Made by a program: the position numbers and the translations under genes. Positions 1-50,295 of a stretch of 50,295 nt of DNA are shown here, piece by piece; position 1 is the first letter of the stretch, and each line of letters starts with the position of its first letter. The stretch is from Candidatus Sulfomarinibacter kjeldsenii (lineage in GTDB: Bacteria > Acidobacteriota > Thermoanaerobaculia > Thermoanaerobaculales > Sulfomarinibacteraceae): positions 1 through 50,295 of the forward strand of contig JACXWA010000121.1 of the NCBI GenBank assembly GCA_014764485.1, given 5' to 3'. The notes beneath the pieces were generated by a model that searched no databases, was not told where the DNA came from, and saw nothing but the letters and a program-made list of their open reading frames with translations.

Positions 1-24
1 CCCGAAGGGGTGGGAAATCCCGAT

Positions 25-120
25 CCGGATTCGCATCCTCATTTCGTAGGATGCCGGAGACTCTTCAGCAGCTAGCAGAGTCTGCGAGCATGTGATAGAT
101 TTCACGTGCTCGGCGATTTT
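25..120 (+). promoter_or_regulatory. Structured 5' leader with three consecutive hairpins, the last terminator-like
   Basis: Stems gcatcct(33-39)/aggatgc(48-54); agactct(58-64)/agagtct(77-83); cgagcatgtga(85-95)/tcacgtgctcg(102-112, one G-U), followed by gcgatttt; lies just upstream of the DUF1015 start at 149. Confidence 0.45.
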
Positions 121-148
121 CGCCGGAGCCCCTTTCTTCGGAGTATTT

Positions 149-1296
149 ATGGCGAAGTTGAAACCCTTCAAAGCGTGGCGTCCACGCCTGGATGTCTGCG
201 CCGAGGTCGCAAGCCCACCGTACGATGTTTTGTCGAGTGCCGAAGCGCGCGAAATGGCGGCAACGAATCCGCTTTCATTTCTTCGTGTCGTCAAGCCGGA
301 AATCGATCTCGCACCAGGCACTGACGTTTACGCGCCCGAGGTTTACCAAACCGGGGCCGCAAATCTCAGGCGGCTGGTCGATGATGGTGCCCTCATCCGT
401 GAGGAGGTGCCGGCGCTGTACCTCTATCGTCAGCGGATGGGCGCCCACGTCCAGACTGGTCTCGTGGCTGGGGCCAGCGTGGATGAGTATGAGGCCGACT
501 TGATCAAGAAGCACGAGCACACGCGGCCCGTTAAAGAAGACGACCGCACCCGCCACATCGATGCTCTTGACGCAAACACCGGCCCGGTATTCCTGACCTA
601 CAAGGCTCGTCCCGAGATCGACGCGATCGCGATGCTCTGGTTGCAGCCTTTGCGGAGGTGCCGGAGCTTTATGTTGCCGACGGACACCACAGGTCGGCAG
701 CCGGCACAAGAATCCGCGCGCTGCGGCGTGACGCAAACCCGAACCACACCGGGGAGGAGTCCTACAACTTCTTCCTGTCGGTAATATTCCCCGACAACCA
801 GATGATGATCCTCGACTACAACAGGGTTGTGCGGGATCTCAACGGACTCAACTCTGACGCCTTTTTGAAGGCCATTGGTGAGCGCTTCGAGATAGAACCG
901 ACGGGGGATGGTCGCCCCGAACGGAAGCGATGTTTTGGGATGTACCAAGGAGGCCGTTGGTTCAGATTGACGGCAAAGGAGGGGAGTTTCCCGGCGGATG
1001 ATCCGGTCAGAAGCCTCGATGTCGCCATTCTGCAGGACAATTTATTGGCTCCGGTGCTTGGTGTCGGCGACCCTCGCTCGGATGAGCGCATCGATTTCGT
1101 TGGTGGAATTCGCGGACTCGAGGAACTCGAGCGCAAGGTCGATTCGGGTGATTGGGCGGTGGCCTTTGCCCTCCACCCGACTTCGATCGAACAGCTCTTC
1201 TCCGTTGCCGACGCTGGGCTGGTGATGCCCCCCAAATCCACCTGGTTTGAACCCAAACTCCGCTCTGGTCTCATTGTCAGACCGCTCGACGATTGA
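149..1296 (+). pseudogene. DUF1015 family protein, frameshifted/internally deleted (two overlapping ORFs 92-784 and 658-1296)
   Basis: N-terminal half MAKLKPFKAWRP...PPYDVL...GPVFLTYKARPEIDAI is in one frame; the C-terminal half ...RDALVAAFAEVPELYVADGHHRSAAGTR... is in another frame; junction near 615-635. Confidence 0.75.
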
Positions 1297-1314
1297 GGAG
1301 GCGAGGACGGAACA

Positions 1315-2196
1315 ATGAAGATACTGATTTCCGATGCGTTTGATCCCTCGCTACCGGCCAAGCTCGAGGTCTTCGGTGAGGTGACGGATGACAAGGATCG
1401 CCTGGCGGAGATGGATGTGGTCCTGGTGCGGTCGAAGACAAAATGTACCCGCGAGTACATCGATCAGGCCAGGAACTTGCGGCTGATCATCCGCGGTGGA
1501 GTTGGCCTCGACAATATTGACGTTGAATATGCCCAATCGAAGGGAATACAAGTCTTCAACACCGCCGAAGCATCCGCAGTGGCGGTTGCCGAGCTCGCGT
1601 TGGCTCTGATGATCTCAGTGCCGACGCGATTGGTGGAGGGCCATATCGGGATGACCAACCGTGAATGGCTCAAGAAAACGCTCAAAAGAACCGAGTTGAT
1701 GGGCAAGACCCTCGGCCTGATTGGCGCAGGCAACATCGGCACCGAGTTGGCGCGCCGTGCTATCGCATTCGGCATGCGGGTCATCGCCTACGATCCGCTG
1801 CTCAAGAACCATGAATGTGTCGATCTGGTGAGTCTTGAAGAGCTCTTTGTGGAGGCGGACTACATCTCGCTGCACGTTCCGCTCACGGATTCGACACGAG
1901 AGATGTTCAACACCGAGACCTTTGCTCAGCTCAAGGACGGCGTCGTGATCATCAATACCGCCCGTGGAAAATGCATTTCTGAGAAGGACATGGCGGAGGC
2001 CCTCGAGTCGGGTAAGGTGAGGGCCTATGCCACCGACGTATGGAACTCCGATCCGCCCGACGAGTCGTGTCCACTTTTTGACGCGCCGAACGTCGTCATG
2101 ACCCCGCACCTTGGTGCCTCGAGCGGGGAGAACATGTTGAGGATTGGCGACATGGTTGTCAGAATCCTCGAAGATGTCGCGCAACAGACTGCCTAG
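1315..2196 (+). CDS. serA: D-3-phosphoglycerate dehydrogenase (short form, no ACT domain)
   Basis: LGLIGAGNIGTELARRA NAD-binding motif, INTARGKCISEKDMAEAL, TPHLGASS; upstream of serC. Confidence 0.9.
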   Translation: MKILISDAFDPSLPAKLEVFGEVTDDKDRLAEMDVVLVRSKTKCTREYIDQARNLRLIIRGGVGLDNIDVEYAQSKGIQVFNTAEASAVAVAELALALMISVPTRLVEGHIGMTNREWLKKTLKRTELMGKTLGLIGAGNIGTELARRAIAFGMRVIAYDPLLKNHECVDLVSLEELFVEADYISLHVPLTDSTREMFNTETFAQLKDGVVIINTARGKCISEKDMAEALESGKVRAYATDVWNSDPPDESCPLFDAPNVVMTPHLGASSGENMLRIGDMVVRILEDVAQQTA

Positions 2197-2205
2197 GAGG
2201 AAGCA

Positions 2206-3291
2206 ATGACCCGCACCTGGAACTTTTATGCCGGACCCGCCACCTTGCCACCCCCCGCACTCGAACGGGCGAGAGTGGAGATCCCAAATTGGGAAAATAC
2301 CGGAATGTCGGTGATGGAGACCTCCCACCGATCACCCGAATACGATGCCGTTCACGAAGGGGCCATCAGTCTGATGACAGAGCTGCTCGGGTTGGACGAC
2401 GATCATCAGGTTCTCTTCCTTCAGGGGGGAGCTTCGATGCAGTTTGCGATGCTGCCGATGAATTTTATTCCTGACGGGGGATCGGCGGATTTCGTCAATA
2501 CCGGTACGTGGTCGCAAAAAGCAATCAAAGAGGCGAATATCATCGCCAGCTGCCGGGTCGCGGGTTCGAGTGAGGAGGGCGGATTCACACGGATACCGAA
2601 GCAGGCCGAGCTGGACCTGGACCCCTCAGCGTCCTACGTCCACATCACGAGCAACAACACGATTAAGGGCACCCAGTACCACGAGTTCCCTGACACCGCT
2701 GGGGTTCCGCTGGTCGCGGATATGTCGTCGGACATTCTGTGGCGGCCGATCGACGCCAATCGGTTCAATCTCATCTACGCCGGTGCGCAGAAGAACATCG
2801 GGCCATCGGGCGTAACCATCGCCATCATCAAGAAGTCGTGGCTCGAGAAGGCCAACGAAAACCTCCCGTCCATGCTGGCCTACGCCACGTACTCGGCGAA
2901 AAACTCGCTCTACAACACGCCTCCCACATTTGCCATCTACATGGTGCGCAATGTCCTGGAGTGGTTGAAGGAACAGGGTGGCCTGGCGGCCGTCGAAAAG
3001 ACGAACCGTGCCAAGGGCGATCTTCTGTACGGTGTGATCGCCGATAATCCGGACTTCTACACTTGTCCTGTGGCCGAAGATAGCCGTTCGTACATGAACG
3101 TCGTCTTTCGCTTGCCTTCAGAAGATCTGGAAGCCAAATTTGTGGCCGAGGGCAAGGCGGCAGGTATGGTCGGGCTCAAGGGTCACCGCTCAGTGGGCGG
3201 CTGCCGAGCCTCGATCTACAACGCCATGCCACTCGAGGGCGTCCAGGTTCTGGCCGGTTTCATGGAGGAGTTCGCCAAGAACAACGGCTGA
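2206..3291 (+). CDS. serC: Phosphoserine aminotransferase
   Basis: NFYAGPATLP...GMSVMETSHRS...YAGAQKNIGPSGVTI (PLP Lys)...GHRSVGGCRASIYNAMPLEGV. Confidence 0.95.
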   Translation: MTRTWNFYAGPATLPPPALERARVEIPNWENTGMSVMETSHRSPEYDAVHEGAISLMTELLGLDDDHQVLFLQGGASMQFAMLPMNFIPDGGSADFVNTGTWSQKAIKEANIIASCRVAGSSEEGGFTRIPKQAELDLDPSASYVHITSNNTIKGTQYHEFPDTAGVPLVADMSSDILWRPIDANRFNLIYAGAQKNIGPSGVTIAIIKKSWLEKANENLPSMLAYATYSAKNSLYNTPPTFAIYMVRNVLEWLKEQGGLAAVEKTNRAKGDLLYGVIADNPDFYTCPVAEDSRSYMNVVFRLPSEDLEAKFVAEGKAAGMVGLKGHRSVGGCRASIYNAMPLEGVQVLAGFMEEFAKNNG

Positions 3292-3295
3292 GATA

Positions 3296-3395
3296 GCAAG
3301 TTAAGAGTAAAGAGTTAAGAGTAAAGCTGTGACATGCAGCGCCCTACCGAATAAGGGCCGTCTCGACTCTTAACCCTTAGCTCTTTTACTCCTGC
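3296..3395. repeat. Intergenic imperfect palindrome made of iterated gagttaagagtaaag-type motifs
   Basis: Left arm gcaagttaagagtaaagagttaagagtaaagc; right arm cgactcttaacccttagctcttttactcctgc; inner gccct/agggc hairpin. Related elements at 11659-11759 and 16950-17020. Confidence 0.6.
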
Positions 3396-3434
3396 TGAGA
3401 TCCTCCATCGCTCGACTGCCACGTGTGCGCTACC

Positions 3435-4187
3435 ATGAGCGCCGTGAAGCGATTGATCATTGCCGATTCTCATGTCGGGCAGGGAACCGACGATGCCGCC
3501 GAAATGAGCTCCCTCGTGCGTCGGGCCGCCGATGGGGGAGTGGACGAGGTGATCTATCTCGGCGATTCATTTCAGTATCTCATCGGCATTTCGAAGTTCT
3601 GGACCACTGCTCTCCGTGAGGTCATCGAATCGTGGCGCGAGGTGCGCCGAAACGGCGTCCGCATCGTGATCATTGAGGGCAACCGGGACTTTTTTCTCGA
3701 CGGGCCCGAGTTAGCGACAGAGGTTGATTGGAGTGGCCGCATCTACGAGTTCTATGCCGGCGAGCGCCGTTATCGGCTCGACCATGGTGATCTCGTCAAT
3801 CCGCGTGATTTCCAGTACCGGTTCTGGTCCAGAATCTCCAAATCGGCGGTTGCGCGCATTTGGGCTAGGCTTCTGCCGCAATCACTGGCGGTCGCAATCG
3901 TTCGCCGCATGGAGGCCCACCTCGCCACGACCAACCGCAAGTTTCGCTACACCAAACCGATTGCGGATCTCCGGCGGAGTGCTTCTTCGGCCTGGGAGGA
4001 GGGGATCAACGTGCTTTTCTGGGGACACTTTCACACCCACTGGGAGTGTCGGGAGAGGGATCACCTGGCGATGATCCTACCGGCCTGGCTCGAGACTCGA
4101 ACATCCGTTCTCGTGCACCCGGACGGCGCATGGCACGGAGTCGATGCGAACCTCGAGAGCTGTGAAATTCCCGGTAAGGGTGACTGA
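3435..4187 (+). CDS. Metallophosphoesterase (UDP-2,3-diacylglucosamine hydrolase-like)
   Basis: IADSHVG...YLGDSFQ...IEGNRDFFLDG...DHGDLVN...FWGHFHTH calcineurin-like motifs. Confidence 0.8.
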   Translation: MSAVKRLIIADSHVGQGTDDAAEMSSLVRRAADGGVDEVIYLGDSFQYLIGISKFWTTALREVIESWREVRRNGVRIVIIEGNRDFFLDGPELATEVDWSGRIYEFYAGERRYRLDHGDLVNPRDFQYRFWSRISKSAVARIWARLLPQSLAVAIVRRMEAHLATTNRKFRYTKPIADLRRSASSAWEEGINVLFWGHFHTHWECRERDHLAMILPAWLETRTSVLVHPDGAWHGVDANLESCEIPGKGD

Positions 4188-5476
4188 TGGAATGCCTGAC
4201 CCTACCGATTCACAGAGGAGGACTCTGTGGCACAGTCACCCTGCCGACATCGAAGAGCCTTACCAATCGCGCACTGATTGCGTCCGCAGTCGCTGATGGA
4301 GGCACCATCGTGGCGCCTCTTGATTGCGTGGATACGAGAATCCTCGCGGCAGCCCTCAGAACCGCCGGCTGGCCGGTCGATTGGGGATCCGAGATCCAGA
4401 TTGGTGAGAGGACCGTTCCTGAGGATCTGGTATCGCTCGATCTGGCGGATTCTGGCACCGGTTCGCGCCTGATTCTCGCGCTTCTGGCCGCAAGTCGGGG
4501 GAGATCCGTGATCGACGGCAGCGCACGGTTGCGGGAACGCCCTATGGCGCCGCTCCTCGAGTCCCTGACCTGTCTTGGCGCCGGTCTGAGCTCGCGCGGT
4601 GGATTCCTGCCGGTCGAGATGGATGGTGATCTACTCCAGGGTGGCGCCATCGAGATAGAACCCGGGATCTCCTCCCAATTCGTCTCGGCACTTGTCTTGG
4701 CGGGCCCGTTGATGGCGCAAGGTCTCGACCTCGAGGTATCTGGATCGTTGCCGTCGGCGCCATATCTGGACCTCACCGCAGACGTCATGCGCGCCTATGG
4801 ATCCGGACTCGAGGTGAGCAACGACAGGCGGTTGTGGAGAGTGCCCCCGACGGCGCTTGAACGAACCCGATACAGGGTTGAGGGCGATTGGTCTGCGGCA
4901 GCCTTTTTCCTCGCGGCGGTTGCAGTGGCTGGAGGAGAGGTCGAACTCAGCCCCCTCGATCCGGCAAGCCGCCAGGGCGATCGCGCGGTCCTGGGCATCC
5001 TCGCTGAAGCCGGCCTGGGTGTGGATTGGGTCGATGATCATGTCATCGCACGCGGGCCGGTAACTGCTCCGATTTTCGCCGATTTGCGAGACACGCCAGA
5101 TCTCTTTCCAGCCCTTGCGGTAGCGGCCTCATACGGACCACCGGGTTCACGTTTCTCCGGCCTCGACCACCTCAAGCACAAGGAGAGCGACCGTCTGACG
5201 ATGATGGTGGAAAACCTGGAGCGCCTGGGCGCGAGGCTGGAGGGCGATGGAACCGATTTCATGGTCGCAGAGACTATCGGTCAGGGGTCGGGATCAATGC
5301 CCCGTGTGACCGCAGCCGGTGATCATCGCATCGCGATGGCAATGGCTGTCGCCGCGTTAATTTCGGGGCCGCTCGAACTCGATGATCCACACTGTGTGGC
5401 AAAGTCATTCCCAACATTCTGGGCGGTGTGGAACCAGATGCTGGGCGGACCGAGGATCGGGGAACCAGCGAAGTGA
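4187..5476 (+). CDS. aroA: 3-phosphoshikimate 1-carboxyvinyltransferase (EPSP synthase)
   Basis: [51 protein letters not shown]. Confidence 0.93.
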
Positions 5477-8400
5477 GAATTCCCGTGCCGGCCGCCCTGC
5501 TGGTGGAGCATCCAGCGGTGCCGGTTCCGACGGTAGACGGAAGCGCCTCAGAGTCGTTGCCAAAGGGAGATGCGGTTTCCGCGTCGTCTCTTTCCCGCAG
5601 GGAACGCTTCAGCGCCGCCCTGCAACTTACCGCCGCCACCTCGTTGTTAGCAGAGTTCGATCTGTGGCCAGGTCGGACCGCGATCAGGGCCGCCCGCTTC
5701 ACGCGAACCCCCTCTGGCTTGTGGGTCTCTCTCGCGCGGTTCCCGGTGCCGATGTCTCATGTTTACTCTCGTCTCGGCGGTGGCGAAGGCGCAGCCGCGA
5801 CAACCCGCGCGGCCGTTCTCGAGACAATCTCGGATACCGTAGGGCTACCGCTGGCGGCGATCGACCACCTCAAAGGTGAGCCGGGTTTCTTTCTCGAAGC
5901 CGCGATCGCTCGCCAATTGAGAGAGCTGAAACAACCCCTTGACGCGTGTACCGCACGTGCCTTGTGGGCCTTTAGGTGGGATGGGCTGCCTTCACCGGAG
6001 GAGGGTGCCACCAACTACTGGAGGGTCCCTATTCCTGGTCTCGCGCGTCGCCTGGGCGGATCACTGTGGGCCAGCGTTCGGCGTGGGCGGGGCAACGCCT
6101 GGCTTTGGGGCGTGGGCACGGATGAGGAAGTGACCCCGGAAATACCCGCGATCGGGGGCGAAGGGACGTTGATCCTTGTAGGTGAGATCTCGAACGATGA
6201 GCTTGCCGCGGTCTCCCGCTGGACTCAGCGCGACGGGTGCAGCGCCGTGGTCATCGGCAGATTTCCGACTGGATGGCATCCGCCGCGCCCTCAGGGGTTC
6301 GATGCCCGGAACCTATTCCGCCATTTCGCGGTCACCGGAATGGCACTCGAGGACGCCCGTCGGGCGGTCGAGCAACGGCAAGGGCGCATCGATCCTCTGG
6401 AATCGTCCGACAGGCGCGCGCTGACGGAAGCCGGGAGGAGAGTTTTTACCCACCTTCCCGGCCGAAATTTCGCACCCCGTCGGGATGTCGAGGCGGATGT
6501 GTTGTGGCAGACGCTGGCCCTTTCGCCGGACGGCCTGCCGCCGGGTTTCGTGACCCTGAACACCAACCTCTCCAATCGCGTCGTCGAGGAACGCCGACGT
6601 GAGTTGGGAGTCGTCGATTCCGGTGGCAGGTGGCGATTGGCGGATGTTGTCCCACTCGAATCCGACACCCGGCATATGGCGGTCGCAGACCTCTACAGCG
6701 TAGACGACCCCAGGCGCGGACTGCACATCGCTCTTGGAAGTGGGGAAACAACCGATCTCGAGGCCTGGGCACGAGATCGCCTCGACGAACTCGATGGATT
6801 CCGAGTTCGGGATCTTCTTGCCATGGTTTCACCGGGTGCACTCGGGCACCGGATCGATTCGCTACTCGCGGAGGCCTGTCTTTCGGTACGCGACATCAGC
6901 GGCGCAAGGAGAGCCATTGATGCCATTCCAGGCACCCAGGGCCAAGCTCTGAGCCGATGGCTCGATGCGCTCGACGACCGTTCGGGAGGGCGGCGAAAGC
7001 TACCAGACGAAGACCAGATTGACGTGGCGCCGCGTGCAGTCGCGGAAACGGCGATTCAGGTCCTCAATGAAGAACGCCGACGTGGGAAGGGGCCGGCAGA
7101 AGCCGCCCAAGGGATGATTGATCGTGCGGTTGTCCTGGTTTCACCGTTGTTACGCCGGCGGATCGAAATCGAACTCGCCTGGATCGGAGATTCCGGTGAA
7201 TTCGATGATCCGGCCTGGAGAAGGAGGGTGGTTGGGAATCATCCTGTACTCAGGGTCCAGTACGCCCATCGTCGAGCGCTCCAACTCATGGACAGGAGTC
7301 GGCCAAAGTCGGTTCGGCGCCTGCTCGAGCTGCTGACTGATGATTCGATGGGTCCAGGATTTCTTGGTTTGATCGAGCATGATCTCGGTGCGACCGCTCT
7401 CGACGAGGGGAAGAGCCTCGAGGCCGATCGTCATCAACTGCGAGCCTTTCGGCTGCTCCAGGCGGCCGGGTATCGGAATGTCACCCGGCGAGTGCTTTTC
7501 AACCTTGCCGTCGGGGATCTCGACCAGCTGGAAATCCAGCGTGCGGAAGATCGGCTGACTGAGCTTGCCGAGGAGGAGCCTGATGGGCCATATATGAGGG
7601 CCGAACGAGCGCGCCTCGCCCTGGCTCAGGGCCATCTCGCCGAATTTCGTCAGCAGCTCCACGCATTCGAAGCAAGCGTTGACAAAGAGAACCCGAGATT
7701 TTCAGAGGGATTGCACCTGCTGCTTGGTGTTGCGGCGTTGTTCGACGGAGAGCTGGCGCGGGCACGCACAACACTTGAGGCTGGCGGACAAGAGGGAGTG
7801 GCGTGGTCGGGGCTGGTGGATACCGTCGCCGGCGGGGAGGCAGGTTCGTGGCAGCCTGATGGCTGGGGTGTGTCGATGGCAGCGGAGTTCCTCCACGATG
7901 CCCGCAGTGGCGGAGGCCGGGTCGTCGCATTTCTATCGACCGAAAGAATGGCCAAATCGCATGCCCTGGCAATTGCGCTCGCCGAGCACCTGGGCCGCCT
8001 CCGTCTGCCGATCACCGAGCCGGTGCGGGCGAACGCCGTTCGGGTGCTTCGTGAAGCAAGAATGGATGGCTGGGCAGACGCAGTAGGCGGCACCTCAAAG
8101 CTGGATGGGGCGATCGTCGAAGCTCTGGCTGAGATTGTAGAACACAGTGGACCCGAAAACCTGACCGATGATCTCGTGCATCGACTGTTGACTGCTCTCG
8201 GTGTTGGCGGGCTCGAGCTTCGTTTTGCAGCCGATGGACGGCTCATTTGGCAGTTTGGCAGCGGTGCCGCCGGGACCGAAATTCGGCAAGGGAGAATCGT
8301 CGTTGTTCCACTCGGTGGCGAGGCGCAAGAGGGACCCGCGTGGCGCCTTTTAACCGGTGTATTGGAGCTCTTCGCTCCGGCCGGCACCCTACCGACCGAG

Positions 8401-9324
8401 CCGGGGGTTGAAGAAACCGGATTCTTCGGTAGTTCTGCCGCCGCCCGTTCAGTGCGACGCGAGTTGTGCGAGATGGGTCCGACCCATCTGCCTATCCTTC
8501 TGGTGGGGGAGACCGGAGTCGGTAAAGAAGTCGCTGCTCGAGCCCTCCATCGCCTCTCCGATCGTCGCGGCACTTTCGTGCCCGTCAATATCGCCGCGAT
8601 TCCGGGCAACCTTCTTGAAGCGGAACTTTTCGGTTCTGTGAAAGGCGCCTACACAGGTGCGGATCGAGCTCGGCAGGGTCTGGCAGTAGCTGCGGATCAC
8701 GGGACGCTTTTCCTTGACGAGATCGGTGACCTCGATCCGCCCCTTCAGGTGAAACTGCTCCGCTTCCTTGACAGCCAGGAAGTTCGGCCTGTTGGCGCCA
8801 CGCAGTCGAGATTCGTCGATGTTCGTATCCTGTCGGCGACCAACTCGGATCTCGATCGGCGAGTGAGGGAGGGGGCCTTCCGCCAGGATCTCTACTACCG
8901 AATCGCGGCCCCACCTCTGACGATTCCACCGTTGCGTGAACGGAGAGAGGACATAGGTCTGCTCAAGAGCCTCTTCGAACGAGAGGCTGTGACCCGTCAT
9001 GGCATTGCGCCCTGCACCTGGAGTCGCGAGGCCGAGGCAATGATGAGGCGGTACGGGTGGCCAGGCAACGTGCGTGAACTCCGCCAGGCTGTCGAGGTGG
9101 CGCTGGTTCGGGCCGGAGGTGGCGTGGTGCAACGGGAGCATCTGCCTATCATCGAGACCGAGGTCGGCCCGACAGGAACCTGGGATGAAGCGCAGAAGAA
9201 TTTCAGGAGGAAGTTCCTTCGTGCTGCACTCGAGCGCAACAACGGAAATCGAAGTGCCACGGCCCGCGAACTCGGTATTTCGCGTCAGGGCCTGCTCTAC
9301 CACATTCGAAACCTCGGCCTATAA
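5473..9324 (+). CDS. Giant sigma-54-dependent Fis-family transcriptional regulator with a ~900-aa N-terminal region
   Basis: C-terminal AAA+ core [28 protein letters not shown] (GAFTGA-loop variant), [11 protein letters not shown]; Fis-type [27 protein letters not shown] at 5473 overlaps the aroA stop (GTGA). Confidence 0.88.
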
Positions 9325-9335
9325 GACAAAAAAGG

Positions 9336-9356
9336 TGCGGGCCAGGAGGGCCCGCA
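9336..9356 (-). terminator. Hairpin tgcgggcc-aggag-ggcccgca; U-tract only if transcribed from the - strand
   Basis: 8-bp perfect stem; A-run (acaaaaaagg) on its 5' side gives ...ccttttttgtc on the - strand. Confidence 0.4.
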
Positions 9357-9429
9357 GGAGGAAGGAGGAGGTATGATGTCGTGTACCAGGTCGTTGTGTG
9401 CCCGGCACTCAGATTAACAAGCAAACGGC

Positions 9430-10392
9430 GTGCCAAATTTCGCGCGGGCGGTTTTTTTCGTGCTGAACGGATCTCCCAATCTCAAAAAGGACCTCCGAAG
9501 TATTCGGGAAAACGGTGAGCCTGAGATCCACGAGCGTGTAGATCTGCGAGCCTGGACTGCTCTCGGAGTCGGCGGTCTGGCCGACCTACTCATCCGATGT
9601 CGTAGTGCTGATGGGCTTCAACGAGCCCTCGACGTCCTTGCCACTCATGGTCAGACGTGGTTGGTTCTTGGGGCTGGGAGCAGACTCGTGCCACCAGATC
9701 GAGGTCTGCGGGTACCTGTCCTCAATCTCAGTGGTGGCCTCGGTCTCTGGGAGCTGGATCTGGATGGGGCGGTCGCCGGTGGGGGTGCCAACCTGGCACA
9801 GTTGTGTCGTGCGGCGCAACGGACCGGCCTCTCCGGAACCGACGATCTTCTGAATACCGGTTCTTCGGTGGGGGGCGCTGTGCACGCGGCTACAAAGGGA
9901 GACATGCACCTCGCACCGGTGCTCGACTGGGTGGAATTTACCCGGCCAGGTCGAGCGATCGAGAGAGTTCAACTCCCGGATCGCCGAGGAAGCCGGGCTG
10001 TCATCAATCTTGATTTGGGTCGGTCGGTCGTGGTTCGCGCGCGCCTTCAGTTGGTAAGTGACCAAACTCCATCCCGATCGGGCCAAAGTGCCTGGCGTCG
10101 CAGACAGCGGGAGCAGAGACCACCCCGTTCAGCAGATCCCTTGTTTATTGATCCCGTCGACGGCAAGGCTGAAGCTTTTTTGACGAATGCTCATTGCGTG
10201 GAGCTGAAGGTTGGGGGAGCGCGGCTCTCGAGTCAACGCCCAAATCGCATCCACACTGCGAAGACCGCACGAAGCTCCGATGTCCTTGAATTGACTCGCA
10301 GGATCAGGGACAGAGTTCTGGAACGGGAGGAGATCGCTCTTGAACCCGCCATTCGTTTTGTTGATGAGGACGGTGAAGGGATCGATCTGTGA
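9430..10392 (+). CDS. MurB-like FAD-binding protein, probably catalytically degenerate
   Basis: [22 protein letters not shown]...LVLGAGSRLV...AGGGANLAQLCRAAQRTGLSGTDDL...GSSVGGAVHA...LKVGGARLSSQRPNRIHTAKTARSSDVLELTRRIRDRV; MurB fold, but the GSxFKNP and LEPEV motifs are altered. Start uncertain (9430 or 9460). Confidence 0.7.
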   Translation: MPNFARAVFFVLNGSPNLKKDLRSIRENGEPEIHERVDLRAWTALGVGGLADLLIRCRSADGLQRALDVLATHGQTWLVLGAGSRLVPPDRGLRVPVLNLSGGLGLWELDLDGAVAGGGANLAQLCRAAQRTGLSGTDDLLNTGSSVGGAVHAATKGDMHLAPVLDWVEFTRPGRAIERVQLPDRRGSRAVINLDLGRSVVVRARLQLVSDQTPSRSGQSAWRRRQREQRPPRSADPLFIDPVDGKAEAFLTNAHCVELKVGGARLSSQRPNRIHTAKTARSSDVLELTRRIRDRVLEREEIALEPAIRFVDEDGEGIDL

Positions 10393-11642
10393 AAAGGCCC
10401 CGGTCCTCCTTAATGGTGATTGCGGCTTCAATTGCCGTGTTCGTGGCAGCGGTCGACAGCGTTGGGTGGCAAGTTCGACGCACAGTTGTGAGCAGGCTCG
10501 AAGTCAATCCTGAGGCGGCAGCCGTCATGCTTGCCAATAGCCCGCTTGTGGGGCTCCCGTCGCTCATCGTCCGCTCGCGGCGGCTCGTTACGGGAGATCT
10601 CGCGGGCGCCACCGAAGAATCCCTCCTCAGGGCTCTGACCAGGGTCGGGCATCTGCAACGGCTCTGGCTGCCCGCGGACGCTGCGGGATACGTCAATCTC
10701 GCTAGGGAGGATTTCCTTCGAGAGAGGGCGCAGGAGTCGGTAGACGCCCTGGGGAAGGCCCTTGTCCGCGACCCGACTTCCGCCTACTTGCACCGGTTCC
10801 TCGCGCTTTTTCTGTTGTCGGTTGGCGACCGCAACGCGGCCCTTTCGCGGCTTTCGGTGGCCGAGGCCATCGCTCCGGGCATGCGACTCCCGGAGGTAGA
10901 GTTGACGGCCGAGGACCAACGGCAGGTACATCTCGAGGGCCTTCGGCTGCGGGCGGAATACTATCCGCGTCGGAGGACGGAGACGTCACTGGCGCTGGCC
11001 CGTGAGCTTCAAATCGGTGGTGACGAGGCCGGGGCACTTTCGATGCTCGAAGAACTCCGGGGTCGACCGGCGGTAGAAATTGAGATCGCACGGTGGGCAA
11101 TCGAAGCAGGGGAATATTTGGAGGCTCTCGAACTCCTGCTGCCTGTCGCCCACCGGCAGGCCATCCCGAGGGCGCTGCGAGCACGGTCTTGGTCGATGGT
11201 GGCAATTGCACATGACCTGGATGGGAACACAGAGGAGGCGCAGTCAGCCGCCGACAATGCTCTCGAGCTCGATCCCAACTCGCCCGCGCCGTACTTGGCC
11301 CTTGCAGGGCTTGCACAGGGGCGTGGTGACCTCGAACTTGCTCTTGACTATCTGAGACGCGCATGGGGCATGAATCCGACTGATACCCACCTTCTGACGA
11401 GGATCGCCTCGGTTGCCGAACAGGCTGGAAGACCCGAGGATGCGCTGCTGGCCTTGGAACGGGCAGTGGAGATTGATTCGGACTCTCCACAGCTCGCGGC
11501 CCGATTGATTGAGCTGCAGCTTCGAACCGGTCGCTACGCCGAGGCGGCATTAACGCTGAGTGAATCCCTCGACCGCCATCCGACTGAACCCGGGCTCTTG
11601 AGCCTCGCCGATCGTTTGGCTCGAGAGGTTGGGATCAGGTAG
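10389..11642 (+). CDS. TPR repeat protein with N-terminal membrane anchor
   Basis: Hydrophobic N-terminus SLMVIAASIAVFVAAVDSVGW; multiple TPR motifs (NTEEAQSAADNALELDPNSPAPYLALAGLAQGRGDLELALDYLRRAW). Confidence 0.8.
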   Translation: MKRPRSSLMVIAASIAVFVAAVDSVGWQVRRTVVSRLEVNPEAAAVMLANSPLVGLPSLIVRSRRLVTGDLAGATEESLLRALTRVGHLQRLWLPADAAGYVNLAREDFLRERAQESVDALGKALVRDPTSAYLHRFLALFLLSVGDRNAALSRLSVAEAIAPGMRLPEVELTAEDQRQVHLEGLRLRAEYYPRRRTETSLALARELQIGGDEAGALSMLEELRGRPAVEIEIARWAIEAGEYLEALELLLPVAHRQAIPRALRARSWSMVAIAHDLDGNTEEAQSAADNALELDPNSPAPYLALAGLAQGRGDLELALDYLRRAWGMNPTDTHLLTRIASVAEQAGRPEDALLALERAVEIDSDSPQLAARLIELQLRTGRYAEAALTLSESLDRHPTEPGLLSLADRLAREVGIR

Positions 11643-11657
11643 GCCGCCTCCGCGGCC
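11642..11657 (+). other. GC hairpin at the end of the TPR gene
   Basis: ggccgc-ctcc-gcggcc immediately after the stop codon; no U-tract. Confidence 0.35.
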
Positions 11658-11658
11658 A

Positions 11659-11759
11659 GCAAAGAGTCAAGAGTGAAGAGGAAAGCCGGGATCGTAAACG
11701 CTCTCTAGAAAGTGGAACTCAGTGAGGATGTCTTGGCTCTTAAGCCTAAACTCCTGACC
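11659..11759. repeat. Second copy of the gagttaagag-type palindromic intergenic element
   Basis: Left arm gcaaagagtcaagagtgaagaggaaagcc; right arm gtcttggctcttaagcctaaactcctgacc, between convergent genes. Confidence 0.5.
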
Positions 11760-11761
11760 GT

Positions 11762-12529
11762 TTATTCTTCGCTGGCCCCTTCAACTTCGTCATCACTTTC
11801 AAAATCGTCTCGAACAAACCGGCCTGGTCGCGCTCCCGCCGCCCACTCCATCTGGCGGCAAATTCCCCGCAGAATTTTGACCTCGCTGCCCGTGATGCCT
11901 GCTCGCCCGAAGAGGCGTCGGAGCTGCCGAAGGATGCGCTGTGGGCTCTGAGGATCCAGAAACCCGATGGTCAAAAGGCTCTCACTGAGGTGGTTCATAA
12001 GCCCGTCGACGAGATCCTGCGCCGCGGGTTCAGGGGCGTTCGAGCCGGAGGCTTCTTGCGCGCCATGGACCGTGGAGACCAGAATCGCAACCGCCTGGGC
12101 AAGATTGAGCACCGGGAAGTCGGATTCTGTCGGCACTCGAATCACGAGATCGCACCGATCGATATCCTCCCGCTTGAGACCACGGGTCTCGTTGCCGAAG
12201 ACAAGGGCCACACCGTCGAGACCGCGTTCGACAAGATCCCTCACTGCCTCGTCCGGCGCCAACACCGGGAGGTTCCTCCGACCGCGGCCGGATGCAGAAG
12301 CAGCCAACGTGTGGTAGTGCGTCGCCGCTTCCTGGAAGCTTCCCCACCGGCGGCAATCGATACGATCTTCTGCGCCGCACGCCCAACGACACACCTCCGG
12401 ATCGTCCGCTTCGACTGCCGGTCGCACGAGTTCAACACGTTTGACGCCGAAATTCGCGGCGACCCGGAGGGCCGCACCGATATTCCCGGCCAGCGACGGT
12501 TCAACGAATATGAGGCCACCCACAGACAT
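11762..12529 (-). CDS. TrmJ/LasT-like SpoU-family RNA methyltransferase
   Basis: FVEPSLAGNIGAALRVAANFG; ALVFGNETRGL; VLNLAQAVAILV SPOUT motifs. Confidence 0.88.
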   Translation of the reverse strand: MSVGGLIFVEPSLAGNIGAALRVAANFGVKRVELVRPAVEADDPEVCRWACGAEDRIDCRRWGSFQEAATHYHTLAASASGRGRRNLPVLAPDEAVRDLVERGLDGVALVFGNETRGLKREDIDRCDLVIRVPTESDFPVLNLAQAVAILVSTVHGAQEASGSNAPEPAAQDLVDGLMNHLSESLLTIGFLDPQSPQRILRQLRRLFGRAGITGSEVKILRGICRQMEWAAGARPGRFVRDDFESDDEVEGASEE

Positions 12530-12602
12530 CGGTCGATATCATAAACCCATCGGCGGGTTCCCGTCGGGATACTCGATACCCGGTCCCCCGAAAACTCATA
12601 AA

Positions 12603-12664
12603 CCCACAGATCACACAGATGGATTTATCCGTGTGGATCTGTGTTGATCTGTGTCATCTGTGGG
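12603..12664. repeat. Palindromic element built from iterated (CACAGAT/ATCTGTG) motifs
   Basis: Left arm cccacagatcacacagat (12603-12620), right arm atctgtgtcatctgtggg (12647-12664), 17/18 complementary; inner ggat/atcc and extra gtgtggatctgtgttg. Confidence 0.75.
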
Positions 12665-12705
12665 CAGTCTTGATCGAATATTGATGGGTGACGAAGAAAC
12701 GGAAA

Positions 12706-13284
12706 TCAGTCGTCGTCTTCTCCGAACACCTGTGCAGAAAACGTGGAGATATTCGTATCTGGATGGCGCCAGCAACCGGGTTCGAGCCCGGCTTTACGAC
12801 AGGTGTGATCGAGGAAGGTCTCCCGATCCCAACCAAACTCTGTTGCCACCTGCGGCAGGAGGAGGCCGCGCGCCAGACCGCGCTCGAGCAGAATCCCATC
12901 CCGGCCGACGACTACGTCACGGAAATCGACGCGTTGGAGGGGCGTGAGAGCAGAGATCTCGATGTGGGTCGCGAGCATTTCGTCTGCCTGCAAAGGGTCA
13001 AAACGAGGGTCCTCGAAGGCGGCGGCGATCGCGTTGTCCCGGACGGCTCGCCACAACGGTGCGACGCCGATAACATGACCGATACAACCTCGAAGCCGAC
13101 CTTGAATTTTGAGAGTTACAAAGGCGCCTCGCGGTGCCAGGAGTTTTTGGTCGCTCGGGTCGGGAGAGGGGAGGGGTATTCCGTCAAGGCGGCATTGGAT
13201 CGTTTCGCGTGCCAACGCGAGCAAAAAACGGGCTGCTTTCCCGTCGATCGTGTACTCAGGGGAATTCCAATTCATCTCTAACAA
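12706..13284 (-). CDS. AMMECR1 domain protein
   Basis: GAFVTLKIQGRLRGCIGHV (LRGCIG motif), EDPRFDPL, EISALTPLQRV, LPQVATEFGWDRETFLDHTCRKAGL. Start may be 13275. Confidence 0.88.
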   Translation of the reverse strand: MLEMNWNSPEYTIDGKAARFLLALARETIQCRLDGIPLPSPDPSDQKLLAPRGAFVTLKIQGRLRGCIGHVIGVAPLWRAVRDNAIAAAFEDPRFDPLQADEMLATHIEISALTPLQRVDFRDVVVGRDGILLERGLARGLLLPQVATEFGWDRETFLDHTCRKAGLEPGCWRHPDTNISTFSAQVFGEDDD

Positions 13285-13301
13285 GATGGTATCGTGACCC
13301 C

Positions 13302-14564
13302 GTGATTGTCAAACTCCCCTTTGCCCGCGACCGGCTGGCTCTGGATCTTCGCGGGTTGCGGGTTCGCGCGTTGACGCCGAGTGCCCCGCCCGGTCGCGAC
13401 GCGGGAGAACTGGTTTCCGCCGCCCTCGATCAACCGTTGGCCGGCCCTGCACTCGTCGATATGGCCCGAGGCCGTGGGTCGGTAACCGTCATCGCGCCTG
13501 ATGCGACGAGGAAGGCAAGCCTCCCTGAGGTTCTCCCAGCCGTAATCAAACGGTTGCAGCGAGCCGGAATCGATGAAGGTGCCATCACCGTTTTGATAGC
13601 CAATGGCACCCATCCCGTTGTTGGGCCGGAGGCAATTTCCTCCCTTGTTGGCCCACTGCCTGGGTCGATTCCGGTCATCGAGCACGACAGCCGAGGCTCC
13701 GATCTCGTGTGCATAGGTGATCTGCGGGAGGAACTACCGCTGCGTGTCCACCCGAGCGCCACCGAGTGCGGACTTCTGATCACCGTTGGTACCGTTCGCC
13801 ATCACTATTTCGCGGGTTTTGGCGGCGGACCGAAGATGGTTTTCCCGGGTGTAGGCGGTTACGAGGAGATTCAGGCCAACCACAGCCTGGTGCTCGATCT
13901 CTCGGGAGAACACGCCGTTCGCGATCCAGGATGTGAGCCAGGGGTGCTGGTCGGCAACCCGATCGCCGAGGAAATCAGGCGTGCGGCCTCCCTACGACCA
14001 CCGGACATCGCCATATGCCTTGTTGAAGGGCGTGAAGGCGGGGTCGCCTGGGCGGGCGCAGGACCCTGGGAGATCGCTTTTGAAACCGCCGTAGAGCGCG
14101 TCCGGATGTGGTTTGAAGTACCTCTTACAGGGGAATTCGATTTGATGGTCGCTGGTTCGGGTGGCAATCCGACGGACGCGACCCTCATCCAGGCCCACAA
14201 GGGGCTCGACGCTGCTTGCCGATTCCTCAAGCCGGGTGGCGAAATCCTGCTGGTGGCTTCTCTCGATGAGGGGCTCGGGTCTGATGAGATGGCGCCGTTC
14301 GTCGACGATCCCAACCCCGAATCAATTTTGGCGAGACTCTCGACGGGCTGGGTGCAATACGGACACACAACACTCCGAATCGTCGAGAAGACGTCACGCC
14401 ATCGCATCCATCTGCATTCGAACATCTCTCCTGAGGTTGCGACACGCTTGGGTTTCGAACCAGTTGACGACCCGGCGGTGCTCCTCAACGAGTGGAGAGA
14501 ACGGCACCCTGGTGCACAGGTTGGTGTGATGGCAGCCGGCGCGGTCTATCCACGCACACCTTGA
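13302..14564 (+). CDS. LarA-like (DUF2088) nickel-dependent lactate racemase family protein
   Basis: DATRKASLPEVL; ANGTHPVVGPE; TVRHHYFAGFGGGPKMVFPGVGGYEEIQANHS; GTG start 13302. Confidence 0.85.
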   Translation: MIVKLPFARDRLALDLRGLRVRALTPSAPPGRDAGELVSAALDQPLAGPALVDMARGRGSVTVIAPDATRKASLPEVLPAVIKRLQRAGIDEGAITVLIANGTHPVVGPEAISSLVGPLPGSIPVIEHDSRGSDLVCIGDLREELPLRVHPSATECGLLITVGTVRHHYFAGFGGGPKMVFPGVGGYEEIQANHSLVLDLSGEHAVRDPGCEPGVLVGNPIAEEIRRAASLRPPDIAICLVEGREGGVAWAGAGPWEIAFETAVERVRMWFEVPLTGEFDLMVAGSGGNPTDATLIQAHKGLDAACRFLKPGGEILLVASLDEGLGSDEMAPFVDDPNPESILARLSTGWVQYGHTTLRIVEKTSRHRIHLHSNISPEVATRLGFEPVDDPAVLLNEWRERHPGAQVGVMAAGAVYPRTP

Positions 14565-14637
14565 CTTCGATCAAGGACAGATTCGATCTCCGCTGCCACA
14601 TTGAATCCATCGGGTTGGTCCCGTGATTGGAGCAAAG

Positions 14638-14991
14638 ATGACCTCTGGACCTGAGAGAAAAGTTGAACCGCTGGCCTCGGATCGGGCGAGCGTCCTGACT
14701 GAACTGGTGGACGTAGCTCCAGGGGCAATTGTCAGTCGGGTGTTAGCGAAATCCGGTGGTGGCAACGTGACTCTGTTTGCATTTGATCAAGGGCAGGGCC
14801 TGTCGGAACACACCGCACCATTCGATGCGTTGGTCCAGGTGGTCGACGGGTGCCTGGAGTTGACCATCGGCGATGCCGAGGTGCGAGTTGGCGGCGGCCA
14901 GATTGTCCGCATGCCGGCCAATGTTCCGCACGCTCTCCACGCCGCCGAGCCGAGCCGGATGGTTCTCACGATGCTGCGGGACATGGAGTGA
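14638..14991 (+). CDS. Cupin domain protein
   Basis: Small beta-barrel: GLSEHTAPFDALVQVVDGCLELTIGDAEVRVGGGQIVRMPANVPHALHA. Confidence 0.85.
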   Translation: MTSGPERKVEPLASDRASVLTELVDVAPGAIVSRVLAKSGGGNVTLFAFDQGQGLSEHTAPFDALVQVVDGCLELTIGDAEVRVGGGQIVRMPANVPHALHAAEPSRMVLTMLRDME

Positions 14992-14994
14992 TTC

Positions 14995-15774
14995 ATGGCC
15001 GTACGTGAAGTCATCGAAATCGACGAAAAGCTCTGTGATGGATGCGGGGATTGTGTCACAGCGTGTGCCGAGGGTGCGATCGCAATCATCGATGGCAAGG
15101 CCCGCCTGATCAGCGATGTCTACTGTGACGGACTCGGAGCCTGTCTAGGTCACTGTCCACAGGGTGCCCTGAAGGTGATTCACAGGGAGGCCGAGGAATT
15201 TGACGAACAGGCGGTGGAAGATCGCCTCGTGCAACTGAGGGGGGAAAGTGGGCCCGCCCCTGCCCCGCCGCAGCTGTCTGTGGTGGGTTCACAGCCGATG
15301 ATGGGGGGAGGGGGTTGCCCGGGTTCGAGAGCGCAGATGCACCAGACAAGAGCTCCTGACCCATCTGCAGCAGGCCAAGGACCTTCATCTCAACTCCGTC
15401 ACTGGCCAGTCCAACTCCACCTGGTACCGCCGACGGCACCGTTCTTTCAGAACCAGGATGTTCTTCTGGCGGCCGACTGTGTCGCATTCGCGGTCGGAGA
15501 TTTTCATCAGCGGTTTCTCGCCGGCTCATCCCTCGCTATTGCGTGTCCCAAGCTGGACAGCAACCAGGAGGTTTATCTCCAGAAGCTGGTGAGTATGATC
15601 GACGAAGCGGAGATCAGGAGCCTCAAGGTGATGGTCATGGAGGTGCCGTGCTGTGGCGGCCTGGTGCGGTTGGTCGAGGAGGCTCTTCGGAGGGCGAAGC
15701 GCGATCTGCCGGTAGAGTGTCTGGTGGTCGGCACCCAGGGCCACATTCTCGGCGAATACCAGATCGCCGGCTGA
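14995..15774 (+). CDS. 4Fe-4S ferredoxin-domain protein
   Basis: CDGCGDCVTACAEGAI and CDGLGACLGHCPQGAL clusters, C-terminal CPKLD...EVPCCGGLVRLVEEALRRA. Confidence 0.88.
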   Translation: MAVREVIEIDEKLCDGCGDCVTACAEGAIAIIDGKARLISDVYCDGLGACLGHCPQGALKVIHREAEEFDEQAVEDRLVQLRGESGPAPAPPQLSVVGSQPMMGGGGCPGSRAQMHQTRAPDPSAAGQGPSSQLRHWPVQLHLVPPTAPFFQNQDVLLAADCVAFAVGDFHQRFLAGSSLAIACPKLDSNQEVYLQKLVSMIDEAEIRSLKVMVMEVPCCGGLVRLVEEALRRAKRDLPVECLVVGTQGHILGEYQIAG

Positions 15775-15846
15775 TACAATCGGGCAGTCGATCGGCGACC
15801 GAGAGCCAGTGGCGAGCGGTCACTGAGAGGCCCCGAGGAGGCCAGC

Positions 15847-16947
15847 ATGACGCGTCACTCCCGCGCTGTCGCCCTGGCGGCAGCGCTTCTATATGCAGGG
15901 TTCGTCGTCACTCAAGTCGCTGCAGTCGAGGATACCGAGCCCTCGTTTCGGATTGAAGAGGCGGAACTGGACCTCGGAACCATCGTCGCGGGAACTATCG
16001 CAACCGCAACATTTGTGTTCCACAACGATGGTCCGGACGACGTCCACATCATCCGCGCAAAGCCCTCTTGAGGCTGCACTCTGGCCGAGTACGACTCGGT
16101 CATCCCGGCAGGTGGGTCGGGAAAGCTTATCGCGAACATGCGGACCGCGCCCCTTCAGGACCGAAGGATCACGAAGTCGATCGCGGTCCGAACTGACGCC
16201 AAGGGTCTCCCCACCCTCAATCTACGTTTCAGCGTCGAAGTTCGAGCGCCGATCGTATTCAAACCCGACAACCGACTTGTCATCTCCACAATAGAGGGAC
16301 AGGAAACCCGTAAGCGCGTGCTCCTCCGACGGGCCGATGGTGAAGCCCTCGAAATTCTCAGTGCAGAAACGGGCGATCAAACGCTGAGGGTAGCCACTGA
16401 ACCGGTGGTCAAAAAAGAGAGAACCAACGAATACGAGGCGGGTCCGGGGGATGTGTGGCTCGAGTTGGTGCTGCCGGCGGACTCGCCGATCGGATCGAGA
16501 ACCGGAAAGCTTCGGCTTTCAACCAACGATCCCATCGCCAAGTCGTTCGAGGTTCCGTTCGCCATGCGGGTCAGGGCACTCATCGAACATCGACCAGAAG
16601 GCCTGCGCTTGTGGCCCACTCCGAGCCGCAGCGGGGATGGGTATTCTGGCTTTGTCACCCTGAACCGAAATGGTAAAGGTTTTTTCACGATCACCGGTTT
16701 CGATGTCTCGCATCCCGAGATTTTCTCTGCCGCCGTGGTGTCGGCGGAAGCGGCAAAACGTCAGACGATTCGGGTAGAGTTGGCGGAGGGTCTTGGGCCT
16801 GAGGCGATCAGCAGTACGATCGAAGGCTGGATCGAGATCAGGACCGATGATCCGATTCGCTCGAAGCTCAATGTGCCAGTGATCGTTGCTTCGAGTCGCG
16901 AAAAAACACGGCGACCATTCCAGACCCGTCGGACGGTAGGCGAGTAA
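15847..16947 (+). CDS. Exported DUF1573 (SCGCT-motif) protein with one in-frame TGA; candidate selenoprotein
   Basis: Signal peptide MTRHSRAVALAAALLYAGFVVTQVAA; ORFs 15847-16071 and 16138-16947 share a frame; continuous read ...FVFHNDGPDDVHIIRAKPS-[TGA]-GCTLAEYDSVIPAGGSGKLIANMRTAPLQD... places TGA at the first Cys of SCGCT. Confidence 0.75.
16082..16102 (+). promoter_or_regulatory. Candidate bacterial SECIS-like hairpin
   Basis: tggccgagt-acg-actcggtca: 9-bp stem (one G-U), apical loop ~20 nt 3' of TGA 16069-16071. Confidence 0.45.
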
Positions 16948-16949
16948 AG

Positions 16950-17020
16950 GTGTCTAGAGTAATGAGTGAGGAACGCCCATCCCCGAAATGGATTTCGAAG
17001 CCTGACTCCTAACCCTTGAC
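16950..17020. repeat. Third, more degenerate copy of the gagttaagag-type palindromic element
   Basis: gtgtctagagtaatgagtgagga ... cgaaatggatttcg hairpin ... gactcctaacccttgac; overlaps the 3' end of the minus-strand gene. Confidence 0.4.
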
Positions 17021-18691
17021 ATGCTTCGCCTGCATTTCCGGGGGCGCCTTCGGTTCCGTTTTCTTCACCGGCGCAGATGTCACAAACTGCCATACCGGGT
17101 TGCCATCCACCGTGTTCAGGGCCGAAGCTTCAATCTCCCTCCGGTGCGACGTGAGCAGCTCACCGAGCGAACACCCCGAGGCGGCCATGTCTAGGGCAGC
17201 GTAGGCTGAACAATCGCCACGGCTGAGATAGGCCTGCCATATGGATTCCCGGTATGCCGGCCGGTCGATGCGGAGATTACCGACACCTGCGAGACCGTCC
17301 AGGACAATTTGGAGACGCCGTCGTGCCTCTTTTCGCGTCAACATGGACTGGCGGGCGTAGGGCGTGTATGGCTTCGGCACGAGGACGTTAAACCCGGCGT
17401 GGAGGGTCCCGACCCGACCTCGTTCGCGGCCGCGGCCAACCATCATTTCCTGGACCTGGCGAAGGAGATCAACGATGCCGGTCACATCTTCATCCGTTTC
17501 GCCCGGAAGGCCAATGATGAAGTACATCTTGAGGCTATCGATCCCGCACCGGAGGGCCGTGTCGGCCGCTTCGAGGATGGCGGCGTTGGTGATCGGCTTA
17601 TTGAGTCGGCGTCGGAGCTGGTCGGTGCCAGTCTCGGGGGCGATCGTCACCGAGCGGGCGCCCGACTCGGCAAGAGGCCGCAAGATCTCTTCGCGCATCG
17701 CCGGTATCCGGAGTGAAGAGAGAGCGACCTCCAGATCACGATGGCGACACTCCTCGAGAATCTCGGCAAGCTCCGGGTGGTCACCGACTGCAGTGGCGAC
17801 GAATCCTACCCGATCTGTAATTTGTGCGATCCGTTCCACCTTCTCGAGAATTGCTTCGGAGGGGTAGCAGCGGAGACGACCGTAGTTGTAGCTGACCCAA
17901 CAATATTTACATTTTTCGGGACAACCGCGGGACATCTCTACCAGCCCGCGGCTGCGGTACTCAGTGTGCGGCGTGATGACGTGGGATGCCGGGAGCATTG
18001 CCGGGTCGGCCATGTGAGCCTCCCGTTTTTCGATCCGGCGTCGTTTCCCGTTGGGCCGGTGGTCCGCCCCGAGATGGTGGGCCGGCACGAAGTAACCGTC
18101 ACGATTCGCGAGCTCGAGCAACAATCGTCCGCGGTCTGGGTTTTCTCGGACCAGGGTGAGGAGTGGGGCCCACAGAAGCTCAGCAGACCCGAGGACGAAA
18201 ACGTCGATAACGGGTGCGAGCGGCAGAGGATTGATCGACGCCACCGCGCCTCCCAGAATCAGGAGAGGATGGCGATGGTTGCGTTGACCGCGGAGCCGCG
18301 GTATGCCGGCGGCGTCGAGGGTGGTTAGCACGTTGACTGCATCGAGCTCGAAGGAACAGCTCCAGGCGAGCACATCGAGATCGCCAAGGGCGCTCCCGGT
18401 TTCGAGGGTACGGCCAATAGCGATCGCCGGATCGGCGAAAAAGCGTTCGACGCCTACATCATCACAGGACGATGCAAGCTCCACCGCCCACTGAAACGCC
18501 AGTGAGGACATCCCGACCGAGTACGTATTCGGGTAGCCGACTCCGATTCGCAAGCCGCCGGCCGGGGTGACGTTCAGGACACGTCGCTCGGCTTCCAGAA
18601 GTTGACGATTGGCGTTATCCACTGCTAGAGGATAGTGCACGCTGTACAATGTCGCCTCGCAGTTCGTGTTAAAGGACCCCGATTTTGGCAA
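17009..18691 (-). CDS. B12-binding-domain radical SAM protein
   Basis: RGLVEMSRGCPEKCKYCWVSYNYGR (CxxxCxYC), IAPETGTDQLRRRLNKP, YFIIGLPGETDEDVTGI. Start probably slightly inside the ORF because it overlaps the divergent cmk start. Confidence 0.88.
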   Translation of the reverse strand: MPKSGSFNTNCEATLYSVHYPLAVDNANRQLLEAERRVLNVTPAGGLRIGVGYPNTYSVGMSSLAFQWAVELASSCDDVGVERFFADPAIAIGRTLETGSALGDLDVLAWSCSFELDAVNVLTTLDAAGIPRLRGQRNHRHPLLILGGAVASINPLPLAPVIDVFVLGSAELLWAPLLTLVRENPDRGRLLLELANRDGYFVPAHHLGADHRPNGKRRRIEKREAHMADPAMLPASHVITPHTEYRSRGLVEMSRGCPEKCKYCWVSYNYGRLRCYPSEAILEKVERIAQITDRVGFVATAVGDHPELAEILEECRHRDLEVALSSLRIPAMREEILRPLAESGARSVTIAPETGTDQLRRRLNKPITNAAILEAADTALRCGIDSLKMYFIIGLPGETDEDVTGIVDLLRQVQEMMVGRGRERGRVGTLHAGFNVLVPKPYTPYARQSMLTRKEARRRLQIVLDGLAGVGNLRIDRPAYRESIWQAYLSRGDCSAYAALDMAASGCSLGELLTSHRREIEASALNTVDGNPVWQFVTSAPVKKTEPKAPPEMQAKHVKG

Positions 18692-19392
18692 ACACTCCCC
18701 CCGAATCTAAAAACTCCAGACTCATCATCGCAATCGACGGACCCGCCGGCGCCGGCAAATCAACAGTCGCTTCGCAGCTTGCAAGCCGCCTTGGTATCCC
18801 GTATCTGGATACCGGCGCTATGTACCGTGCGGTTGGGCTGCTGGCGATGCAGGATGGGCTCGAGCCACCGTTTGACGAGGGAGCGGCAACGAGGGTCCTC
18901 GAGTTGATGGAGCGACACCGAATCGAGGTCGAGGCTGCGGATGGGGGAACGAAGATCATCGTCGATGGGCACGATGTGGGAGAGGAGATCCGGAGCCCTG
19001 AGTGCTCCTTGATGGCCTCGGCCGTGTCTGCTCTTGCCGACGTGCGGGAGGCTCTCGTTCCGCTTCAGCGTGAGTTGGGAATGCGCGACGGCGGAGTCAT
19101 GGAAGGGCGTGACATCGGTACGGTGGTTTTTCCGGACGCCGGTCTCAAGGTCTTTCTCACCGCGAGTGTTGATGAGCGGGCGCGCCGCCGTCTCGGGGAC
19201 CTCCGCGAACGTGATGTGGACACGAGCCTCGAGGAGGTTCGGGAACAGCAACAGCAACGTGACCTTCAGGACACCTCACGTGCTGAGTCGCCACTCCAGG
19301 TGGCGCGCGGATCGGTGGTCGTTGACACCACCGGGCTGACCCTTGACCAAGTGGTGGAGCGGTTGTTGGAGGAGGTCGCCCGAATCCGCTGA
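18685..19392 (+). CDS. cmk: Cytidylate kinase
   Basis: IAIDGPAGAGKSTVASQLASRLGIPYLDTGAMYRAVG; MEGRDIGTVVFPDAGLKVFLTA; TTG start with upstream aaagga. Confidence 0.95.
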   Translation: MANTPPESKNSRLIIAIDGPAGAGKSTVASQLASRLGIPYLDTGAMYRAVGLLAMQDGLEPPFDEGAATRVLELMERHRIEVEAADGGTKIIVDGHDVGEEIRSPECSLMASAVSALADVREALVPLQRELGMRDGGVMEGRDIGTVVFPDAGLKVFLTASVDERARRRLGDLRERDVDTSLEEVREQQQQRDLQDTSRAESPLQVARGSVVVDTTGLTLDQVVERLLEEVARIR

Positions 19393-19488
19393 TTTTACCT
19401 GCTTGACTCAACGGGACAGAACCCGTAAGGTCATCAAATTACGGAGGCTAGGTTCATATGGGATGGATCTAGCAAGGAGGAAACGGTC

Positions 19489-21597
19489 TTGAGTATGGAC
19501 GCGGATATCAACGGTGAACAGGAACAGGGGAACGGGATGGACGAGCTTTCCATGGAGCAGCTCATGGAGTCCTCCCTACAGTCCCTCAAGGAAGGTGAGG
19601 TCGTTCATGGGACGGTCGTCGCCGTGGACAGCGACGAGGTGCTCGTAGACATCGGATACAAGTGCGAAGGCAGTGTTCCGGTAGCTGAGTTTACCGACCC
19701 GGAGACCAACGAGGTCGAGGTCAAGGTAAACGATGAGGTCGAGGTATATGTTGAACGCCTCGACGAATCGGAGGGCCGCGTACGACTGTCTCGCGATCGC
19801 GCCGCCAAGCTCAAAACCTGGCGCGCGATCGAAGACGCATACAAGGCCGGAACGCCGGTCAAAGGTCAGGTGCTCGACCGCGTCAAGGGAGGATTGTCGG
19901 TGGACATCGGAGTCCGCGCCTTCCTGCCAGGATCACTGGTCGATTTGCTGCCCAACCGCCGTCTCGAGGATTACCTCGAGCAGGAGGTCGAAGCGCGCAT
20001 CATCTCCTTCGACCGCCGCCGGTCCAACGTGGTGTTGTCGCGGAAGGCAATCCTCGAAGAAGCGCAGGGCGAGATCAAGGAGAAGACCATGGAAACCCTC
20101 GAGGAGGGTGGATTGGTCAACGGTGTGGTCAAGAATCTCACCGATTACGGGGTTTTCGTTGACCTCGGCGGTCTCGATGGTTTGCTCCACATTACCGACA
20201 TCTCCTGGGGCCGTGTGGGCCATCCATCCGAGTACTTCAAGGTCGGTGACGAGGTCGATGTGGTCGTGCTCCGCTTTGACCGTGAACGGGAACGAGTTTC
20301 TCTTGGTTATAAGCAGCGATTCGAGGACCCATGGATTCTGGTGCCCGAAAAATACCCGGTGGGTAAACGCGTTGACGGTAAGGTCGTCAGCATCGTCGAC
20401 TACGGCGCATTCGTCGTCCTCGAAGAAGGTGTCGAAGGCCTGATTCACGTCAGCGAAATGTCCTGGACAAAGAAAGTCAAAAACCCGCGGTCGATCCTGG
20501 AAATCGATGAAGAGGTCGGAGTCGTCGTCTCCGAAGTAGATCCTGATAAGAGGCGTTTGTCGCTGTCGTTGCGTGCCACCGAGCCCAATCCGTGGGAGCA
20601 GGTGGCGGAGACCTACAGCGTCGGAGCGACCATCAAGGGAACGGTTCGAAACCTCACAGATTTTGGAGCCTTCGTCGAAATCGTGCCGGGTGTCGACGGT
20701 CTGGTTCACATTTCGGACATGTCTTGGACCCGCCGCATAAACCATCCAAGTGAGGTGGTTCAGAAAGGCGACGATGTGGAGGCGGTCATCACCTCCGTCG
20801 ACTCGTACAACCAACGAATTTCCCTTTCCATGAAGGAGCTACTCCCCAATGAGTGGGAGGAGTACGCCAACTCTCACGGAGTCGGCGATGTATCGACGGG
20901 CAAGGTCACGAACGTTACGGATTTCGGTGTCTTCGTCGAGCTCGCGCCTGGAGTTGAAGGGCTTTGCCACATCTCCGAAATTGACCGTGACGAGGGACTC
21001 TCGCTGGCGGAAATGTTCACCGCAGGGCAGGCAGTCCGCTGTCGAATCCTCAGGGTCGACTGGCACGAAAGCCGCATCGGCCTTTCCATGCACTCAATCG
21101 AACAGGAAGGTGCGGAAGACGAGGCGACGGTCGAGGCCGTCGAGAGTGCGGCAACCGATACCGCGATGGCCGCCGCCCTGCGCGCCGGTGGTGTGGTCGA
21201 AGAAGAGGAGGCCACCGACGTTGAGGAGGCGGCCGGCGACGCGACCCAGGAAGAAGCCGACACCGAGGCGCTGGAAGCCGCGGCGGAAGACGAGACGGTT
21301 GAAGAGCCGGTAGAGACCGCGGCGGAAGAAGAAGCACCAGCCGAAGACGCAGCGACCGAAGAGCCGGTAGAGGCCGCGACAGAAGAAGAAGCAGCGGCCG
21401 AGGATGCGACGGTTGAAGAGGAAGTAGAGGCCGCGGCGGAACCGGTGGCAGAGGATGAGGACAAGGCCTCCGAGGAAGAGGCTTCAATCGAAGTCGAAGC
21501 AGTCGCTGAGGACAGTGACGCCGATCTGGGGGAGCCCGAGGAAGAGGTTGAAGCTACAGCCGAGCCTGAGGGCGATATCGAAGAGAAAAAAGACTGA
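19489..21597 (+). CDS. rpsA: 30S ribosomal protein S1, six S1 domains plus ~160-aa acidic/Ala-rich tail
   Basis: Repeated S1 motifs (VNGVVKNLTDYGVFVDLGGLDGLLHITDISW; IKGTVRNLTDFGAFVEIVPGVDGLVHISDMSWT); SD aaggagg upstream. Confidence 0.95.
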   Translation: MSMDADINGEQEQGNGMDELSMEQLMESSLQSLKEGEVVHGTVVAVDSDEVLVDIGYKCEGSVPVAEFTDPETNEVEVKVNDEVEVYVERLDESEGRVRLSRDRAAKLKTWRAIEDAYKAGTPVKGQVLDRVKGGLSVDIGVRAFLPGSLVDLLPNRRLEDYLEQEVEARIISFDRRRSNVVLSRKAILEEAQGEIKEKTMETLEEGGLVNGVVKNLTDYGVFVDLGGLDGLLHITDISWGRVGHPSEYFKVGDEVDVVVLRFDRERERVSLGYKQRFEDPWILVPEKYPVGKRVDGKVVSIVDYGAFVVLEEGVEGLIHVSEMSWTKKVKNPRSILEIDEEVGVVVSEVDPDKRRLSLSLRATEPNPWEQVAETYSVGATIKGTVRNLTDFGAFVEIVPGVDGLVHISDMSWTRRINHPSEVVQKGDDVEAVITSVDSYNQRISLSMKELLPNEWEEYANSHGVGDVSTGKVTNVTDFGVFVELAPGVEGLCHISEIDRDEGLSLAEMFTAGQAVRCRILRVDWHESRIGLSMHSIEQEGAEDEATVEAVESAATDTAMAAALRAGGVVEEEEATDVEEAAGDATQEEADTEALEAAAEDETVEEPVETAAEEEAPAEDAATEEPVEAATEEEAAAEDATVEEEVEAAAEPVAEDEDKASEEEASIEVEAVAEDSDADLGEPEEEVEATAEPEGDIEEKKD
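21301..21441 (+). repeat. 57-nt (19-aa) imperfect tandem repeat within the rpsA acidic tail
   Basis: gaagagccggtagag at 21301 and 21358, gaagaggaagtagag at 21415: constant 57-nt spacing. Confidence 0.75.
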
Positions 21598-21639
21598 GGG
21601 CAGTCTTGCGGACTGTGGAGGAGCAAGGAGCACCGCAAA

Positions 21640-21924
21640 ATGACGATGACCAAAGCTGATCTTGTGGAGACGGTGGCTGACGCCGCGGACGTTCCCCGGA
21701 AACAGGCGGACGAGGTCGTTCAAGTGATATTGGAGAGTATTATCACGGCCCTTCGTCGCAACGAGAAAGTCGAGCTTCGAGGATTTGGATCCTTCCGGAT
21801 CCGGCAGCGGGGCGAGCGAACCGGTCGGAACCCAAAAACCGGTGAACAGGTACATGTGCCGCCAAAAAAGATCCCCTACTTCAAGCCCGGCAAGCATCTC
21901 AGGGAAGAATTGCTGCAGCAGTGA
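21640..21924 (+). CDS. HU/IHF family DNA-binding protein
   Basis: MTKADLVETVADAADVPRKQADEVVQVILESIITALRRNEKVELRGFGSFRIRQRGERTGRNPKTGEQV. Confidence 0.95.
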   Translation: MTMTKADLVETVADAADVPRKQADEVVQVILESIITALRRNEKVELRGFGSFRIRQRGERTGRNPKTGEQVHVPPKKIPYFKPGKHLREELLQQ

Positions 21925-21930
21925 ACGGCG

Positions 21931-22440
21931 GTGGTAGAGACTCTCTTCGCACCGTGGCGGCTCGAATACGTGTCGACAGCCGACAAACGTGATCGTAATG
22001 AGTGCATCTTCTGCGATGCGTTCGCATCTGCGGACGATCCCTCAACGCTGACTCTCCGGCGGGATCGACGCTCGTTCTCGCTTCTCAATCTCTATCCCTA
22101 TACAACGGGTCACGCCATGGTAGCTCCGATCCAACATTGCAGTGACCTGTCTGATATCGACGAAGTCACCCTGACTGAGATGATGCGGACGGCGCAGGAC
22201 CTGATGGTAGCGATGCGCGAGGAATACCACCCACACGGTTTCAACGTCGGTTTCAACATCGGCGAAGCCGCCGGCGCGGGAATTGAGGAGCACATTCACC
22301 TGCATGTAGTGCCCCGCTGGCGTGGAGACAACAATATGATGACTGTCGTCGGTGGGACTCGAGTCATTCCTGAAGATATCGGTCGCACCTTTGAGCGGAT
22401 GTCGGCAGCATTGAAAGATGCAGGGGAACAGCGCGTATGA
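21931..22440 (+). CDS. HIT family hydrolase/AP4A phosphorylase-like
   Basis: ECIFCDAF...LNLYPYTTGHAMVAP...NVGFNIGEAAGAGIEEHIHLHVVPRWRGDNNMM (HxHxH). Confidence 0.93.
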   Translation: MVETLFAPWRLEYVSTADKRDRNECIFCDAFASADDPSTLTLRRDRRSFSLLNLYPYTTGHAMVAPIQHCSDLSDIDEVTLTEMMRTAQDLMVAMREEYHPHGFNVGFNIGEAAGAGIEEHIHLHVVPRWRGDNNMMTVVGGTRVIPEDIGRTFERMSAALKDAGEQRV

Positions 22441-22919
22441 CCGCAAAAGAATCGAAATCACAGAAGAAGAGACCCGCTGATGCGGTGAAGGATCAAAAGG
22501 TCGAGGGAAAGAACCGGGCGTCGATTTCGCTATTACTTGGATCATGGTTCCTCCCTGGGTTTGGACACTGGAGGCTCGGCAAGAAGAGGCGAGCCGGAGT
22601 CTTCGCAGCCGTCGTTTTCTGTGCGTTCGTCACTGGAGTCTTTCTCCATGGCGAGGTTGGGACCCCAAAGCCCGCGAGCCCGTTCTCCTGGCTCGCAGCA
22701 TTCGCGTGTCTCGGGAACGGAATTCTGGCTGTCGGAAGGCTGGTGTGGCTGAACGGTCTCGGCGGCCTTGTAGGTGGTTTTCCATTCGGTCTCCAGGGCG
22801 GCGGAAGCCCGTCGGCGGCCGGTTTTGCGTATGGCAACACCTTCCTCTATACGGCAGGTCTCATGAATCTACTCGCGGTGCTCGACGTTTCGGACATCGC
22901 TCGCGGAGAGAAGGACTGA
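22437..22919 (+). CDS. Small integral membrane protein of unknown function
   Basis: Charged N-terminus, then several hydrophobic segments (SISLLLGSWFLPGFGHWRLGKKRRAGVFAAVVFCAFVTGVFL). Confidence 0.65.
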   Translation: MTAKESKSQKKRPADAVKDQKVEGKNRASISLLLGSWFLPGFGHWRLGKKRRAGVFAAVVFCAFVTGVFLHGEVGTPKPASPFSWLAAFACLGNGILAVGRLVWLNGLGGLVGGFPFGLQGGGSPSAAGFAYGNTFLYTAGLMNLLAVLDVSDIARGEKD

Positions 22920-22920
22920 G

Positions 22921-23088
22921 ATGGATCACCTTCTCCTCATGATCTGGCACGCTCTGCTGGTTTCCGTGTTTTTCGCCTTTCTCTGGAGATCTACTTCCGT
23001 CGGGCGACGAAACCTGTTTTTGAAGACCTTCCTGATTATGGTGGTCGGGGCCGCCGCCTTGGGATGGCTGATGTTCCCGTTCCCCTGA
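22921..23088 (+). CDS. 55-aa small membrane protein (below the ORF-track cutoff)
   Basis: ATG just after the 22919 stop: MDHLLLMIWHALLVSVFFAFLWRSTSVGRRNLFLKTFLIMVVGAAALGWLMFPFP*. Confidence 0.55.
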   Translation: MDHLLLMIWHALLVSVFFAFLWRSTSVGRRNLFLKTFLIMVVGAAALGWLMFPFP

Positions 23089-23090
23089 TG

Positions 23091-23154
23091 GTTAGCCCGC
23101 GTTTCTCACTAACTTCCTGCTGCGGCCGCCGGAACACCGCACCCAGCGGTGTTC
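23091..23154. repeat. Two-hairpin intergenic element (REP-like candidate)
   Basis: gttag(23091-95)/ctaac(23109-113) and perfect gaacaccg(23132-39)/cggtgttc(23147-54). Confidence 0.45.
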
Positions 23155-23192
23155 TCTCGCCTCGCCGTCCTCGCGACGAAACCCGGTGAGAT

Positions 23193-23573
23193 ATGCGGGC
23201 TGGGCGGGTTCGAAGATTCGTGATCGTCGCAAATTTGGTGTACGCAGCCTCATTATTGTTTCTTGGGATCGTTCCTGACGTTCCTGCTGTTGCCGTTGAT
23301 ATCCCCGATTATGTTGCCCACGGGATTGCCTATGCGGCTCACACCGCCCTCATGTTTGCCCTGCTCCTACCTTCGATCGGAAGAGGCAACGCCGCGGTCT
23401 TGGCCTTTGTCGGAGCCGTAATATACGGTGGTCTAGTCGAGGCCCTGCAGTTCTTGCAACCGGCGCGCACCGTGGAGATTCGGGACATCCTCGCCAACTC
23501 GGTGGGTGCGGGAATGGCGGCGATAGTCCTCTACTTCGTAACCGCTCCGAGACCGACGGGTGGTAGTGGATGA
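23193..23573 (+). CDS. VanZ-like membrane protein
   Basis: DYVAHGIAYAAHTALM...GLVEALQFLQPARTVEIRDILANSVGAGMA. Confidence 0.8.
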   Translation: MRAGRVRRFVIVANLVYAASLLFLGIVPDVPAVAVDIPDYVAHGIAYAAHTALMFALLLPSIGRGNAAVLAFVGAVIYGGLVEALQFLQPARTVEIRDILANSVGAGMAAIVLYFVTAPRPTGGSG

Positions 23574-24688
23574 GTATGAGAGACCTGATGGTGGTCGCTG
23601 GGGAGGTCTCGGGAGACATCCATGCAGGCAACATGCTCGCCGAACTCCAACAGAACAGTCCGGAGATCCGCGCCTTCGGAGTCGGAGGGGAACGGCTGGC
23701 GGCTGCAGGGCTCGACCTCGTGGCATCGACCGACGAGCTTGCCCACATGGGCCTGGTAGAGGTGTTGCGCGAACTCCCTCGTATACGGCAGGTCATGCGT
23801 CGACTGGTGGTCGAGGCCGAGCGTCGCCGACCTGCAGTGGCGGTATTGGTGGATTCTCCAGACTTCAACCTTCGCCTTGCAGCGCGTCTCCGGAGGCTCG
23901 ACATACCAGTCGTTCTTTATGTCTCGCCACAGCTCTGGGCGTGGCGGCGGGGTCGGGTTCGGACAGTGCGAAAGGTTGCACGAGAAGTCCTCTGCATCCT
24001 TCCGTTCGAGGTGCCGTTTTATGAGGCTCACAACGTGCACGCTCGTTACGTCGGGCATCCTTTGGTGGACGAAATCGATCGCGTCGGCCTCCTCGGTCGG
24101 ACTGCGAACCCGGAACCGGGATGGTTAGCCATGCTGCCGGGTTCGCGGGCGATGGAGGTCCGCCAGCTCCTGCCCGTGATGCTGCAGACTCTTCAAATGA
24201 TGCCGCCGTCGCAGGTCAAGGCAGCGGTGCTGGTCGAGGCTCCGGGGATGCAAGTGGAGATTGATGCCGTTCTCGCCGACTGCGCCGTCGATCCTCGACT
24301 TCGCCGGGTCCGCGGCGAGATGCGAAGGCGCGAGCTGTCAGGCTGCGAGCTGGCCTGGACGGCCTCCGGGACTGCCACCCTGGAGTGCGCCCTCCTCGGC
24401 GTGCCGATGGTCGTTGGATATCGGCTCCAACCGGTCTCCTATGCGCTGGCGAAGCTATTGGTAAGAGTGCCGAACGTCGCACTCGTCAATCTGATTGTGG
24501 GCAGAACCGTAGTTCCGGAACTTCTCCAAAACGCCTGGTGTGCGGATCGCCTGGCGGCAGTTACTTCAGAGATCTTCATTAGCGGTGTGGAAAGTCAAAA
24601 GGCCGGTTTGGCGGAAGCACGCGGGCTGCTCGGAAGCCCCGGAGCTTCGCGGCAAGCAGCGGAAGCGGTCGCGGAGTATTTTGGTTAG
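23570..24688 (+). CDS. lpxB: Lipid-A-disaccharide synthase
   Basis: VVAGEVSGDIHAGNML; GFGVGGERL-type motif; YVSPQLWAWRRGRVRTVRK; LPGSRAMEV; SGTATLECALLGVPMVVGYR; VPNVALVNLIVGRTVVPELLQ. Confidence 0.95.
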   Translation: MSMRDLMVVAGEVSGDIHAGNMLAELQQNSPEIRAFGVGGERLAAAGLDLVASTDELAHMGLVEVLRELPRIRQVMRRLVVEAERRRPAVAVLVDSPDFNLRLAARLRRLDIPVVLYVSPQLWAWRRGRVRTVRKVAREVLCILPFEVPFYEAHNVHARYVGHPLVDEIDRVGLLGRTANPEPGWLAMLPGSRAMEVRQLLPVMLQTLQMMPPSQVKAAVLVEAPGMQVEIDAVLADCAVDPRLRRVRGEMRRRELSGCELAWTASGTATLECALLGVPMVVGYRLQPVSYALAKLLVRVPNVALVNLIVGRTVVPELLQNAWCADRLAAVTSEIFISGVESQKAGLAEARGLLGSPGASRQAAEAVAEYFG

Positions 24689-24716
24689 CCGGTCCTGAGT
24701 AGGGGCACGCGTCCCA

Positions 24717-24808
24717 CCGCTATCGCATTCGTTATCTCATCGGTATCGATTGGAAGGTGTTCTGCTGTGGCCATCGATAACGATAACGATCTGATAGCGA
24801 TAACGACC
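24717..24808. repeat. Palindromic element with iterated (GATAACG/CGTTATC) motifs
   Basis: Left cgctatcgcattcgttatctcatcggtatcgattgg; right ccatcgataacgataacgatctgatagcgataacgacc. Confidence 0.55.
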
Positions 24809-24853
24809 AGTGGTGAAGAAAAACCGGGGTAGAATCCCGAACCTGGAGGCTCG

Positions 24854-26269
24854 ATGGCGGAAGCGCGGAAAGAGAAGCTGAAGCGACTGGATCAACCACC
24901 CGTAAGGGTTGGGATGATCAGTCTCGGCTGCGCCAAAAACCTGGTCGATGGCGAAACCATGCTCGGGCATCTCGAACGTGCTGGGGTCGAGCTGACGGCA
25001 GATGCCGCCCAAGCCGACGTCGTGCTTGTCAACACGTGCGGTTTCATCGACGATGCCAAACGCGAATCTATCGACTCCATCCTCGAGGTTGTCGAGGCAA
25101 AGCAGAAAGGTGAAGTTCGCAGACTTGTGGTCACCGGATGTATGGCCCAGGCATATGCCGAGGAACTTCGGCGAGAGATTCCTGAGATCGACGCGTTCGT
25201 GGGATTGGACGAACTCGAACAGATTACCGAGGCGGTGCGCGGCGAGCTCTCGGACCACATACCCGATCAACGCGGCGCCCTCAAGGTCTACGACCACCAC
25301 AACCCGCGGATTCTCTCAACAGGCAGCTTCGCTTACCTCAAGGTTGCCGAGGGGTGCAACAACCCGTGTTCCTTCTGTCATATCCCGGAGATGCGCGGAG
25401 CATTTCGATCACGAACAATCGATGATCTGGTGAGCGAAGCGCGTTCACTCGAGGAACGCGGCGTCAAAGAGCTGGTGCTCATCGCTCAGGACACCACCCG
25501 CTACGGCGAAGATCTCGGTCTGGAGAACGGCCTTCGTTCTTTGGTAGAAGACCTTCTGGCGTCGACAACCGTACCGTGGATCCGGTTCCTTTACGCCTAC
25601 CCGGCGACCCTCGACGAGGGGTTGTTCGATCTCATGGCTGCCGAGAATCGGTTCCTATCCTATCTCGATATCCCATTGCAACACGCCAGCAGGTCGGTTC
25701 TCAAAGCGATGAAACGAGGCGGTGATGCGCGCTCCTATCGGGCGATGATCGAGCGCGCCAGAGCAGTTGTGCCAGACCTGACCCTTCGCACGACCTTCAT
25801 TGTCGGTTTTCCGGGGGAGGGTGAGGAGGAGTTTACCGAGCTTTTGGATTTTGTGCGGGAGGTGAGGTTCGATCACCTCGGCGCCTTTTCCTATTCCTGG
25901 CAGGAGGAGAATCCAGGTGCCAGCCTTGGCGATTCCGTCACAGGTGAGGAAAAGTCTCAAAGACACCAACTCCTCATGCAGGCGCAGCAGGAAATCTCTC
26001 TCAGCCACAACCAGGCGCTCATCGGTAGCACCTTGCCGGCGTTGGTGGCCGGGCCCCTGCCCGAAATGGAGTTGCTTCTCGAGGCGAGGCTGCAGCGACA
26101 AGCACCAGAAATTGACGGTCGCCTGTTGATCAACGACGGCACCGCATCGCCGGGATCTTTGGTCGAAGTAGAAATCACGGACGCCCATGAGTACGACATC
26201 GTAGGCCGTCTGGTTCGAGTTGTGGCGCCCGGTGAAACGACTGCTTTGCGCCTGCCGGTCGTGGGCTGA
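24854..26269 (+). CDS. rimO: Ribosomal protein S12 methylthiotransferase
   Basis: ISLGCAKNLVDGETMLG; NTCGFIDDAKRESID; AEGCNNPCSFCHIPEMRG; C-terminal TRAM-like domain. Confidence 0.95.
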   Translation: MAEARKEKLKRLDQPPVRVGMISLGCAKNLVDGETMLGHLERAGVELTADAAQADVVLVNTCGFIDDAKRESIDSILEVVEAKQKGEVRRLVVTGCMAQAYAEELRREIPEIDAFVGLDELEQITEAVRGELSDHIPDQRGALKVYDHHNPRILSTGSFAYLKVAEGCNNPCSFCHIPEMRGAFRSRTIDDLVSEARSLEERGVKELVLIAQDTTRYGEDLGLENGLRSLVEDLLASTTVPWIRFLYAYPATLDEGLFDLMAAENRFLSYLDIPLQHASRSVLKAMKRGGDARSYRAMIERARAVVPDLTLRTTFIVGFPGEGEEEFTELLDFVREVRFDHLGAFSYSWQEENPGASLGDSVTGEEKSQRHQLLMQAQQEISLSHNQALIGSTLPALVAGPLPEMELLLEARLQRQAPEIDGRLLINDGTASPGSLVEVEITDAHEYDIVGRLVRVVAPGETTALRLPVVG

Positions 26270-26278
26270 GGCGCTCGG

Positions 26279-27244
26279 ATGGAAGTCCTTCGTGATCCCC
26301 TTGGCAACGACGAACCGCCTCGTGGTTCCGTCCTCAGTATCGGTAATTTCGATGGAGTACATCGCGGTCATCAGGCCGTTCTGTCGCACGTGGTCGAGCG
26401 CGCCCAAACCCTTGGTGTGGGCGCTTTGGCGATGACTTTTGACCCCCATCCAATCAAGCTTCTCCGTCCGGCGGATGCGCCACGCCTTGTGACGACACTC
26501 GAACAACGCCTCGCCCTGATCGCTCGTACCGGAATCGAAACCTGCCTTTTGGTTCCCTTCACCCATAGGGTAGCGAGGATGATGGCGGAAGATTTTGTCC
26601 GTGACGTGCTCGTGCGACGCCTCACGGTCCAAGAGGTGTACATCGGCAAGAACTTCAGGTTTGGTGCCGATCGCGGCGGCGACGTCGAGTTGCTGACGAG
26701 AATGGGAGATGAACTCGGCTTCCAAGCCGCCTCCTCTCCAATCGTCGAACACCGAGGCGGAGTGGTGTCATCGACAAGGGTTCGACAGGCCATAGGTGAT
26801 GGCAGGGTTGAGGAGGCGGGAGGTCTTCTCGCCCGGGCGGTTTACATAGATGGGCGAGTATTGGAGGGCAAGCGGCTCGGGCGGACGCTCGGATTTCCAA
26901 CTCTCAACATCGAGGTTGAGAATGAGCTCCAGCCCGACCGTGGTGTCTATGTTACGGCTGTTCATATTCCGTCCTTCGAACGGACATTTCCAGCCGTAAC
27001 CAACGTCGGTGTGCGACCCACGATTTACCAGAACTCTCTGACAACCGTCGAGAGTCACCTCCTGGATTTCACTGCTGACGTCTATCGCGAACGGGTACGC
27101 CTTTTCTTCCTTCAAAGACTGCGCGAAGAACGCACATTTGATTCCACGACCCAGTTGATGGCCCAGATCCGACTCGACGTCGAGACCTCAAGGAATTACT
27201 TCGAGGAAAATCCTGTCGGCAATCTGCCGTTGGTCCTTCCGTGA
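26279..27244 (+). CDS. ribF: Bifunctional riboflavin kinase/FAD synthetase
   Basis: SIGNFDGVHRGHQAVL; FDPHPIKLL; KNFRFGADRGGDVELL; GRTLGFPTLNIEVENELQPDRGVYVT. Confidence 0.95.
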   Translation: MEVLRDPLGNDEPPRGSVLSIGNFDGVHRGHQAVLSHVVERAQTLGVGALAMTFDPHPIKLLRPADAPRLVTTLEQRLALIARTGIETCLLVPFTHRVARMMAEDFVRDVLVRRLTVQEVYIGKNFRFGADRGGDVELLTRMGDELGFQAASSPIVEHRGGVVSSTRVRQAIGDGRVEEAGGLLARAVYIDGRVLEGKRLGRTLGFPTLNIEVENELQPDRGVYVTAVHIPSFERTFPAVTNVGVRPTIYQNSLTTVESHLLDFTADVYRERVRLFFLQRLREERTFDSTTQLMAQIRLDVETSRNYFEENPVGNLPLVLP

Positions 27245-28254
27245 ACCTTGCAGCCGCTTTGGTTCTGCTTGCAGCCCTCGCTGTGTCAGCCACAATACTG
27301 CTGGTCGTGGTCGCGATGGTGTGGTGGGTCGATCGCTATGATCGCGAGCCCTTGCACCTTGTCGTGATGGTCTTCCTTTGGGGGGCGTCAGCGGCACCAC
27401 TGATTTCGGTGGTCATTTTCGGTGTGATCGACCGATTGCTGGGGGGCTTTGATGCAATAACTGCAAGTGGCTTGATCAGCCTCGGCCTCGTGACGCCGAT
27501 GGTCGAGGAGGTTTCCAAGGCCGTGGCCGTGGTTTTGGTTGTGGTTTTTTCGAGCAAATTCGACAATCCTACCGACGGTGTGGTCTATGGCACCGCAGTT
27601 GGTCTCGGTTTTGCCGTTTCGGAGAACGTTATTTACGGCATTTCTGCTGGCGTGCACCTTCGCAGCGCAGCAGGAATCCTGGTCCTGGTTGGTGGCAGAA
27701 CCCTTCTGTCAGCTGGAGTCCATGCGGTCAGCAGCGCCACATTCGGAGGGTTCCTGGGACACGCGGCAATGAGCGGGAAATTGCCTGCAAAAACCCTGTG
27801 GGCGGCGACCGGATTGCTGGCCGCAGTTGTCCTTCACGGATCGTGGAATCTTTCGTTGATGTGGTTCGGCCCGGTGGGGGAGGGTGGTGCCCCACGTCTC
27901 TGGTTGGCGGCCCTTCCGGTTCTCTACCTGGGTTACGTCATAACGCTGGCTCTGGTCCTCCACTCTGAGCACCGTATCCTCAAAAGGCAACTTGGCGACG
28001 AGGTGGAGCTTGGATTGATCCCGTCCTGGGTTCTTGATGTGATTCCATTCTACCGGCGACGGGTCCGGGCCAACTGGTGGCCATCGAGGAGGGAACGCAC
28101 CGTAATTGCACGGCTTCTGACGAGGATGGCGTTCCGCAAGCATGCCGTTCGAAATCTCTCACCAGGCGAAGCCGCCATCGCCTCGCTCGAGGTTGTGAAG
28201 TTACGGCAACGCCTACGGGAGATTCTGGATCCGGAGGATCCAGAACCTACATAG
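27241..28254 (+). CDS. PrsW-family intramembrane metalloprotease
   Basis: DRYDREPLHLVVMVFLWGA; TPMVEEVSKAVAVVL; VYGTAVGLGFAVSENVIY; GVHAVSSATFGGFLGHA; HGSWNL. Confidence 0.88.
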   Translation: MNLAAALVLLAALAVSATILLVVVAMVWWVDRYDREPLHLVVMVFLWGASAAPLISVVIFGVIDRLLGGFDAITASGLISLGLVTPMVEEVSKAVAVVLVVVFSSKFDNPTDGVVYGTAVGLGFAVSENVIYGISAGVHLRSAAGILVLVGGRTLLSAGVHAVSSATFGGFLGHAAMSGKLPAKTLWAATGLLAAVVLHGSWNLSLMWFGPVGEGGAPRLWLAALPVLYLGYVITLALVLHSEHRILKRQLGDEVELGLIPSWVLDVIPFYRRRVRANWWPSRRERTVIARLLTRMAFRKHAVRNLSPGEAAIASLEVVKLRQRLREILDPEDPEPT

Positions 28255-28323
28255 GCATTCGCTTGAATGTCAAACCTTTGTTGCAGTCAATTGCCTCGAC
28301 GCCGACGGGCTGTACGATAGGGA

Positions 28324-29112
28324 ATGGACAAGAAGTCCATTCCTGAGCTCGATTCTGTTGGTCTCATGGAGTTCGTCCGCGGACGGCAGGTTGACGAACT
28401 CGAGGTCTTGCAGGTCTTACGGTCGCCGTTCTGCACGGCTCAGATTGCGGAGCGAATTGCCTCCGAACCACGGCTCATGGGCACGCACGAAGTTCGTGAA
28501 AGGCTCGCGGGATTCCCGGGATTTACTTTTGGGCGCGCTCTGGATCTCCTGGCAACACTTCCTTGGACCTCGCTCCTGTCTCTGGCCCAATCGCCGCGGA
28601 CACCACCGGTAGTGCGCCGGCAGGCCGAACGCAAACTGCTCGCATCACTCTCATCGATGGCCCTTGGCGAGAAAATTGCCCTCGCGCGGCGGGCCCACAG
28701 AGCCCTCTTCCGACCTCTGATCAGTACGGCTGACGGACAGGTGCTCTGCGCCCTTCTCAACAATGCCCGTCTGGTGGAGAACGACATTCTCGTCATTCTC
28801 AACACCTCCGAGCCAACACGGGAGTTCTTCTCAGCGCTGGCGAACCATGTCAAATGGGGATCATACATCCGTGTCCGGCGAACTCTCGTCGTTTGTCCAC
28901 ACACGCCGCTACCGCTGGCCTTGAGTGTGCTCGTTCAGCTTTCGGTGGCGGAGATTCGACGGATCTTGGAGTATCCAAATCTGCCGGACAATGTGCGCGA
29001 GGCAGCGCAGTCACTGCTCCAAAGAGAAGCCACAGGACAGCGAAGGGTGATAGACTTCAGCGGTGATGACAGCGATGGAGGGTGTGCCCAACCACCCGAA
29101 AGCTTTCGGTGA
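28324..29112 (+). CDS. Helical-repeat protein of unknown function
   Basis: Leu-rich helical pattern; NARLVENDILVILNT...RRTLVVCPHTPLPLALSVLVQLSVAEIRRILEYPNLPDNVREAAQSLL resembles the end of the 29868-30938 product. Confidence 0.65.
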   Translation: MDKKSIPELDSVGLMEFVRGRQVDELEVLQVLRSPFCTAQIAERIASEPRLMGTHEVRERLAGFPGFTFGRALDLLATLPWTSLLSLAQSPRTPPVVRRQAERKLLASLSSMALGEKIALARRAHRALFRPLISTADGQVLCALLNNARLVENDILVILNTSEPTREFFSALANHVKWGSYIRVRRTLVVCPHTPLPLALSVLVQLSVAEIRRILEYPNLPDNVREAAQSLLQREATGQRRVIDFSGDDSDGGCAQPPESFR

Positions 29113-29875
29113 GGAGCTGCAGAGGCTGCGCGAAAGCACCGGGTTGAGTTTGGAAGACATCGCGGAAGAAACCAAGATCTCGAGGCAGATACTCAGATCC
29201 CTCGAATCGGGTGACTTCCGGTTTCTCCCGCAGAAGGTCTTCTGCCGAAATTTTGTCACCCAATACGCGGTGGTTGTCGGGGCCGATCCGGAGGAACTCG
29301 CTGACGGCTTCGAGGCAGCTTGGGAGAGGTTTCTGCTCGCCTCGGGAAATCACCTGCAGATTGAGATCGATGAAGCCCCATTCATTCAAGCGATTCGTTG
29401 GCGGTTTTGGCTGCCGGTGACGATTGCTGCGGCAATCCTGATTGTTGCGGCCGTGGTGATTCTGAGAGGTTCGGCGCCTGACGTACATCTCGCCGCTGAA
29501 AATCGATCCACTCCAATGCCACGAACGGCAACCAATCCTGTTCCGGCATCACCATCGATGCTCCCTACAGCAACGGAGATAGTAGACGAGGGCGACTACG
29601 TATCCATCCTGGTGAGGGTCCATCCGGAGATGGAGTGCTGGATTCACTTCCGTGATCGTAACGGCGTCGCCGGCGGTAAACTGCTGGCCGGAGGAACAGA
29701 GGAACGTATCGACCTCATGGGTCCGGTCAAGCTCACGGTCGGCGATGCTGACGCCGTTGTGATAGAAATCGCCGGGGTCGAGTACAGGGGCCTTGGTCGG
29801 CCGGGGCAGGTCGTACACACTGAAGTCAGCGGTGAAGGTCTGGTCGTTCTCGGGCCGAGGGCGAGAAATGAATGA
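29063..29875 (+). CDS. RodZ-like HTH transmembrane protein
   Basis: N-terminal HTH FGEELQRLRESTGLSLEDIAEETKISRQILRSLESGDFRFLPQKVFCRNFVTQYA; single TM; C-terminal beta domain. Confidence 0.85.
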   Translation: MMTAMEGVPNHPKAFGEELQRLRESTGLSLEDIAEETKISRQILRSLESGDFRFLPQKVFCRNFVTQYAVVVGADPEELADGFEAAWERFLLASGNHLQIEIDEAPFIQAIRWRFWLPVTIAAAILIVAAVVILRGSAPDVHLAAENRSTPMPRTATNPVPASPSMLPTATEIVDEGDYVSILVRVHPEMECWIHFRDRNGVAGGKLLAGGTEERIDLMGPVKLTVGDADAVVIEIAGVEYRGLGRPGQVVHTEVSGEGLVVLGPRARNE

Positions 29876-30938
29876 TCGGAAACCTCTTTCCGGCGCCGAC
29901 CTGATTGCCGGCATCGTCAAAGGTCAGGTGCCGCGTCAGGTCCGTCTCTTCGCAGCTCAGGGTCTACTCCCAATTTCACGCGAGGAGCTGTTGAGCCTTC
30001 AGTGTGTTCTCAGTTCGGACCCCAACGAAGAGCTGGCCAGCGTGGCTGCAGAATCGGTGCGGGGTGAAGAGCTGAGTACGATTCTAGACTGGCTTCGGGA
30101 CCATCCTCCGGAGTCGATAGTGCTGGATCAACTTATAAGGGTACGCGACGAAGAGGCCGTTTGGGCGCTGGTGGCGGGCCATTCTAATGTGTCCGACGAA
30201 ACTCTGCGCGTCATCGCGAAGAACGCTTCTCCCATGGTGCAGGACATCATCATCACCAACCAGGTGCGGCTCCTCGGTTGTCTCGAGATCCTCGACGACC
30301 TACGCGCCAACCCACAGGTCAATCAGGTGGTGTTACGCAGAATCCGTGAGTTCGAGGAAGAGTTTATCGAAAAGGTCTTAGCCGAGGAAGAAGCCGCGGC
30401 CAGAGCGGGACCGAGCGTTGAAGATGCGATCGAGGCGTTGCACGCTATTGGCGCCCACATCCCCAAAGAGACCTCGATGCCGTATCCGCTCACCGAGGAC
30501 GAAGAACTCGAGGACGCAATCAGAAAAGCAGGAAAGTCGGTTCATTCCAAACTCCTGACAATGAGTGTCCATGAACGCATTATTTGCGCCCTCAGGGGAA
30601 CTCGGGAAGAAAGGTCGCTTCTGATCAACAGCAGAAATCGGCTGATTCAAAGATCGGTGCTGGCCTGTCCAAAACTGAGTGACGGCGAAATTGAACAGTT
30701 TGCCGCCTCCAGGAGCATCGCCCAGGAGGTGATCAAGCTGATCGCCGCCAACACCCGATGGTTGCGACAGTATCCTATAATGTCGGCTCTTGCGATGAAC
30801 CCGAAAACCCCGGTCTACACCGCCAAGTCAATTCTTCCCCGCCTCAACCTCCGCGACAAGATGCGGGTTTCCCGCGATCGAAACCTCCCTCCAGTCACCC
30901 GGAAAATCGCTGAGAAACTCCTCGACACAAGGAGGTAG
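29868..30938 (+). CDS. Helical-repeat protein of unknown function, related to the 28324-29112 product
   Basis: NRLIQRSVLACPKLSDGEIEQFAASRSIAQEVIKLIAANTRWLRQYPIMSALAMNPKTPVYTAKSILPRLNLRDKMRVSRDRNLPPVTRKIAEKLL. Confidence 0.65.
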   Translation: MNDRKPLSGADLIAGIVKGQVPRQVRLFAAQGLLPISREELLSLQCVLSSDPNEELASVAAESVRGEELSTILDWLRDHPPESIVLDQLIRVRDEEAVWALVAGHSNVSDETLRVIAKNASPMVQDIIITNQVRLLGCLEILDDLRANPQVNQVVLRRIREFEEEFIEKVLAEEEAAARAGPSVEDAIEALHAIGAHIPKETSMPYPLTEDEELEDAIRKAGKSVHSKLLTMSVHERIICALRGTREERSLLINSRNRLIQRSVLACPKLSDGEIEQFAASRSIAQEVIKLIAANTRWLRQYPIMSALAMNPKTPVYTAKSILPRLNLRDKMRVSRDRNLPPVTRKIAEKLLDTRR

Positions 30939-31035
30939 ACGGGCGCTGCGCGGCCATAACCAGACTCATCCTCAGTCATTGCGAAGGTATTATGAACGTG
31001 GTAGTTTCGTCTTGGTGCCAATGGAGTAATCGAGG

Positions 31036-31695
31036 ATGCGGAAGCAAGTCACTTTTTATGACACATTAGGTGTCGAGCGGGATGCGCCCGACCAGGATAT
31101 TCGTGGTGCGTTTCGCAGGCTGGCCCTCAAATATCACCCTGATCGTTATTCCGACGGTCAGAGGGCGGATGCTGAGGAGCGGTTCCAGGGCATCACCGAG
31201 GCATTCAACATCCTCAGCCATCCCGAGAGTCGAGAGAAATACGACAAGGAAATTTCACAGGGAACCGACGTCAAATCGATGGATGCCAAGGAGATTTCGC
31301 GCCGGCTGGCTGCCAAGGGGTCCCAGCTGATGCGGGAGGGTAAAATGGCAGAGGCGATTGAATGCCTCAAAACAGCGGTTGACCACGACGACGACAATGC
31401 ACGGGCACATTATTTTTACGCCCAGGTCATAGCGCGAATTTCGGGCAGGGAACGTGACGCTCTGAGACACGTCGAAAAGGCGGTCAGCCTCGAATCAGAC
31501 AATGCTACGATGAAGGCTGAGGCCGCAGCGCTTTCAATGGCTGCGGGGATGAAGACGCGCGCCCTGCGCCACGCCCAACAGGCGCTCAGATTGGACCCAA
31601 CCAACGTCAAGGCGACCGAAGTCATCAACGAGCTTGAAGGCGAGGAAAACGGCAAGGGAGGAAGCCTTTTAGGGCGCCTCCGCGGAAAGAGCTGA
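31036..31695 (+). CDS. DnaJ-domain/TPR protein
   Basis: FYDTLGVERDAPDQDIRGAFRRLALKYHPDRYSD...FQGITEAFNILSHPESREKYD, then TPR-like repeats. Confidence 0.88.
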   Translation: MRKQVTFYDTLGVERDAPDQDIRGAFRRLALKYHPDRYSDGQRADAEERFQGITEAFNILSHPESREKYDKEISQGTDVKSMDAKEISRRLAAKGSQLMREGKMAEAIECLKTAVDHDDDNARAHYFYAQVIARISGRERDALRHVEKAVSLESDNATMKAEAAALSMAAGMKTRALRHAQQALRLDPTNVKATEVINELEGEENGKGGSLLGRLRGKS

Positions 31696-31701
31696 ACCAT
31701 A

Positions 31702-32514
31702 GTGAATCTGAACACGAAAAATCGGTTCGAACTGGAAGCATCGGGAGCCACCGATGTCGGAATGAAGCGTCGCCTCAATGAGGACGTTTTTGTCGTCGAC
31801 TCCGATGCCGGCATGTATCTCGTCGCCGATGGCATGGGTGGACATGCGGCGGGTGAGGTCGCTTCGAGGGTGGCGACTGATGAGATTCTGCGAGCATTCA
31901 CGGAAGGCACGAACGACGCGGATGAAACATGGCCCGAACACTGGGACGCAGATCGCAGTGCAACAGCCAATCTCATCGTTGATGCGATCGTAGCCGGCCA
32001 CCATCAGGTAACCACGGCGATGAACAACAACGCAGAGCTCAAGGGAATGGGTACGACCGTGGTGGTGGCAGTCTATCTCCGTGGCGAAGGCAAGATCGTG
32101 ATCTGCCACGTTGGTGACAGTCGGGCATACCGCTATCGGCGTGGGGGGCTTATGCTGCTCACCAATGACCATTCGTGGGTGCACGAGCAGGTCGAGGCCG
32201 GGTTCCTGACCGAGGAGGCAGCACGTACTCATCCTCTGAAGAACGTCGTCACCCAGGCCCTTGGAGGCAACAGCGAACCGAAGGTCGATGTCCTCGAGGA
32301 CAAAATCGATGAAGGCGATATCTACATGCTGTGTTCCGACGGATTGAACTCGATGTTGACCGATGCCGAGATCGCTGCGGTACTGGAAACTGGTGGATCC
32401 TTGGACGAAACGTGCGGTCGCCTGATCTCCGAAGCCAATGAGCGTGGCGGTAATGACAACATTAGCGTGGTCCTCATGCGCCTCCCGAGCTTCCAGTCGG
32501 TCAATCCCTCCTGA
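31702..32514 (+). CDS. PP2C-family Ser/Thr protein phosphatase
   Basis: GMKRRLNEDVFVVDSD; LVADGMGGHAAGEVAS; VGDSRAYRYR; LCSDGLNSML; GGNDNISVVL. Confidence 0.95.
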   Translation: MNLNTKNRFELEASGATDVGMKRRLNEDVFVVDSDAGMYLVADGMGGHAAGEVASRVATDEILRAFTEGTNDADETWPEHWDADRSATANLIVDAIVAGHHQVTTAMNNNAELKGMGTTVVVAVYLRGEGKIVICHVGDSRAYRYRRGGLMLLTNDHSWVHEQVEAGFLTEEAARTHPLKNVVTQALGGNSEPKVDVLEDKIDEGDIYMLCSDGLNSMLTDAEIAAVLETGGSLDETCGRLISEANERGGNDNISVVLMRLPSFQSVNPS

Positions 32515-32560
32515 GAGTTCCAAGTCTGATTCCTTAGGACACCGAGAATGCTGGTGAGAT

Positions 32561-34255
32561 ATGCAGGCCGAATTCAACCTTGAGTATTCCTCGCAGTACG
32601 GCGGTGTTCCGGGGCAACTTCTTCTGGTAATCCTCGATGGCGTAGGCCTGTACCGAGGATGTGCCGACGGCTACGACTGGAACGCCTTTGATCTGGCCAA
32701 CACCCCGAACCTCGATCGTCTCATTGCCGAGGCGCCTGTCTTTCTCGAACTCAAGGCCCACGGTTCGGCGGTCGGTCTGCCGAGCGAGAAGGATATGGGA
32801 AATTCCGAGGTAGGCCACAACGCGATCGGTGCCGGCAGGGTCTTCGAGCAGGGCGCCAAACTGGTGAACCAGGCGATTTCAAGCGGTGCTGTCTTCAGAG
32901 GGCAGACCTGGCACCGGCTGGTCGAAAACGTAAAGACCAATGACAGCACCTTTCACCTGATCGGCTTGCTGTCAGACGGGAATGTACACAGCCACATCGA
33001 CCACCTCGAGGCCCTGATTCGGCATCTCGCCATCGAGGGAGTGCGGAGAGTCAGGGTGCACGCATTGGCCGACGGTCGGGATGTCAACCCGGTCTCATAC
33101 GATTTCTATCTCCAAAAACTGGAACGGATCCTGGATGAGGTCAGCGATGCCGGCGTCGATGCGCGGTTGGCCTCGGGCGGCGGACGAATGCAGATAACGA
33201 TGGATCGCTACCAGGCCGACTGGGAAATGGTGCGGCGAGGATGGAACACGCATGTCGCGGGCGAGGGCAGGGGCTTTACGAGCGCCGGCGAGGCGGTCGA
33301 GGTGTTGCGGAGTGAAAACCCCGGCGTGATCGATCAGGACCTGCCGCCGTTTGTAATTACTGGCAGCGACGGGTTGCCGGTCGGTCCTGTCAACGACGGC
33401 GACTCGGTGGTGTTCTTCAACTTTCGCGGTGACCGCGCCATCGAGATTTCGCGCGCATTTTCTGAATCTGATTTCGATGTCTTTGAACGGACGCCCAACC
33501 CGGAGGTTCTGTACGCCGGAATGATGGAGTACGACGGGGATCTGAACATCCCGCCCCTCTTCCTGGTGCGTCCTCCGGCTATCTCTCGCACGCTCTCGGA
33601 GTATCTGGTCCACAACGGCATCAACCAGCTCGCGGTAGCCGAGACTCAGAAATTCGGACATGTGACATATTTCTGGAATGGCAATAACTCTGTGCCGTTC
33701 TACGCCACCCTCGAGGATTGTATCGAGGTGCCTTCTGAAAATGTCGCTTTCGACAAGAAACCGGAAATGAAGGCGCGCGAGGTGTGTGAAGAGGTGATCA
33801 AAGATCTCGAGACAAAGGCGCATAGATTCATCCGGGTCAACTTTGCGAATGGTGACATGGTTGGTCATACAGGTTCAATCGAAGCCGCGGTGCAAGCGAT
33901 AGAGGTAGTTGACGAATGCATCGGGCGTATCGAGGCCGGGGTCCAGGAGGCGGGAGCAACCATGGTCATCACGGCCGACCACGGAAATCTCGACATGATG
34001 AGGGAGGTCGATCAAGGAACCGGCATGACCAAGCTCGACGTCGATGGCAACCCGGTCGTCAAGACCAGCCACACCCTGTCTCCGGTGCCATGGTGTCTTG
34101 TCGGAGGCGACGCGGACGGTTTCAAAATCAACACCTCGGTAGAGGAACCGGGACTCGCCAACATCGCAGCGACCTTGCTAACCCTCCTCGGCTTCATCGC
34201 CCCTTCCGACTACCTCCCATCACTCGTCGAACGGATCGAGTCAGTTTTTGACTGA
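32561..34255 (+). CDS. gpmI: 2,3-bisphosphoglycerate-independent phosphoglycerate mutase (long form)
   Basis: LVILDGVG; KDMGNSEVGHNAIGAGRV; SDGNVHSHIDHL; ASGGGRMQITMDRYQADWEMVRRGW; GDMVGHTG; TADHGNLDMM. Confidence 0.93.
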   Translation: MQAEFNLEYSSQYGGVPGQLLLVILDGVGLYRGCADGYDWNAFDLANTPNLDRLIAEAPVFLELKAHGSAVGLPSEKDMGNSEVGHNAIGAGRVFEQGAKLVNQAISSGAVFRGQTWHRLVENVKTNDSTFHLIGLLSDGNVHSHIDHLEALIRHLAIEGVRRVRVHALADGRDVNPVSYDFYLQKLERILDEVSDAGVDARLASGGGRMQITMDRYQADWEMVRRGWNTHVAGEGRGFTSAGEAVEVLRSENPGVIDQDLPPFVITGSDGLPVGPVNDGDSVVFFNFRGDRAIEISRAFSESDFDVFERTPNPEVLYAGMMEYDGDLNIPPLFLVRPPAISRTLSEYLVHNGINQLAVAETQKFGHVTYFWNGNNSVPFYATLEDCIEVPSENVAFDKKPEMKAREVCEEVIKDLETKAHRFIRVNFANGDMVGHTGSIEAAVQAIEVVDECIGRIEAGVQEAGATMVITADHGNLDMMREVDQGTGMTKLDVDGNPVVKTSHTLSPVPWCLVGGDADGFKINTSVEEPGLANIAATLLTLLGFIAPSDYLPSLVERIESVFD

Positions 34256-34283
34256 CTTCACCGCCTTCTGTTAGAGTCCGTGG

Positions 34284-35240
34284 ATGGCGATTCCGACTCC
34301 ACCATTTCTTGAACCTATCGAAGAAATGCGATCTCGCATCATCGAGCTCGAGACTGCAGGCACCTCGAGTTCGACTACCGACGAAGACCTGATTCAGGCA
34401 AGGCGCGAGCTTGCGGCGAGGATCGACATGGTCTTCTCCAATTTGTCGCCTTGGCAGCAATGCCTTCTTGCGCGCCATCCGGAACGGCCATACACCCTGG
34501 CTTACATCCACAGCATTTTCACCGATTTCACCGAGCTGCACGGCGACCGCGCATTTGCTGATGACCCCGCCGTGGTCGCTGGACTTGCTCGTTTCGACGG
34601 CGATCCGGTCATCGTGGTTGGTCACCAGAAGGGCCGGGACACCGCAGAAAAGCTTCGCCGGAATTTCGGTATGCCGCGTCCTGAGGGGTACCGCAAGGCG
34701 CTTCGGATCATGAAGATCGGCGCTCAGTTCCGCCGCCCGATCATCTGCTTTGTTGATACTCCAGGGGCGTACCCGGGGATCGACGCTGAACAGCGGGGAC
34801 AGGCGGAGGCGATCGCCAACAATCTCGTCGAGATGGCCGCCTTCCCGGTACCAATCATCGTCATTGTGACCGGTGAAGGGGGTTCCGGCGGGGCCCTCGC
34901 CCTGGGGATCGGCGACCGGGTGTTGATGTTGGAGCATGCGATCTATTCAGTCATCTCGCCCGAGGGATGTGCTGCCATTTTATGGAAGGACCAGGCTCGG
35001 GCGGAGGATGCGGCGCGTGCGCTTCGGTTGACCGCCAAAGACCTCAGAAAATTCAACATTATTGACGAGATCATCCCCGAGCCTTCCGGAGGCGCCCACA
35101 TGGACCCGGGCACGATGGCGGAGTCAATATCGGCTGCAATCCGCCGTAATCTCAAGCCCTTGCGCAAGCTCAAGGCAGACTCGCTGGTCACGCGGCGTTA
35201 CAAAAAGTTCCGGTCGATGGGCGTCTTCACCGACCGCTGA
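34284..35240 (+). CDS. accA: Acetyl-CoA carboxylase carboxyltransferase subunit alpha
   Basis: HGDRAFADDPAVVAG; NFGMPRPEGYRKALR; FVDTPGAYPGIDAEQRGQAEAIA; GEGGSGGALALGIGDRVLM. Confidence 0.97.
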   Translation: MAIPTPPFLEPIEEMRSRIIELETAGTSSSTTDEDLIQARRELAARIDMVFSNLSPWQQCLLARHPERPYTLAYIHSIFTDFTELHGDRAFADDPAVVAGLARFDGDPVIVVGHQKGRDTAEKLRRNFGMPRPEGYRKALRIMKIGAQFRRPIICFVDTPGAYPGIDAEQRGQAEAIANNLVEMAAFPVPIIVIVTGEGGSGGALALGIGDRVLMLEHAIYSVISPEGCAAILWKDQARAEDAARALRLTAKDLRKFNIIDEIIPEPSGGAHMDPGTMAESISAAIRRNLKPLRKLKADSLVTRRYKKFRSMGVFTDR

Positions 35241-35409
35241 CCGACCATTCCCATGTCCATTCGCGCCCATCTGGCCCGCGGCACACCCGGTCTCCCGGCG
35301 CTGACAGGCAATCCCGGAAGTTCTTCGGCCCGGCGACGAAAGATGGTGAGATTCGCCCGCTCATGCCGTATTGTGGCGTCATGGCCCATTTGATTGAAGG
35401 GGCGCCGAG

Positions 35410-37362
35410 ATGAGTGAGTCGTCGAGAAACTGGATTCGGCGCCTCACAACCGCTGCAATGTTGCTGATACTTGTCGCTTTGGCGGTAACGGTCAGTCAAC
35501 GTTTTCGGAAATTCCGGACCCCGGTAACGGAGGTCAGTCGTGGAGACGTCGAAAGCGGCGGCGGCGACCGCGCGATCGGCGTCTACACCGGTTTTGAATA
35601 CGTCGAAAGAGTTGCGGGGAAACTGATATTCGAGTTGATGTCCAAGCGCACACTTGGGCTTTCTTCAGGTTGGCACGAGATCGAAGGAGTAAGGCTGCAG
35701 TTTTATCGAGATGGGGGACCTGGGCCGGTTTTGATCGCGGATGGCGCGAGCTTCAACATCCAGACTCGGGATGCGCGGCTTGAAGGTGGCGTTCGGATCG
35801 AAATGCCGAATGGCGCTGTATTGACGACCGACGCCGGGAGATTCGAGGCCAGCTCTCGACGTTTTACCGCCAACTCGGATGTCTATTTTTTCTCCGGCGC
35901 CAGCTTCGGGCGAGCTCGGAACGCGGCGTACGACCTCGAACGCGATGAAGTGATTCTGTCCGAAGGCGTGGTTTTGACTGCCGATGATGGCACCACCCTG
36001 TCGGCTCCATCTGCCGTTTATCAGAGATCGAAGCAGACGATCTTGTTTCGGGATGGCGGTCGAGTTCAGCTGAGAGACGCTGAAGTCAAAGCTCCGAAAA
36101 TGACGGTCGTCCTTGAAGAGAACGATGGCCCGCCCATCAGAATCGACCTTGCTGGCGGCGTTGAGGCACGGGTTGGAGGATTGTCGGAGGGGGGTTGGGT
36201 CGAAGCCCAAATGGAAAGAGCCATTGCGGAGCGCGATGCCAGGGGCCGATGGCAAATCGACGCCACCACTTCCGGGCCATGGGTCACGATCCGGTTTAGA
36301 GGTGGCGAAGGCTATTTCGAGCGAACCCTTCGGACCTGGATCCTGCGTGCCGTAATCAGCGATAACGGTATTCTCAACCTTCGCGCCGAGAAGGGCGTAT
36401 GCATTCACGAGATTCCGGCCGAGGGGCCTCCGAGGTGGGGTGAGGCCGAGGAGGCCCGTGTTTGGTTCTCAGATGGTCAGGCAACCGACGTAGAACTTTT
36501 TCAGGACGTTGTACTTCGTGCTGGTGACCTCGAGGGCCGAGGCTATCGTGCACGCCTCTCGCCACAGGCCGGATTGACGATGCTACACGGAGATCCTACA
36601 GGGCCGGAGAGGGTCCTGCTGCTGAACGAACGGGGCCGCGTGAGCTGTGACAGGGCGCAGATATTCAATCAAGATGGACGGGCGGAAGCCCGCGGCAACG
36701 TTCAAGGCTCCATCTCGGACGTGTCGATCATGAAAAACGTCGGAAATGATTCGTCGGATGATCCAGCCCACTTTGCCGCTGAAGTCTTAGAGGTCAGTGG
36801 CGAAGGCGCTGTCTATCATCTCCGCGAGAACACGAGGTTCTGGCAAGGGCATCGTCTCCTTCTTGCCGACGATGTTGTGTACCAGCACGAGCTGACCACT
36901 GTTCGCGCCGCCGGGCACGTCAGAACAACTCTCCCCGCCTCACATCTCGAACTCGAGGGTAGCCCGGAGGAAGATGTGGTGGTTGTCGCGAGATCCCTGG
37001 ACTTCAGTCAGGCGACTGGCGAGGCAATCTACCGCGGGAACGTTCGCTACAGCGATCCCAAGCACACGCTGGCTGCGGCGGAATTGACGGTTTTCTTCGA
37101 CGAAAACAATGAGGTTACGGCGGTGGAAGCCATCGGGGCGGTAGAGCTGGTCGAGTTGGAGACCGGGCGCCGAATGACCGGTCAGCGGGCCCGACGCGAG
37201 GTCGCAACGCAGGCCGTGACCATCACCGGCAACCCGGTGCGTCTCTCCGATGATGCGGGCAACGTGGTCTCGGGGTCTTCGTTGACCTGGAATCAGGCCG
37301 ATGGTACCGTCGCGGTCGCCGGAGGCACCGAGACAATTTACTACCCCGAGGAGACCCCCTGA
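35410..37362 (+). CDS. LptC/OstA(LptA)-like LPS transport protein, 650 aa
   Basis: N-terminal TM, LptC-like region ([21 protein letters not shown]), then OstA-like beta-jellyroll repeats ([30 protein letters not shown]); directly upstream of lptB. Confidence 0.8.
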
Positions 37363-38093
37363 GCCCCAAAGCCCTCGATCTCGTAGCACAGGGCCTGCGC
37401 AAGGCCTACAGACGCCGCTGGGTCGTGGATGGAATTACACTTGGGATCGCACCGGGGGAGATCGTCGGTCTCCTGGGTCCGAACGGGGCGGGAAAGACCA
37501 CCACGTTCTACATGATGGTCGGACTCGTTCAACCAAACGAAGGACGGGTCATTCTCGGCGACCGCGACATCACTTCCGAACCGATGTATCGGCGCGCCCG
37601 AATGGGTGTCGCCTACCTCGCCCAGGAACCCAGCTCATTCAAGCACCTCTCGGTAGAAGACAATATCTGGCTGATTTTGGAAGCGCTGGGTGTCGAAACG
37701 CGGGAGGCGCACGAAAGAATCGATCGCCTGTTGGAGGACTTCGGTTTGGGCGATCTACGGACACAGCGCGCTGAGACTCTGTCGGGCGGTGAGAGGCGCC
37801 GGCTCGAGGTGGCCCGCGCTCTCGCAACCGAACCAACCTTTATTTTGCTGGACGAACCCTTCGCAGGCATCGACCCGTTGGCGGTTCTCGACCTGCAGCG
37901 AATCATACGTCGTCTTAAATCACTGGGAATAGGTGTTTTAATCACAGACCATAACGTTCGAGAAACGTTGAAGATCACCGATCGCGCCTATATAATCAAA
38001 GACGGCAAGATTTTTGCTACAGGTGACCCTGTCGATCTATCGGAAAACCGGGACGTGCGGCGGATTTACCTCGGCGAGGACTTCACGCTCTGA
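37359..38093 (+). CDS. lptB: LPS export ABC transporter ATP-binding protein (probable CTG start)
   Basis: [60 protein letters not shown]. Only CTG 37359 precedes the conserved N-terminus; GAGGAG at 37348-37353. Confidence 0.92.
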
Positions 38094-38177
38094 GTTTGCT
38101 GAGCGGCCGCTGTGCCATCGATGAGCCGGTTCCGAACCAAAGATATTCGGGGAGCAACTTGAGGATCCAAGCGACAT

Positions 38178-39683
38178 ATGGCTCTTGAACAAAAACTCAG
38201 ACTGAAGCTCGCTCAGCGATTGGTGATGACGCCATCGCTGCAGCAGGCGATCAAGCTGCTTCAGCTTTCGCGTCTCGAACTCGAGGAGACCCTGGCCCAG
38301 GAGATCCTGGAAAACCCATTGCTCGACGTCGAGGAGTCGCCCGAGGAAGTTACACCCGAGACCGAGGTGGAGAACGATCCCACGGCAGAGGGAGGCGCGG
38401 AGCAGGCGCCAGTCGAGGCCGCCCCTGAGGACGATCCGCTTCCATCGGCCGAAGAGACGTACGAGGACATCGACGTTGAGGCCTTTTTTGCCGACTATTT
38501 GGGCAACGGCCGGGTGGAGGGCCCATCGATGGCGGCGCCCTCGCTCGAGCAGGACAACCGGCTCGAAAATGTGGTGTCCGCCTCCGGCGGCCTTTCCGAG
38601 CATCTCCAATGGCAGCTCCATCTTCTCGATGTCGACCCTGGAATTATCGATGTCTGCGAGTTCATCATCGGCAACCTCGACGAAGATGGCTTCCTCCGAG
38701 CAAATGACGAGGAGATCATTCGCGGGACCGGATGTGATGGCGCCCGCGTGGTTGAAGCGCTGGCAGTCGTGCGGTCTCTCGATCCGCCCGGGATCGCCGC
38801 GGCGAGCCTTCAGGAGAGCTTGGTCGCACAGCTCGAGCACCTGATGATGGATTCGGTCGAGAATGGTGATGAGGCGCTTCTCCACCAAGCCCATCTGGTG
38901 ATCACCGAGCACTGGGACGAACTCTTACATCAGAAATGGGAAGCGCTTGCCAACACCCTTGGATACGTGGAACTGGCCGAGATCAAGCCGGTTCTCGACG
39001 TGATCCAGGGACTCGAGTTGAAGCCTGGACGGATCTTCCGACAGGACAACAACCAATACATAGAACCGGATGTCTACGTTCGCAAACTGGAAGAGGAATA
39101 CACAATCACCCTCAACGATGATGGCCTACCGAGGTTACGAATCAACTCGCGCTATCAGCGCATGCTCGAGGGAAAAGACCTCGATCCTAAGGCCAATGAG
39201 TTTCTCCGCGACAAGATGCGTTCAGCGATGTGGCTCATGAAGAGCATCGATCAGCGCCAACGCACCATATACAAGGTTGCGCAGAGCATCGTTTCTTTTC
39301 AGAAGGACTTCCTTGATCACGGAATCGAGCACCTGCGCCCGATGGTCTTGAGGCAAGTGGCAGAGGACATCGGCATGCACGAATCGACTATCTCAAGGGT
39401 TGTCAGCAACAAGTTCATGTACACCCCACGCGGTCTGTTTCCAATGAAATATTTCTTTCACTCAGGTGTGGACTCCGCGCGTGGCGAGAACGTTTCATCG
39501 ATGGTGGTCAAAGAGCGGATACGGAAGGTTGTCGAGGCCGAAGACCCGGCTCGGCCCCTGTCAGACTCGAAAATCATGAGATTGCTTCAAAAAGAGGGAA
39601 TCCGACTTGCACGGCGAACTGTTGCGAAGTATCGGGAAGAGATGATGATTCCCTCATCCGATAAGCGAAAAAAGGTTTTTTAG
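38178..39683 (+). CDS. rpoN: RNA polymerase sigma-54 factor
   Basis: QKLRLKLAQRLVMTPSLQQAIKLLQLSRLELEETL; RPMVLRQVAEDIGMHESTISRVVSNKFMYTPRGLFPMKYFF; RPN box ARRTVAKYREEM. Confidence 0.97.
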   Translation: MALEQKLRLKLAQRLVMTPSLQQAIKLLQLSRLELEETLAQEILENPLLDVEESPEEVTPETEVENDPTAEGGAEQAPVEAAPEDDPLPSAEETYEDIDVEAFFADYLGNGRVEGPSMAAPSLEQDNRLENVVSASGGLSEHLQWQLHLLDVDPGIIDVCEFIIGNLDEDGFLRANDEEIIRGTGCDGARVVEALAVVRSLDPPGIAAASLQESLVAQLEHLMMDSVENGDEALLHQAHLVITEHWDELLHQKWEALANTLGYVELAEIKPVLDVIQGLELKPGRIFRQDNNQYIEPDVYVRKLEEEYTITLNDDGLPRLRINSRYQRMLEGKDLDPKANEFLRDKMRSAMWLMKSIDQRQRTIYKVAQSIVSFQKDFLDHGIEHLRPMVLRQVAEDIGMHESTISRVVSNKFMYTPRGLFPMKYFFHSGVDSARGENVSSMVVKERIRKVVEAEDPARPLSDSKIMRLLQKEGIRLARRTVAKYREEMMIPSSDKRKKVF

Positions 39684-39693
39684 GGAGAGCACA

Positions 39694-40242
39694 ATGAAAG
39701 TCGAGTACATCGCCCGCAAGGTCACCCTCACCGACCAGGCGCGACAGGTTGCGGAGAAAAAGCTGGCGAAGGTCAAGAAGTTCTTCAACGACATTCTCGA
39801 TGTACGGGTCGAGGTGGAATTGGAACGGCACCTTCATGTGGTTGATATCTCAGTGAGAGGCAAGGATTTCGTGGTCCAATCGACGGCGCAAAATAAGGAC
39901 GTGATGGCCGCGATTCAGGAGGCGGTAGATAAGCTTGAGATCCAGGCGCGACGGGCCAAAACGCGTTTGAAAGACCACAAAAAACGAGCAGGTTCCGAGG
40001 CCAAGACAGATCAGGGTTGGGCAGTCGACGTGCTCGAGCGTGACTCGATCGCTTCCGGCGAGCCGCGCATTGTCGAACGCAGCAGCATCCCGATCAAACC
40101 GATGTCGATCGAAGAGGCCGTCCTTCAACTCGACGATTCAAGCCAGGGTTTTTTGGTCTTCAGAAACTCGTCGAACGATCGAATCAACGTTCTGTATCGA
40201 CGGCAGGACAAAAACCTGGGGTTGATCACGCCCGAGTTCTGA
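39694..40242 (+). CDS. hpf: Long-form ribosome hibernation promoting factor
   Basis: RaiA N-terminal domain, C-terminal KPMSIEEAVLQLDDSSQGFLVFRNSSNDRINVLYRRQDKNLGLI. Confidence 0.95.
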   Translation: MKVEYIARKVTLTDQARQVAEKKLAKVKKFFNDILDVRVEVELERHLHVVDISVRGKDFVVQSTAQNKDVMAAIQEAVDKLEIQARRAKTRLKDHKKRAGSEAKTDQGWAVDVLERDSIASGEPRIVERSSIPIKPMSIEEAVLQLDDSSQGFLVFRNSSNDRINVLYRRQDKNLGLITPEF

Positions 40243-40706
40243 TGAAAATCCACAAGCTCATCAATCCCGAAAATATTTATCTCGATCTGGAGGGGTCCGA
40301 GGTGAAGTCTGCGTTGGCCGCAGTGGCGGATGTATTCTCACCTGGCCTCGAGCTCGAGCCGGAGCGTGTGGTCGAGGCTCTTGTCGAACGCGAAGAGCTT
40401 GGATCGACGTCAGTGGGGGAGGGTTTCGCAATCCCTCATTGCAAGACTCAGGGGCTCGCTCAAATCGCGATAGCGCTCGCGAGGTTTCGGGACGGAATCG
40501 AGTTCGGCGGTACGGGCCACGATCCGGTCCGCTTCGTGTTCGTCGTTTTGTCTCCACCCGATCAGCCGGCTGCCCACCTTCAGGTGCTGTCACAGATTGC
40601 GAGGGTTCTGAAGCGGCGCGAACTCCGTTCCGAGCTGTTGACCGCGGCTGACGAATCCGAGGTCGTCAGGGCCATATGTCGCGTCGCCGAGGAGGAGGGT
40701 CTGTGA
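40242..40706 (+). CDS. ptsN: PTS EIIA-Ntr domain protein
   Basis: LVEREELGSTSVGEGFAIPHCKTQGLAQIAIALARFRDGIEF. Confidence 0.93.
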   Translation: MKIHKLINPENIYLDLEGSEVKSALAAVADVFSPGLELEPERVVEALVEREELGSTSVGEGFAIPHCKTQGLAQIAIALARFRDGIEFGGTGHDPVRFVFVVLSPPDQPAAHLQVLSQIARVLKRRELRSELLTAADESEVVRAICRVAEEEGL

Positions 40707-41689
40707 CCGCCCCAGAGCCGATCCTTGTGGAACGGCTGTTGGTCGAACGTCAGCTTGCGCCGCTCAAGTTCGAGGTCGTTGCCGGCGTCGAAGGTCTCGA
40801 AAAACTCCGAATTTCGAACCCGAGGATCCAGAAACCTAGCCTTGCGCTCGCTGGATATCTGCCATCGGTGAAACCGGGGCGCGTGCAAATACTCGGCGAG
40901 TCAGAGTACGACTTTCTTCGCACGTTCCCGGCCGACGAAGCAGAGAAACGTCTTCAGCAATTAATGGAACTCGATATCCCCTGTGTCGTGTCGACCAAGG
41001 GCACACGGCCTCCAGAGGCGGTGCTGGCCGCGGCGGACGCGGCGGGTGTTCCGTTGATGGTGACACCGGTTCAAACCTCAGACGCCATCGAAACAATCTC
41101 GGATTTCCTCGAGGATGTCCTCGCACCGCGTATCCAGTTGCACGGCGTATTGATCGATGTCTTCTCGCTTGGAACTTTGATAGTCGGAGATCCGGGAATC
41201 GGCAAAAGCGAGTGCGCGCTTGAATTGGTCTACCGAGGTCATCGGTTGGTTGCCGACGACACCGTTGTGGTCCGCCGAATCCACCATCGAGGCCTGCTCG
41301 GAACCCCTCATGAGTTGCTCGAAAACTACCTCGAACTTCGTGGCGTCGGCATCATCGATGTCCGTAAGCACTTTGGAATGACGGCGACTTCGCCTTCGGT
41401 CTCTGTGTCCCTGGTCATCCAGCTCACCAAGCTGACTCCTGAAGCGCGAGAAATGGAGCAGAAGTGGCGGGAGCAGATGATGGAACGGCCCAGCGCATGG
41501 ACTTCGACGGAAGAGATTCTGGGTGTCGACATACCGAAATACACCATGGTGGTTGCACCTGGCCGTGACCTTGCAATCATGGTCGAGACCGCCGTGCGCA
41601 AGTGCCTCCTGGCGCAACGAGGTATTGAAGATGAGCGCGGATTCCTGGAGAGCGTCAACCTGATCGCGCAGGGGGCCGACGATGAATGA
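40703..41689 (+). CDS. hprK: HPr kinase/phosphorylase
   Basis: GDPGIGKSECALELVYRGHRLVADDTV; LELRGVGIIDVRKHFG; GTG start overlapping the ptsN stop. Confidence 0.95.
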   Translation: MTAPEPILVERLLVERQLAPLKFEVVAGVEGLEKLRISNPRIQKPSLALAGYLPSVKPGRVQILGESEYDFLRTFPADEAEKRLQQLMELDIPCVVSTKGTRPPEAVLAAADAAGVPLMVTPVQTSDAIETISDFLEDVLAPRIQLHGVLIDVFSLGTLIVGDPGIGKSECALELVYRGHRLVADDTVVVRRIHHRGLLGTPHELLENYLELRGVGIIDVRKHFGMTATSPSVSVSLVIQLTKLTPEAREMEQKWREQMMERPSAWTSTEEILGVDIPKYTMVVAPGRDLAIMVETAVRKCLLAQRGIEDERGFLESVNLIAQGADDE

Positions 41690-42566
41690 AGCTGACAACA
41701 GACAGCCGTTTAGCGGACCATTTGTTATCACCGGACTCTCCGGTGCTGGGAAGTCGGTGCTCAGTCGTAGCCTCGAGGATATCGGCTATGTCTGTGTCGA
41801 CAATATCCCTCTGGAGCTGGTGCCTCGTCTTTTCGAACGGACTGACGGAGAAATGGACCGTCTGGTTGTGGTCCTCGATATCCGGACCCAGGGGATGATC
41901 CAGCGCTTTCCGGAGTTCTTTCGGGAACTCAAGGAGAAGATCCAGACCCTTCGTCTGATATTTGTCGAAGCATCGCCCCAGGTGCTCCTGCGCAGGTTTT
42001 CTGTCGCGCGGCGTCCACATCCCCTCCGAGACCTCAGCCTCGAGCAGGCGATCACTGAAGAACGCAATGGACTCGAGGGGGTCCGCAACCTCGCGGACAT
42101 CATTTTCGAAACCTCGGAGCTGTCTCCGCACGATCTGAGACGGCAGGTGCTGGCCCTGGCTGGTGGGGAAGGAGACGGGCCAACGATGACGTTGGAGGTC
42201 CAGAGCTTCTCATACCAACAGGGAGTTCCGGCTACCGCGAGCCTCGTTTTCGATGTTCGATTCCTCCCCAATCCGTTCTTTGAGGCGGAGCTTCGCGCCT
42301 TTTCTGGAGATGATCAACCTGTTGCGGACTGGCTTCGCGCGTTCCCGGAGGTGGATCAAGCGGTCGATCGGATCATGGACCTGATATCGTACCTCCTGCC
42401 AAGGTACGCCGCGGAGTTGAAAACCAACCTCGGCGTGGCACTGGGATGTACGGGTGGACGTCATCGCTCGGTTTACGTAGCCAGCCGAGTGGCAGAGGCT
42501 TTGAAAAAGCTCGGTCATGAGGTCGTCGTTCACCATCGTGACAAAGAGCGCTGGAGGTACTCATGA
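41682..42566 (+). CDS. rapZ: RNase adapter RapZ / NTP-binding protein
   Basis: ITGLSGAGKSVLSRSLEDIGYVCVDNIPLELVP; LALGCTGGRHRSVYVASRVAEAL. Confidence 0.96.
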   Translation: MNEADNRQPFSGPFVITGLSGAGKSVLSRSLEDIGYVCVDNIPLELVPRLFERTDGEMDRLVVVLDIRTQGMIQRFPEFFRELKEKIQTLRLIFVEASPQVLLRRFSVARRPHPLRDLSLEQAITEERNGLEGVRNLADIIFETSELSPHDLRRQVLALAGGEGDGPTMTLEVQSFSYQQGVPATASLVFDVRFLPNPFFEAELRAFSGDDQPVADWLRAFPEVDQAVDRIMDLISYLLPRYAAELKTNLGVALGCTGGRHRSVYVASRVAEALKKLGHEVVVHHRDKERWRYS

Positions 42567-42985
42567 TCCCGGTCCTCATTCTGACCCACGGGAACCTGGC
42601 GTCGGAGTTGCTGCAGGCTGCACAGACTATCGACCCGAGCCTGAGTGGACATGCTGCATCGATGTCGTTGCCGTGGGACATCGACTCCGATGAGGCATCC
42701 CGTTCTCTGAAGAAGCAACTCCGTGAACTCGATCAGGGGGAGGGAACTCTGATCTTGACCGACATGTTTGGCGGCACCGCTACCAACCTTGCGCTGCCTT
42801 TTCTCGAGCCCGAAAAGGTCGAGATCGTGACCGGCGTCAATCTGCCGATGCTTGTCAAGCTCGGTTCACTCCAGGGTCGCACGATGTCCCTCGAGGAGCT
42901 CGCGACAGGTCTCACTGCTGCCGGCCAGAAGAGCATTCGGGTAGCGAGCGAGTTCCTGCACGCCAGAGCTTCGAACGCGGGGTAA
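42563..42985 (+). CDS. PTS EIIA component, mannose family
   Basis: VLILTHGNLASELLQAAQ; LILTDMFGGTATNLAL; TGVNLPMLVKLGSL. Confidence 0.93.
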   Translation: MIPVLILTHGNLASELLQAAQTIDPSLSGHAASMSLPWDIDSDEASRSLKKQLRELDQGEGTLILTDMFGGTATNLALPFLEPEKVEIVTGVNLPMLVKLGSLQGRTMSLEELATGLTAAGQKSIRVASEFLHARASNAG

Positions 42986-43079
42986 CGCCCGGATATCAAC
43001 AGCTACAATAGAGGGACCGACCCAGCTTGATCTCCCGACCTCGATGAGATCTTCTGCTTCCGGAAGCGAGGAACACTGA

Positions 43080-43349
43080 ATGACCACAGAGCAGGTGATG
43101 ATAACCAACAAACTCGGGCTGCATGCCCGCGCCGCAGCCAAACTCGTACACACCGCGAGTGCGTACGAGGCTGAGATCTATGTGGGTACCGAGCACGAGG
43201 AGGTCAATGCCAAATCGATCCTCGGAATTCTCACCCTCGCCGCCACCAAAGGAACCCCTCTCAATGTCCGTGCGGAAGGATCGGACGAGGCGGAGGCGGT
43301 TCGGGCGATCGTGCAGCTCTTTGCCGACAAGTTCGGAGAAGAGCAGTGA
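43080..43349 (+). CDS. Phosphocarrier protein HPr
   Basis: NKLGLHARAAAKLV (His15 site) and NAKSILGIL (Ser46 site). Confidence 0.96.
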   Translation: MTTEQVMITNKLGLHARAAAKLVHTASAYEAEIYVGTEHEEVNAKSILGILTLAATKGTPLNVRAEGSDEAEAVRAIVQLFADKFGEEQ

Positions 43350-45112
43350 GCCGAGCCCTCAGCGGTCTCGGGGTGAGCCCGGGAATTGCCATCGGCGAAC
43401 CGGTGGTTCACGAGACACGCCCGATTTCGACCCTTCGAATAACGATTCCTCCCGAGAAGGTGGATGCCGAGATCGAGCGGTTCCGTCACGCTGTGGCTGC
43501 CACAGTCGATCACATTCAGGAGAACCGCGACCGCGCTTCGCAACAAATGGGGGAAGAGTATGCTGCGATTTTTGAGGCCCACCAGCTGATCGCTTCCGAT
43601 CCCTCCTTCACAGGCCCGGTCGAAAAAGTGATCCGCGAGCAGGAAGTCAATGCGGGCTGGGCCATCGACCAGGTCCTCGAAAAGTTGATTGCCAAATTCG
43701 AGGCCCTTCCAGACGAGTACCTAGCAGATCGAAAGCTCGATGTCCTCGACGTCGCTACTCAGATTCTGCACGCCCTTCAGGGCCTCCATCTAGGCCAGCT
43801 CGAACAGCTCGACCGGCCGGTGATCCTGGTTGCCGACGATTTGCCGCCGTCTGCTGCGGTTCAGCTGCCGCTCGACAAAATGCTGGGGTTCGCTTTGGAA
43901 ATGGGTGGCCCGACATCCCACACCACGATCATTGCCCGCTCACTCGGCATCCCAGTGATCGTTGGCGCCCGGGGTTCGTGTGAAGAAGCAAAACGATCCC
44001 GCCGCATCGCACTGGACGCCTTTGAGGGCAAGATTGTCTTCGACCCCAACCCAGCCGAACTCAGCGAATATAAATCGCGACAACGTGAATACCACGAGCA
44101 GCAAGCTACTTTGTTGCAGATGCGCCACGTGCCGACGGTGACTCGCGACGGGCGCTCGATTCAGCTGTTGGCCAACATCGATTTATCGAACGAACTTGGC
44201 CACGCGATGGACTGGAACGTCGCTGGTGTCGGGCTGTACCGATCCGAGTTCCTATACATGAAGATGAGTCCGGCGCTGCCGACGGAGAAGGACCACATCG
44301 AGGTCTATCGCGAGATGGTGTCGAAGATGGCACCTCACCCGGTGACTATTCGAACCTTTGACCTCGGGGGCCGCAAATTGGCTCGTGAAATCATCGGCGA
44401 AGGTTCCGAAGCGAACCCGGTCCTCGGGTTGCGTGGCATTCGCCTGTGCTTTTCGAAGCCAGACTTTTTCCGCGCTCAACTGCGCGCATTGTTACTGACC
44501 GCCGGTGAATTCCCCGTCGGTCGTCTCAAGATCATGTTTCCCCTGATCAGCGGAATTGAAGAGGTTCGGGTGGCCCGTCTCTTGGTTCGGGAGATCTCTG
44601 CCGAACTCCGGGCGGTGGGTCATGAGATCCCCGACGGCATACCCCTGGGTGCAATGGTGGAAGTGCCTTCTTCAGCGATCATGGCCCGGGAATTGGCGCG
44701 TGAAGTCGATTTCATTTCCATCGGCACGAACGATCTCATCCAGTACACGTTGGCAGTGGATCGATCCAACAACCTCGTAGCTGATTTGTACCGTCCTACC
44801 AACCCGGCGGTGCTGCGGTTGATCGCCGAAGTCATCGCTGCCGGCGAGGCGGAGAACACGGACGTCTCGATGTGTGGCGAAATGGCAGCAGACCCGCTCA
44901 TGGTGCCGGTTCTGGTTGGGCTCGGACTCCGCAGTTTCAGCATGAACCCTCAGGCCGTCCCGGTGGTGCGCGCACTGATTCGACAGCTGTCGTTTCGCGA
45001 GGCCGGACAGATTGCGAGGCAAGCGGCCAAGTTCGTCACCGCTCGGGATGTCGAAGAGTATCTCCTCGAACGACTCGCATTCCTGCTCGCAAAGACTAAA
45101 ATCCAGGTTTAG
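43346..45112 (+). CDS. ptsI: PTS enzyme I
   Basis: GGPTSHTTIIARSLGIPVIVG; GLYRSEFLYM; FDLGGRK; SIGTNDLIQYTLAVDR; SMCGEMAADP. Confidence 0.97.
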   Translation: MSRALSGLGVSPGIAIGEPVVHETRPISTLRITIPPEKVDAEIERFRHAVAATVDHIQENRDRASQQMGEEYAAIFEAHQLIASDPSFTGPVEKVIREQEVNAGWAIDQVLEKLIAKFEALPDEYLADRKLDVLDVATQILHALQGLHLGQLEQLDRPVILVADDLPPSAAVQLPLDKMLGFALEMGGPTSHTTIIARSLGIPVIVGARGSCEEAKRSRRIALDAFEGKIVFDPNPAELSEYKSRQREYHEQQATLLQMRHVPTVTRDGRSIQLLANIDLSNELGHAMDWNVAGVGLYRSEFLYMKMSPALPTEKDHIEVYREMVSKMAPHPVTIRTFDLGGRKLAREIIGEGSEANPVLGLRGIRLCFSKPDFFRAQLRALLLTAGEFPVGRLKIMFPLISGIEEVRVARLLVREISAELRAVGHEIPDGIPLGAMVEVPSSAIMARELAREVDFISIGTNDLIQYTLAVDRSNNLVADLYRPTNPAVLRLIAEVIAAGEAENTDVSMCGEMAADPLMVPVLVGLGLRSFSMNPQAVPVVRALIRQLSFREAGQIARQAAKFVTARDVEEYLLERLAFLLAKTKIQV

Positions 45113-45138
45113 TGCACGAGGTTTGGGGAGAAGAACTC

Positions 45139-45510
45139 ATGGAAATCAGAAAAGCGCGCAAAGTGGAGAAGCCCTGGGGTTACGAGGAGATATTCGCCGA
45201 AACGAACGATTACGTCGGCAAGCTTCTTTTCGTTCGTCAGGGTGAGGCGTTGAGCCTCCAGTACCACGAGGTCAAAGAAGAAACCCTGCGAGTCCTCGAA
45301 GGTACCCTCGACCTGGTCACAGGTCCCGATATTGAACGGCTCGAGAATCACCAGATCGGGCCGGAAACGGTGTTTCATATACCTCCACGAACGCTTCACC
45401 GTATGGTAGCTGTTACCGATTGCTTGTTGCTCGAGGTGTCGACAACTCAGCTTGACGATGTGGTTCGGCTCGAAGACCGGTATGGACGCGAGGGGACCAG
45501 CGCTCCTTGA
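45139..45510 (+). CDS. Cupin, mannose-6-phosphate isomerase-like
   Basis: KVEKPWGYEEIFAETNDYVGKLLFVRQGEALSLQYHEVKEETLRVLEG...PPRTLHRM. Confidence 0.85.
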   Translation: MEIRKARKVEKPWGYEEIFAETNDYVGKLLFVRQGEALSLQYHEVKEETLRVLEGTLDLVTGPDIERLENHQIGPETVFHIPPRTLHRMVAVTDCLLLEVSTTQLDDVVRLEDRYGREGTSAP

Positions 45511-45665
45511 GCCGGATATATCGGAATTGCGATCGACTGCCGGCGGTCCACCACCCACAGACCTCGATGGGCTGAACTCGCCACTCCCGCAAACAACGCC
45601 GCTGAGATATTCGGACGAACGAATTCCACTACCCGGCCGTATAATTGGTAGGGGAGAGGTGAAAC

Positions 45666-46385
45666 ATGGCTTGCCAACGGCTCGCAACAGCGCGGCTGAA
45701 AACCCTGACTGGAGTCTTAGTGATGTCTGGAACGGTTGCTATGGCGGCTGACAAGCCGACACCTACACCGACCCCCAGGGCGGCTGGAGGCCAGAGCCTG
45801 AACGAGGTGGCAAAAGACAAAAAACTCAAGGGTGACCTCGCCGGTTCTTCGAGCGGATCGATCGTGATCACAAACGAGAATCTTTCCGACTACGCCTCCA
45901 AGGGAGGCCTCACGACCGCCAATCCCGGCAAGAATCCAGGAACTCGCGGGGTTCACGCCGGTACCAACGTCAGCGTTATCGATTCGGAGACTTCGGAAGA
46001 GAACAAGCGGAAACACTACTGGCAACAGAAATATATGCAACAGCTCGATCGCATCGCCTCCATCAAGAGCCAGATCAAGGATCTCGATCTCGAGATCCCG
46101 GCGCTGTGGAACGAATTCTTTGCGAGAGATGATCCGATGTACCGAGACGGGGTGATCAAGCCCAAGATCGACCGATCGTTGCAGCGGCGAGAAGAGCTTG
46201 CGACCCTTCTCCAGCAGGAAGAGCCGAAGCTCGCCGCGATCAAGGAGGAGGCGAGGCGGGACGGTGCCGAACCTGGTTGGTGGCGCGACATTAAAGAACC
46301 AACCCCGAGGCCCCAAAACCCCAAAACCGGTCCTGGTGATGCGATACGACTCGATGACAGAGGATCAACAGAGCCGCCTAAATAA
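45666..46385 (+). CDS. Exported protein of unknown function with coiled-coil C-terminal half
   Basis: Signal-like N-terminus, TPTPTPR linker, heptad-like KHYWQQKYMQQLDRIASIKSQIKDLDLEIPALWNEF. Confidence 0.6.
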   Translation: MACQRLATARLKTLTGVLVMSGTVAMAADKPTPTPTPRAAGGQSLNEVAKDKKLKGDLAGSSSGSIVITNENLSDYASKGGLTTANPGKNPGTRGVHAGTNVSVIDSETSEENKRKHYWQQKYMQQLDRIASIKSQIKDLDLEIPALWNEFFARDDPMYRDGVIKPKIDRSLQRREELATLLQQEEPKLAAIKEEARRDGAEPGWWRDIKEPTPRPQNPKTGPGDAIRLDDRGSTEPPK

Positions 46386-46413
46386 CTGAAATTAAAACGG
46401 GTTAAGAATTAAT

Positions 46414-46462
46414 CGCCGAAAATTCGGTTGCGGCGAATCGAAGAGAGGGTTAAAATCCTCTC
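46414..46462 (+). promoter_or_regulatory. Two small hairpins upstream of miaB
   Basis: cgccg(46414-18)/cggcg(46431-35); gagagg(46443-48)/cctctc(46457-62). Confidence 0.3.
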
Positions 46463-46481
46463 CCTTGGATGATAACTGCGA

Positions 46482-47816
46482 ATGAGATCCTATTTCATTG
46501 AAACCTGGGGCTGCCAAATGAATCAGCACGACAGCGAGCTGATCGAGGGGCAACTCCGTGATTACGGTTTGGTAGCAGCGTCAGATGCTTCCGATGCCGA
46601 CCTGGTGATTCTCAACACCTGCTCGGTTCGGGAACGACCCGTGCACAAGATTGTCAGCCGAATCGGTGCACTCGAAAAGATGTTGAATCCACCAATCATC
46701 GGCGTCTGTGGATGTGTGGCGCAACAAGAGGGAACTGAGCTTCTCAAGCGTTCGCCAAGCGTCGGTTTTGTTCTCGGTCCGGGGAAGATTGCGAGCGTAG
46801 GTGAAGCGGTCCGCGCGGTTGAAAAGGGTCAACGAGAAGTTCTCATTGGTTTTGATGCTGAGAGAGATCACAATTATCACTCAATTTTCAGAAAGAGCTC
46901 AACCCGCGGCATGGTAACGGTGGTGGAAGGCTGCAACGAATTCTGCACCTTCTGCATTGTTCCGTACACCAGGGGGCGAGAGCTGAGCCGCGCACTTCCG
47001 GATGTCGTAGAAGAAGTTCGCCACCTCGCGTCAACGGGACTCAAGGAAGTCGAACTTCTCGGCCAGACGATCAATGCCTACAAGTGCCCGGAGACCGGCT
47101 CCGATTTCGCGGATCTGCTGACGGAGGTAGCTTCGGTCCCCGGTTTGGCCCGGGTGCGATATGTTACGTCGCATCCCCGTCACTTCAATCCGCGACTGAT
47201 TGATGTACTCGCAGACAATCCAAAGGTCTCGCGTTATCTTCATCTTCCTTTTCAGTCCGGCGCGAACGAGATACTCGACCGCATGCACCGCCGCTATACA
47301 CGTGAAGAGTACCTCGAGTTGATCGTCAACCTTCGAAATGTGGTTCCGGACATCAACCTCTCTACCGACGTCATCGTCGGCTTCCCTGGCGAGACCGAAG
47401 AGTACTTCCAACACACCCTGGATCTTTTACAGGAAATTCGCTTCGGGCAGGTCTTTGCATTCGCGTTCTCACCCCGGCCACACACTCCAGCGGCGAGATA
47501 TGTTGACCAGGTCGACGAGGCCACAAAAATGGAACGGCTGCACAGACTTTTCGCACTCACAGAACAGATTTCGTCAGAGCTCAACCAGAAACTGGTGGGC
47601 CGCGATATTCCGGTGTTGATTGACGGCGACAGCCGGCGCGACCCCAATCACTGGCAGGGTAGGGGTGAAGACAACCGCGTGGTGAACTTTGCCAAGTGCG
47701 GGCGGGAAGGCGTCGGCGATATCGTCGATGTCCGGATCACTCGCGCGGGTGCTCACTCTCTGGTTGGCGAACGCACTTCTGGCGACGGCAGACTCCCGGT
47801 TTTTGGTGCCGCTTGA
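46482..47816 (+). CDS. miaB: tRNA-2-methylthio-N6-dimethylallyladenosine synthase
   Basis: ETWGCQMNQHDSELIEGQL; NTCSVRERPVHKIVSRIG; EGCNEFCTFCIVPYTRGRE. Confidence 0.96.
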   Translation: MRSYFIETWGCQMNQHDSELIEGQLRDYGLVAASDASDADLVILNTCSVRERPVHKIVSRIGALEKMLNPPIIGVCGCVAQQEGTELLKRSPSVGFVLGPGKIASVGEAVRAVEKGQREVLIGFDAERDHNYHSIFRKSSTRGMVTVVEGCNEFCTFCIVPYTRGRELSRALPDVVEEVRHLASTGLKEVELLGQTINAYKCPETGSDFADLLTEVASVPGLARVRYVTSHPRHFNPRLIDVLADNPKVSRYLHLPFQSGANEILDRMHRRYTREEYLELIVNLRNVVPDINLSTDVIVGFPGETEEYFQHTLDLLQEIRFGQVFAFAFSPRPHTPAARYVDQVDEATKMERLHRLFALTEQISSELNQKLVGRDIPVLIDGDSRRDPNHWQGRGEDNRVVNFAKCGREGVGDIVDVRITRAGAHSLVGERTSGDGRLPVFGAA

Positions 47817-47847
47817 CATTGGGCGTGGACATCGACACATTGGATGG

Positions 47848-48348
47848 ATGAGCGTGAACACTGACACTTCGCCACCCGTCCTCATGACGGTCCGCGGTCT
47901 CGTCATGGATCCAGCATCCAACAGTCCGGTGGTCATCCTCGAGAACTCTGAGAGCACCGCTTTCTTACCCATTTGGATTGGCGTCTGCGAGGCAAACTCA
48001 ATAGCCCTTGAGATCGAAGGAGTCGAAACACCGCGGCCGATGACCCATGACCTCGTCCAGGATCTCCTCGCTACCGCCGGCTGTTCGGTCGATCACATTT
48101 TTATCCACACGCTTGACGAAAATGTTTTCATTGCTTCGATTCAACTTCGCGACTCTTCGGCAGCCACCCATCAAGTAGATTCTCGACCATCCGACGCTAT
48201 CGCCCTGGCGTTGCGGGCCAAGGCCGAGATCCTGGTCGACCCGTCGGTCCTCGAACGTGCTGTCATTGGCGAGTCTTCGACCGAAGAAACCCTGCGCTCG
48301 ATTCTCGAGAAGATGCGGCCCGAAGACATGGGCGAGTACGAGATGTGA
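47848..48348 (+). CDS. Bifunctional nuclease family protein (DUF151)
   Basis: VVILENSESTAFLPIWIGVCEANSIALEIEGVETPRPMTHDL; VDSRPSDAIALALRAKAEILVD. Confidence 0.92.
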   Translation: MSVNTDTSPPVLMTVRGLVMDPASNSPVVILENSESTAFLPIWIGVCEANSIALEIEGVETPRPMTHDLVQDLLATAGCSVDHIFIHTLDENVFIASIQLRDSSAATHQVDSRPSDAIALALRAKAEILVDPSVLERAVIGESSTEETLRSILEKMRPEDMGEYEM

Positions 48349-48368
48349 CCGTCGTCTCATCGGATTGA

Positions 48369-48398
48369 TTGACACCTCCTTCTTCACCCCCCTATAGT
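48369..48398 (+). promoter_or_regulatory. Sigma70-type promoter upstream of parA
   Basis: -35 TTGACA (48369-74), 18-nt spacer, -10 TATAGT (48393-98). Confidence 0.65.
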
Positions 48399-48447
48399 TA
48401 CCGTTCCGCCATGACATGAAGTCAGGCGATCGAGGGCCGGAGACGCC

Positions 48448-49209
48448 ATGAAAATCGCTATCACCAATCAGAAGGGCGGGGTTGGGAAAACCACCACCGC
48501 GATCAACCTTGCTGCGGGTCTCGCCCAAAAAGGCCTACGAACCCTCCTTATCGACCTCGATCCACAAGCCAACTCGACCATGTCGAACGTTGAACTTGAT
48601 GCCATCAACGGCAATATGTACGATGTCCTTTCCGCTATCACGCCACTCAAAGAAGTCATCATCCAGGGTGCCTATGACAACCTCTGGATTGCACCTTCTC
48701 GAATTGCGATGGCGAAGCTCGATGTACGGCTGATCGGCGAGCTCGATGCACCGTACCGCCTCAAGGACGCCATCAACACCGTCAGACGCCGGTTCGACGC
48801 GGTGATCATCGATACTCCTCCGACGCTCGGGCTGTTGACGGTCAACGCGTTGGTCGCAGCCACCCATGTGCTGATACCGATCCAAGCTTCGTATTTTGCG
48901 CTCGAAGGAACTGACGATCTTCTGGAGACCATCGACAAAATCAAGGCGCGTCCAAATACACAGCTCCGGATGTTGGGGATCCTGATCACTTTGTTCGATC
49001 GCCGAACGATCCTCGCCAAGCAGGTGCGGCAGGAAATCCTCAATGTTTTCGGGGACCTCGTCTTCGACACTTCCATTTCCAAGAGTGTTCGTCTCGAGGA
49101 ATCACCGGCGCACCGATCGAGCATCTTCGCTCACGCTCCATCTTCGAGCGGGGCATACGAGTATTACAAATTGTGCGAGGAGGTCTTGCAGCGTGTCGGC
49201 TCCAAATAG
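48448..49209 (+). CDS. parA: ParA-family ATPase
   Basis: MKIAITNQKGGVGKTTTAINLAAGLAQKG; LLIDLDPQANST; VIIDTPPTLGLLTVNAL. Confidence 0.95.
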   Translation: MKIAITNQKGGVGKTTTAINLAAGLAQKGLRTLLIDLDPQANSTMSNVELDAINGNMYDVLSAITPLKEVIIQGAYDNLWIAPSRIAMAKLDVRLIGELDAPYRLKDAINTVRRRFDAVIIDTPPTLGLLTVNALVAATHVLIPIQASYFALEGTDDLLETIDKIKARPNTQLRMLGILITLFDRRTILAKQVRQEILNVFGDLVFDTSISKSVRLEESPAHRSSIFAHAPSSSGAYEYYKLCEEVLQRVGSK

Positions 49210-49345
49210 CTCCCAAACTCAATCAGCTTCTTCTTTCTGCGGTCGCAGAGTTGTAGCAATTCGTGGCTGCTCCCAGCGGGCTGTTCAATGAACTCTCAAA
49301 TGCCTCAAAACACCGTTTCTTCCTCCTTACGAAAGCTGGTGAGGC

Positions 49346-50239
49346 ATGGGAGCTGGTAAATCAAAGGCGGGGCTTCCACCCAACCGACGCATGCGTCACG
49401 ATCGCCATTTTGTTGACGAGCTCGCGCAAAGAATGGGGGAGGGGATTGGCCGGATGGTGCGTATTACAGCCATCACCGCCAATCAGGACCAACCGCGTTC
49501 CAGCCTCGGAGACCTCGAAGACCTCCAGTCGTCGATCAATACCCACGGTGTACTCGAGCCGCTCCTTGTCCGGCCTCTTGAGGACGGCAGGTACGAGCTG
49601 GTCTCCGGGGAACGGCGATTCCATGCCGCAATGGCCGTCGGTCTTGCCGAAGTTCCCTGCATCGAGCTGAGAGTCACCGACCAGCAAGCCCTAGAAATTG
49701 CCCTCATTGAAAACCTCCAACGTAAGGATCTCACTTCATTCGAAGAAGCCGACGGCTACAAAACTCTGATCGCCAAATATGATTACACCCACGAACAGGT
49801 GGCACAGGCGGTCGGCCGTTCTCGGGTCACGGTCACCGAAACGCTTCGTCTCCTTCAAATTCCCGATTCAATTCGCGACCTATGTCGGCATGCCGACATC
49901 ACCGCCAAGGGCATTCTCCTTGAAATCGCCAAGGCCGCCGACCTCGACACCATGGCGCAACTCATCAGAGAGATCGTCGAAAATCGCCTCGATCGAGCCG
50001 CCATCCGGCAACGCCGCGCGCAACTCGATAACCCAAACAGCGATAGTGAGGCCCGTGCGTCAGCGCAGGTACAAAGGCCATTCATGGTGAGGTTTCGGAA
50101 TCCCGACCGGATTTTCTCCATGTCACTGTCCTTTCGGACCGAAACCGAACCAGAACCACGTCAGGTCATCGATGCGCTCCACGAAGTCATTCGAGAAATT
50201 GAAGCGTCGATCTCGGAGGCGAAAACCTCTGACCCATGA
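49346..50239 (+). CDS. parB: ParB/RepB/Spo0J-family partition protein
   Basis: ITANQDQPRSSLGDLEDLQSSINTHGVLEPLLVRP; LVSGERRFHAAMAVGL; ALIENLQRKDLTSFEEADGYKTLI; HTH VAQAVGRSRVTVTETLRLL. Confidence 0.95.
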   Translation: MGAGKSKAGLPPNRRMRHDRHFVDELAQRMGEGIGRMVRITAITANQDQPRSSLGDLEDLQSSINTHGVLEPLLVRPLEDGRYELVSGERRFHAAMAVGLAEVPCIELRVTDQQALEIALIENLQRKDLTSFEEADGYKTLIAKYDYTHEQVAQAVGRSRVTVTETLRLLQIPDSIRDLCRHADITAKGILLEIAKAADLDTMAQLIREIVENRLDRAAIRQRRAQLDNPNSDSEARASAQVQRPFMVRFRNPDRIFSMSLSFRTETEPEPRQVIDALHEVIREIEASISEAKTSDP

Positions 50240-50295
50240 ACCTGGGCGGGGGAGAGTTTCAAACGGAACGCGGTTCGAATGAGTCCTTTTCAAAC

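Follow-up and report, generated by a model that had tools for sequence, protein, structure and literature searches.

Reading Frame and In-Frame TGA

The locus raised the question of whether a TGA codon inside a DUF1573 gene ends translation or is read as selenocysteine (Sec). The window, that is, the whole stretch of DNA analysed, comprises 50,295 nucleotides of a contig from Candidatus Sulfomarinibacter kjeldsenii, and the features of the locus are listed in Table 1. The ORFs at 15847-16071 and 16138-16947 were found to form one frame, and the sole interruption of this frame was the TGA at 16069-16071. Translation with readthrough gave a product with a signal-peptide-like start and the stretch RAKPS-U-GCTLAEYDSVIPAGGSGKL. 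The Pfam DUF1573 match ran across the TGA with 48.7 bits (gathering threshold 26.1). Furthermore, the TGA occupied the position of the first Cys in the CGC motif of DUF1573, giving a UGC motif in the window protein, and the aligned paralogues carried TGC or TGT at that column. The first-pass annotation had described a single frame split by one TGA at the first Cys of the motif, and both points held: the reading frame was otherwise uninterrupted, and the orthologues shared the TGA.

Table 1. Features of the DUF1573 locus and of the genes upstream of it (window coordinates).
Feature	Position	Strand	Description
LarA-like gene	13134-14564	+	Upstream; synteny kept in several relatives
Cupin gene	14623-14991	+	Upstream; synteny kept in several relatives
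4Fe-4S ferredoxin-like gene	14995-15774	+	Upstream; synteny kept in several relatives
Shine-Dalgarno-like AGGAGG	15836-15841	+	5 nt upstream of ATG 15847; from sequence
DUF1573 gene, read as Sec-containing	15847-16947	+	366 aa with readthrough; stop TAA 16945-16947; orthologues in 18 genomes
Signal-peptide-like N-terminal stretch MTRHSRAVALAAALLYAGFVVTQVAA	15847-15924	+	From sequence and low model confidence of residues 1-29; boundary estimated
DUF1573 (PF07610) domain	15949-16227	+	Residues 35-127, TGA inside
In-frame TGA read as selenocysteine	16069-16071	+	U75 of the U75-G76-C77 motif
Hairpin H1	16082-16102	+	UGGCCGAGU-ACG-ACUCGGUCA, 9 bp; loop begins 19 nt past UGA
Hairpin H2	16103-16122	+	UCCCGGC-AGGUGG-GUCGGGA; GGU-type apical loop begins 38 nt past UGA

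The readthrough of one in-frame TGA in a DUF1573 gene might be expected if UGA were reassigned to an ordinary amino acid throughout the genome. However, TGA served as a normal stop in all three genes immediately upstream (14562-14564, 14989-14991, and 15772-15774), so that code reassignment, already judged unlikely in the first-pass annotation, was excluded. In addition, the tRNA with a UCA anticodon was tRNA-Sec, and in DUF1573 proteins the in-frame TGA occurred only at the conserved Cys column. The genome-wide reassignment was thus refuted by the normal TGA stops directly upstream, and its probability is negligible.

Another explanation is that translation truly ends at the TGA and that an internal start gives rise to the remainder as a product of its own, for which the in-frame ATG at 16138, 66 nt downstream of the TGA, would be available. 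Against this, the family's most conserved segment (G76, C77, D83, V85-G89, G92, and L94) lay between the TGA and this ATG and would be lost, and the same segment carried the Sec-specific hairpins described below. The internal start is therefore considered very improbable.

Orthologues in the Host's Family

An orthologue was present in 18 of the 20 genomes of the host's family, and the two genomes without it were 65% and 83% complete. All 18 orthologues had exactly one TGA in the same alignment column and carried no TAA or TAG, so the TGA cannot be put down to chance or a sequencing error. Among the aligned family orthologues, the identity to the window copy was 32-56%; the approximately 290 residues downstream of the TGA were conserved, with 54% identity to the G004 copy. 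The Cys-type DUF1573 paralogue in the host's own genome (G000:C40) had TGC/TGT at the Sec column, and the DUF1573 copies of the sister family were likewise of the Cys type, with TGC or TGT. Across the 149 genomes of the class sample, the high-scoring Sec form was limited to the host's family, and G038 carried a distinct Sec copy. Alternation of TGA with TGC/TGT at this column, which had been suggested as a mark of Sec insertion, was therefore seen (18/18 TGA orthologues versus the paralogue and the sister family), and the random stops that would have pointed to a pseudogene were absent from all 18.

The host genome is a draft (1.78 Mb, 127 contigs, and 67% complete), and such an assembly lends some room to the idea that the gene is a pseudogene or that its TGA arose through faulty sequencing or assembly. 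This idea was refuted by the pattern across genomes. The same TGA, and no further stop, stood in 18 of 18 orthologues from separate assemblies, 30 more copies had the same codon, and the sequence past the TGA stayed conserved. A pseudogene or an error is accordingly regarded as extremely improbable.

Distribution in Acidobacteriota and Selenocysteine Machinery

Outside the host's family, 30 further TGA copies were found in other Acidobacteriota, all at exactly the U of [S/G]-U-G-C. These were the G038 copy, a true UGC copy, and 29 copies from 28 genomes of the phylum sample (396 genomes), belonging to the families f20, f21, f27, f33, f41, f43, f56, f67, f71, f76, and f80. The TGA matches in G077 and G129 were rejected, as the TGA was the genes' own stop. 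Among the matches listed, no TGA copy occurred in the 32 genomes of other phyla that were reached via Cys matches. One of the Sec copies, L174 (G450:C19:28000-30400), was a short DUF1573 protein of 179 aa with UGC and a long branch; its genome had a second TGA copy, L170, giving two DUF1573 selenoproteins in one genome.

The domain tree, for which the U was masked, comprised 48 Sec and 54 Cys rows; it has few columns and low resolution. On this tree, Sec and Cys copies were interleaved, with at least 12 state changes, and the well-supported branches forced at least three Sec/Cys changes.

The host genome contained tRNA-Sec with the UCA anticodon (76.4 bits), selA (493.6 bits), selB (343.7 bits), and selD (372.7 bits), the complete set whose absence, according to the first-pass annotation, would speak against Sec. 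Moreover, selA was present in 27 of the 28 TGA-copy genomes from the phylum search, against 253 of all 396 genomes sampled. The exception, G191 (copy L164), had a TGA-containing DUF1573 gene and a strong tRNA-Sec (70.9 bits), and no selA was found in this genome, which was scored 100% complete; perhaps a contig is missing or its SelA is divergent. In two carriers of the TGA gene, G010 and G019, which are drafts (88% and 79% complete), the search for selB gave nothing above the cut-off. A search for another selenoprotein in the host's family gave formate dehydrogenase-like genes in three genomes, all without a TGA. A scan for CUAEP radical SAM proteins returned no match, and its controls gave no signal either. 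The genomic evidence, which is indirect, suggests that SelB and the Sec-tRNA(UCA) would decode UGA 16069-16071 as Sec.

RNA Structure Downstream of the TGA

The stability of the 57 nt past the codon was compared with that of synonymous codon shuffles. The mean z was -1.59 for Sec copies (n = 48) and -0.34 for Cys copies (n = 54), with a Mann-Whitney p = 3e-7; the p-values are indicative only, since the sequences are related and kinship inflates statistical tests. Upstream of the codon, there was no excess stability over the synonymous shuffles. A perfect H1 stem of at least 7 bp, with its apical loop about 19 nt past the UGA, was present in 43 of 48 Sec copies versus 3 of 54 Cys copies, and its letters differed by clade (GAG...TCG replaced by TCG...GAG, GGG...CCG, or CGACTTT...AAAGTCG). 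H2 followed directly 3' of H1, and its loop started 38-40 nt past the UGA. The H2 stem with a G among the first two nucleotides of the loop was found in 43/48 Sec and 14/54 Cys copies, and the Gly codon in H2 was GGT in 35/48 and 8/54, respectively. Among the 31 copies that share a register, 28 cells had changed on both sides with the pair kept, while the shuffle mean was 11.0 and none of 500 shuffles was as high; sliding the stem partner abolished the pairing in these copies. Both stems exceeded the peptide-constrained expectation in Sec copies only.

Rfam gave no match in the window at gathering thresholds. According to a 2026 review (PMC13188914), the bSECIS model requires a G within the first two nucleotides of the loop and, for most elements, a spacing of 16-37 nt. 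The element was similar to this bacterial SECIS consensus in having a stable stem-loop directly past the UGA, as in bacterial selenoproteins, in the H1 spacing (19 nt), and in the GG/GU-type loop of H2, which followed the loop rule. It was different in that there were two tandem hairpins, that G was absent from the first two positions of the H1 loop, and that the H2 spacing of 38-40 nt was slightly beyond the range. Neither hairpin, therefore, fitted the standard model exactly.

Comparison of the copies points to the structured RNA just past the UGA, with its two tandem hairpins, as the guide for Sec insertion; H2 supplies the GGU-type loop, and H1 would probably set the spacing. We tentatively propose, with a confidence somewhat short of even, that this is a tandem-hairpin SECIS of a distinct bacterial class, in which a variable spacer hairpin is followed by an H2 loop of the GGU type at 38-40 nt that is read by SelB, in a lineage switching repeatedly between Sec and Cys across the phylum. 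It is also possible, at odds clearly below even, that the protein is a selenoprotein with H1 alone as its SECIS at the canonical 19 nt, and that H2 is a by-product of coding P-G-G/Q. H1 was indeed the strongest and most Sec-specific stem, and its loop lay within the published range. However, only in Sec copies did H2 exceed what synonymous shuffles predict, the GGT preference at its Gly was confined largely to those copies, and it was the H2 loop, not the H1 loop, that fitted the published loop rule. If the tandem arrangement is correct, the strictness of spacing in bacterial SECIS elements could be probed with it.

Sec insertion, as inferred in the first-pass annotation, was strongly supported by the Sec machinery, by the TGA alternating with TGC/TGT, and by the conserved downstream RNA structure. 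We consider it nearly certain that the product of 15847-16947 is a secreted DUF1573/OS_HP2-type selenoprotein, a confidence that applies to the selenoprotein reading and not to the function.

Predicted Fold and Possible Function

The AlphaFold model was confident and all-beta, with a mean pLDDT of 86.9 and low confidence for residues 1-29. In the model, U75-G76-C77 lay in the loop between strands 66-73 and 78-82. Foldseek indicated a resemblance to strings of Ig/ASH-type domains, and a sequence search of the PDB returned no significant relative. For the product, Ig-like/HYDIN-type beta domains arranged in a string are accordingly predicted, and the UGC motif would lie in a loop between two strands. 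It shares the predicted tandem Ig-like beta-sandwich with the HYDIN/ASH-type matches (ciliary central-apparatus chains and 2qsv from Porphyromonas gingivalis), whereas the full-length TM-scores were low and a shared function is not implied.

The product should be exported because its start is signal-peptide-like. The UxC pair in the loop would suit either a selenenylsulfide redox site or metal binding, as judged from sequence and model. At about even confidence, a role in the cell envelope is suggested, probably as a selenol/thiol redox site, with metal(loid) binding as the less likely option; the suggestion draws on motif and fold, and its redox part on the UxC motif.

In some genomes of the family, the DUF1573 gene lay between the larA-like/cupin/ferredoxin-like genes and cmk-rpsA, while other genomes differed. 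Since the neighbourhood differs among genomes, no functional partner is claimed. Several other observations were made in the window. Close to its C-terminus, the 4Fe-4S ferredoxin-like protein carried the conserved sequence EVPCCGGLV. A radical SAM protein at 17009-18691 (-) resembled TIGR03960 (207 bits versus a cut-off of 462); in some relatives, a TIGR03960-like gene lay between the selenoprotein gene and cmk, and in others it was absent there. The intergenic stretch 12600-12665 was rich in CACAGAT/ATCTGTG units in both orientations and had the look of a small repeat element. A scan of the window for other conserved in-frame TGAs returned mostly antisense and gene-junction noise, and no defence-system match was found.

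Comparison with Known Selenoproteins

The first-pass annotation had taken this gene for a new selenoprotein family, which was not the case. The DUF1573/OS_HP2 selenoprotein with a UGC motif has been catalogued since 2007, and an NCBIfam model for it exists (NF041425, OS_HP2_seleno). In the literature consulted, it is credited to the Olavius symbiont work of Zhang and Gladyshev (NAR 2007), OS_HP2 is listed as a pfam07610 selenoprotein in 2008 (PMC2398784), and DUF1573 with the UGC motif appears in the selenoprotein lists of reviews of 2022 and 2026 (PMC9312934 and PMC13188914). PMC13188914 does not mention Acidobacteriota, and a tool paper reports a test on an Acidobacteriota genome with three known selenoproteins. 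The spread across the phylum, the repeated Sec/Cys exchange, and the tandem-hairpin SECIS seem to be new with respect to the literature examined, which was not a full review.

Under the standard code, the gene reads as a short fragment and a separate downstream ORF in all these genomes. Its recognition brings dozens more selenoproteins to Acidobacteriota, about which the selenoprotein literature examined says little, and a domain of unknown function, expected to be secreted, would have a catalytic-type residue. In addition, the Sec/Cys pairs within one phylum offer a natural set of comparisons on why Sec is retained.

Compared with Cys-type DUF1573 proteins (G000:C40 and records from Bacteroidota and Planctomycetota), the window protein had the same domain, with their CGC in the same columns, but those proteins used TGC/TGT instead of TGA at this codon and, as a rule, were without the downstream hairpins. 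Compared by description with OS_HP2 (pfam07610, NF041425), it agreed in its domain and in the U-G-C motif, where Sec takes the place of the first Cys. OS_HP2, however, came from a deltaproteobacterial symbiont of Olavius, whereas the window protein is from Acidobacteriota, is 366 aa long with further beta domains, and scored 63.1 bits with NF041425, below the curated cut-off of 100.
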